Part shown: piece after piece, positions 1 through 40,613 of the stretch
Layout of the letters: every line of letters starts with the position of its first letter
How positions within the stretch are numbered: position 1 is the first letter of the stretch
Origin: Fidelibacterota bacterium
GTDB taxonomy: Bacteria > Fidelibacterota > UBA8477 > JABMPR01
NCBI GenBank assembly: GCA_013202385.1
Contig: JABMOT010000238.1
Span: 1-40,613, forward strand
Direction of reading: 5' to 3'
Length of the DNA: 40,613 nt
Notes under the pieces: generated by a model
The model's input: only the letters and a program-made list of their open reading frames with translations
Told to the model about the DNA's origin: nothing
Databases searched by the model: none
Position numbers and translations under genes: made by a program

Positions 1-207
1 ACAGGCTTCTTTGGTACAGCCGGGCGTGTCGTCCTTTGGGTAAAAATAGACCACCACTTGTTGTCCCCTGTAGGCGGAGAGTGTATGTTTTACGCCGTCC
101 TGATCAGTCATGGTGAAATCGGGTGCTTCCATTCCCGGGGACAACAGACCATCAGCCCCCAGAGCCATTCCAAAAAACATCAACCCTGCGATTAGTATTT
201 CAGTCAT
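1..207 (-). CDS. Peroxiredoxin, PrxQ/Bcp type, exported (partial, 3' end outside window)
   Basis: The first 69 codons are present and the rest lies beyond the left edge. Residues 1-18 form a short hydrophobic signal-like segment, so the enzyme probably acts in the periplasm. The AhpC/TSA fold follows, with APDF near residue 28 and the active-site motif YPKDDTPGC at 56-64. Cys64 would be the peroxidatic residue and Cys69, five residues later, the PrxQ-type resolving cysteine. The family reduces hydroperoxides using thioredoxin. The ATG at 207 follows a purine-rich stretch (GAAGGAAAG). The gene is separated from the next minus-strand gene upstream (stop at 305) by about 100 bases that hold an inverted repeat. 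The family call is firm; the export call is an inference from the N-terminus. Confidence 0.88.
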   Translation of the reverse strand, partial: MTEILIAGLMFFGMALGADGLLSPGMEAPDFTMTDQDGVKHTLSAYRGQQVVVYFYPKDDTPGCTKEAC

Positions 208-262
208 TTTACTTACTTTCCTTCTTCTTAATGATCATCTTTTTGTTTGAGTGGGATTCTTG

Positions 263-277
263 TGACGTGTTACGTCA
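263..277. promoter_or_regulatory. Inverted repeat upstream of the peroxiredoxin gene
   Basis: TGACGT and ACGTCA are separated by GTT, giving a perfect 6-bp inverted repeat about 56-70 bases upstream of the peroxiredoxin ATG. The size and spacing suit a dimeric regulator. It has no T-tract, so it is not a terminator for the upstream gene. The regulator is unknown and the site may be chance. Confidence 0.3.
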
Positions 278-304
278 TATATTCATAACTGATGAACGCG
301 TTGC

Positions 305-2104
305 TTATTCAGACATGATACCGATGCCCACAACACCGAGACCATTATGGGCTCCCACCACCGGTGAAATTTCCTGTATATAGGCCGGTGGTTTTCCCAG
401 CGCTTTTTCAAGGTCCGCGGCGTATAGTTTTGCCCGATCCAATGCCTGGGCATGAACAATTGCGTAATTCCAGACTTTAGCCTGATAAGCATAATCAGAG
501 ACCAGTTTTTTGATCTTCTCCATGTTACCCTTGCGACTAAAGGATTTTCCGTAGGCAACTCCCTTTCCGTCTTCGTCCAGCGAGATAATCGGCTTCAGGT
601 TCAACAGTTTGGCTACCAGACCTTTCATGGGACTCACCCGGCCCCCGCGAACCATGTATTTCAAGGTGGCGACATCCACAAAAACCTTGGTCTTTTTTAC
701 ATATTCATCCGCCAGGGATTTGATTTCTGAAAAGCTTTTTCCGGCTTCTATGGCCAGAGCCAACCGATAAACAATCAAGCCCTGAGAAACAGATAATTGT
801 TTTGAGTCAATGGCAAATATATCATCGCCTTCCTGGGTATTAATCGCCTGTAGCGCCAGATTGAAGATACCGCTTAATTGGCTTGAAATATGAACAGTCA
901 CCACTGAATCATAATGTGTTTTTAGAAAAGAAAGTTGGTTGCTCACCATGGCTGGACTGGGTTGAGCCGTGGAAGGGTGCACCGGTGCCTGCTCAAGCAA
1001 GCTATAGAATTTTTCAGGTGTAATCGTCACTTTATCAAGATAGCTGTTTTCCCCGAAATTCACAGTGAAGGGGATGACGTTAATCTGATGCTTTGCGATG
1101 ATATCCGCTGGAAGATCACAGGCGGAATCTGTAACCAGTGCTATGGCGTGCTTTCGCTTATGACTCACCTCAAATTGACGAAGCATGTCCTCGGCTTTCA
1201 TGCTGGACAGCTCACCTTTATCCCGGAGCCAATCAAACAGATCTGCCGGGTTATTTGTGTGGACATGCAATCTCAATCGTTGCGGAGAACCAGCAACCAC
1301 GACGGAATCTCCGAAGCTTTCAGCTTTTCGTTTCACTTCTACAAAATCAATGTTACTGTTGCTGACCAAAACTTCTGTACAATATCGATGAGGGATTTCA
1401 TCCTCGCCACTGAAATGGTGTAATTCTTCCTGTTCCTCTGGTTTTTCAAACCGGGGGATATCTCTCAAATTGCCGCTTTTGATAAAATCCAGAACCCCTT
1501 TCAGGAAGTCTACAAACCCCTTCGCGCCCGAGTCAACAACACCCGCTTTAGCTAGAACCTCCAGCTGGAGCGGGGTATCTATCAACGCCTTTTCAGCGAC
1601 CTCATAAGACTTGTTTAGTAGCACGTGAAAATCATCAGTAGTGGCCACCACTTTTTCCAAAGCATTAGACCAGGCCCGCATGACTGTGAGTATGGTTCCT
1701 TCAACGGGATGAATCAGAGATTCATAAACGTGCTCCACACCTTCCCTAGCTGCAAGTACAAATTTTTTAGGGCTTGCCAGTTTCTCGTCTTTGAGGGAGC
1801 GGGAGAGGCCATATAAAAATTGAGCAAAGATAATTCCTGAATTACCGCGGCTCCCCATGAGGGCAGCGTTTGCGGCGCCCGAAACAACGTCACCCAAGGC
1901 TGGCGATTCAGATAATTCTGCGGCTACAGCTTGAACGGTGGAAGCCATGTTGGTGCCTGTGTCTGCATCTGGAACAGGGAAAACGTTTATCTTGTTTAAA
2001 TACACCCGGTCATTGATAATTGCCTGTGCTCCAGCAATAAAGGCTGCTCTGAATCTCGGACCATCCAGATATTTCACACCAAGGGGTAGTGCTAATTCAC
2101 TCAT
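305..2104 (-). CDS. Fatty acid kinase, FakA-FakB fusion (DhaL + FakA middle domain + DegV)
   Basis: A 599-residue protein joins two proteins that are separate in Firmicutes. Residues 1-215 are the DhaL/DAK2 nucleotide-binding domain, with the metal/ATP motif NVFPVPDADTGTNM at 40-53 and MGSRGNSG near 83-90. Residues 235-315 match the FakA middle domain: Cys242 in RYCTEV and the His280-x-His282 pair in LHVHTN, positions that bind zinc in characterised FakA as I recall it. Residues 319-599 are a DegV/FakB fatty-acid-binding domain with VTDSACDLP, STAQPSP (378-384), ISSQLSG (406-412) and RGGRVS (486-491). FakB presents a fatty acid and FakA phosphorylates it to acyl-phosphate for phospholipid synthesis. 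The SD AAAGGA precedes the ATG. It is the last gene of the DUF2878-START-DUF1295-lipocalin operon, 36 bases after the lipocalin. Family is certain; activity is inferred. Confidence 0.9.
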   Translation of the reverse strand: MSELALPLGVKYLDGPRFRAAFIAGAQAIINDRVYLNKINVFPVPDADTGTNMASTVQAVAAELSESPALGDVVSGAANAALMGSRGNSGIIFAQFLYGLSRSLKDEKLASPKKFVLAAREGVEHVYESLIHPVEGTILTVMRAWSNALEKVVATTDDFHVLLNKSYEVAEKALIDTPLQLEVLAKAGVVDSGAKGFVDFLKGVLDFIKSGNLRDIPRFEKPEEQEELHHFSGEDEIPHRYCTEVLVSNSNIDFVEVKRKAESFGDSVVVAGSPQRLRLHVHTNNPADLFDWLRDKGELSSMKAEDMLRQFEVSHKRKHAIALVTDSACDLPADIIAKHQINVIPFTVNFGENSYLDKVTITPEKFYSLLEQAPVHPSTAQPSPAMVSNQLSFLKTHYDSVVTVHISSQLSGIFNLALQAINTQEGDDIFAIDSKQLSVSQGLIVYRLALAIEAGKSFSEIKSLADEYVKKTKVFVDVATLKYMVRGGRVSPMKGLVAKLLNLKPIISLDEDGKGVAYGKSFSRKGNMEKIKKLVSDYAYQAKVWNYAIVHAQALDRAKLYAADLEKALGKPPAYIQEISPVVGAHNGLGVVGIGIMSE

Positions 2105-2140
2105 TACGATTCCTTTCCCAGAAAATATTCACTTTTTAGA

Positions 2141-2680
2141 TCACCAGCTTTGCGGAACTTTTTGAATCTCGCTGACGGCATATCCCTGCTGTTCCACATC
2201 CTTGAGAATCTTCTGATAAACCGAGTCTGAAAGGCTGGGCTCCCGAGCCATTATCCATAGATATTTCCTGTTGGGAACACCAATAACAGTATAACTATAA
2301 TCCTCAGCCAAATCTAAAATAAGATACCCTAATCGCAGAGGCCAAATAGGTTGAACCCGCCATTCAGCGTTCGAGCTTTCGTCATAAATGAAGCCCTTTT
2401 GAGTCATTCTTTTGGCTTTTCCGTCCGGCTTATCCTTAATATAAGTAAAGGTAACATCAACATAGCCTTTATCATTCCAGGTATAATTTTCTACTGCGTT
2501 CACGGCACCTTTTTCGAACATCGTGGGAATACTGGCTATGACATACCAGTCACCCATAAACTTTTCCAGATTTACATGAGTTTCCAGTTTCTGACCATGG
2601 TGTGCTCCCGACCCTCTACTCATACCAACGACTCCTAATATTAAACTTACTAACCCCAGGGTTTTAAGTGTTCGACTCAT
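2141..2680 (-). CDS. Lipocalin (Blc-like), exported
   Basis: A 179-residue protein with an N-terminal hydrophobic signal (residues 6-22) without an obvious lipobox cysteine. The lipocalin GxW motif is GDWYVIAS at 43-50, and the family's later YLWIMAR motif is also present. Lipocalins of this bacterial family bind fatty acids or lysophospholipids at the envelope. The ATG overlaps the DUF1295 stop by four bases (ATGA), so the two are translationally coupled. It shares the fold with the lipoprotein lipocalin at 4876-5397 but the sequences are clearly diverged and that gene belongs to another transcript. Position inside a lipid operon supports a role in carrying a lipid substrate or product. Confidence 0.88.
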   Translation of the reverse strand: MSRTLKTLGLVSLILGVVGMSRGSGAHHGQKLETHVNLEKFMGDWYVIASIPTMFEKGAVNAVENYTWNDKGYVDVTFTYIKDKPDGKAKRMTQKGFIYDESSNAEWRVQPIWPLRLGYLILDLAEDYSYTVIGVPNRKYLWIMAREPSLSDSVYQKILKDVEQQGYAVSEIQKVPQSW

Positions 2681-3447
2681 TTTTTCTTTCCAGGTAAAAA
2701 GGCATTCGTGTTTTGAATGTAGGCCGCATATTCCGGTTTGGTTTTTACAAGTAACTCATCCAGCATTTTTACACCTGAAACTTTTATCAAAAGCCAGGTC
2801 ATAATCAGGGGACTGATAAAAATCCAGGTTGTACTTGTCTCGACTGCAATGAATCCCAAGCCCCACCAAAGCAGTGCTTCACCAAAATAATTGGGGTGTC
2901 TGGTGAGCCCCCACAAACCTGTGTCAAGCACCTTGCCCTTGTTTTCTTTCTTCTTTTTGAAGGCGTGCAACTGCCAATCACCGATTGCCTCGAAAAGAAA
3001 TCCCGTCACAAAAAGTGCCAGCCCGAAAAAGTCCAGAAGATTCAAATCAGCTGTATCCTGCAAACCTGTAAGCAGGGGGATTGAAACCACCCACATCACC
3101 ACGCCCTGAAGAATAAATACACGAAAATAGCTATACCACCACCATTTGGCACCAAACTGTTTTCTCCAGTTTGCATACCGTGCATCTTCTGGCTGTCCAA
3201 GATTTCGTGCGCCGATATGGATTGAGAGTCTTAAACCCCACAACAACGCCAGAAGGTACAACAACCGTGGCTGAAGGGCTGAACTATAATCGGCCGCAAG
3301 ATAGAAATAGCCTACGATAACAAAGCCCAGGCCCCAAAAAATATCCATAATTCCGGCATCTTTCTTCAGCAGGCTAATGATCCAGACGATGCTCACATAA
3401 ATGAAGATGGCAAAGCCCCCCTGTACAAAAATTTCTGGTGTGCTCAT
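2677..3447 (-). CDS. DUF1295 / steroid 5-alpha-reductase-like membrane enzyme
   Basis: A 256-residue integral membrane protein with about six or seven hydrophobic helices. The C-terminal part carries the signature LTRHPNYFGE (181-190) and the upstream GDWQLHAF segment (156-163), which define DUF1295 and relate it to steroid reductases and isoprenylcysteine methyltransferases. The family is thought to modify lipids in the membrane, but no reaction is established for it that I can cite. The gene starts one base after the START-like gene stop and overlaps the lipocalin start by four bases. DUF1295 proteins often occur beside cyclopropane-type fatty acid modification genes in other bacteria; no Cfa homologue is in this window. 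Confidence 0.88.
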   Translation of the reverse strand: MSTPEIFVQGGFAIFIYVSIVWIISLLKKDAGIMDIFWGLGFVIVGYFYLAADYSSALQPRLLYLLALLWGLRLSIHIGARNLGQPEDARYANWRKQFGAKWWWYSYFRVFILQGVVMWVVSIPLLTGLQDTADLNLLDFFGLALFVTGFLFEAIGDWQLHAFKKKKENKGKVLDTGLWGLTRHPNYFGEALLWWGLGFIAVETSTTWIFISPLIMTWLLIKVSGVKMLDELLVKTKPEYAAYIQNTNAFLPGKKK

Positions 3448-3448
3448 A

Positions 3449-4123
3449 TTAAAGCTTCCCCCCTAAACTTCTGCGCTGTGTTTCTATAAGCGCGTCTTTA
3501 AATATGCCTACAATTGATACTCTGTTGAAGTAGTCACTGACATTGCCGGGAATCCACCCACCTGGATCCATCACCAAACGATAGGATACCTCGTACAATC
3601 CATTCTCGAGTTTATTCATGGACCAGGAGCCAACACCATAATCAATATACACTCCAGGTCTTTCATTGACTTCATAATTAGCAAGCTTGCTTTCTGGGAT
3701 TAACTCCCAATCTACCCGCGTCTGACTTCTGTCTGGCCTGTACATTTTAAAAGCATAAACGCGATCAGAGATAACAGGGACATCTACATATTGATATCCT
3801 ACCAGGCCTGATTCATCAACAGCCAAGAGTTCACATTCCATGGCGCTGGCGCTGGTAAGAAAGCGACCGTAGTTCGCGACATCCTCGATAACCTGAGCTA
3901 GAATCTCCGGGTCAAGACTGACCTCCTGTGTCACCTTTACAGCCTTCACCGCCACGTTATCTACTACTTTCTCTGAGATAGTAATGCCCGTTTTGGTTGT
4001 TTCAACAGGCAACCAATTTGAGTCATTGTACAGGCTCTCTTTCAACACCATTGGAGATGCAGACAATTCCAGGGGGTTGACGATAATGATAAATCCCATG
4101 AACAGGGCGCTGAACTTGCTCAT
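3449..4123 (-). CDS. START/SRPBCC-like lipid-binding domain protein, exported
   Basis: A 224-residue protein with a signal peptide at about 1-22 (ending LSASP), then a helix-grip START-like domain. Typical features are the segment VAVKAVKVTQEVSLDPEILA leading into a VANYGRF helix, a central strand pattern around YAFKMYRPDRSQTRVDWELI, and a long C-terminal amphipathic helix (VSIVGIFKDALIETQRRS). Proteins of this kind bind hydrophobic ligands in a deep pocket. The ATG overlaps the DUF2878 stop by four bases and the stop is one base from DUF1295, so it is a core member of this operon. A periplasmic lipid-carrier role is an inference. Confidence 0.75.
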   Translation of the reverse strand: MSKFSALFMGFIIIVNPLELSASPMVLKESLYNDSNWLPVETTKTGITISEKVVDNVAVKAVKVTQEVSLDPEILAQVIEDVANYGRFLTSASAMECELLAVDESGLVGYQYVDVPVISDRVYAFKMYRPDRSQTRVDWELIPESKLANYEVNERPGVYIDYGVGSWSMNKLENGLYEVSYRLVMDPGGWIPGNVSDYFNRVSIVGIFKDALIETQRRSLGGKL

Positions 4124-4662
4124 GACAGTTTCCGATCGATAAGCGCATGGAGTTTCACCAGGCCAGGTACCGCCAGTCCCCAGAAAATGCCCAACACAAT
4201 GACCGTGGTCGTCATTTCAGCATTAAATTGAATGGCGCCAAATTTCGAGCCAGCGATATAGGAAAGGGGGCCAAAAACTCCACCGAGTAAAAAACCCAGA
4301 ACGGGTCGTGTTTTTATCCATCCCAGGGAATGGTTCAGGGTAGCAGCAAAACCACCCCACATAGCTGTAATCCATAATGGAGCCAGAAATGGCGCCAGGG
4401 TGTATCCCCCGGCATATGAAAGAAAGCTTGTACTGGCAAAAATGCTGTCGGCAACGGTTCCCAAAATCATTGCAGTGAGAATCAGGAGCATTTCCGCCTT
4501 TTGCTTGGTTAATGAAAAGTGGTCAGCAATCATATACAAGGTCATGGCCAGTGGTCCGACAAGCGGATACCCCATTACTATACCAAAAACGGTTAACCAC
4601 CACGCGGATTGAAAACCAAGGGCATTGAAACCTAGCTTTAATGTGGTTGCCTTGCTGCTCAT
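4120..4662 (-). CDS. DUF2878 membrane protein
   Basis: A 180-residue protein with five or six hydrophobic helices. The start motif LGFNALGFQSAWWLTVFG and the AxxPLWIxxMWxxFAxTLNHSLGW centre match DUF2878 as I know it. I chose the ATG at 4662 because it has a strong SD (GAGGAG, seven bases upstream); a longer reading frame begins at 4731 but its first 23 residues are basic and have no SD. DUF2878 has no assigned reaction; it is commonly found with DUF1295, lipocalins and fatty acid modifying enzymes. It is the first gene of the five-gene lipid operon. Confidence 0.82.
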   Translation of the reverse strand: MSSKATTLKLGFNALGFQSAWWLTVFGIVMGYPLVGPLAMTLYMIADHFSLTKQKAEMLLILTAMILGTVADSIFASTSFLSYAGGYTLAPFLAPLWITAMWGGFAATLNHSLGWIKTRPVLGFLLGGVFGPLSYIAGSKFGAIQFNAEMTTTVIVLGIFWGLAVPGLVKLHALIDRKLS

Positions 4663-4713
4663 CTTATATCTCCTCAATTTTTTTCTCGTCCAATTTATCC
4701 ACGCCATAATTAA

Positions 4714-4731
4714 AACGCGCATAACGCGCAT
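4714..4731. promoter_or_regulatory. Tandem 9-bp direct repeat upstream of the lipid operon
   Basis: AACGCGCAT occurs twice head to tail (4714-4722 and 4723-4731), 52-69 bases upstream of the DUF2878 start. GC-rich tandem repeats next to an AT-rich stretch are what an activator site beside a promoter could look like. Only position and repetition support this. Confidence 0.3.
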
Positions 4732-4755
4732 TCCTAGCGTTTTTCACGTTTGCAC

Positions 4756-4783
4756 AAAAAAGCCCCCATGAAAGACAGGGGGC
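4756..4783 (-). terminator. Rho-independent terminator after the Blc operon
   Basis: Read on the minus strand, GCCCCC and GGGGGC form a 6-bp GC stem around a 10-base loop, followed by TTTTTT. It lies about 90 bases after the Blc lipocalin stop and separates that operon from the lipid operon starting at 4662. Confidence 0.85.
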
Positions 4784-4875
4784 ATAATTGACGACCGGTT
4801 TTACTTTAGGTGACTTCTATAACCTCAAAAGCCACTGGAGGACGCTATCCAGATGGCATTTTTGGTCAATCCATC

Positions 4876-5397
4876 CTATTCCGTCGGGCTGTGGTGAACA
4901 TATATCAGTTTAGAGGTATCAAAACCCAGAGCTTGGACCTTGTTTTCAAAATCATCCAGAATTTCCTGGTCGAGTACTGGCGTTCTTGAAAGTAGCCAGA
5001 GATAAGAAGTATCGTCACCACACACAAAGGCATATTGATAGTCCGGATCCAATTCAAAAATCACATAGGACCCATAAAAGGGTGGAAAAAAGGATACTTT
5101 CAAATGCCCAAGGTTTGGCTCTTTTACAAAGGAAGCCTTCCCTTCAGCATCCCGCCACTCGTTATGTTTGACCATAAAACCTCGGTTTTTTACGGTCACA
5201 CCACCACCTGGACGCATGGAATATTCTGCAGTAACATTGTTGAGACCTCGTTCAAAGCGATGATCCAGACGGGCAACCTCGTACCACACACCTAGGTATT
5301 GATTCAAATCAAAACCTGTAACCGGTTTAGCGCCTGGTGGTACTTTAAGACAACCGCTCAACACAACTGACATGAGCAACATCAAAAATATTTTCAT
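4876..5397 (-). CDS. blc: Outer-membrane lipoprotein lipocalin Blc
   Basis: A 173-residue protein with a lipoprotein signal ending in LSGC (Cys16), then a complete bacterial lipocalin. The GxW motif is YLGVWYEVARLDHRFERG (34-51), with NVTAEY, FVKEPNLGHLKVSFFPPF and SYLWLLSR segments all matching Blc. Blc binds lysophospholipids and fatty acids at the outer membrane. It is the last gene of the operon that contains the selenoprotein, nine bases after the acetyltransferase, and is followed by a terminator. It is closer to canonical Blc than the lipocalin at 2141-2680. Confidence 0.92.
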   Translation of the reverse strand: MKIFLMLLMSVVLSGCLKVPPGAKPVTGFDLNQYLGVWYEVARLDHRFERGLNNVTAEYSMRPGGGVTVKNRGFMVKHNEWRDAEGKASFVKEPNLGHLKVSFFPPFYGSYVIFELDPDYQYAFVCGDDTSYLWLLSRTPVLDQEILDDFENKVQALGFDTSKLIYVHHSPTE

Positions 5398-5406
5398 GCT
5401 AAACCT

Positions 5407-5907
5407 CTACTTTTCTTTAGAAATTCTTCTACCGTAGTAGACCTGATCGACTTCTATTCCCTCGAACTCAGCAACTAAAGGTAGATGAGCCCATTTTTCA
5501 AAACCAAACTTTTTTAACAGATTAACACTTGATGTGTTGTTTTCAAGTATAATTGCAAACAGATTTTTTATTTCGAGTTTGGGACAGATGGAAATCGCCT
5601 TATCTAGCAACGCCGACGCAACGCCCTGATGGTGGTGTTTTTTATCCACAAAATAACTTACATGCGCTGTGTGACGAAGTGCTGCCCTACCCGGTCTATA
5701 GGGACTGATGCTTAAAAACCCAAGTATCTCACCCTGATCTTCAGCAATCAAAACAGGATGTTTTTCCGCATTATGGCCGGCAAGCCAGATCTCTCTGTCA
5801 TCCAGTGTTACGGGCTCAGTAATAGCAATTTTTTGCTCATTTATAGCCTGGTTATAGATATCAACCAGGCAGGTCAAATCGCTTTCTTGCGGCGCTCGAA
5901 TAATCAT
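5407..5907 (-). CDS. GNAT N-acetyltransferase, Bar/Pat-like
   Basis: A 166-residue single-domain GNAT. The start IIRAPQESDLTCLVDIYNQAI, the central LGFLSISPYRPG and HVSYFVDKKHHHQGVASALL (acetyl-CoA loop Q-x-G-V-A) match the phosphinothricin/methionine-sulfoximine acetyltransferase group. Members acetylate small amines such as L-methionine derivatives using acetyl-CoA. The ATG directly abuts the VOC gene stop, so the genes are co-translated. The substrate cannot be told from sequence. Confidence 0.82.
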   Translation of the reverse strand: MIIRAPQESDLTCLVDIYNQAINEQKIAITEPVTLDDREIWLAGHNAEKHPVLIAEDQGEILGFLSISPYRPGRAALRHTAHVSYFVDKKHHHQGVASALLDKAISICPKLEIKNLFAIILENNTSSVNLLKKFGFEKWAHLPLVAEFEGIEVDQVYYGRRISKEK

Positions 5908-6291
5908 TCAAAGTGTCCATTCCTGATTTTGCAGTACCACCCGGTAGCCATCCAAATCTTCAAAAGTCTTACCTGAGATATCCCAGTATGGATTGAAAGA
6001 TTTAAACTCAACAAACCCGGCTGCAATCATTCTTGAGCAAGTTCTCTGCCATTTTTTGTTATCCGAGATATAAAAGATCAGCAGATTGTCAGAATCCTGG
6101 GATTTGATTGCATGAGTGTCTTTGTGGCGGGTAAACTCCAAATGATAGAGCTGACTCGGATCTCCGATGATGATTCCGTCAAAACCTTGGTGGTTTTCAA
6201 AAGCGGACAGGCGCTCGAATCCTAGTCCATCCATATACATCTGGCTAACACGCGTTAAATTGTTGGTTGCTCTGGCGATGCGAACTTTCAA
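5908..6291 (-). CDS. VOC (glyoxalase/bleomycin-resistance fold) family protein
   Basis: A 127-residue protein with two beta-alpha-beta-beta-beta halves: RIARATNNLTRVSQMYMDGLG at the start and GKTFEDLDGYRVVLQNQEW at the end, typical of the VOC family. HLEF near residue 50 and EDLDGY near residue 113 are where metal ligands usually sit. The reading frame begins with TTG at 6291, preceded by GAGG six bases upstream, and only one base separates it from the selenoprotein stop. Function beyond fold is unknown. Confidence 0.8.
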   Translation of the reverse strand: MKVRIARATNNLTRVSQMYMDGLGFERLSAFENHQGFDGIIIGDPSQLYHLEFTRHKDTHAIKSQDSDNLLIFYISDNKKWQRTCSRMIAAGFVEFKSFNPYWDISGKTFEDLDGYRVVLQNQEWTL

Positions 6292-6292
6292 G

Positions 6293-7069
6293 CTATACCT
6301 CAGCTAAAATGACTGGCTCAAGGGGAGCATCTTTTTCAAGAAGTGCCAGGGTCTCCCTGAGAATTCTTTTCTGCTGGTCGCCAGCATGGGGATGTCCAAG
6401 GGTCATTCCCCGCTTTAGGGATGTCAGTGTGACCCGGGGTGGCAAGACATTGAGAATGGGCCTGGCATTCCAACTGGTCAGAGTGGTTCTGACTCGCTCT
6501 ATTTCCAGAGCCCTGGCAATCAATCCCACGGATTGAGAGCAGAGCGGTCATGATGGCACCAGGAGAACAGCGTCAATCTGTTCCAGCTTCACAATCTTTA
6601 ATATCTCCGGAATCATTTTATTTACGACTTTGTTAACTCTTGGCTGGTAGCCCATAAAGCTGATTACCGTATCACTCAAACTCCCAATGACTTTCTCATG
6701 AAGCAGTGATTGCAGATGCGTTAACGGGAGCAGAACCTGAGCATCTTCACGAACAGCTGTTTGATCGTAATGGTCATGGGCATATTCCAGCTCTGAATAG
6801 GGTGTTGTCATGGGGAAGGTTCTGATACTGTAATCACCGAGAATGCTTGAGGCGTCAAAGGGTTTGTCTTTGGATGGAAGATATGCCCCGGCAGACGAAA
6901 TGAGGAGCAGCTTTGCCTTTGACAACGCGATACCTGGGCTTGGCGGAGAAACTTCATTTTTTACATAGTTATAAAGTTTCCAATTTGTGACCTTGCTTTG
7001 TTTGAGCCATTTCATCCAGCCCTGTTGAAAATCGGATGTCCATTTTTCGAGTTCTTCTACGATGTGCAT
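6293..7069 (-). CDS. GrdB/PrdB-like selenoprotein with Sec at residue 174 (in-frame UGA)
   Basis: The frame from ATG 7069 meets TGA at 6550-6548 and then stays open in the same frame to TAG at 6295-6293, giving 258 residues with selenocysteine at 174. Both halves belong to one family. Upstream are AKLLLISSAGAY, GDYSIRTFP, the H-D-H-YDQT block, LPLTHLQSLLHEKVIGSLS and SFMGYQPR; downstream are SVGLIARALE and TLGHPHAGDQQKRI. The junction DAVLLVPS-U-PLCSQSVG reproduces the U-P-L-C redox motif of the D-proline/glycine reductase selenoprotein B family. A SECIS-like hairpin lies directly after the UGA. Family members cleave a C-N bond of proline or glycine derivatives, but this short stand-alone form has unknown substrate. 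Its neighbours are an isochorismatase-like hydrolase 28 bases upstream and a VOC gene one base downstream. Gene callers would split it into two fragments. Confidence 0.9.
6495..6550 (-). promoter_or_regulatory. Bacterial SECIS element following the UGA codon
   Basis: On the minus strand the UGA is at 6550-6548. Starting 11 bases later, TCAATCC (6536-6530) pairs with GGATTGA (6526-6520) around a three-base loop GTG. The loop begins 18 bases after the UGA and its first base is G, both as expected for a bacterial SECIS bound by SelB. An outer helix can form between CGCTCT (6546-6541) and AGAGCG (6500-6495). The structure lies wholly in coding sequence, as in E. coli fdhF. Confidence 0.8.
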
Positions 7070-7097
7070 AACCAGTTTTTTTTCTTCCTAAAAGGGA

Positions 7098-7649
7098 TTA
7101 TTCCATGGATGCTAAAAGCTTACTTGTAGACAGCACTTCGCAAAATTCACCATTCAAACTTGCCAGATTGATGTCATGCATTTCCGCTGCTGAATACTTT
7201 GTTCCATTATGACCTTCTCGTTCAAAGGTTGCCGTGGCATCGGAAACAAGAATCACCTCAAAACCCAGGTTTCCAGCCATTCGGGTTGAGGTTGAAACGC
7301 AATGGTCTGTGGTGAGCCCCACAATAACCAGGGAGTTCAATTTGTTTTCTCGCAGATAATCCTCAAGACCGGTTCCGATAAAGGCACTATTCACGGTCTT
7401 GGTAAACAGCGGTTCACCGGGGAGCGGCTGGACTTCTTCCTTAAAAGCGTTTCCCGGTTGATCCGGGTGCAGCGGAGATTTTGGAGAAACGGAACAGTGT
7501 TTCACATGGATAATGGGTAAATCACGGCTTCTCCATACCGAAAGCAGTTTTGCAATATTGGTCTCCGCCTCAGGATTGTTTCTGGAACCCCAAAAGGGCA
7601 GATCAAAGCCCTTTTGAACATCGATTAGTATCAAGGCTGGGTTTTTCAC
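7098..7649 (-). CDS. Isochorismatase-family cysteine hydrolase
   Basis: A 183-residue protein with the catalytic triad of this family visible: Asp10 in LILIDVQKGF, Lys84 in LFTKTVNSAF and Cys117 in GLTTDHCVSTSTRMAGNLGF. Members hydrolyse amides or imides such as nicotinamide, or vinyl ethers. The start is GTG at 7649, which overlaps the stop of the upstream membrane-protein gene (GTGA) and has the SD GAGGAG six bases before it. It precedes the selenoprotein gene by 28 bases. Substrate is unknown, though C-N chemistry in both neighbours invites a shared pathway. Confidence 0.9.
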   Translation of the reverse strand: MKNPALILIDVQKGFDLPFWGSRNNPEAETNIAKLLSVWRSRDLPIIHVKHCSVSPKSPLHPDQPGNAFKEEVQPLPGEPLFTKTVNSAFIGTGLEDYLRENKLNSLVIVGLTTDHCVSTSTRMAGNLGFEVILVSDATATFEREGHNGTKYSAAEMHDINLASLNGEFCEVLSTSKLLASME

Positions 7650-8113
7650 TTGAGCTCCTCTTTATTCTCGTTGTTTTTTTTCGCTGCAGACGCAAGAAGC
7701 GAGACAATGAATCCAAGCAAAAGTGTTATAATGCAAAACAAGCTTCCGCCCCATGGTGCATTTGCTCCCGTCGTGAAAGCTACACTTAGCGTTGTGATAA
7801 AAATTATGGACCATAAAAGCAGGCCGCTCAGCGGGATGGCAAAATAGGACCAGCGTTGATCATGCCGGGAAAAAGGGGAAATGATCATAAAAATCAGGCA
7901 GAAAGCAACGGTCAAGAATCCAGCTCCTACAATTTTAAATCCTGCCAGCATTAATAGCTGCAGACCCGGATTTACCTGGGTCCAGTCCATCCCCGACGCC
8001 TGGGCATGATAGGTAAAATATTCGGAGGCTGTAATGAATTTCAAACCCGTCCCCGCCGTTATGAACGTCACAATCGAATATAAAATTATGGAGACAATTT
8101 TCGCTTTACTCAT
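7646..8113 (-). CDS. Four-helix membrane protein of unknown function
   Basis: A 155-residue protein with four hydrophobic segments at about 5-25, 45-75, 85-110 and 115-140, and a charged tail (KKNNENKEELK). I do not recognise the family. The ATG at 8113 is preferred; a TTG eight codons upstream would give a longer, poorly supported N-terminus. It is the first gene of the operon leading through the hydrolase and selenoprotein to Blc, and its stop overlaps the next GTG start by four bases. Confidence 0.7.
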   Translation of the reverse strand: MSKAKIVSIILYSIVTFITAGTGLKFITASEYFTYHAQASGMDWTQVNPGLQLLMLAGFKIVGAGFLTVAFCLIFMIISPFSRHDQRWSYFAIPLSGLLLWSIIFITTLSVAFTTGANAPWGGSLFCIITLLLGFIVSLLASAAKKNNENKEELK

Positions 8114-8156
8114 CTTTTTCGGTCTCTCTTCTCGCAATCATTGTTTTCCATTGGTC

Positions 8157-8186
8157 CAAGATATATCCAGCTCTGAAGATATCTTG
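8157..8186. promoter_or_regulatory. Inverted repeat in the divergent promoter region
   Basis: CAAGATAT (8157-8164) and ATATCTTG (8179-8186) form a perfect 8-bp inverted repeat with a 14-base spacer, in the 190-base gap between the selenoprotein operon and the plus-strand FAH gene. It could be an operator controlling one or both. No recognised consensus. Confidence 0.3.
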
Positions 8187-8304
8187 AACTAACTGTGAAT
8201 AAACCCTTTTCAGGGGGTGGCTTATGTGTGACCAATTACTGAATTTTTCTTTTAGACATACGGCTCTCGGTGCATCTTTAAAGACCAACAAAACAGGAAT
8301 AATT

Positions 8305-9168
8305 ATGAAACTACTCTCATATGGATTGGATTTACGCATGGAACCCCGGCTGGCATTTTCACTGAGAGGATATGCCGTAGACGTGATGCGAGCCTCGCTT
8401 TGGATGAAGGAAGATCGCAATGCTCAAGATTTTCTCAAGCTGGCATCCTCCATGGAACTGACCCTAAAGGAGTGGGGACACTTATACCCCTTGCTAAAAC
8501 GGCTGGAAGAGGCTTTTCAAACCATCGATATCACGGGTCTCACCATTTACAATCGATCCTTGGGAATGCTTGAAGCAGACATCGTATTTTTTGCACCTGT
8601 CCCAAACCCGCCAAGTTTGAGATATTTTAATGTCTTCAACCCGGAAAAGTCCGCAGCCTTTATCTTTGGGAACACCCAAACACTGTTGGGACACAGGCAG
8701 ACTCAACCCTTTTCCGGGCTTCTGGCCCAGGCTGAAATAGCAGCCATTCTTGGATATGGCGACTCCGGTCTTGATGTCGCCGGGTATTCCATTGTAAACA
8801 ACTGGTTCGATCCACAACAGCAGGGGAATGATGGCTTGTCTTTGGGTCTGGCGACAAGTATGGGTCCCTATTTTGTTCCGGCTGAGGAACTTGAGCCCCG
8901 CAAACTGGGCAAGGGCTTCAGTCTCGACTTACAAATTAGCGTGAATGAAAAACCTGTTGCTGAGGGACATTTTAAAGAAATGAATCTGAGTTTCGCCGAA
9001 ATGTTGATGGAAGCCCAAAAAACCAATCTGCAAAAAGCAGACGTCATCTGCTCAGGGAGCCCACTCAAACCAGATTCAAGTTTCCAGCTAAAAAATGGAG
9101 ATTGCATTAATATTGAAATTCAAGCTTTGGGCGTGCTGTCTAATCCCATAGGTAATTCAAATTCATAA
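8305..9168 (+). CDS. Fumarylacetoacetate hydrolase family protein, altered metal site
   Basis: A 287-residue protein. The family pattern is clear in FFAPVPNPPSLRYFNVF, AGYSIVNNW, LGLATSMGPYFVPAEEL, DVICSGSP and the ending LKNGDCINIEIQALGVLSNPIGN. The ATG at 8305 has the SD AGGAA eight bases upstream. Active members use a metal held by an ExE pair and by the Asp of an ND-x-SARD motif. Here the first reads QAE, with one Glu, and the second reads NNWFDP, with Asn in place of the Asp. It may therefore have lost or changed hydrolase activity. Its stop overlaps the ArfB start by one base, and acetoacetyl-CoA synthetase follows, which would suit acetoacetate release if it were active. Confidence 0.8.
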   Translation: MKLLSYGLDLRMEPRLAFSLRGYAVDVMRASLWMKEDRNAQDFLKLASSMELTLKEWGHLYPLLKRLEEAFQTIDITGLTIYNRSLGMLEADIVFFAPVPNPPSLRYFNVFNPEKSAAFIFGNTQTLLGHRQTQPFSGLLAQAEIAAILGYGDSGLDVAGYSIVNNWFDPQQQGNDGLSLGLATSMGPYFVPAEELEPRKLGKGFSLDLQISVNEKPVAEGHFKEMNLSFAEMLMEAQKTNLQKADVICSGSPLKPDSSFQLKNGDCINIEIQALGVLSNPIGNSNS

Positions 9169-9578
9169 TGTCTTCCTTCACCATCCTTGAAAGTGAGCTT
9201 GAGCTCAAAGCCATTCGATCAGGTGGACCTGGTGGCCAGAACGTGAACAAGGTGGCAACAGCCATCCAACTCCGTTTTGAAAGTCAGAACTCCAGCCTGC
9301 CTGATCATATTAAGGAGGCTTTGCTGAAATTAAGAGATCAGCGCATCAATGCGGAGGGTGTCATTGTGATTACAGCCCGGCAGTTCAGAAACCAGGAGGC
9401 TAATCGACTGGCGGCTTTAGGAAGACTTGACAAAATTATCGAAAAAGCGGCCAGTAAACCCAAACCCAGGAAAGCAACCCGGCCAACCAACAGTTCTATC
9501 AGCAGGCGACTGGAGACAAAAACAAAACGTGGAAGGGTAAAACAGCTCCGAACCCGTGTTAATCCAGAAGAAGACTAA
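9168..9578 (+). CDS. arfB: Peptidyl-tRNA hydrolase ArfB (ribosome rescue)
   Basis: A 136-residue protein with the class I release-factor GGQ motif in RSGGPGGQNVNKVATAIQLRF (17-37), where Gln23 positions water for peptidyl-tRNA cleavage. The basic C-terminal tail (KPKPRKATRP to RGRVKQLRTR) is the part that enters the empty mRNA channel in ArfB/YaeJ. It lacks the codon-recognition domains of true release factors, which with the length excludes RF1/RF2. The ATG shares a base with the preceding stop (TAATG). Confidence 0.95.
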   Translation: MSSFTILESELELKAIRSGGPGGQNVNKVATAIQLRFESQNSSLPDHIKEALLKLRDQRINAEGVIVITARQFRNQEANRLAALGRLDKIIEKAASKPKPRKATRPTNSSISRRLETKTKRGRVKQLRTRVNPEED

Positions 9579-9594
9579 ACGTATAAAGGATTCT

Positions 9595-11544
9595 ATGTCA
9601 AAAAATGTTTTGTGGACTCCTGATAAGGATCAGGTGGATCAGGCTCAAATCACCCGCTTTCGAGAACAGGTGAATGGCAAATACGGACTTTGCTTAAAAG
9701 ATTATGAGGCCCTTTACCAGTGGTCGCTTTCTAGTGGGGCTGACTTTTGGGATGAGATGTGGCATTTTGGGGAGATTATTTCCCACCAGAACTATTCAGC
9801 CGTTGTTGATGATCTGACAAAGATGCCAGGGGCAAAATGGTTTGAAGGATCCCGACTGAACTATGCTGAAAACCTGCTCCGGTTCCGGGATGAAGGTATC
9901 GCTATTCATTTTCGAGGTGAGGATCAAGTTGAAAGATCCTTGAGTTATTCAGAACTGTATACCCAGGTGGCGCGGGCTACTCAAGCCCTTAAGGCCGCCG
10001 GTGTCAAGCGCGGTGATCGTATCGCTGGCTTTATCCCCAATTTACCAGAGACCATCATCGCCATGCTCGCTTCGGCAAGTATTGGTGCCATTTGGTCATC
10101 GTCCTCGCCTGATTTTGGTATCAAGGGTGTGCTGGACCGTTTCTCCCAGATAGAGCCAAAAATAATTTTTGCAGCTGACGGCTATTTTTATGGTGGCAAA
10201 CGTTTTGATTCACTTGAAAAACTCGGTTCTATTCTCAGTGAGTTGCCCACTGTGGAGCAAGTCGTCATTGTCAGTTATACCGGTAAACCTGATCTTACAA
10301 CGCTGCCCGGAAGTATGCATTGGGACGATTTTTTGGACAATACGGCTTCTGAGATCACTTTCGAAGCGCTTCCTTTTGACCATCCCCTTTATATCATGTA
10401 TTCCTCTGGAACGACTGGATTACCAAAATCCATTGTTCACTCAGCAGGTGGTACCCTCATTCAACACCTTAAAGAGCACATATTGCATTGCGATTTGAAG
10501 CGAGAAGATACGATTTTTTATTTTACCACCTGTGGCTGGATGATGTGGAACTGGTTGGTGAGCAGTCTGGCTGTTGGTGCCACCCTGGTACTCTATGATG
10601 GGAATCCTTTTTACCCAAACCCGGGAGCTCTCTGGACGCTGGCAGAAAATTTGAATATCTCCATTTTTGGAACCAGCGCAAAATATCTAGATGCCCTTGA
10701 GGCAGCTGGGTACAAACCAGGAGAAGCCATTAAACTGGAAGCCCTACGCGCAGTACTCTCCACTGGATCACCCTTGTCTGAAGCCAGTTTCGACTATGTT
10801 TACCGCGATATCAAGACTGACCTGCTGCTCGCCTCAATCTCCGGGGGAACAGATATTGTTTCATGCTTTGCGCTGGGGAACCCGGTGCTGCCCGTTTTTC
10901 GTGGTGAACTCCAATGTCGCGGTCTGGGGATGAAGGTAGAAGCTTTTAATGATTCAGGTCAGCCAGTCCTGAACGAAAGCGGCGAACTTGTCTGTAGCCA
11001 GGCATTTCCCTCCATGCCCATCTATTTCTGGAATGACCCCGATGGTCAAAAATATCATCGCGCCTACTTTGCAGAATATCCGGGTATCTGGCAGCATGGC
11101 GACTATATCGAGATAAATGAGCATGGCGGAGTGCGTATCTATGGCCGCTCTGATGCAACCCTGAATCCTGGCGGGGTGAGAATTGGAACTGCGGAAATCT
11201 ACAGCGTTGTGGAAAACCTTCCGCAAATCGCTGATAGTCTCGTCGTCGGGCAACCCTGGGACGATGATGAACGGATCATTTTGTTTGTGAAGCTCAACCC
11301 TGGCTTCGAGTTAAACGCAACTTTGGAACAGAGTTTGCGGACCGCTATTCGGGCTAACTGTAGCCCGAGACATATACCGGCGATCATTCTTGAGACTCAG
11401 GATATCCCCTATACCATCAACGGCAAGAAAGTGGAAATAGCTGTTAAAAAAATTATTCAGGGCAAAGAGGTTCAAAACCGTTCTGCTTTGGCGAATCCTG
11501 AGTCCCTGGAATTGTATAAAAACCTAGAAGGTCTAATGGTCTAA
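9595..11544 (+). CDS. Acetoacetyl-CoA synthetase (acetoacetate-CoA ligase)
   Basis: A 649-residue ANL-superfamily enzyme. The N-terminal ACS domain contains FWDEMWHF and the WFEGSRLNYAENLLR segment specific to acetyl/acetoacetyl-CoA synthetases. The P-loop is YSSGTTGLPKSIVHSAGG starting near residue 269, and GWMMWNWLVSSLAVGATLVLYDG is characteristic of the acetoacetyl enzymes. The C-terminal NGKKVE (catalytic Lys near 611) replaces the usual SGK-x-MRR of acetyl-CoA synthetase, again as in AACS. It activates acetoacetate with ATP and CoA. The ATG at 9595 follows AAAGGA; the longer frame starting at 9556 overlaps ArfB and is not needed. Acetoacetate may come from leucine breakdown, which fits the branched-chain dehydrogenase locus further on. 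Confidence 0.92.
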   Translation: MSKNVLWTPDKDQVDQAQITRFREQVNGKYGLCLKDYEALYQWSLSSGADFWDEMWHFGEIISHQNYSAVVDDLTKMPGAKWFEGSRLNYAENLLRFRDEGIAIHFRGEDQVERSLSYSELYTQVARATQALKAAGVKRGDRIAGFIPNLPETIIAMLASASIGAIWSSSSPDFGIKGVLDRFSQIEPKIIFAADGYFYGGKRFDSLEKLGSILSELPTVEQVVIVSYTGKPDLTTLPGSMHWDDFLDNTASEITFEALPFDHPLYIMYSSGTTGLPKSIVHSAGGTLIQHLKEHILHCDLKREDTIFYFTTCGWMMWNWLVSSLAVGATLVLYDGNPFYPNPGALWTLAENLNISIFGTSAKYLDALEAAGYKPGEAIKLEALRAVLSTGSPLSEASFDYVYRDIKTDLLLASISGGTDIVSCFALGNPVLPVFRGELQCRGLGMKVEAFNDSGQPVLNESGELVCSQAFPSMPIYFWNDPDGQKYHRAYFAEYPGIWQHGDYIEINEHGGVRIYGRSDATLNPGGVRIGTAEIYSVVENLPQIADSLVVGQPWDDDERIILFVKLNPGFELNATLEQSLRTAIRANCSPRHIPAIILETQDIPYTINGKKVEIAVKKIIQGKEVQNRSALANPESLELYKNLEGLMV

Positions 11545-11606
11545 AGTGTTGAGGCGCTTTTCTTTTTACAACGAATTTTACGAACGAAACGCAAGACTTA
11601 ATTGTA

Positions 11607-11629
11607 AGAGGGCTTCTCTGTTTTTTTTT
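11607..11629 (+). terminator. Possible terminator after acetoacetyl-CoA synthetase
   Basis: A 4-bp stem AGAG/CTCT with a five-base loop is followed by G and nine T residues. The stem is short, so only the T-tract and the position after a long gene support it. Confidence 0.4.
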
Positions 11630-11683
11630 AATTCAATTGTTGATGATAATTCATGAACCTTAAGATCAAAGTTTCAGTTGCAG

Positions 11684-11809
11684 CTATTCACCGTCTATTT
11701 CAAAGATTCCAGTTTTAGCTTCCTGTTTCGACCAGCCCTGCAGGATAAATGTCTTGGGGTCTAGATCCCAGTTATAACGCCGGTTTCCAAAACCGTTTTG
11801 AACTCGCAT
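11684..11809 (-). CDS. Possible 41-residue small protein
   Basis: An ATG at 11809 opens a frame to TAG at 11684. The product begins MRVQNGFGNRRYNWDLDP and ends GIFEIDGE; its composition is protein-like (W, Y, F, D, N rich, no low complexity) and TTAGGATG lies just upstream. It could be a real small protein or the surviving end of a decayed gene. I recognise no family. Confidence 0.3.
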   Translation of the reverse strand: MRVQNGFGNRRYNWDLDPKTFILQGWSKQEAKTGIFEIDGE

Positions 11810-11972
11810 GGTTTATCATCCTAACAGCCCTATCAAAAAGTTACTTTCGTAAATTTCGTTTTTTCGTTGTCACGCGGACGGGGTGATTCGTGCTATTCGT
11901 GTCCCCAAAACCACGCGTTATTAATGAACTGTCCCCTCTTTGAAGAGTGGTGTTGGGTGATGCTTGATTTGT

Positions 11973-12374
11973 TTATAGGGGAAGCGTCAGGCCTGCTTTT
12001 CTCATGGTGGTGACTAATTTCTCACGCAGTACTGGTTTAACCAGATAGGCGTCTGCCTGAGATTTGAATGCTTCCATGACATTTTCGCTATCCCCAAGAG
12101 CAGAGACCATTATGATTTTTACATTTTTAGGTGGAAGGATATTGTTAGCCTCTTCCAGTTCACGGATTTTTTGCAAAACCTGCTGACCCTCAAGTTTGGG
12201 CATCATAATATCTAGGAAGACCGCATCATAAGGGGTTTTGTCTTGAACAGAATTCAAAACTTTCGACAGGCCTTGAATTCCATCTTCTGCCATATCGCTC
12301 GAACCAAATTCATTTAGAAATGCTTCCATGAGATTGCGTACATCTTTTTGATCTTCTACAATTAAAAACCGCAT
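11973..12374 (-). CDS. Stand-alone receiver domain response regulator (CheY-like)
   Basis: A 133-residue protein consisting only of a receiver domain. Glu7-Asp8 form the acidic pocket (FLIVEDQKD), Asp55 in AVFLDIMMP is the phospho-acceptor, Ser91 in IIMVSAL is the switch residue and Lys113 in AYLVKP completes the site. There is no DNA-binding or enzymatic output domain. The ATG at 12374 is preferred over a start 17 codons upstream because AAGGA precedes it. No histidine kinase is nearby, so the partner is elsewhere. Confidence 0.92.
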   Translation of the reverse strand: MRFLIVEDQKDVRNLMEAFLNEFGSSDMAEDGIQGLSKVLNSVQDKTPYDAVFLDIMMPKLEGQQVLQKIRELEEANNILPPKNVKIIMVSALGDSENVMEAFKSQADAYLVKPVLREKLVTTMRKAGLTLPL

Positions 12375-12703
12375 TTCGATCCTTCCCCTTTGAGTGTTGT
12401 AAATTTGCTCGCGAATATATGGCACCAGATATCCAAATGCAATTAAGGCTTAACCGAACTTTTTCAATATAAATGGGTATCTCGTGGAAGACCTTTAGCG
12501 GCAGTATCCTCAGTAGAGTATCCAAAAAGGAATAGCAAGTATTCAACACCTTAGAAAAGAGGAGGGGTAAATTGAGTTCACTTTTGAGGCAGGGCGCTCG
12601 GTGCCGGGAATGCAGGATCGGCTCGCGGTCTGCACTTGGGTTAACCCCAAGTCGAAGACATGAACAAAAAAACAATCACCCAAAGGATGATAAATAACTT
12701 CGC
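12375..12703. other. 329-base intergenic region with one strong hairpin
   Basis: No gene is convincing here; several short frames have low-quality products. ACTTGGG (12634-12640) pairs with CCCAAGT (12646-12652) around TTAAC, giving a stable hairpin without a T-tract on either side. The segment must also contain the promoter of the response regulator. Confidence 0.45.
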
Positions 12704-13957
12704 TTAACGCGGGAAGATCACCCATTCTACAAAAAGAGTGACCTGCCTTTCTATATAATTTTCTTCCACCGTTACATAAGTATACAGATCACGACGCCAT
12801 TTGATGAAAGAATATGCCAGCGCCAGATTGACCTGGCTGCAGGAATATTGTATTGATGTACCCAGGGTCACCAGATGTTTGACATTCTGATCTCCGTATA
12901 CAATCACTGCTTCTGTGCCCAAAGGCTGATCTGTTGTCGCTGAGGAATAAGCTTGAGGAATGAATGCGTAACCGGCGCGTAATGGAAGCCCGCTTTTAGC
13001 GGAACCTTTTTCCAGGCCCAATCTATAAATCAAGACATTGTCCCAGGTGGGATTCCCCCCGTATTCATACAAATTAAGCTGTACTTCAGAGCTTGAATAA
13101 TCCCGATACTCTATATCAAGAACCAGTAACAACTGCGGATCAAAAGTATAGGCCAGGCCAAGACCTAGAATGGACGGAAGAGTCCAGGTGGTCTCTGAAT
13201 AATCTGGAAACAGACCTTCATAAAGGGGGTTTTCTGAGATGCTGGTTTTGGTCTTTACCCCGATATTCGTTTTCGGCTCAAAAATGATTCCCGTCTTAAA
13301 CTTGCCAAGCTGGAATTGTGCGCCAACTCTGAGCCCCGCTCCTCGCATAGAACTTTCCAGTTCAGCCCATTTGTCAACATCATTGCCATGGTTTTCTCCA
13401 TGTACAACACTGGAGATTTTGCCAAAATAACCATAACCAGTCATTCCAAGCCAGAGCTTGGGGATGATTTTGAATCCAGCAGCTAAGAAAAGACTTCCCA
13501 AGCGACCACGGGTTGTTTGATTGAAAAGTGGGCTCCAGGTAATCGCTCGGTTTTGATTATAAAGAAAAGGACTTATTCGATTTAAATATCCCAGGCTTAC
13601 ACCCATTCTTGATTTAACGGGAAAGGCCACCAGGATATTCTTCAAGGATGGATTATATTTTGACCATTTGAATATTCGCGTCAACTTTTCTTCGATCCGC
13701 TCATTTACCAACTCATACTTATAATAGGATTCCTGTCCGGATAAAATGGCATGTGAGGACGTAATTCCAGCGAGCCCTGCTGGATTTATATCTACAGCAG
13801 AATAATCGTTGGGCAGCCCAATACCTGCCCCGGCCAACCCCTGATTAATACCCGAATTGCTCTCGCTGAGCAAATCCATGTTCTGGGATAACCCGACACT
13901 ACAGAGCAACAGCATCCCAAGACAGAAGAGTCGCTGATTGATACTAAATATGCTCAA
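12704..13957 (-). CDS. Outer-membrane transport barrel, OmpP1/FadL-like
   Basis: A 417-residue protein with a signal peptide (about 1-24, ending SVGLSQ) and a mature region of alternating beta strands ending in an aromatic-rich strand (TLFVEWVIFPR). The early segment GINQGLAGAGIGLPNDYSAVDINPAGLAGI is the family hallmark of OmpP1/FadL/TodX-like barrels, which pass fatty acids or other hydrophobic compounds. The frame appears to start with TTG at 13957 after AAGG; the next Met would truncate the signal peptide. It follows the dehydrogenase gene by 21 bases and is probably co-transcribed. Confidence 0.75.
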   Translation of the reverse strand: MSIFSINQRLFCLGMLLLCSVGLSQNMDLLSESNSGINQGLAGAGIGLPNDYSAVDINPAGLAGITSSHAILSGQESYYKYELVNERIEEKLTRIFKWSKYNPSLKNILVAFPVKSRMGVSLGYLNRISPFLYNQNRAITWSPLFNQTTRGRLGSLFLAAGFKIIPKLWLGMTGYGYFGKISSVVHGENHGNDVDKWAELESSMRGAGLRVGAQFQLGKFKTGIIFEPKTNIGVKTKTSISENPLYEGLFPDYSETTWTLPSILGLGLAYTFDPQLLLVLDIEYRDYSSSEVQLNLYEYGGNPTWDNVLIYRLGLEKGSAKSGLPLRAGYAFIPQAYSSATTDQPLGTEAVIVYGDQNVKHLVTLGTSIQYSCSQVNLALAYSFIKWRRDLYTYVTVEENYIERQVTLFVEWVIFPR

Positions 13958-13978
13958 GTTGCTCTTGCCTTGGAGGTT

Positions 13979-15016
13979 TTAATTCCAGCCTTCAAGGATG
14001 ACCTTTCCAAATGAATGGTCAAATTCCAGATGATCGTGAGCTGCCTGAATTTGCTCGAACCTAAAGACGCGATCTATAACAGGAATCAGTGCCTTTTGGT
14101 TCGCCAGGTGCAGACATTCATAAAAATCTGCTAGCGAACCCATGGTAGACCCCAGGATGGACTGGCGCTTATAAAACAGGTGTCTAAGATTGATTTCAGC
14201 CCTAACGCCTGTCGTCGCTCCACAGGTAACCAGACGGCCGCCTACGGCCAAAGCTTTCATGCTTTCTGGCCAGGTCGCTTCTCCGATATGTTCAAAAACG
14301 ACATCTGCTCCGCGACCCTCCGTTAACTGCTTGACCCTTTTACTTAAATCTGGTTCTCTGTGATTTAACACTTCAGATGCACCTAGCGAAAATGCTAATT
14401 TTTGTTTTTCTTCCGATCCACCGGTGGCGATAACCCTGGCCCCAAGATAGCGTCCCATCTGAACCGCCATAGAGCCAACACCAGATCCCGCTCCTAACAC
14501 CAACAGCGTTTCACCTTGCTTGAGCTGCGCCCTGTTCTTCAACATATTCCAACTGGTCATAGCTGCCAGCGGGAGTGCTGCCGCTTCTGCGAAACTTAAC
14601 GTTTGGGGCTTTGGGCCAATATTATGACTCGGTAAACATACAAATTCTTGCATGACACCGGCTTCAGTTTCTCCCAAAATGCCATAGCTAGCACATCTGT
14701 CTTCTTTACCCGCCAGGCAATAAGGACACTTTCCACAAAAAGTCCCCGGTTGAATGACCACCTCATCACCAGCCCGCCACTCTTTTACATTTGAACCTAC
14801 TTCGACGATGACGCCTGCGGCATCGCTACCGGGGATATGGGGAAGAGGAATATGCAATCCAGGTAATCCGCGCCGAATCCAGAGATCAAGATGATTGAGA
14901 CTGGCTGTCCTAATTTCAACCAGAACCTGATCCTGATTACTGAGGATAGGCTTTTCCTGTTCCATAATTTCGAGACCCGAACTGGCTCCATGTCTGGTTA
15001 GCTGTACAACTTTCAT
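13979..15016 (-). CDS. Zinc-type alcohol dehydrogenase/quinone reductase (MDR family)
   Basis: A 345-residue medium-chain dehydrogenase/reductase. The structural zinc lobe is intact (CGKCPYCLAGKEDRC) and the nucleotide-binding motif is VLGAGSGVGSMA. The catalytic zinc site is not: the usual Cys before the active-site His/Asp is Asn in SLNHLDLWIRRG, and the GHE segment reads PGSDAAG. Such members are generally quinone or enone reductases that use NADPH without catalytic zinc. The gene is followed by the FadL-like barrel and diverges from the lipoprotein gene at 15108. Confidence 0.88.
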   Translation of the reverse strand: MKVVQLTRHGASSGLEIMEQEKPILSNQDQVLVEIRTASLNHLDLWIRRGLPGLHIPLPHIPGSDAAGVIVEVGSNVKEWRAGDEVVIQPGTFCGKCPYCLAGKEDRCASYGILGETEAGVMQEFVCLPSHNIGPKPQTLSFAEAAALPLAAMTSWNMLKNRAQLKQGETLLVLGAGSGVGSMAVQMGRYLGARVIATGGSEEKQKLAFSLGASEVLNHREPDLSKRVKQLTEGRGADVVFEHIGEATWPESMKALAVGGRLVTCGATTGVRAEINLRHLFYKRQSILGSTMGSLADFYECLHLANQKALIPVIDRVFRFEQIQAAHDHLEFDHSFGKVILEGWN

Positions 15017-15107
15017 AAGTCTCCCTTGATGATTTGCTGTCAGTTAATAAATCTATTTTATCTGAGACGCTTAAAAAATAACTTTCCCCATCAAAAGCGG
15101 GGTAATA

Positions 15108-15734
15108 ATGTTCATAAAAGCGATGTTTCTGTCTGTATCAGTATTTCTGCTCGTCTCTTGTTATCCCATGGGGACTTTTCAGGGTCCCGACGTGCTTCCA
15201 GAAGGCCGTGAAACCGTTGGAATCGGCATAAGTTGGATGACCAATATCATTTCACTCCAGGATTCTGCCAGTGGAGAAGAAGCAGCCTTTTGGGCTGATG
15301 GCAGTATACTCTTTCGTCGAGGCTTACCCTACAACACAGAGGTGGGCATCAAGCTGGTCAGGGGTCCGGATATTGGACTGGCATTTTTCAGTGATATTAA
15401 GTGGCAAGTTTTGAAAGACCCTATCATGGTGGCTGTCGATTTGGGTTTGTCCTACTGGAGTGTTGAAGCTGCTGGCTGGGTGGGATATCATCCCGCGCTT
15501 ATCGCAGGAACGGAGAAGCTTTTTGGGGTTGTCCAATACAACTATATCCGCTCACCGGCCAATGTTCGCAAAACTCAAGACCTCCTGGTAGGCCGACATA
15601 TCAAACAAAAGAAATCGAAATATACCCTAACTCCTTTTGTGGGCTTGCATTGGAGTGAGCGAGACCCCGATGACGTGTATTATTCTCTGGGCTTTGGATT
15701 CAAACAGCCACTGGACAAATGGTCAATATTCTAA
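15108..15734 (+). CDS. Small lipoprotein of unknown function, beta-rich
   Basis: A 208-residue product with a lipoprotein signal ending LLVSC (Cys18). The mature part has alternating strands with glycine and aromatic residues (VGIGISWM, VAVDLGLSYWSV, LTPFVGLHWSE, YYSLGFGFKQPL), suggesting a small outer-membrane beta structure. I do not recognise the family. Its TAA and the TAG of convergent gltS overlap in the four bases ctaa at 15731-15734. Confidence 0.7.
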   Translation: MFIKAMFLSVSVFLLVSCYPMGTFQGPDVLPEGRETVGIGISWMTNIISLQDSASGEEAAFWADGSILFRRGLPYNTEVGIKLVRGPDIGLAFFSDIKWQVLKDPIMVAVDLGLSYWSVEAAGWVGYHPALIAGTEKLFGVVQYNYIRSPANVRKTQDLLVGRHIKQKKSKYTLTPFVGLHWSERDPDDVYYSLGFGFKQPLDKWSIF

Positions 15735-17155
15735 TGGTCATCTTTTTCAAACCACAATGAGCCAAGCTTTGCAAAAGCGCGCTTTCCGCCAATTGCTCTG
15801 TGCGATACTAAGAAGAAAAGTAAATACGCCGCGGCAACGCCTATGGCAGCCCAGAAGTATATAGGGTTTGCCTTGGTAACGCTGTAAGCCGGCAAGTTTA
15901 TGGACAAGATAAAAGGGATTACCAGAAAAAAGGTCAGCGCAGCCGAGTACATATAATCGGTGGCGACGGGTGTTTCAAAGTCGGGGTCCACGACGCGCAA
16001 TAGCGCCAGTCCTGTAGGCATGGTTCCAGTGCAGGCACCATAAATAATCAGCGCACGATGAAATTGATAATCTTCAAAGATACGTGAGCTGATCCAGATA
16101 ACCGAAATAAAGGTGACCAGCCCTCCTGTGGCTGTAATAACCAGAATCGGTAACCAGTATTGAACCACGACGGTCAAAGAAATAGCTCCAACTGCGGCCG
16201 CTACCATGATATCAACGCTGTTGCCTGCAATTCGGGTCAGACTGCCATTATCTAGAGTGTGTTCGAGTTTTAGTTTGATCATGAGGGTTTTTACGATGAG
16301 GGCCACCATGGCCGCAAAGACGAAACTGATCCCCCATAGATTCTCTGCGAGATCGTTCCCAAGATTACCGGCGAATGACAACACCTGACCAAATCCCTTG
16401 AGCATAAGAAAACTAAAGAGATAGACCATGAGTACCACCGCCATGTTATAGCTGGCTGAATCAATGGCTTCGGATTCCGTCGTAAGGCGCGAGCCAACCT
16501 GAAGCTCATCATCCCTTCCCATAACACCTGAGCGGAAGCGTTTGGCTTTTATTTTCTCTATCTGTGCCTCGCCAAGCCAGCCACGTTTTATGCCCATATT
16601 GATGAGAATCACACCACCAAAACAAGCCCACATATAGCCTACAGCTGCAAAGGTCAACCCGACATCCGGTGCTCCCTTAAAGCCCATGTCAACCCAGCCC
16701 TCGCCAATGGCATAAGCCTGGCCTGGTCCCAGGGCAAAACCCAGAGGCATGAAAAAGCCAAATGCGGGATAAAGCTCTTTCATGATCGTGCTCATAAAGA
16801 AAAAAGTGAGCAACAGACCTACAAGGGACTGTAGAGAATACTGAGAAATAATAGAAACAGAAGTTCCAAAGACACTTTTGTCACCGGGACGCTTGGTATA
16901 GGCAGGCTTACGGAGACTCATCGCGATGAATGAAATACTTAAAAGGTGGTAAACAATCGCACCCAAACCAACTCCTGACATACCTACCAGGGGAGCGATA
17001 AAGTTGTAAAAGGGTAGGAGGATAAAGCCGGCTGTCAGGGCATTGGGAATGAGATATTTCTGAAAGAAATTTATTCGAGCTCTGAGAAAGGTAGCCAAGA
17101 GCAGAGCCATGGAGATGACGCCAAGGTCTAGAAACAAATTCCAGGGAAAATTCAT
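15731..17155 (-). CDS. gltS: Sodium/glutamate symporter, GltS family
   Basis: A 474-residue membrane protein with two inverted sets of hydrophobic helices, LIPNALTAGFILLPF near the N-terminus and the re-entrant loop segments ALGPGQAYAIGEGW and YGACTGTMPTGLALLR, which mark GltS carriers. It imports glutamate with sodium. The length is somewhat above the usual 400 residues because of a central hydrophilic insert. ATG 17155 is chosen over 17164 because AGGA lies nine bases upstream of it and overlaps the other. A palindrome at 17200-17212 lies just upstream. It ends head-to-head with the 15108 lipoprotein. Confidence 0.88.
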   Translation of the reverse strand: MNFPWNLFLDLGVISMALLLATFLRARINFFQKYLIPNALTAGFILLPFYNFIAPLVGMSGVGLGAIVYHLLSISFIAMSLRKPAYTKRPGDKSVFGTSVSIISQYSLQSLVGLLLTFFFMSTIMKELYPAFGFFMPLGFALGPGQAYAIGEGWVDMGFKGAPDVGLTFAAVGYMWACFGGVILINMGIKRGWLGEAQIEKIKAKRFRSGVMGRDDELQVGSRLTTESEAIDSASYNMAVVLMVYLFSFLMLKGFGQVLSFAGNLGNDLAENLWGISFVFAAMVALIVKTLMIKLKLEHTLDNGSLTRIAGNSVDIMVAAAVGAISLTVVVQYWLPILVITATGGLVTFISVIWISSRIFEDYQFHRALIIYGACTGTMPTGLALLRVVDPDFETPVATDYMYSAALTFFLVIPFILSINLPAYSVTKANPIYFWAAIGVAAAYLLFFLVSHRAIGGKRAFAKLGSLWFEKDDH

Positions 17156-17199
17156 AAATACCATCCTGCTTTTAAACTGCTGTTGTCGAGTTGGTGTTG

Positions 17200-17212
17200 T
17201 AAACCGGGTTTA
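17200..17212. promoter_or_regulatory. Palindrome upstream of gltS
   Basis: TAAACC-G-GGTTTA is a perfect inverted repeat 45-57 bases upstream of the gltS start; a second, overlapping pair GTAAAC/GTTTAC encloses it. A dimeric repressor site is plausible. No regulator is known. Confidence 0.35.
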
Positions 17213-17283
17213 GTTTACTTGCATGAATCATTATTTACAACGCTAAAACAATTACCTGATAAATAGCTTTCACTCCGGGAGCA

Positions 17284-17718
17284 TCAGATTACAAAAGGAA
17301 TGATTCTTTTGGTGGTGCGTGCGTATTCTGCATAGCCGGGGAACTGGGCGAGCAAGAACTGGTCTTCAGTGATAATTCGTATGCTGGTCACAGCGCTTGC
17401 AATGATACAGACAAGTAGATTGAGGGGCGACAAATGACCCAGAAGACTTGACCAGACCAGAAGTAGGGCGGCTGCATACATTGGATGTCGAATAAATCGG
17501 TAGGCTCCAGATGCCAACAGGGGTCCAGCTCCAGGTTCTGCGTGAATACTGAACTGTCCTGACTGAAAACTTTGACGAGCCCAGACACTCAAACCGACAG
17601 CCAGAATTTGCACACTGATGACAAGCGGGGATCGGGAGATCAGATTACCGGATAACAATAGATACAGAATTGCAGCCACGGTAACAATCAAAGCGAATTT
17701 GGAAATAGTCTTTAACAT
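17284..17718 (-). CDS. Isoprenylcysteine carboxyl methyltransferase-like membrane protein
   Basis: A 144-residue protein with four hydrophobic helices. The C-terminal half contains GAYRFIRHPMYAAALLL and the later E-D-Q-FLLAQFPGYAEYARTTKRIIPF, the conserved S-adenosylmethionine and membrane-substrate elements of the ICMT/PEMT superfamily. These enzymes methylate lipid-like or isoprenoid substrates. AAGGAGG precedes the ATG. It stands alone between two minus-strand genes and the substrate is unknown. Confidence 0.82.
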   Translation of the reverse strand: MLKTISKFALIVTVAAILYLLLSGNLISRSPLVISVQILAVGLSVWARQSFQSGQFSIHAEPGAGPLLASGAYRFIRHPMYAAALLLVWSSLLGHLSPLNLLVCIIASAVTSIRIITEDQFLLAQFPGYAEYARTTKRIIPFVI

Positions 17719-17831
17719 GTGAACCCTCCTTGGGATTTATTAAAACGACCTGTAGAACGACACAACACGGTTGCTTTCGTTCAGAACTCTTTTGGAAGCG
17801 CTCCAAACTTTCCCCCTTTTCAAAAAACAAG

Positions 17832-18254
17832 CTAAAACATATAGGAAGCCATGGTCAACTCGATGCGTTCCTTCCAGCCTATGCTTTCCCAGAACTTCAA
17901 GCCTGATTCATTGTAACGATGGATAAAGAGATGACATTTTTGTACACCGATTTGCTCCAACAGATCCAGGCTCCTTTGAACCAGCCTGCTGGCAATGCCC
18001 TGTCTTCTGAAGGGAGGATATACCACAAGATGGTGCAAATATCCATTGCGACCATCATGGCCGCACATGATGGCACCTACGATTTGCCCGCCCGATTCAG
18101 CGATTGCACTGAGACCGGGATTGCGTTCAAGAAAAAAGCTGAGGCCTTCCGGGGAGTCCCGTTTGGTCACACCGACACCGGGGGTCTGGCTCCACAGATC
18201 ATGAAGGGCATCAAAGTCCACGGGAATCATTTCACGGTAGCGAACGGTTGCCAT
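17832..18254 (-). CDS. GNAT acetyltransferase, YpeA-like
   Basis: A 140-residue GNAT protein: VRYREMIPVDFDALHDLWSQTPG at the start, the acetyl-CoA loop YPPFRRQGIASRLV, and the closing NESGLKFWESIGWKER. This is close to the YpeA subgroup, whose substrate is not established. The ATG at 18254 has CAGGAAG upstream; a longer frame from 18359 runs back into lipA in another frame and is not credible. It lies 13 bases after lipA and is probably the last gene of that operon. Confidence 0.85.
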   Translation of the reverse strand: MATVRYREMIPVDFDALHDLWSQTPGVGVTKRDSPEGLSFFLERNPGLSAIAESGGQIVGAIMCGHDGRNGYLHHLVVYPPFRRQGIASRLVQRSLDLLEQIGVQKCHLFIHRYNESGLKFWESIGWKERIELTMASYMF

Positions 18255-18267
18255 TTTTAGCTTCCTG

Positions 18268-19146
18268 TCAGGCGGATTCAGCGGGATGCAGAACCTTGTT
18301 GTTAAGCACTTGCTCATCGGCGTGGTATGAAGAACGTACCAGCGGGCCTGATTCCACATGGCTAAAACCGATCTTTAGTCCGTATGCTTTATACTCAGCG
18401 AATTCATCGGGGTGCACAAAACGATGAACCGGTTCGTGTTGTTTGGTTGGTTGAAGATATTGCCCCAGGGAAAAAATCTGACATCCCGTTGCCCTGGCAT
18501 CGTTCATGAGAGCAAAAACCTCTTCCCTGGTCTCACCAATTCCAACCATGATGGAGGTTTTGGTCTGAAGACCTTCGGCCACAGACTGCCTGAGCACATC
18601 CAGCGAACGTTGGTATTGAGCCTGGGGTCTGATTTTACGATGGAGGCGCTCCACCGTTTCCATGTTATGACTCATGATCTCTGGTTTGGCATCCAACACG
18701 ATCTGGATACTTTCTGAATTCCCTTGAAAATCTGGCGTGAGAACTTCAATCGTACAACCCGGGACCTCAGCATGAATTTGCCGAATAGTCTCAGCCCAAA
18801 TAGTAGCACCGCCATCGGTCAGTTCATCTCGATCTACTGAAGTAATAACGCAATGATGCAAACCCATCTTTTTGACGGCCTCAGCAGTACGTCTGGGCTC
18901 ATCGAGGTCAACAGCTGAGGGTCGACCTGTCTTGACGGCACAAAAGGCACAGGAGCGGGTACAGGTGTCCCCAAGAATCATGATGCTGGCCGCCCGTCGC
19001 TCCCAGCATTCGCTAATATTGGGACACATGGCTTCCTGGCAAACGGTGTGAACGTTGTTTCCTGAAACAATGCTTTTCAGGTCCTGAAAATTAGGACCGT
19101 TGCGCAGTTTCGTTTTTAGCCAAGCTGGTTTTGATGGTTTAGACAT
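18268..19146 (-). CDS. lipA: Lipoyl synthase LipA
   Basis: A 292-residue radical-SAM enzyme. The auxiliary cluster cysteines are Cys36, Cys41 and Cys47 (CQEAMCPNISEC); the radical-SAM cluster is Cys62, Cys66 and Cys69 (CTRSCAFC); and the C-terminal RSSYHA carries the serine that ligates the auxiliary cluster. It inserts two sulfur atoms into protein-bound octanoyl groups. It lies beside the E2 gene whose lipoyl domain it would mature, and lipB is in the same locus. About 160 bases with a REP-like repeat separate it from E2. Confidence 0.97.
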   Translation of the reverse strand: MSKPSKPAWLKTKLRNGPNFQDLKSIVSGNNVHTVCQEAMCPNISECWERRAASIMILGDTCTRSCAFCAVKTGRPSAVDLDEPRRTAEAVKKMGLHHCVITSVDRDELTDGGATIWAETIRQIHAEVPGCTIEVLTPDFQGNSESIQIVLDAKPEIMSHNMETVERLHRKIRPQAQYQRSLDVLRQSVAEGLQTKTSIMVGIGETREEVFALMNDARATGCQIFSLGQYLQPTKQHEPVHRFVHPDEFAEYKAYGLKIGFSHVESGPLVRSSYHADEQVLNNKVLHPAESA

Positions 19147-19198
19147 GAAGAATGCTCCAGAAAAATATTTTACTTCTATCTCCCGACACTGAGGACAT

Positions 19199-19268
19199 GA
19201 ACCCTTCGACAGGCTCAGGAAGACAACCCAGGAGGTGTATGTGATACTGAGATCGTCGAGGTATCACA
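19199..19268. repeat. REP-like intergenic palindromic element
   Basis: The segment contains ACCCTTCGACAGGCTCAGG (19201-19219) followed by a hairpin in which TGTGATAC (19240-19247) pairs perfectly with GTATCACA (19261-19268). The 13-base loop TGAGATCGTCGAG echoes the CTGAG...GTCGA core of the first module. TTCGACAGGCTCAGG-type modules are widespread multicopy intergenic repeats in many bacteria. It lies between E2 and lipA on their transcript. Confidence 0.6.
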
Positions 19269-19305
19269 CAATTCTCCTTAACTAACCATGAACACATTAC
19301 AACAA

Positions 19306-20598
19306 TCAAAGCACTCCATCGAGTTCCTTTGCAGGATTTACACTTTCAAGGTTATTCACTATTTCTTCGATAAATTGCCCACCCATGGCGCCATCAACAA
19401 GACGATGGTCAAAACCCAGGGTGAAAACACAGATATGACGGATAGCTATTTCATCTCCGGAAGCCGTTTCAATGACAACGGGACGCTTCTTGATCGCTCC
19501 AACACCGAGAATAGCTACATTGGGTTGATTGATAATTGGATAGCCCGCCAGGTTACCAAAGACACCAAAATTTGTAATGGAGAAGGTGGCACCATCCAGA
19601 TCATCAAGACTGAGTTTCTTATCACGAGCCTTGCTGACGATACTGGAGATATCATCGGAGATTTCTCGCAGTGATTTTTCCTCGGCATTCCTCACAGGGG
19701 GAACGACCAGCCCATTTCCAACAGCGATAGCAATTCCGATATTAAGATGTTTGTGACGCACTATCTGTGACCCATCCAATGAGGCGTTAATCAGAGGGAA
19801 TTTTAGCAATGCATCGCGGACCGCTTTTGCGATGAAGTGGGTTACCGTCACTGAGTGGCCCAGCTTTTCCTTCAGCTTGCTGCCGTTCTCAGAGATAAAG
19901 TTCATGATTGAAGACATGTCTGCTTCGCTGACTGAATAAACATGGGCTGAGGTATTTAGACTCTGGCGCATGTGGCGGGCAATGCTCTTCCGCATTGAAT
20001 CCATCTCAATGAGTTCAACATCAGATGCTGGAAGTTTTTCAACCAGACCCGTCTCCTCAAGTCCTGTTTTGGGCAGAGGCTCCCTTACTGTTGCTCTGGT
20101 TTCGACATAAAAGAGGATATCTCCCTTACTCACGCGGCCCCGAAATCCGGTACCGGGAATGCGTTGTAATTCTGAACTGGGTATCCCTTCCTTTGCTGCA
20201 ATGCTTCTTACCAGGGGAGAATAGACCCGATCATCATCAAAGGAGCTAGGTTGTTGGGCTGGCACCTGTCCTTGCGTTTTGCCAGGGACTGCCTCCGAAC
20301 CTGGAGGCGTGGACGAGGGAGCAGGGGATGCATCACCCTTGGTTTCGGTCTGGACAATATCAGAAGTTTCGACTCTGGCAATGACTGTGTCGATATCGTA
20401 GGTCTGGTTGACTTCACCCAGTATTTCTACCAGGACTCCCGATACGGGCGAGGGAATTTCTGCATCCACTTTGTCGGTGGCTATTTCCAGCAGGGTTTCG
20501 TCTTTATCAATGTTTTCGCCAACAGCTTTTTTCCACTCTAAAACAGTACCTTCTGTGAGAGATTCACCCATTTTTGGCATGACAATATCGAATATCAT
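19306..20598 (-). CDS. 2-oxoacid dehydrogenase E2, lipoyl acyltransferase
   Basis: A 430-residue protein with one lipoyl domain (1-77, lipoylated Lys43 in ATDKVDAE), a Pro/Ala-rich linker, a peripheral subunit-binding domain (125-163, SPLVRSIAAKEGI to GRVSKGDIL) and a catalytic domain ending in FDHRLVDGAMGG, where His398 and Asp402 are catalytic. It transfers acyl groups from E1-TPP to CoA. With the fused E1 upstream and E3 in the same locus it makes a complete complex, most likely branched-chain type because of the E1. Confidence 0.93.
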   Translation of the reverse strand: MIFDIVMPKMGESLTEGTVLEWKKAVGENIDKDETLLEIATDKVDAEIPSPVSGVLVEILGEVNQTYDIDTVIARVETSDIVQTETKGDASPAPSSTPPGSEAVPGKTQGQVPAQQPSSFDDDRVYSPLVRSIAAKEGIPSSELQRIPGTGFRGRVSKGDILFYVETRATVREPLPKTGLEETGLVEKLPASDVELIEMDSMRKSIARHMRQSLNTSAHVYSVSEADMSSIMNFISENGSKLKEKLGHSVTVTHFIAKAVRDALLKFPLINASLDGSQIVRHKHLNIGIAIAVGNGLVVPPVRNAEEKSLREISDDISSIVSKARDKKLSLDDLDGATFSITNFGVFGNLAGYPIINQPNVAILGVGAIKKRPVVIETASGDEIAIRHICVFTLGFDHRLVDGAMGGQFIEEIVNNLESVNPAKELDGVL

Positions 20599-20643
20599 AG
20601 AATCACCTTTTGTTGCAATTCTGGAAATCGAGCACTCTGATTA

Positions 20644-20673
20644 TCCAGGCGAGGATTATAATCCTCGCCTGGA
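20644..20673. repeat. Perfect 30-bp palindrome, copy 1
   Basis: TCCAGGCGAGGATTA is followed immediately by its exact reverse complement. It lies between the E1 stop and the E2 start, so it forms a very stable hairpin in the shared message. The inner core CGAGGATTA/T-ATCCTCG recurs at 25486-25517 with different outer arms. Confidence 0.9.
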
Positions 20674-20712
20674 GTAACATGTTTCGTCGCGCCCTGCTGA
20701 ATTAATCCCATA

Positions 20713-22728
20713 TTAATATTCCAAAAGCCTCTCGGCGGCCTTACGGATATCTTCTGTCTGGGGCAAAACTTCATCTTCCAGATCCCAGTTGAAGGGCACC
20801 GGGGTATCTTTGGCTGCCACCCGCAAAACAGGACCATCCAGCAATTCAAAATAGTCTTCGGCTATGATGGCAGCAATTTCTGAACCCGGCCCTGCCGTTA
20901 AGGAGTCTTCATACACAACCAGTGCTTTGCTGGTCTTTTGTAATGAACGACCAATGGATGCTTTGTCCAGCGGACTGAGTGTACGTAAATCAATGACCTC
21001 TATAGAAGCAGCGTGGCTTTTCTCCAACAGTTTCGCAGCTTCAATTGACTTGTAGACCATAAGACCATAAGTAATAATGGTCAGATCTGTCCCCGCCCTA
21101 ACTATGGCTGCCTGGCCAAAGGGGAGTAGATAGTTCTCATCGGGTTCAGGTCGTTTTGCAAAACCTTGTCGGTACATGCCCTTGTGCTCCAGAAACAGGA
21201 CTGGATCGTTTATTCGACAGGCATATTTCAGCAAACCTTTAGCATCAGCGGCATTTGAGGGATACACAATGTGAATGCCTGGCAGGTGCATAAAAAAGCC
21301 TTCAATACTTTGGCTATGGCACAAACCACCGTGGATGTATCCACCAACAGGCGTACGGATAACCATGGGACAAGAAAACGTATTATTGCTGCGATATCTA
21401 ATCGTGGCCACTTCATTACGAAGCTGCATCATGGCTGTCCAGATATAGTCCCCAAATTGAATTTCCACCACAGGCTTAAGTCCTGCAATGGCTGCCCCAA
21501 CAGCAGTTCCAACAATAGACGCTTCAGCCAGAGGCGAATTGAATACCCGGTCTGGGCCAAAGTCGGTGGAAAGACCCTTGGTTGCAGTAAACACGCCCCC
21601 TTTACCATCGGCCACATCCTGGCCATAAATTATCATGTTTTCGTTGCGGGTCATTTCTTCATGCAGTGCATGATTGATGGCATCAACAATGACAATTTCT
21701 GCTCCAGTCGTCGCTGGCACTGTACTGATTATCTCTTCGGGGTTATCATCGACGACATGGCTGGTGGCTTCAGATCTTTGTGGAAAGGGAGCAGCAAGCG
21801 CCTTGTCCGCAATACCATCTACCTCCCTGGTGGTCTCGTCCCAGAGATTTTTAAATTCGCCTGATGAGATGATGCCTTCGTTTTCACAAAGCGCTCTAAA
21901 CGTTGCAAGGGGATCACGTTTTTGCTCTTCTGAAAGATCCTCGGCCTCACGGTATTTTCGGTGATCATCTGATGAAGAGTGGGGGAATAGCCTTACTACA
22001 TTGGAAACCACGATAGCTGGTCCATGACCGGATCGGATGCTGGAGATGGCCTCTCTAAACGTTTCGTGGGCTTCAAAAAAATCAGTTCCATCGGTTTCGA
22101 AGCGCTTGAGATGCCGATAACCTCCCACCATGTCATAGACTGAACCTTCTGCCATTTGAGATGACTTGGGTACCGATATGGCATAGCCGTTGTCCTCAAT
22201 ATGAAAAAGGACTGGTAGCCTTTCTCGACTCGCCCAATTCAAAGCTTCGTGGAATTCGCCCTGACTGGTTGTACCCTCACCTGAAGAGACATAGACCAAG
22301 GCACCATCCCCTCGCCTTCTCGCAGCCATTGCAGTGCCAACAGCCTGAAGATACTGGGTGCCAGTTGGACTGGATTGGGTGACAATGTTCAATTCTTTTT
22401 TGCCGTAATGTTGAGGGAGTTGACGTCCTCCTGAACCCGGGTCAGCCTGTTTAGCCAAAAATCCAAGAAACAGCTCTTCAACGGTCATACCCAAGCCTAA
22501 AACCATGGTTTGATCTCTATAATAAGGATATGACCAATCAAGCTTTGGATTCATCTGCATGGCACAAGCCAGCTGGGCGCCTTCGTGACCAGCAGCCCCA
22601 ATATGGAAGAAGGATTTTCCCTGTCGGAGCAACATCAACATTTTTTCGTCAGTGCGTCGAGAAAGTGCCATCACCTTGTAGATGTTGAGTAGTTCTTTTT
22701 TGCTATAACCTTTAAAGCTTGCTGACAC
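20713..22728 (-). CDS. 2-oxoacid dehydrogenase E1, fused alpha and beta subunits (branched-chain type)
   Basis: A 671-residue fusion. Residues 1-320 are the E1 alpha part, with the thiamine diphosphate motif GEG...N (150-152 and Asn180) in a GEGTTSQGEFHEALNWA context. Residues 345-671 are the E1 beta part, with YGQDVADGKGGVFTATKGL, FNSPLAEASIVG, PVVEIQFGDYIW and EVIDLRTLSPLD. These beta motifs are those of 2-oxoisovalerate dehydrogenase. It decarboxylates branched-chain 2-oxoacids and acylates E2. The start is GTG at 22728 behind GGGAGG. lipB ends 12 bases upstream, so the genes are in one operon. Pyruvate as substrate is less likely but not excluded. Confidence 0.92.
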   Translation of the reverse strand: MSASFKGYSKKELLNIYKVMALSRRTDEKMLMLLRQGKSFFHIGAAGHEGAQLACAMQMNPKLDWSYPYYRDQTMVLGLGMTVEELFLGFLAKQADPGSGGRQLPQHYGKKELNIVTQSSPTGTQYLQAVGTAMAARRRGDGALVYVSSGEGTTSQGEFHEALNWASRERLPVLFHIEDNGYAISVPKSSQMAEGSVYDMVGGYRHLKRFETDGTDFFEAHETFREAISSIRSGHGPAIVVSNVVRLFPHSSSDDHRKYREAEDLSEEQKRDPLATFRALCENEGIISSGEFKNLWDETTREVDGIADKALAAPFPQRSEATSHVVDDNPEEIISTVPATTGAEIVIVDAINHALHEEMTRNENMIIYGQDVADGKGGVFTATKGLSTDFGPDRVFNSPLAEASIVGTAVGAAIAGLKPVVEIQFGDYIWTAMMQLRNEVATIRYRSNNTFSCPMVIRTPVGGYIHGGLCHSQSIEGFFMHLPGIHIVYPSNAADAKGLLKYACRINDPVLFLEHKGMYRQGFAKRPEPDENYLLPFGQAAIVRAGTDLTIITYGLMVYKSIEAAKLLEKSHAASIEVIDLRTLSPLDKASIGRSLQKTSKALVVYEDSLTAGPGSEIAAIIAEDYFELLDGPVLRVAAKDTPVPFNWDLEDEVLPQTEDIRKAAERLLEY

Positions 22729-22740
22729 GCAAAGCCTCCC

Positions 22741-23376
22741 TTAAAGAGCTATCTGATCGGCGAATCCGAAAACGGAGCGAAAAGCTTGAGTGAGAGAAGG
22801 AATAACATCTTTAACATGTATTTCTTTATCCAGTAGTTCCTTCATACTCACAACCCCCTTGCCTTTGATACCACAAGGTATCATGCCATTGAAATATGAC
22901 ATATCCGGTCCCACATTCAAGGCAAATCCGTGCATGGTAACCCAATGCGATAGGCGGACACCCATGGCACAGATCTTCTGATTTCCAACCCAGACTCCAG
23001 TCATACCAGAGATCCGGTCACCAGAAATTTCAAACTGGTTCAGGGTGTGTATGATGACCTCTTCCAGGTTGCGCATATACCAGCTCACACTTTTTTTGTG
23101 AGCTTCCAGGTTTATGATGGGATAGCCAACCAACTGTCCCGGTCCATGCCAGGTGATGTCGCCACCACGATCACTTTGTATGACTTCAGCATCCTGGGGA
23201 TCAATCAGGTTTGAGCGGTCTGAATTTTTTCCAAAGGTGTAAACCGGAGGGTGTTCAAGCAGAACCAGGGTGTCGGGAATGTGGCCAGCCAGTCTTTGGG
23301 CATGCAACTCTCGCTGGAGCTCCCAGGCCGTCTCATAAGGGACCAACCCTTTGGTGATTACATTCAATTGAGACAT
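22741..23376 (-). CDS. lipB: Octanoyl-[acyl-carrier-protein]:protein octanoyltransferase LipB
   Basis: A 211-residue protein with LLEHPPVYTFGK, the hallmark RGGDITWHGPGQLVGYPI (70-87), Lys134 in NQKICAMGVR and the catalytic Cys168 in IPCGI. LipB moves octanoate from acyl carrier protein to the lipoyl domains. The true start is ATG 23376; the longer frame to 23529 overlaps the upstream gene and adds unrelated residues. It begins five bases after the msrC stop and ends 12 bases before E1. Confidence 0.96.
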   Translation of the reverse strand: MSQLNVITKGLVPYETAWELQRELHAQRLAGHIPDTLVLLEHPPVYTFGKNSDRSNLIDPQDAEVIQSDRGGDITWHGPGQLVGYPIINLEAHKKSVSWYMRNLEEVIIHTLNQFEISGDRISGMTGVWVGNQKICAMGVRLSHWVTMHGFALNVGPDMSYFNGMIPCGIKGKGVVSMKELLDKEIHVKDVIPSLTQAFRSVFGFADQIAL

Positions 23377-23380
23377 GCGG

Positions 23381-23848
23381 CTAAAACAACTTTTCCAGTT
23401 TAAGGCAAATAGCTTCCAGCAGTTCAGTGTCCTTTTCAGTGAAAGGTGAGATCGCATGCGAGTCAATATCCAGCTCGGCGACAAATCGATCCTTTTTTTT
23501 GATGGGAAAAACAACCTCGGAGCGAACATTTGAACTGCAGGACAGATAATTGTCTTCCAGTGATACGTCTTGGATGATGCGACTCATTTCAGAGACGGCA
23601 ACTTGACCACAGACGCCCTTACCAAAGGCTATTTTTACATGGTCGGTGGGAGCCCCAACAAAGGGTCCCAGAACGAGATGGTCGCCTGATTCATCAACCA
23701 GGTAAAACCCGACCCAATCATAGTGGAAAATAGTTTCTGAAAGGAGCTTTGCTATGGCCTGGAGAATCTCATTTCGAGGATCGGAGCCAACAATAATAGT
23801 GTCTACTGAGGCCAGGACCTTTTCAATATTCGGAAATGCTTTGTTCAT
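23381..23848 (-). CDS. msrC: Free methionine-(R)-sulfoxide reductase (GAF domain)
   Basis: A 155-residue single GAF domain. HYDWVGFYLVD, LVLGPFVGAPTDHVKIAFGKGVCG and the spacing of Cys80 (GVCG) to Cys104 (YLSCSSNVRSEVVFPI), 24 residues, equal the Cys94-Cys118 pair of E. coli fRMsr as I recall it; the third cysteine of that enzyme is replaced by His here. The ending SPFTEKDTELLEAI is also typical. It reduces free methionine-R-sulfoxide with thioredoxin. It lies between lpdA and lipB and is coupled to lipB by a four-base gap. Confidence 0.88.
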   Translation of the reverse strand: MNKAFPNIEKVLASVDTIIVGSDPRNEILQAIAKLLSETIFHYDWVGFYLVDESGDHLVLGPFVGAPTDHVKIAFGKGVCGQVAVSEMSRIIQDVSLEDNYLSCSSNVRSEVVFPIKKKDRFVAELDIDSHAISPFTEKDTELLEAICLKLEKLF

Positions 23849-24075
23849 TGAAACCCTCCTCCTTTTGTCCTCATTCTAATTGCTGGGAGACCCTAGACCA
23901 AGAAGCTTCCAGCTTTAAAATCAACCCCACGGGTCTTGTTTAAACTTTCTTCCCCTTTCTTTGGGAAGCCACTAAACGCCTATATTTAGGGGATGTTGGT
24001 TAGCCGCGGTCAACATATTGTAGCCATTCCCATATTATTGGGACGCATGCTGTCACCTTTCTCGAGCAAAGAGAG

Positions 24076-25464
24076 CTATAGATGGATGCCACGATCCAGA
24101 GCTAAACCGGAAGCTTCTGAAATCATTTCAGCGAGCGTGGGGTGGGCATGTATGGTCTCCAGAATTGCCTCATGGGTGACTTCCAGAGTGCGGGCGATTC
24201 CGATTTCGGCGATCAACTCTGTTGCCTCGGCGCCAATGATATGAGCCCCAAGTAATTCTCCATATTTTGCATCAAAAACAAGCTTGGTGAATCCGTCGGT
24301 TTCGCCGGCAGCCATGGCCTTACCTGACACGCGATAGGGGAACTTACCAATTTTTAATTCATACCCAGCTTCGCGAGCCGCTTTTTCAGTTAAACCGATG
24401 GACGCAACCTGGGGACTACAGTAGGTGCAGCCCGGCACATTGTCGTAGCGCATGGGTTTCACATTCAAGCCTGCGAGATGCTCAACAGCGGTAATGCCTT
24501 CATGTGATGCAACATGAGCCAGCCAGGGCGGACCCGCCACGTCCCCAATAGCATAGATACCGCTGGCGCTGGTCTGCATATAATTATTGGTCTTAATCCA
24601 GCCCTTTTCGAGAACAACACCTGCGGTCTCCAAACCCAACTCTTCGACGTTTCCCTGAACGCCAATAGCAACCAATACCTTGTCCGCTTCCAACGTCAGG
24701 ATTTCATCTTTTTTGGTTTTCACCTGGATGCTTGCCTGCCCGTTTGAGGAGCTAATGTTTTCAACTCTGGTTTCGGTAAGCGCTTTAATCTTTTTTCGCT
24801 TGAATAGTTTTTCCAACTCAGCAGACACTTCTTCATCCTCAACGGGAAGGAGTTGGGGTAGCATTTCGATGAGGGTAACCTGGGATCCCATGGCTGCATA
24901 GAAGTCGGCAAATTCAACACCAATGGCTCCAGCTCCCACGATAACCAGGCGTTTGGGGATTTCCGCTAAATTCATGGCTTCTTTTGATGAAATAATCACT
25001 TCACCATCAAAAGGAACTCCTGGAATGGGTCGGGGACGAGCTCCAGTGGCGATAATAATATTGTCGGCTGTAATCTGTATTTCAGAGTCAATCTGGATCT
25101 GTCCATCACCAAGCAGTCTTGCACTGCCTGCAATGACATCCACTTTGTTCTTTTTCATCAGGAAATCAACACCCTTGGAGAGGGACTCCGCTACTTGACG
25201 TGAACGACCAATGACAGCTGGAAAATCCACACCAACATCGCCAACACTTACACCATATTTTTTGGCTTTCTGGGCAGATCTGAGAACTTCAGCACTTTTT
25301 AGCAGCGCCTTTGTTGGGATGCAGCCCCAGTTGAGACAAATTCCTCCCAGCGCAGCGCGTTCAATGACTACCGTCTTTTTCCCCAGTTGAGCGGCTCTTA
25401 TGGCAGCGACGTAGCCACCTGGACCACCACCGATAATTGCGACGTCATAATGTGTTGGGGTCAT
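24076..25464 (-). CDS. lpdA: Dihydrolipoyl dehydrogenase (E3)
   Basis: A 462-residue flavoprotein disulfide reductase. The FAD motif is AIIGGGPGGYVAAIRAAQLG, the redox pair Cys43-Cys48 lies in GGICLNWGCIPTKALL, the NAD motif is VIVGAGAIGVEFADF, and the C-terminal HAHPTLAE holds the catalytic His441-Glu446 dyad. It reoxidises dihydrolipoamide on E2 with NAD. Its position upstream of msrC, lipB, E1 and E2 makes it the E3 of this complex, though it may serve other complexes and glycine cleavage. A 227-base gap to msrC may hold a second promoter. Confidence 0.95.
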   Translation of the reverse strand: MTPTHYDVAIIGGGPGGYVAAIRAAQLGKKTVVIERAALGGICLNWGCIPTKALLKSAEVLRSAQKAKKYGVSVGDVGVDFPAVIGRSRQVAESLSKGVDFLMKKNKVDVIAGSARLLGDGQIQIDSEIQITADNIIIATGARPRPIPGVPFDGEVIISSKEAMNLAEIPKRLVIVGAGAIGVEFADFYAAMGSQVTLIEMLPQLLPVEDEEVSAELEKLFKRKKIKALTETRVENISSSNGQASIQVKTKKDEILTLEADKVLVAIGVQGNVEELGLETAGVVLEKGWIKTNNYMQTSASGIYAIGDVAGPPWLAHVASHEGITAVEHLAGLNVKPMRYDNVPGCTYCSPQVASIGLTEKAAREAGYELKIGKFPYRVSGKAMAAGETDGFTKLVFDAKYGELLGAHIIGAEATELIAEIGIARTLEVTHEAILETIHAHPTLAEMISEASGLALDRGIHL

Positions 25465-25482
25465 AATATTTCCTTTATCGTA

Positions 25483-26232
25483 TCAATCAAGACGAGGATT
25501 ATTATCCTCGCCTTGATATGTCTTCAAATACGTACGTAAAGACTCAAGCTTGGCTACGGTCCCGATATCGATCCAGAACGAATCATCCATTGGATAGGCA
25601 CCAATGCTTTCACCTGCCTGAGCCGCATTTAAATATACCTGAATGGTTGAAAAACGTTCCCCCATATCAGTCATATAGTCGAAAATCTTTGGTGACATTA
25701 CCTGGATTCCATTAAATGCCCTGGTTTCAAAGGGGTCCTGATTCCAGGAAACCACTTCATTGGTTTTACAATTCTCCCAGCCAACCAGCAATTGCTGTTC
25801 GTTAAAGCGCAAGTAGCGGGAGGTCTCACGCTGGGAAACGGCCAGTGTTGCTAGTTGATTGCTTTTATGATGATACTCCAGGAGTGTTCGAAGATCCAGC
25901 GTTGAATAGATGTCACTATTGCAGACCAAAAAAGAGTCTTCGTCGCGAAAATGTTCTGCGGCAAAAAGTAAACCGCCCCCCGTTTCAAGGAGTTCCTTTT
26001 CTGCTGAAAGCTCAATTTCCAGACCGAAATCCCGACTGGTCACGAAATCAATAATCTGCTCAGCAAAATGGTGAATGTTAATTACGATGGTAGTGACACC
26101 AGCCCTTTTCAAGTTCTGGATACCGTGCTCGAGCAACGTCTCCTTACCGGCAGTGACGAGACATTTTGGGTGTCTGTCTGTAAGGGGCTTGAGTCGGGTT
26201 CCTTTTCCAGCAGCAAAGAGCATTGCTTTCAT
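25483..26232 (-). CDS. Sugar-1-phosphate nucleotidyltransferase, MurU-like
   Basis: A 249-residue NTP-transferase. The nucleotide loop is FAAGKGTRLKPLTDRHPK (6-23), the acceptor region SAEKELLETGGG (76-87) and the metal Asp107 in VCNSDIYS. Length and motifs are those of MurU, which makes UDP-MurNAc from MurNAc-1-phosphate. The next gene upstream is an AmgK-like kinase fused to a RapZ domain, the expected partner. The last 11 residues (QGEDNNPRLD region) are coded by a palindromic repeat, and the stop immediately follows it. Alternative: another glucose- or mannose-1-phosphate nucleotidyltransferase. Confidence 0.82.
   Translation of the reverse strand: MKAMLFAAGKGTRLKPLTDRHPKCLVTAGKETLLEHGIQNLKRAGVTTIVINIHHFAEQIIDFVTSRDFGLEIELSAEKELLETGGGLLFAAEHFRDEDSFLVCNSDIYSTLDLRTLLEYHHKSNQLATLAVSQRETSRYLRFNEQQLLVGWENCKTNEVVSWNQDPFETRAFNGIQVMSPKIFDYMTDMGERFSTIQVYLNAAQAGESIGAYPMDDSFWIDIGTVAKLESLRTYLKTYQGEDNNPRLD
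25486..25517. repeat. Palindromic repeat, copy 2, overlapping the 3' end of the MurU-like gene
   Basis: Arms of 14 bases (25486-25499 and 25504-25517) pair with one mismatch around TATT. The core CGAGGAT/ATCCTCG matches the palindrome at 20644-20673, but the outer arms read ATCAAG/CTTGAT instead of TCCAGG/CCTGGA, so pairing is kept while sequence differs. It codes the C-terminal tail of the MurU-like protein. Confidence 0.85.
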
Positions 26233-26302
26233 GTGTAAAACTTCAAGTCCTTAGCTCGACGGGCTATTTTCCACTGTGAGTGAGTGTCACAAAGCATGGT
26301 TT

Positions 26303-27718
26303 CTATTCAAGCTCCCTGTGATGCAATGAGATATCCACGTCATGGGTTTCCCGCAAATGAGCGGCAAGACGGTTGGCAGAATGAACCGATCGATGCTGAC
26401 CACCGGTGCAGCCAAACGAGATCATCAGGTCGGTAAAATTCTGTTCCTCATAACTGGTAACTGCAGAATCAACCATGGTGTAGACTGTTCGCAACCAGCG
26501 ATCCATCTCTGGCTTCTCAGAGAACCAATCAATCACTTCCTGGTCGTTGGCCGACAGCTTTTTATAGGCGATCTCGCGACCGGGGTTGGGTAGAAAACGA
26601 CAATCAAAAACAAAGCCGCCACCATGACCGCGTTCATCAACTGGAACGCCATTTTTATATGCAAAGCTGGAAATACGTATACTGAGGCGCAACTTGGCCT
26701 TGCCAAATTCCCGCATTTTTGAAGACTGGATTAACTGTTTAAACACATTCATCATGACGGGTATTTCGATAGGCAGATCTATCTTGCGGACCAGATATTC
26801 AAGATTTCGAATGGCATAGGGAATACTCTGAAGAAAATGGGTTTTGCGCTCATAAAAACCGCGATAACCATAGGCACCCATGGCTTGCATAATCCTAATA
26901 AAGACGAAGGCGTAATAATGTTTGGTGAAAAGTTCTTTGTCAATGGGGATCAATTTTTCAACGGCTTTCAAATAGTGATCCAGAAGATGTTCGCGCAGCT
27001 CAAAAGGAAGATCTGCCTTGGCATCAAAAAGCAGGGATGCAATGTCGTATTGCAGGGCACCCTTTCGTCCCCCCTGATAGTCTATGAACCAGGCTTTGCC
27101 ATCTTTGAGCATGATGTTACGGGACTGAAAGTCGCGATAGAGGAAATGAGATCCGTCTGCCTGTAAAAGAAAGTCGGTGAAGGTCTTAAAGTCTGCTTCC
27201 AGCTTTTGCTCATTGAATTGGATATGAGCCAATTTCAAAAAGTAATATTTAAAATAATTCAAATCCCACATCATGGATTGACGATCAAAACTGTGGTGGG
27301 GGTATGCTTTTTCATAATCAAGTCCCTCACCCCCCCTTACCTGAAATTGGGGGAGTAGCTCCACGACCTGTTCATAGGTGTTTAATAATGCCGCGGGGAA
27401 TTCTTTCTTTCCTGCTCGCATGGACAGCAGATGATCAAACAAAGTCACATCGCCAAGGTCCTGTTCCAGGTATATACCCCGATCAAGATTCTCAGCATAA
27501 ATTTCTGGAACGGCCAGATCTTTTGAATGAAAATGTTTTGAAAATGAAACAAAAGCTTCATTCTCGAGCCGATCCTGATTCTTAGCCCCGATAACCGACC
27601 GGTTGGCGCTGGTTAGCCGAAAATACTCACGGCTTGATCCATGAGCTGCCAGGGGGCTAATATCCTGGACTTTCTCATTGAAATGTTCTTCAAACAAGTG
27701 CTTCAGGTCTTCAGACAT
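26303..27718 (-). CDS. AmgK-like sugar kinase fused to RapZ C-terminal domain
   Basis: A 471-residue fusion. Residues 1-320 are an aminoglycoside-phosphotransferase-type kinase: AAHGSSREYFRL (24-35) for ATP, FLYRDFQSRNIML with catalytic Asp196, and WFIDYQGGRKGALQYDIASLLFD with metal Asp213, all as in AmgK/cell-wall sugar kinases. Residues 343-471 are the RapZ/YvcJ C-terminal domain: RLSIRISSFAYKNGVP, GFVFDCRFLPNPGRE and FGCTGGQHRSVHSANRLAAHL (435-455). In RapZ this domain senses amino-sugar metabolites. The usual RapZ N-terminal P-loop kinase is replaced by the APH-type kinase. Next to the MurU-like gene, this suggests regulated MurNAc or GlcNAc salvage. Domain calls are firm; pathway is inferred. 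Confidence 0.88.
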   Translation of the reverse strand: MSEDLKHLFEEHFNEKVQDISPLAAHGSSREYFRLTSANRSVIGAKNQDRLENEAFVSFSKHFHSKDLAVPEIYAENLDRGIYLEQDLGDVTLFDHLLSMRAGKKEFPAALLNTYEQVVELLPQFQVRGGEGLDYEKAYPHHSFDRQSMMWDLNYFKYYFLKLAHIQFNEQKLEADFKTFTDFLLQADGSHFLYRDFQSRNIMLKDGKAWFIDYQGGRKGALQYDIASLLFDAKADLPFELREHLLDHYLKAVEKLIPIDKELFTKHYYAFVFIRIMQAMGAYGYRGFYERKTHFLQSIPYAIRNLEYLVRKIDLPIEIPVMMNVFKQLIQSSKMREFGKAKLRLSIRISSFAYKNGVPVDERGHGGGFVFDCRFLPNPGREIAYKKLSANDQEVIDWFSEKPEMDRWLRTVYTMVDSAVTSYEEQNFTDLMISFGCTGGQHRSVHSANRLAAHLRETHDVDISLHHRELE

Positions 27719-27895
27719 ACTTTTTCTCTTTTTCAGTTGCTAAATTTTTCAAGAACATTGCTGACCCTATACTAAAACGCCCCCGCTTCATACTGACCTG
27801 GTTCAACTTTTGTAAATCATGCTTTGCGATCTCTGCGCCCCGTACCCCGCCAAAGACGGTGGCTGTGGTTTATGCTTTTTAAAAAAACATCTGGC

Positions 27896-28465
27896 CTATA
27901 AATTCTTCATGCTGATGATACTCAGGAATTCGGCGCGTGTTTCTGCGTCATCATGAAACTCACCGAGCATGGCGGAGGTGGTAGCAAAAGAGCTCTGCTT
28001 TTCGACACCGCGCATTTGCATACAGAGATGGCGACCCTCCAATACCACAGCAACGCCAGCGGGATCCAACAATTCGTTCAGGGCTTCTGCCACTTGATGA
28101 GTTATCCGTTCCTGGATTTGTAAGCGGCGTGAATACATTTCCAGAATCCTGGGGATCTTTGATAACCCAATAACCTTTCCCCTGGGAATATATGCCACAT
28201 GAGCTTTGCCAAAAAATGGCAGCATGTGGTGCTCACACATACTGAAAAACTCGATGTCTCGGACAACAACCATTTCAGAACATTTATCCTCAAAAATGGC
28301 ATCGTTCAGAACGTCTTTAAGATTCTGGTCGTAACCCTTTGAGATAAAGTTCCAGGCTTTTGCCACGCGGAGCGGGGTTCGAAGCAATCCTTCCCGGTCT
28401 GGATCCTCCCCGATCTCAATTAACAAGGAATGGGTAAGGTCTTCGATCTTGCTCAGGTCATTCAT
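27896..28465 (-). CDS. folE: GTP cyclohydrolase I
   Basis: A 189-residue enzyme with the zinc ligands Cys77 and His80 in [21 protein letters not shown] and Cys148 in [24 protein letters not shown] and GLSKIPRI are also diagnostic. It converts GTP to dihydroneopterin triphosphate, precursor of folate and of queuosine. The ATG follows AAGGAG. It is the last gene of an operon with the YhhQ transporter (21 bases upstream) and a QueD-like gene, so it probably feeds queuosine synthesis here as well as folate. Confidence 0.96.
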
Positions 28466-28486
28466 ACTACTTCTCCTTCTAAGCGC

Positions 28487-29269
28487 TTATTCCATATCAA
28501 GATCGGCCATTGGGTCAATCTGTAAGTAGCGTGAAAGATAGTGTACACCGAGGTAAAAAGGACCGGTATCCAGCAACGCTGCGAACAATTTGAAGGTATA
28601 GCCTGAAACGATAAAAATGAGCAATTGATTGAATATGGGTTTGGCACTGTCCACCGGTAAAGCTTTGGCATAGTAATGAGTTACCAGAATCACTGCCACC
28701 GTGTCCACCAGCTGGCTCACCATTGTGGAACCATTATTGCGAAGCCAGAGGTGTTTGCCATGGGTAAGTTTTTTCCAAAAGTGAAACATATACACGTCTA
28801 CAAATTGGGCTGCGAGATAGGCCAGCATGGAGGCTGTAACGGCCCCGAAGGTCAGCGCTCTTATTTCGTAAAAGATGGGGAGTCGTCCTGCCGAGTCGCG
28901 GACAATATCACCGGCAACTGTCATGGTCTCAAAGCCAGGCATTACACCACCCAGCCATATAATGAACAGAACCCAAAGGTTTAATATTAGTCCGACAAAA
29001 ACAACAAAATTTGCCCGCCTGCGACCGTAAAGCTCACTGATCAAATCCGTCGCAAGAAAGGTTAGTGGATAGGGCAACACGCCAACGGCGACTGCAAAAA
29101 CGATATCACCCGTGCCGTCAAAATTTAGCGTGAAAAGCTTGATAAAGCGGCTGATTCCCAGGATATTGAGCATGGCCAAAGTGCCAAGAAAAAGCCCAGC
29201 CAAAACCAGAAAAACCCGCTCTCTCCTTTGAACAATTTCTGGAGAAGGGTTGCTGTTATGATAAGTCAT
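28487..29269 (-). CDS. yhhQ: Queuosine precursor transporter (YhhQ/VUT family)
   Basis: A 260-residue membrane protein with six hydrophobic helices. PLTFLATDLISELYGRRRA and WLRNNGSTMVSQLVDTVAVI are the two signature segments of the YhhQ (DUF165) family, which imports preQ0/preQ1. It lies between the QueD-like gene and folE on one transcript, consistent with combined synthesis and salvage of queuosine precursors. A short hydrophilic stretch precedes helix 1. Confidence 0.9.
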   Translation of the reverse strand: MTYHNSNPSPEIVQRRERVFLVLAGLFLGTLAMLNILGISRFIKLFTLNFDGTGDIVFAVAVGVLPYPLTFLATDLISELYGRRRANFVVFVGLILNLWVLFIIWLGGVMPGFETMTVAGDIVRDSAGRLPIFYEIRALTFGAVTASMLAYLAAQFVDVYMFHFWKKLTHGKHLWLRNNGSTMVSQLVDTVAVILVTHYYAKALPVDSAKPIFNQLLIFIVSGYTFKLFAALLDTGPFYLGVHYLSRYLQIDPMADLDME

Positions 29270-29320
29270 ATATCATCCTTTTTAAGGAGAGTCGTAAAAA
29301 AACCAGTTGAACAATAACGC

Positions 29321-29725
29321 TTAAAGAGAGCCGAAGTAGTCCGTATAAATCGTTGGTGTTTCTTGAAGACGAATCCGATAAAGCTTTCCGTCCTTCAAAT
29401 GCGTGACGATCTGCTCCCACATCCACACAACCATGTTTTCAGTCGAGGGCTGTTTGCCTTTAAACCAAGGGATATCAATTTCGATCTGAGAATGATCAAC
29501 CAGGCTAATAATGTGCTCGTTTACAATGTCCTTCAGGTGTCCAAGATCCACAATAAATCCTGTGTCAGGATTAACCTCACCCGTTACAGAGACGATGAGC
29601 TCATAGTTGTGACCATGTATATGCAAATCTTCGCCAAAAGCGGCCAGGTTCTCCATCTCACTTAGCTTGGGATTTCCATAACGATGGGCGGCACAAAAAT
29701 AAAAAACTTTATTTAAAACAATCAT
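29321..29725 (-). CDS. queD: 6-carboxytetrahydropterin synthase-like (QueD/PTPS family), non-canonical active site
   Basis: A 134-residue COG0720 protein. Zinc ligands are visible: His14 in FYFCAAHRYGNP and the pair in LHIHGHNYEL. The Asp-His motif LVDHSQIEID and the closing RLQETPTIYTDYFG match the family, as does PSTENMVVWMWEQI. The catalytic cysteine expected four or six residues before HGH is missing: the region reads FGEDLHIHGH, with Glu-Asp there. The only cysteine is Cys11 beside the first zinc His. It heads an operon with yhhQ and folE, which argues for a QueD role in preQ0 synthesis. A PTPS-III-like (folate) or other variant activity is possible. Confidence 0.85.
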   Translation of the reverse strand: MIVLNKVFYFCAAHRYGNPKLSEMENLAAFGEDLHIHGHNYELIVSVTGEVNPDTGFIVDLGHLKDIVNEHIISLVDHSQIEIDIPWFKGKQPSTENMVVWMWEQIVTHLKDGKLYRIRLQETPTIYTDYFGSL

Positions 29726-29743
29726 GAGGTTCCTTTTTTAAGC

Positions 29744-29767
29744 CCTGAATTTATTGCGGGGTTCAGG
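29744..29767 (-). promoter_or_regulatory. Hairpin and A-rich tail in the leader of the QueD-like operon
   Basis: On the minus strand CCTGAA pairs with TTCAGG around a 12-base loop beginning CCCCGC. An A-rich tail leads to AAAAAAGGAACC, which holds the ribosome binding site 19 bases after the hairpin. Loop CC could pair with the GG of that site. This layout resembles a preQ1-I riboswitch, and the operon is the right one, but the conserved C at the 3' side of the loop is not present. Confidence 0.25.
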
Positions 29768-29842
29768 AAAGTCAAATACACAGGTTCTGCAGGCAGGTTT
29801 GATGTTTGACCCGCAAGAAGCTGTGAACTGGTCGCGTATCTT

Positions 29843-30358
29843 TTAATAAAATGATTCATCCTCCCAGCGTGAGATACGCCAGACGTTTTCGGTTGAATCC
29901 TCTCTGAAATCAAAAACTGCGTTCCCGGATATGAACTCCCCTCCAATGGACAAATCAAAAGTTTTCGTGAGACTGATCGCTCCAGATTGAGATGTGTCCG
30001 TTGCAATGGTGGCATTCCAGACCAGGGAGAAATGGTCAAAGGTTCGAAACAGGCTGCCGGTGGTTCTCAACTCTGTGTCCAGACCCCAATAGCTATAGCC
30101 CCCGGTACCACCACCTAGGTCTGGGTCATAATAAAGAAAGATAAAGCTGGTGTCAAAGAGTTCGCTGTAAACCAGGCTATCGCGATAGATATACGCATAG
30201 CGAAAATTCTGCAGAACCTCCTCAGGGCTTCGTTGCTCGGTCAAAGTCAAGCTTACCCCCCCTTCAAGCAGTCCTTCAGTGGGGGCAAAAGGGTTCCAGC
30301 ACCCTGTTACAAAAACCAGAGAGGTCAGGACGGTGGCTATCTCTTTGAATCGGCGCAT
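29843..30358 (-). CDS. Lipoprotein of unknown function, NTF2-like pattern (second of tandem pair)
   Basis: A 171-residue protein with a lipoprotein signal ending FVTGC (Cys20). The mature part begins with SPEEVLQNFRYAYIYRDSLVYSELFD, the helix pattern typical of NTF2-like/SnoaL-type domains, followed by beta strands rich in Ser/Thr and aromatic residues and the ending ENVWRISRWEDE. It starts three bases after the stop of the similar upstream gene. Function unknown; the NTF2 call is by pattern only. Confidence 0.7.
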   Translation of the reverse strand: MRRFKEIATVLTSLVFVTGCWNPFAPTEGLLEGGVSLTLTEQRSPEEVLQNFRYAYIYRDSLVYSELFDTSFIFLYYDPDLGGGTGGYSYWGLDTELRTTGSLFRTFDHFSLVWNATIATDTSQSGAISLTKTFDLSIGGEFISGNAVFDFREDSTENVWRISRWEDESFY

Positions 30359-30361
30359 GGT

Positions 30362-30955
30362 TTATGGGACCCGCGTTTTCAAGTCGCTCCAGCAGGGTAA
30401 TGTGTCAATCGTTTTATAATCCCGCCAGACGGAAATTTCATACAGCAGATCCGCGTTTTGAACCAGGGTAAGGGTCGCCTGTCCTTTGAAGAGCCCGGGA
30501 AGCGGGGTTTGGGTTTCCTGATAAGACAAAGTGAGCTGATAATCTGTGACTATCTCATAGTGGTCCTCGATAGGCAAGAGTTGTTCTATTTCGAATTCAA
30601 GTCGCTGGAGTCCTTCTGCATTGAGTGATTGAAAGAGCTTGGTGATAAAATTTTCTTCTTTTTCATATCCCCAGTTGTCAAAGACGCCCTCTTGGGCGCT
30701 GGCCACGCTCTGGTCAGGAAAAAACATAAACGTAACCTCTGTTTCCAGATCATTTGCCAAAACATCAAGATGATAGTTCACTTTGTTGGCAGGAAAAGCG
30801 TTTGAGAGGTTTAGCAATACAATTTCAGGCGAAGTTGGGGGGAGCCAGGCATAGGGGTCCGTCCCATCGATTGGGGGTTCAGATTCTCTGGGCGTAAAAA
30901 GCTCACAACCCACAAGGAGCATCAGGCAGGTCAAACTGGTTATTGTCCTTCTCAT
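30362..30955 (-). CDS. Lipoprotein of unknown function, NTF2-like pattern (first of tandem pair)
   Basis: A 197-residue protein with a lipoprotein signal ending LLVGC (Cys17). SPEIVLLNLSNAFPANKVNYHLDVLANDLETEV corresponds in order to the N-terminal helices of the next gene, and the end YEISVWRDYK parallels its WRISRWEDE. The two are diverged tandem paralogs. The ATG at 30955 is preferred to a TTG at 30991. The gene diverges from the RibD-like reductase at 31052. Confidence 0.7.
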   Translation of the reverse strand: MRRTITSLTCLMLLVGCELFTPRESEPPIDGTDPYAWLPPTSPEIVLLNLSNAFPANKVNYHLDVLANDLETEVTFMFFPDQSVASAQEGVFDNWGYEKEENFITKLFQSLNAEGLQRLEFEIEQLLPIEDHYEIVTDYQLTLSYQETQTPLPGLFKGQATLTLVQNADLLYEISVWRDYKTIDTLPCWSDLKTRVP

Positions 30956-31051
30956 CAAAGGCGAAAGTACTCGATCTTGCCCCAAAAACAAATCACATGT
31001 TGCGCCTTTCCAGGTTCAGTGGTTATTTTCAAACATGGAGATTCGAAAGGT

Positions 31052-31681
31052 ATGAGGATATTTGCCTGTATGGCCACGTCCCTGGATGGCAAGCTCGGCC
31101 CTGCCGATGCTGATCATTTTGTTCCCATCGGGTCTCGCCACGATATGGAAAACCTCATGCTTTTGAGAAACGAAGCAGATGGAATTCTCTTTGGTGCCAG
31201 CACATTCAGAGCCTGGCCAAAAATCCACTGGGGGCAGAATCGGTCCTGTATTGCACACCACTTTCTCATGAGCAATAGCCTGAATCTTGATTTCCAGGCT
31301 GAGCTCTTTGCCGATTCCAGCGTTCCGGTCACCATCTTTTCGAAATCGCCGAACCCTGGCACAACAGGACAATTTGCTAATCATGTAACTGTCGTGACAA
31401 CCCCGGACGGAAAGGACCAGCTCGCATTCATTCATGATTATATAGCGGGGTGCGGGGTAACATCCTTGCTCATTGAGGGCGGAGGTAGCATACTCAATCA
31501 GTTTACAGAATCACGCTTGCTCCAGGAATTATTTTTAACGCTAACACCCAGAATCATTGGCGAGAAAGATGCGCCAGCGCTTTTTGGCGGAAAAGTGCTC
31601 TCAAAACCACCCCGTATTCTGGTTCTGGATAATCGGCTCGTAGGAGATGAAAGCTATCTTCATCTCCAATTCTATTACTAA
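31052..31681 (+). CDS. RibD C-terminal / dihydrofolate-reductase-like reductase
   Basis: A 209-residue stand-alone reductase domain. MRIFACMATSLDGKLG, the segment LMLLRNEADGILFGASTFRAW and LLIEGGGSILNQFTESRLLQELFLTLTPRIIG match the RibD_C family, which uses NADPH to reduce the ribose of riboflavin or pterin intermediates. The deaminase half of bifunctional RibD is absent. The ATG at 31052 lies close behind CGAAAGG. The neighbouring pterin operon is on the other strand, so a link is only suggestive. Confidence 0.85.
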   Translation: MRIFACMATSLDGKLGPADADHFVPIGSRHDMENLMLLRNEADGILFGASTFRAWPKIHWGQNRSCIAHHFLMSNSLNLDFQAELFADSSVPVTIFSKSPNPGTTGQFANHVTVVTTPDGKDQLAFIHDYIAGCGVTSLLIEGGGSILNQFTESRLLQELFLTLTPRIIGEKDAPALFGGKVLSKPPRILVLDNRLVGDESYLHLQFYY

Positions 31682-31810
31682 ATGCCTGGGTTATATCTTT
31701 TTTAATCTCCTGATTTCAAACACCCCTGTTTCTGTATACCTTGTCCCAATGCTGCTCAAAACAAAAATTGTCTTTTCTCACTTAAAATTTGCCCTGTGAA
31801 GGATTTGCCC

Positions 31811-33154
31811 ATGAAAAATCAACTGACCGTACTGCTTTTACTTTCAGCCCTCTTGTTTGCAGACTATCCAGATCAACACAGAGAGATCAGGACCACGGCA
31901 ATGTGGAATCATATCAGCAGCAACAGCAATATTGTACTGAGTGAGGATGGAACCCGTCTTCAGTTGGCCGAGGGGTCCACTAATGGTTATTTTATTTTGG
32001 TTCCAGACACCCTGGAGCAACTCTTTGACCGTGGACTGCCCTCCTGGAATGGCCTGGTGAATCATGACGAGAGTGGTTTTAAAGTTTCAATGCGTTTCAA
32101 ATATGGGACAGGCTGGTCCCCCTGGCTGACCGTTGGATACTGGCAAAATTATGTGTGGAGTTCCTACGGCTACACTTCGTATGGTGCCGGATATATTGAT
32201 TATGATTACGTGGTTTTGGACAACTTTCACACAGTTTGGCAATGGCGCGTGGAGCTGAAACGCCAGCTATCGAGTCACCCCTCACCCAGTATCGACAAGC
32301 TGAGTTTCTTTGTTAGCGATGATAGAACCACCGACAACCTGGATTTTACAGCCATAGTGAATGACGATCCTCCGGCGATTTTTTATCCAACCGAATTTGT
32401 CTGCCAGTATAATGTTGATCCAGTCATTGGGGGGAGTATCTGTTCACCGACCTCCACTGTTCTGGCCATTCGCAGTTGTGGTTTTGAAGTAGATCCCTAT
32501 GTTTTCGCCGTCGATAATTTTGATGATTATTGGAATATTTTTGGCATGTGGCCACGAGCCGTTCAGAATGCCGCCGCCTACCATTTGGATGGTGCAGTCA
32601 CGCGTTATCGAAGCTGGAGCCAGGCCTATGAAACACTGGCTGCAGGTGGACGCATCGTTATGTCGGTGGGTCAGCCGCTCTATTCCGGACACTTGATGAT
32701 GTTGGCGGGTTTTGACGCCCAGGGTGATCCCATTGTTCACGATCCTGCCAGACAAAATGGCGATTCCTATGAATACGATAAATCAGCGCTTTCCCACTCC
32801 TGGTTTGACAAGGGGGGCGTTGCCTATACATTTTTTTCTGAGGATACAACCCTGCTGGCTATTGATGGTGATGAGTTGCTCACCCGACCAGATCAAATGA
32901 CCCTTTTCCAGAACTTCCCCAACCCCTTCAATCCCAGCACGACGATTCGTTTTGCCTTATCAACACCAGCAAACATTAAGATCACTATTTTTGATATCCA
33001 GGGACGGGAGGTCAGTCGACTGAAACCAGCTTTATTTTTAGCAGGAACACATGAGGTCAGCTGGAATGCAGCATCATTAGCTGCCGGTGTATATCTGGTG
33101 CAGCTTGAAACGGGAAGTCAACTTGCAGTCAGAAGTATGACACTCCTGAAATAG
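31811..33154 (+). CDS. Secreted C39-like cysteine peptidase with C-terminal sorting domain
   Basis: A 447-residue protein with a signal peptide (about 1-17). A beta-rich domain (20-185, with WSPWLTVGYWQNYVW) precedes a papain-like C39_2 domain in which Cys211 (GGSICSPTST), His294 (YSGHLMMLAGFD) and Asp311 (IVHDPA) form the triad. Residues 363-447 are a T9SS-type/FlgD-Ig-like tail starting FQNFPNPFNPSTTIRFAL and ending in GVYLVQLETG. The protein is probably exported and anchored or released at the surface. The ATG at 31811 has AAGGA upstream; GTG 31796 is less likely. The physiological target is unknown. Confidence 0.85.
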   Translation: MKNQLTVLLLLSALLFADYPDQHREIRTTAMWNHISSNSNIVLSEDGTRLQLAEGSTNGYFILVPDTLEQLFDRGLPSWNGLVNHDESGFKVSMRFKYGTGWSPWLTVGYWQNYVWSSYGYTSYGAGYIDYDYVVLDNFHTVWQWRVELKRQLSSHPSPSIDKLSFFVSDDRTTDNLDFTAIVNDDPPAIFYPTEFVCQYNVDPVIGGSICSPTSTVLAIRSCGFEVDPYVFAVDNFDDYWNIFGMWPRAVQNAAAYHLDGAVTRYRSWSQAYETLAAGGRIVMSVGQPLYSGHLMMLAGFDAQGDPIVHDPARQNGDSYEYDKSALSHSWFDKGGVAYTFFSEDTTLLAIDGDELLTRPDQMTLFQNFPNPFNPSTTIRFALSTPANIKITIFDIQGREVSRLKPALFLAGTHEVSWNAASLAAGVYLVQLETGSQLAVRSMTLLK

Positions 33155-33280
33155 TTTGACAGTTTCCGAGAGAATTGATCCGCTAATCCGTACTCTCGTT
33201 TTTCGGATTAATTTCAACGCTCTCCAGCATGAAGCTATGCGGAATTAGCGTTAATCGAGCCCGCCAAGGAGAAATAATCC

Positions 33281-33643
33281 ATGCCTCAATTTATAGAATC
33301 ACCCACCGTTATTGAATCTGCAGGAAACAAGCCCAAACGCATTGAAGAATTTGTGGGGCAGGTCAATTCTCGTCATTCTAATGTAAGTGTAGCCCGGATG
33401 GTCTCGCCGACAGGCTGGGAAGAACCGGGTCAACGCCCTGAGTTTACGGAAATCACCCTCGTCTTGAAGGGAACCATCCATCTGGAGTATGAGGGGGGCC
33501 AGGGTGATGTAAACGAGGGCCAATCTGTCATCACTTTTCCCGGGGAATGGGTGCGTTACAGTACGCCACGTGAGGGTGGTGCAGAATATATTGCCGTCTG
33601 TCTGCCAGCTTTTTCACCGGTAACGGTACATCGGGACACCTGA
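33281..33643 (+). CDS. Cupin-domain protein
   Basis: A 120-residue protein with a single cupin barrel: EFTEITLVLKGTIHLEYEGG forms the first motif and GQSVITFPGEWVRYSTP the second. The usual metal-binding histidines are absent (Glu and Thr in the first motif, Arg/Tyr in the second), so it may bind no metal. AAGGAG stands nine bases before the ATG. It is monocistronic and function is unknown. Confidence 0.8.
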   Translation: MPQFIESPTVIESAGNKPKRIEEFVGQVNSRHSNVSVARMVSPTGWEEPGQRPEFTEITLVLKGTIHLEYEGGQGDVNEGQSVITFPGEWVRYSTPREGGAEYIAVCLPAFSPVTVHRDT

Positions 33644-33764
33644 TCCTTTTTCCGAATCTCGATATGGGCGTTGGTGATTGTTATTTTGGGAATTTTTAAC
33701 GCTTAAGGTTTAGTATCTTTCTGGAAATGATTATCTTTGCCATTAACAGACACCGGGGGGTATT

Positions 33765-34628
33765 ATGGAACATTTCACACACGTTTTTAAACGATTGGAT
33801 ATTAAAAAGCGACTTTGGATTCTCGCGATTATTGTATTTTTCCTTGTCTCCACATCTTTAACAAATATTTCGATCACCTGGGGTGCGATTGCCATCATTC
33901 TTCTGTGCTTTGTCTGCGAACTCATGGACAGTTCACTGGGAATGGGTTATGGCACCACGCTTACCCCCCTGCTTCTGGCTGTGGGATATGAGCCCTTGCA
34001 ACTGGTTCCCACGATCTTGCTTTCCGAATTTTTGAGTGGTTTTTCTTCCTCTTATTTTCATCACGACATGGGAAATGTGGATTTTTCAAAAAACTCCAAG
34101 GATTTGCGTATCGCCATGTTATTGGCTCTCGGGAGCGTGGTGGGTGTGTCTGTCGGTGTTAATCTCGCTATTGAAATACCTGCCAACCTTTTAAAGCTGA
34201 TAATCGGTATCATCATTCTGTTTGCCGGAATCAGTATCTGGGCCTTTTCGAATACGCGTTTTGTCTTTAAAACCTGGAAAATGGTGGTGCTGGCCACGCT
34301 GGCTTCTTTCAATAAAGCCATGAGTGGTGGTGGATATGGTCCTTTATTGACCAGCGGTCAAATACTGAGTGGCGTCAAGGGTCGTGCATCCGTTGGCATT
34401 ACCTCTTTTGCCGAGGGCTTTACTTGTTTGGTCGGTGTCATTCTCTTTATGGGAAAGGGACAAGGGTTTACACCTGAACTTCTGATACCCGTGTTAACCG
34501 GGGCGTTGTTATCCGTACCTTTCTCGGCACAGGTTGTGAGTGTCATGCACGAAAAAACCTTAAAAAAGTCAATCGCAATCCTGACAGTTTCAATGGGACT
34601 TTTTACTATCTACAAAGTTGTTTATTAG
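33765..34628 (+). CDS. TauE/SafE-family sulfite/organosulfonate exporter
   Basis: A 287-residue membrane protein with about eight helices. The two repeats carry LMDSSLGMGYGTTLTPLLLAVGY and MSGGGYGPLLTSGQILSG, the glycine-rich signature pair of TauE/SafE carriers, which move sulfite, sulfoacetate or similar anions. The ATG follows a GGGGGG stretch. It ends 25 bases from the convergent SLC13 gene and lies near a sulfate-binding-type protein, which supports a role in sulfur anion traffic. Confidence 0.9.
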   Translation: MEHFTHVFKRLDIKKRLWILAIIVFFLVSTSLTNISITWGAIAIILLCFVCELMDSSLGMGYGTTLTPLLLAVGYEPLQLVPTILLSEFLSGFSSSYFHHDMGNVDFSKNSKDLRIAMLLALGSVVGVSVGVNLAIEIPANLLKLIIGIIILFAGISIWAFSNTRFVFKTWKMVVLATLASFNKAMSGGGYGPLLTSGQILSGVKGRASVGITSFAEGFTCLVGVILFMGKGQGFTPELLIPVLTGALLSVPFSAQVVSVMHEKTLKKSIAILTVSMGLFTIYKVVY

Positions 34629-34653
34629 CCAGAAAGCCCTTGAGGACGATTCT

Positions 34654-36444
34654 CTAGAAAGGCCAAAAGACGGGTATCAAGACTGAAGCTAAAATCCAAA
34701 ATATTAAATTGAGCGGTCCTCCCGCCTTTACAAAATCCATAAACCGGTATTTTCCAAGTCCATACACCATAAGATTTGTTTTATAACCTATGGGGGTCAT
34801 AAAACTGGCAGAGGCTGCAAAGCAGATTGTGAAAACCAGGGGCCTGGAATCTACACCCAGAACATTCGCAGCAGCGATGGCAATGGGAGTAAGCACGATA
34901 GCAGCGGCGTTGTTGGATATGATGTTGGTGGTCATGCTGGTCACCAGATAGAGCATGGAAAGCAAGGCGTAGGGTACCATTTTTTCAGGGAACATCGCCG
35001 CCGCCCCGGTAATGCTATTTCCGATAAGTTGGGTTGCTCCACTGTTTTCCATGGCGGTTCCAAAAGGAATAAATGCTGCGACAAAAACAATCACCGGCCA
35101 ATTAATGGAAGCATATGCTTCACGGGTAGAAATGTGGTGAGTCACCAGCAGAATGAACATGCCCAGGAGCGCAGCGGCCAAAATATCCACAAAGCCAAGG
35201 GCGGCAACGATCATCACTGTGGGGATGATGAGAACCGCCAGCCAGCGAATCTTCTTCTTCCGCATGTCGATTTCATGATGCTGGAGAATGATCAGATCTG
35301 GATCGTCCCGCATCTCCAGAATCCTGTCTGCCGGCATGAGCATGAGCAAGGTGTCGGCAAATTGCAACCGGATATGGGCAATCTTCTGCTTCAAGGTCAT
35401 TCCCCGTCTCCCGATGGCTAGAACAAAAGCTCGATATTTTCGCCTGAAATCCAGATCGCTTAAGGTCTTTCCTGCCAACGTTGATTCAGGTCCGAGCAAC
35501 CCTTCCACCAACACATTATCACCTGCCAGCAATTCTTTTTCGCTCAGTTTCACATCTGAAAGTGCCAGTACTTTTTCCTGCTGGTGAAATTTCACAAAAT
35601 TTTCCAGACCACCCTTGGTAAGTAGTATATCTCCAGACCGGAGGATCATGTTCCCGATATCTGCTGTAACCTGGATTCCATCGCGAATAATCGCCAGCAC
35701 AGTAATTTCATATTTTTCGTTCACATGTTTTTCCCGACAGTTGGATCCCACCAAGGGGGAGTCCTCATCGATCTTGAACTCTGTGAGGTAGCGGGACATG
35801 TGATATTTTCCGACGAGGGTACTGACGGGTGCCCGAGACGGCAGAAGACGGGGCAAAACGAGGAGATTGTAGAGGCTGCCCACGGCCAGAAAGATGACCC
35901 CCAGAGGAAAAAACTCAAACATGCCAAGGGGCTTCAAGCCGTGTGTTTCCCCAACCGAGCTAACCAGGAGATTTGTTGATGTGCCAATCAGGGTGATGGT
36001 TCCCCCATAAATTGCCGCGTAGGACAGGGGCAGAAGCAGTTTTGATGGAGATATGCGGAATTGGGTCGCCATTTGAATAGCCACGGGAATCAAGATGGCA
36101 ACAGCAGCCACATTATTGATGAAACCAGAGAAAAAACTGGTGCTGACCAGAAACAATCCAATGCCCAGCCATTTTTTTTTGCGTTCCAGTTCAATAAAAT
36201 ACTGCGCCAGCTTTTCAAGCACACCGGTCTTCACCAAAGCCTGACTAAGCACAAACATCACTGCAACCGTAAGAACAGCCTTGTTACTAAAACCTGCGAC
36301 GGCTTCAGTGGCGTCAACATATCCGGTCAGCCAAAGCGCCAGGAGCAAGCCGATTCCCAGAACATCAATGGGAATGACTTCCAGAACCAGAAGAACCAAA
36401 ACGAGAGTCATCAGGATTAGGATGCCGATAATTGTCAGGCTCAT
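34654..36444 (-). CDS. SLC13/DASS-type anion permease with two RCK_C (TrkA-C) domains
   Basis: A 596-residue transporter. Membrane halves at about 1-205 and 400-596 carry the anion/sodium loops FINNVAAVAILIPVA, YGGTITLIGTSTNL, NIISNNAAAIVLTPIA and ASASFMTPIGYKTNL. Between them lie two RCK_C domains (residues about 215-295 and 310-390), with EITVLAIIRDG and RGMTLKQKIAHIRLQFADTLLM. This architecture is used by bacterial sulfate/dicarboxylate permeases. GTG 36447 and ATG 36444 both fit; the ATG has the better spaced AGGTGA. It is 32 bases downstream of the Sbp-like gene, most likely one transcript. Confidence 0.9.
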   Translation of the reverse strand: MSLTIIGILILMTLVLVLLVLEVIPIDVLGIGLLLALWLTGYVDATEAVAGFSNKAVLTVAVMFVLSQALVKTGVLEKLAQYFIELERKKKWLGIGLFLVSTSFFSGFINNVAAVAILIPVAIQMATQFRISPSKLLLPLSYAAIYGGTITLIGTSTNLLVSSVGETHGLKPLGMFEFFPLGVIFLAVGSLYNLLVLPRLLPSRAPVSTLVGKYHMSRYLTEFKIDEDSPLVGSNCREKHVNEKYEITVLAIIRDGIQVTADIGNMILRSGDILLTKGGLENFVKFHQQEKVLALSDVKLSEKELLAGDNVLVEGLLGPESTLAGKTLSDLDFRRKYRAFVLAIGRRGMTLKQKIAHIRLQFADTLLMLMPADRILEMRDDPDLIILQHHEIDMRKKKIRWLAVLIIPTVMIVAALGFVDILAAALLGMFILLVTHHISTREAYASINWPVIVFVAAFIPFGTAMENSGATQLIGNSITGAAAMFPEKMVPYALLSMLYLVTSMTTNIISNNAAAIVLTPIAIAAANVLGVDSRPLVFTICFAASASFMTPIGYKTNLMVYGLGKYRFMDFVKAGGPLNLIFWILASVLIPVFWPF

Positions 36445-36476
36445 CACTCACCTATGCCTTGAAGGGAAAGGCTTTC

Positions 36477-37517
36477 TTAGTTCTCTCTCGCCAGCAGAGG
36501 ATCAATAATATTCCGAATCAGATCACTGGCACTCCCCAGGCTGTCCATGGTGAAAAATGAATCGGTTTGTCCCGATTCATCTTCTCCTGACGCTGGAAGA
36601 ATCTGACTGCGGAATCCATGCTTAATTAATAGGTTTTGAGCTTGTTCACTCCATAAAAAGGCCAAAAAAGCATCCACGATTTCCGCCTGGTTCGCCGTAA
36701 TATTCTTTTGGACTGCTACGGCGACGGGTTCCGTCATCATGGTTCTCCTGGGATAAATTACTCTGATGGGTGATGCATCAACATGCTGATCTCTGGCCGC
36801 CTCAAAATGAAACAGAACATCACCCATGCCTGCGTGAAATTGTTCCATGGCATCCTGGGAGGTGGAGGGGTGGTGTCTGGTTTTGGCCAACCACGATTTC
36901 ACATAAGCCAGGGCTGCGTCCTCTTGGGTTCCCAGCATCAATTGAGATCCATATATGGCCAGGACCGCCATTTGACCCTCTCCTGAAGTAAGTGGGTCTG
37001 GAATGATCACATCGAGTGTATCAGGGTTTAGTTCTTCAAAACTTGTCAGGGTTTGGGGCATCGAATTCCTTGCAAACAGGACAATCGGGGACTCACAAAA
37101 TTTTTCCTTCTTCTGAAGGTCTTGCCAGCTGGCTGCTGACAGAATACCCTCGCTTACGAGGCGTCGGGCATCCAATTCAGATGACAGGATGGCCACCTCT
37201 GCAGGAAAGCGGGTCATAATTTGACGCGTAATAACACCGGAACCTGCAAAGGTTGTAATAAATTCCACCCGCTCTTGATGCTTTTTCAGCCAGCGTTGTT
37301 GAAAAGCCGGGATAATGCTTTGTTCCATCACCGATTCCATGGCACTAAAACAGTATAGCGTGATGGTTCTGGGTTCTTTGATTTGCATGCTGCCGCGACT
37401 ATACCAGATCAGTAGAAAAATTAAAATAACAGCCAAGACAGGTACAATAATTGTTGTAACCTTATATGCTGTTTCGTTTTTGTAAGGTGTTTTATCAGTT
37501 TTTGTAAAATTATTCAT
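36477..37517 (-). CDS. Membrane-anchored sulfate/thiosulfate-binding-type periplasmic protein
   Basis: A 346-residue protein with one N-terminal helix (20-40, TTIIVPVLAVILIFLLIWYS) without a signal cleavage site or lipobox, followed by a type-2 periplasmic binding domain. Its motifs match Sbp/CysP: FAGSGVITRQIMTRFPAEVAIL, VIIPDPLTSGEGQMAVLAIYG (171-190) and GMGDVLFHFEAA. Sbp binds sulfate and normally hands it to the CysTWA ABC transporter, but no ABC genes are present. Instead an SLC13 permease follows. The ATG at 37517 is preferred (GGAGG upstream); the extended frame to 37586 adds an unsupported leader. Confidence 0.83.
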   Translation of the reverse strand: MNNFTKTDKTPYKNETAYKVTTIIVPVLAVILIFLLIWYSRGSMQIKEPRTITLYCFSAMESVMEQSIIPAFQQRWLKKHQERVEFITTFAGSGVITRQIMTRFPAEVAILSSELDARRLVSEGILSAASWQDLQKKEKFCESPIVLFARNSMPQTLTSFEELNPDTLDVIIPDPLTSGEGQMAVLAIYGSQLMLGTQEDAALAYVKSWLAKTRHHPSTSQDAMEQFHAGMGDVLFHFEAARDQHVDASPIRVIYPRRTMMTEPVAVAVQKNITANQAEIVDAFLAFLWSEQAQNLLIKHGFRSQILPASGEDESGQTDSFFTMDSLGSASDLIRNIIDPLLAREN

Positions 37518-37775
37518 AAGCCCCCCCTCCCAAATTCTTTTCTGGATGAGCACCGGAAAGTTATTGTGAATAATAGATTTGAACAAGTGATTATTGAATG
37601 GAATAGTATCTGAAATCCTATATTGAAGAAAGTCATTTTATTGCCTTTTAACTATTTCCAGACTCCCCAAACGACTCTGGAGCTTTTAGGAAAAGTCTTG
37701 GTGGGATAGTCCTGTTTGTTAAATTCCGCCTTGTTATCGGTCCGATGCGAATCAACATAGAATGAGGATGTACCC

Positions 37776-38501
37776 ATGAAAAAATTTGTTACCATATTTC
37801 TTATCGCCCTGCTTTTCGCCGTTGGCGCCTATGCCGAGAAGGTGGCAGTGGTTGCCAAGGCTCAGGGAGATGTTCTGTTGCAAAGAGCAGCAGATTTTGA
37901 CTACAACACCCCCGTTACCATGGGAACGATCCTTGAAAACAATGATCAAATAAAGGTGAATAACGGCTTTGCTGTCATTTTGCTTCTTGACGATAAAAGC
38001 CAGGTCAAGCTCCGCGAGAACACCGAGATCGCTATCACCATGGCTGAAGATATTGGCGGAACTGGATATCATGTTCGCCTGGACTATGGTCAAGCGCTGA
38101 CCAAGTATGCCAAGGGTGCCGATTTTGCTTTTCAACTTCACACACCGACCTCAGTCGCATCTATCAAGGGGACTGAGTTTTGGACCATTACCGACCCTGA
38201 AACAGGTGATCAGGTTATCATTCTCGAAGGACAGGTTGATGTTATGAATAATCTCACCGGTATGATCAGTACGGGTGGTCCTGGCGAAACAGTAAATTCC
38301 ACCACTGATGGCTATATCGAAACAGGGGCAACCGAGGATGGAACCATCCCAGATGATCCGGAAGGTGGAACCGAAGCTGCTCCCGATGGCACTGGAGATG
38401 CTGGGTCAGATTCTACAGAAGCTGAAACTGAAACCATGGTTGATGGCGATGACGATGAGGAACCAATGGCGGACCGATGCCTGCAGTTGAACCCTCCATG
38501 A
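37776..38501 (+). CDS. FecR-domain protein, N-terminal part of a frameshifted FecR/beta-barrel protein
   Basis: The reading frame codes 241 residues: a signal peptide (1-20), a FecR domain with VAKAQGDVLL, GTILENNDQIKVNNGFAVILL, KVRLRENTEI-like and HTPTSVASIKGTEFW segments, and an acidic linker (residues 165-230). The last 13 residues (MADRCLQLNPP end) depart from this composition. In the +1 frame the linker continues as MPAVEPSMTQPAPEPEADEEA from 38477 into a beta-barrel. One missing base near 38473 would restore a fused frame. FecR domains bind peptidoglycan-side or outer-membrane partners. SD GAGGA precedes the ATG. Confidence 0.8.
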   Translation: MKKFVTIFLIALLFAVGAYAEKVAVVAKAQGDVLLQRAADFDYNTPVTMGTILENNDQIKVNNGFAVILLLDDKSQVKLRENTEIAITMAEDIGGTGYHVRLDYGQALTKYAKGADFAFQLHTPTSVASIKGTEFWTITDPETGDQVIILEGQVDVMNNLTGMISTGGPGETVNSTTDGYIETGATEDGTIPDDPEGGTEAAPDGTGDAGSDSTEAETETMVDGDDDEEPMADRCLQLNPP

Positions 38502-40045
38502 CTCAACCCGCTCCTGAACCTGAGGCAGATGAAGAAGCCAAAGATGAAGGCGGTGGCGGTCTTGGCATGGATGCAGCCTTTGGTGCCGTAACTATTGATG
38601 GCCAGCTCTATAATCAGATTGCTCTGCGCCCTGAATTCTCCATCGGAAAACTTGGTGTTGGTCTTGATGTTGTGCTCTACATGGATCAGGATGGAAACAT
38701 CCGGAAAGACGAGTGGAATGACTACAAAGATGTTATTGACAAAATCATGTATGTTCGCTGGGGCGTGCAGGGAGACCCCTTCTTTGTGCGGGTTGGAACT
38801 TTAGAAAATGTAGTTCTCGGCTATGGTCTCTTTATGAATGGCTATTCTAATATGATGGAATATCCATCCGTTCGTAAGACCGGTCATCATGTTGGCTTTA
38901 AGCTTGGCAATTTCGGCATCGAAAATTTTGTTGCGAACTATAAAGAGTTTTCCTTTAGCGGGGAAAGCACAGGTCTGGGGCTACTTGGTCTGCGCGGAAC
39001 CTTTTCATTAGGCAAACTAACTTTTGGTAGCACGCTGGTTATGGATAATAACCAATATCTGGGACTGAAAGACGATGATGGTGATTATATCCCCAACGTT
39101 TTGGATGATTTTCCAGATGATGCGGCTTACAAAGTTGACTCCGATGGTGATGGTCGTCCCGATCAATCTCCTGACGAGTGGGATATCGATGGTGATGGTA
39201 AAACAGATAATTACCCCGGAACAGGTTTGGACTATAGAAACTGGGATGATGAAATCACTCGCAAGCCAGACCCCTTTGACATTAGCGAAAACCCCAGTAC
39301 TGTGGGTGGTCTCAGTGTTGATATCGCTTATCCCATCCTCAACATGGAAAAGCTTAAGCTGGTTCTTTTTGCTGAGGCTGGTTCATATTTCGGTACCGCT
39401 GATTCCATGTGGTATCTTGATGAAAACGATATGGCCAAGAAAAAAGAAGTTCGGTACGGAATTGGCGCAACTGCACCGGGTTTGCGTGCTCAGATTTTCA
39501 ACTTCCTCACAGCCAGTGTTGAATTCCGCATTACGCCAACAGGCGACTTCGTTTATGGCTTGTTTGACAGGAACTATGATCTTGAGCGTGTTGGCTTCGT
39601 AAATCTTCCTGGCATGGGACTAACGCCTCAAACGCGCTATGAAAAACTCTATGATAACCCATCCATGATGGGTGTCTTCGGTAGTGTCGGGGCTGACATC
39701 TTGGGACTGGTTACCCTCCAGGCAGGCTACCAGCACATGACATCCGATGTAGCTGAGGTAAAGGGTATTCAGGGCAGTATTGGTATCGCCCCAAACCTGA
39801 TTCCAAAGGTTGAAGCGGCAAATGCCTATATTCTTCGCATGAATGTTGACGATCCTTTTGATATTGTCAGTGAGGGAACGCTTCTGGGTTATTATGTAAC
39901 CATGGGTCTTGGCGGCGGTGCCACCCTAACCTGGAATTTTCGTCAAAGCTATATCGATCTTAATGGTGATGGCACAATCGATACCGATCCTGAAGCTGGC
40001 GAGGTTGTTGCCCAGACCAGTATTGAAACGGGGTTCTCGTTCTAA
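38477..40045 (+). CDS. Outer-membrane beta-barrel, C-terminal part of the frameshifted FecR/barrel protein
   Basis: A 522-residue frame rich in beta strands and ending in SIETGFSF, an aromatic C-terminal strand typical of outer-membrane proteins. It has no signal peptide of its own, which means translation from 38477 could not give an exported barrel; fusion to the preceding FecR frame would. Inside is a loop rich in calcium-binding DxDxDG repeats (DDDGDYIPNVLDDFPDD, DSDGDGRPDQ, DIDGDGKTD), like thrombospondin type 3 repeats, and a further DLNGDGTIDTD loop near the end. A terminator follows at 40071. The porin substrate is unknown. Confidence 0.82.
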   Translation: MPAVEPSMTQPAPEPEADEEAKDEGGGGLGMDAAFGAVTIDGQLYNQIALRPEFSIGKLGVGLDVVLYMDQDGNIRKDEWNDYKDVIDKIMYVRWGVQGDPFFVRVGTLENVVLGYGLFMNGYSNMMEYPSVRKTGHHVGFKLGNFGIENFVANYKEFSFSGESTGLGLLGLRGTFSLGKLTFGSTLVMDNNQYLGLKDDDGDYIPNVLDDFPDDAAYKVDSDGDGRPDQSPDEWDIDGDGKTDNYPGTGLDYRNWDDEITRKPDPFDISENPSTVGGLSVDIAYPILNMEKLKLVLFAEAGSYFGTADSMWYLDENDMAKKKEVRYGIGATAPGLRAQIFNFLTASVEFRITPTGDFVYGLFDRNYDLERVGFVNLPGMGLTPQTRYEKLYDNPSMMGVFGSVGADILGLVTLQAGYQHMTSDVAEVKGIQGSIGIAPNLIPKVEAANAYILRMNVDDPFDIVSEGTLLGYYVTMGLGGGATLTWNFRQSYIDLNGDGTIDTDPEAGEVVAQTSIETGFSF

Positions 40046-40070
40046 ACAGGAATACAGTCTCTAACTATAA

Positions 40071-40100
40071 AACGCCTCGGTTTTCCGGGGCGTTTTTGTT
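40071..40100 (+). terminator. Rho-independent terminator after the FecR/barrel gene
   Basis: AACGCCTCGG pairs with CCGGGGCGTT (one G-T pair) around TTTT and is followed by TTTGTTTC. It lies 25 bases after the barrel stop. Confidence 0.88.
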
Positions 40101-40254
40101 TCTACTAATCCTGGGGTCAGGCGACTCAAAGTGATCTTGCCCGGCTTGGGTCTCTTTTAAAAGCTGCGCCCCTGCCTGTCGCCTATTAGCCCTGAGATTT
40201 CGCTTGTAGTTTCGCACACAGAAGAGACAGCGCTTGTCATGCTGGATAGCAGAG

Positions 40255-40289
40255 AAAAAAAGCCCCCAATCAAATGATCGAGGGCTTTG
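40255..40289 (-). terminator. Rho-independent terminator after the TPR gene
   Basis: On the minus strand AAAGCCCTCGATCA pairs with TGATTGGGGGCTTT and is followed by TTTT. It lies about 25 bases after the stop of the gene at 40315. Confidence 0.88.
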
Positions 40290-40314
40290 ACAAGAGCTTT
40301 TCTGAAACGAAAGA

Positions 40315-40613
40315 TCAGCTAGCGGCTAAAAACTTAGCTTTCTGTTCTTTATAGTAATTGTCTTCGGGTTGAAGAACGATGCACTCGTCCATGACAGCCG
40401 CAGCCTCTTCAATGCGACCAAGCTTCCAGAGAACTTCACCTTTGGTGTCCATAATTTGAGCTTTGTCTCTGGCGCCATCTTCCGCACTGAACATGGCGAT
40501 TCCCTGATTAATGCGTTCCAGGGCATTATCCAGATTCAGCTCCAATTGGGTCATACGCCAGGCATATCCATTTAGCAGGCTCTGGCTCTCTTTGTGAAGG
40601 CCAGACATGAAGT
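40315..40613 (-). CDS. TPR-repeat protein, C-terminal end (start outside window)
   Basis: About 99 residues of an open frame running off the right edge. It contains two or three tetratricopeptide helices: LLNGYAWRMTQLELNLDNALERINQGI, then MDTKGEVLWKLGRIEEAAAVMDECIVLQPEDNYYKEQ. The pattern, with NGYAW and the GEVLWKLGR helix, is common at the end of thioredoxin-TPR or peptidase-TPR proteins. An internal Met at 40608 is probably not the true start because the frame stays open upstream. Confidence 0.7.
   Translation of the reverse strand, partial: FMSGLHKESQSLLNGYAWRMTQLELNLDNALERINQGIAMFSAEDGARDKAQIMDTKGEVLWKLGRIEEAAAVMDECIVLQPEDNYYKEQKAKFLAAS

Follow-up and report, generated by a model that had tools for sequence, protein, structure and literature searches.

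A PrdB-like reading frame with one in-frame UGA

The window, by which we mean the whole 40,613-nucleotide stretch of DNA analyzed here, belongs to a 3.17 Mb genome assembly of the phylum Ca. Neomarinimicrobiota that is 72% complete. A PrdB-like gene lies on its minus strand, between a gene for an isochorismatase-family hydrolase on the upstream side and genes for a YycE-like protein and an acetyltransferase on the downstream side, and the locus comprises the following features.

7098-7649, minus strand: isochorismatase-family cysteine hydrolase (PF00857, 120.9 bits), 28 nt upstream of the PrdB-like gene
7069-6293, minus strand: PrdB-like gene, putative selenoprotein of 258 residues with an ATG start and a TAG stop (TIGR04483, 99.9 bits; PF07355, 40.2 bits)
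6550-6548, minus strand: in-frame UGA (codon 174) that opens the UxxC motif, here U-P-L-C; it is kept in every UGA-type copy and aligned with the Sec or Cys of homologs
6541-6539, minus strand: TGC codon of Cys177, the second redox residue in UxxC, kept in every UGA- or Cys-type homolog aligned
6536-6520, minus strand: bacterial SECIS-type hairpin with a 7-bp stem (UCAAUCC/GGAUUGA), a GUG apical loop and a UGA-to-loop spacing of 18 nt
5908-6291, minus strand: YycE-like VOC/glyoxalase-fold protein (PF22658/PF22659), immediately downstream of the PrdB-like gene
5407-5907, minus strand: GNAT acetyltransferase (PF00583), downstream of the PrdB-like gene

The single TGA is the sole interruption of the frame, which closes with the TAG at 6295-6293, and the two in-phase frames parted only by TGA that a preliminary description of this DNA had reported from its letters are thus one frame of 258 residues. 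Read with the standard code and without recoding, it gives a 173-residue ORF, and the first start codon past the TGA, a GTG at codon 181, opens a 78-residue remainder. Ordinary annotation would therefore split the gene in two, in the manner that the same description had anticipated. A scan of the window for other UGA-joined frames returned pairs that are adjacent genes or frames overlapping other genes.

The best NCBIfam match of the 258-residue product is PrdB (TIGR04483), with a score well short of the 300-bit equivalog cut-off, whereas its match to the Pfam family GRDB (PF07355) exceeds the gathering cut-off of 22 bits and covers profile positions 211-345 of 347. A PDB sequence search with the protein gave no significant match, and its AlphaFold prediction, made from four sequences, has a mean pLDDT of 36, too low to be of use for judging the fold.

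The sequence around the UGA reads PS-U-PLCSQSVG in the 258-residue product. In our alignment, the UGA column is occupied by Sec in the PrdB proteins of Terrisporobacter, Peptoclostridium and Ligilactobacillus, and by Cys in those of Enterococcus gilvus and Paraclostridium as well as in Roseomonas and Haematobacter proteins, with a Cys at +3 in all aligned Sec- or Cys-type PrdB and alphaproteobacterial proteins. The window protein thereby has the Sec/Cys-x-x-Cys motif required of PrdB. The earlier proposal that the UGA sits at the Sec position of the family holds for the column but not for the motif as it was worded, since true clostridial PrdB has U-G-T-C (TAGUGTCHRS) aligned with the U-P-L-C of the window protein. 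UPLC or UPMC is the commonest form in Ca. Neomarinimicrobiota, and the Cys form found in two alphaproteobacteria is CPIC or CPVC.

Conservation of the UGA codon and of a downstream hairpin

We scanned 149 genomes of the phylum and detected homologs in 33 of them. Within the genus, where the PrdB-like homologs share 65-73% identity, one TGA precedes the stop, at the same codon, in 8/8 distinct copies (L012-L019; three of these are duplicated by L007-L009 from a second collection and were counted once). Six further copies, from outside this family but within the phylum (L020-L024 and L026), likewise have the TGA at the same codon, and across these alignments the UGA is conserved well beyond chance. 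Compared with L013, the window gene differs by 64 synonymous and 59 non-synonymous codon changes over the 173 codons before the TGA, and by 35 synonymous and 20 non-synonymous changes over the 84 codons after it. By this measure, the stretch downstream of the TGA is evolving as coding sequence, like the stretch upstream.

These observations bear on the reading of the UGA as a true stop, in a pseudogene, a split gene or a misassembled one, with only the 173-residue protein being made. Such a reading follows the standard code, but several families share the same UGA, in 14 distinct sequences that keep the coding pattern behind it, and the conserved downstream motif would go untranslated. Because the UGA is common to 14 distinct sequences and is followed by a coding pattern, neither misassembly nor a recently formed pseudogene can account for it. 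Cross-genus conservation effectively refutes the true-stop reading as a whole, which we consider exceedingly improbable.

Some homologs in the phylum follow a different pattern. A second group (L025 and L027-L041), a PrdB-like paralog subfamily found in other families within the phylum, shows PCSxxT, PVSxxT or PASxxT at the UGA column and is devoid of UGA. We considered whether this group speaks against a Sec reading and rejected the idea, as its members form a separate clade with neither the UGA nor the hairpin. The homolog alignment that the preliminary description had put forward as a possible refutation consequently came out in favor of Sec: redox-type homologs carry Sec or Cys at the column, and the subfamily without this residue is also without the UGA and the hairpin. 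The distribution of the UGA-type gene within the genus is patchy (8/19 genomes), against a stable Sec background with tRNA-Sec in 17/19.

The hairpin at 6536-6520 can be compared with the published bSECIS model, which specifies a loop of 3-9 nt in which one of the first two bases is G, with G or U coming next in most cases, a UGA-to-loop distance of 16-37 nt and a minimum free energy of -7.5 kcal/mol or lower (PMC13188914). It agrees with the published limits in loop size, in having a loop G followed by U and in spacing. The upper hairpin alone, at -6.3 kcal/mol, is weaker than the published energy limit, which is passed only with the lower stem included; the fold with the lower stem reaches -18 kcal/mol in 48 nt, a value equaled or bettered by 4/200 shuffles. 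No Rfam family was matched in the window or in contigs C272 and C313.

Six consecutive codons (+4 to +9 relative to the UGA) are nucleotide-invariant in the eight genomes of the genus, as opposed to only 4/97 comparable codons outside codons +1 to +14. Across the 14 sequences, 94.9% of the stem cells are paired, none of 500 shuffles reaches the observed pairing or covariation score, and sliding the partner column by one lowers the pairing to 64% or less. The UGA-type genes of the phylum form 6-7 of the 7 stem pairs, whereas non-UGA homologs and Firmicutes PrdBs form only 2-5 of 7 in the same register. The invariant codons, the covariation across families and the absence of the hairpin from non-UGA homologs together show that the hairpin RNA itself is under selection.

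Selenocysteine machinery and decoding of UGA 174

The genome to which the window belongs encodes SelA (517 bits) and SelB (339 bits) on the same contig, C272, and SelD (377 bits) on contig C313. The selD gene (C313:4608-5525, minus strand; L048) has an in-frame UGA of its own at 5498-5496, near the N-terminus of the protein (AAGUAGKIGPGD). SelD is thus probably a selenoprotein too, which would give the organism at least two. Between selA and selB lies a putative NRAMP-type membrane transporter gene, judged by eye (L047, C272, 2567-3829).

A tRNA-Sec scoring above cut-off was not found in the window's own genome, where six weak matches correspond to ordinary tRNAs (Ser, Gly, Thr, Glu). A whole tRNA-Sec above cut-off is nevertheless found in 17/19 genomes of the genus, and ARAGORN reports tRNA-SeC(TCA) in ten of the ten loci fetched. 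In one relative (L058), the tRNA-Sec lies directly 3' of a protein gene whose ortholog occupies C288:35-895 in the window's genome; past this ortholog, the contig (L067) ends with GGGAATGTATGTGGTCCGGTGG, the exact first 22 bases of the L058 tRNA-Sec, and a search through the rest of the window's assembly did not recover the missing 3' portion. We interpret the missing tRNA-Sec as the result of an assembly break, because C288 ends inside the tRNA-Sec gene. The search for the machinery, also named beforehand as a way to refute Sec decoding, has therefore supported it: SelA, SelB and SelD are present, and tRNA-Sec is represented by its 5' end here and by the whole gene in the genus. SelA was detected in 13 of the 14 genomes with a UGA-type gene, the window's included, and the remaining one (G053) has tRNA-Sec. 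SelA being present in most of the phylum, we take this co-occurrence as consistency and not as independent proof.

The frame would equally be open if UGA were a sense codon, reassigned for instance to Trp or Gly, or were read through by a near-cognate tRNA. However, UGA terminates other genes normally, such as the gene at 5908-6291, which ends with TGA, and UxxC-type homologs have Cys or Sec at the UGA column, never Trp or Gly. This alternative also sits poorly with the presence of SelA, SelB, SelD and tRNA-Sec and with a SECIS hairpin conserved specifically behind UGA 174, and we give it next to no credence.

Conservation of the UGA, a SECIS-type hairpin behind it and the presence of the machinery make Sec the only well-supported reading of UGA 174, in agreement with the decoding first proposed for this cell, and the window locus is almost certainly a selenoprotein gene. 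On arrival of the ribosome at UGA 174, SelB with Sec-tRNA-Sec would bind the hairpin just downstream of the codon, and insertion of selenocysteine would yield the 258-residue PrdB-like protein with its U-P-L-C redox motif. We infer from the comparisons above that this full-length protein is made in the cell. With much less certainty, Sec174 may be the nucleophile that attacks a small electrophile or disulfide, in which case Cys177 would resolve the intermediate via a selenenylsulfide.

Relationship to proline reductase PrdB and predicted function

The preliminary description had called this an unrecognized selenoprotein, a label that we do not retain: the family is not new, as selenoproteins of the PrdB type with UxxC were recognized as abundant in the sea as early as 2005 (PMC1088965, PMC2398784). 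Among the selenoprotein families of the Sargasso Sea, PrdB with UxxC ranked third in abundance, with 42 genes (PMC1088965), and the Global Ocean Sampling set contains 235 PrdB members (PMC2398784). The window protein and this marine family are alike in their Pfam family (pfam07355), in the UxxC motif with Sec in first position, in the SECIS downstream and in marine origin; we liken them by description. Those surveys dealt with environmental sequence, whereas our analysis assigns the gene to Ca. Neomarinimicrobiota together with its decoding machinery and its neighbors. Selenocysteine in Marinimicrobia is a topic that the titles and abstracts returned by our literature search do not treat. Our analysis adds a well-supported selenoprotein and its SECIS element to an uncultured marine phylum that, as far as those titles and abstracts go, has hardly been tied to selenocysteine.

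Selenocysteine decoding would also be compatible with a part in Stickland-type amino-acid reduction, the protein being either a true PrdB of D-proline reductase or the B subunit of a glycine/betaine reductase, and the preliminary description had implied such a function. Its top NCBIfam match being PrdB, its Pfam GRDB score above cut-off and the shared UxxC column would all fit this assignment. The protein is homologous over ~200 residues to the D-proline reductase PrdB of Terrisporobacter, Peptoclostridium, Ligilactobacillus and Enterococcus, which carry Sec or Cys at the position of UGA 174 and Cys at +3. It nevertheless shares only ~26% identity with true PrdB, has UPLC in place of UGTC and scores far below the TIGR04483 cut-off, which true PrdBs pass with 422-453 bits. 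Its similarity to GrdB (PF07355) concerns the C-terminal part only, the N-terminal half of GrdB being absent.

The partner subunit and the operon are missing as well. A profile search for PF09338, the PrdA/GrdE-type subunit, found it in 0/19 genomes of the genus and in 0/8 other genomes of the phylum carrying either homolog type, with a model that could overlook a strongly diverged partner and, for the window's own genome, at 72% completeness; the positive control, a plasmid known to carry prdA, scored 610 bits. In place of a prd operon with prdA, prdC or prdD, the neighbors of the gene are isochorismatase, VOC, GNAT and lipocalin genes. Because a pyruvoyl-type PrdA/GrdE partner was not found, the protein probably does not serve as Sec subunit in either D-proline reductase or glycine reductase. 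Either of these activities is unlikely for it, and we regard its assignment as a genuine PrdB or reductase B subunit as quite improbable.

The PrdB score below cut-off, the lack of PF09338 and the non-prd neighbors together point instead to a standalone UxxC selenol/thiol oxidoreductase, which is the role that we somewhat favor for the window protein. We see an even chance that the UxxC PrdB-like proteins of Ca. Neomarinimicrobiota form a separate class of PrdA-free selenol oxidoreductases whose substrate is not D-proline, with a possible link to the adjacent isochorismatase-type hydrolase, and that at least some of the abundant marine "PrdB" selenoproteins are misnamed. Our results suggest that, at least in the present case, calling these abundant marine proteins "proline reductase" may misstate their function.

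A parallel in gene context comes from alphaproteobacterial proteins of Roseomonas and Haematobacter annotated as "glycine/sarcosine/betaine reductase selenoprotein B family protein", which, like the window gene, are encoded away from prd or grd genes. Their CPxCHQT motif is close to the UPLCSQS of the window protein, and the Roseomonas protein also falls below the PrdB cut-off (86.7 bits). They differ in having Cys instead of Sec, in sharing ~24% identity with the window protein and in lacking a SECIS-type hairpin in register.

The arrangement of neighboring genes recurs in part among relatives. Six other genomes of the genus keep the isochorismatase gene on the upstream side of the selenoprotein gene, four of them directly adjacent and two at a distance of ~0.8 kb, and this hydrolase may act in one pathway with the selenoprotein or be its functional partner. 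Downstream, the YycE-like VOC gene is found in L019 as well, and the GNAT gene in six other genomes of the genus.
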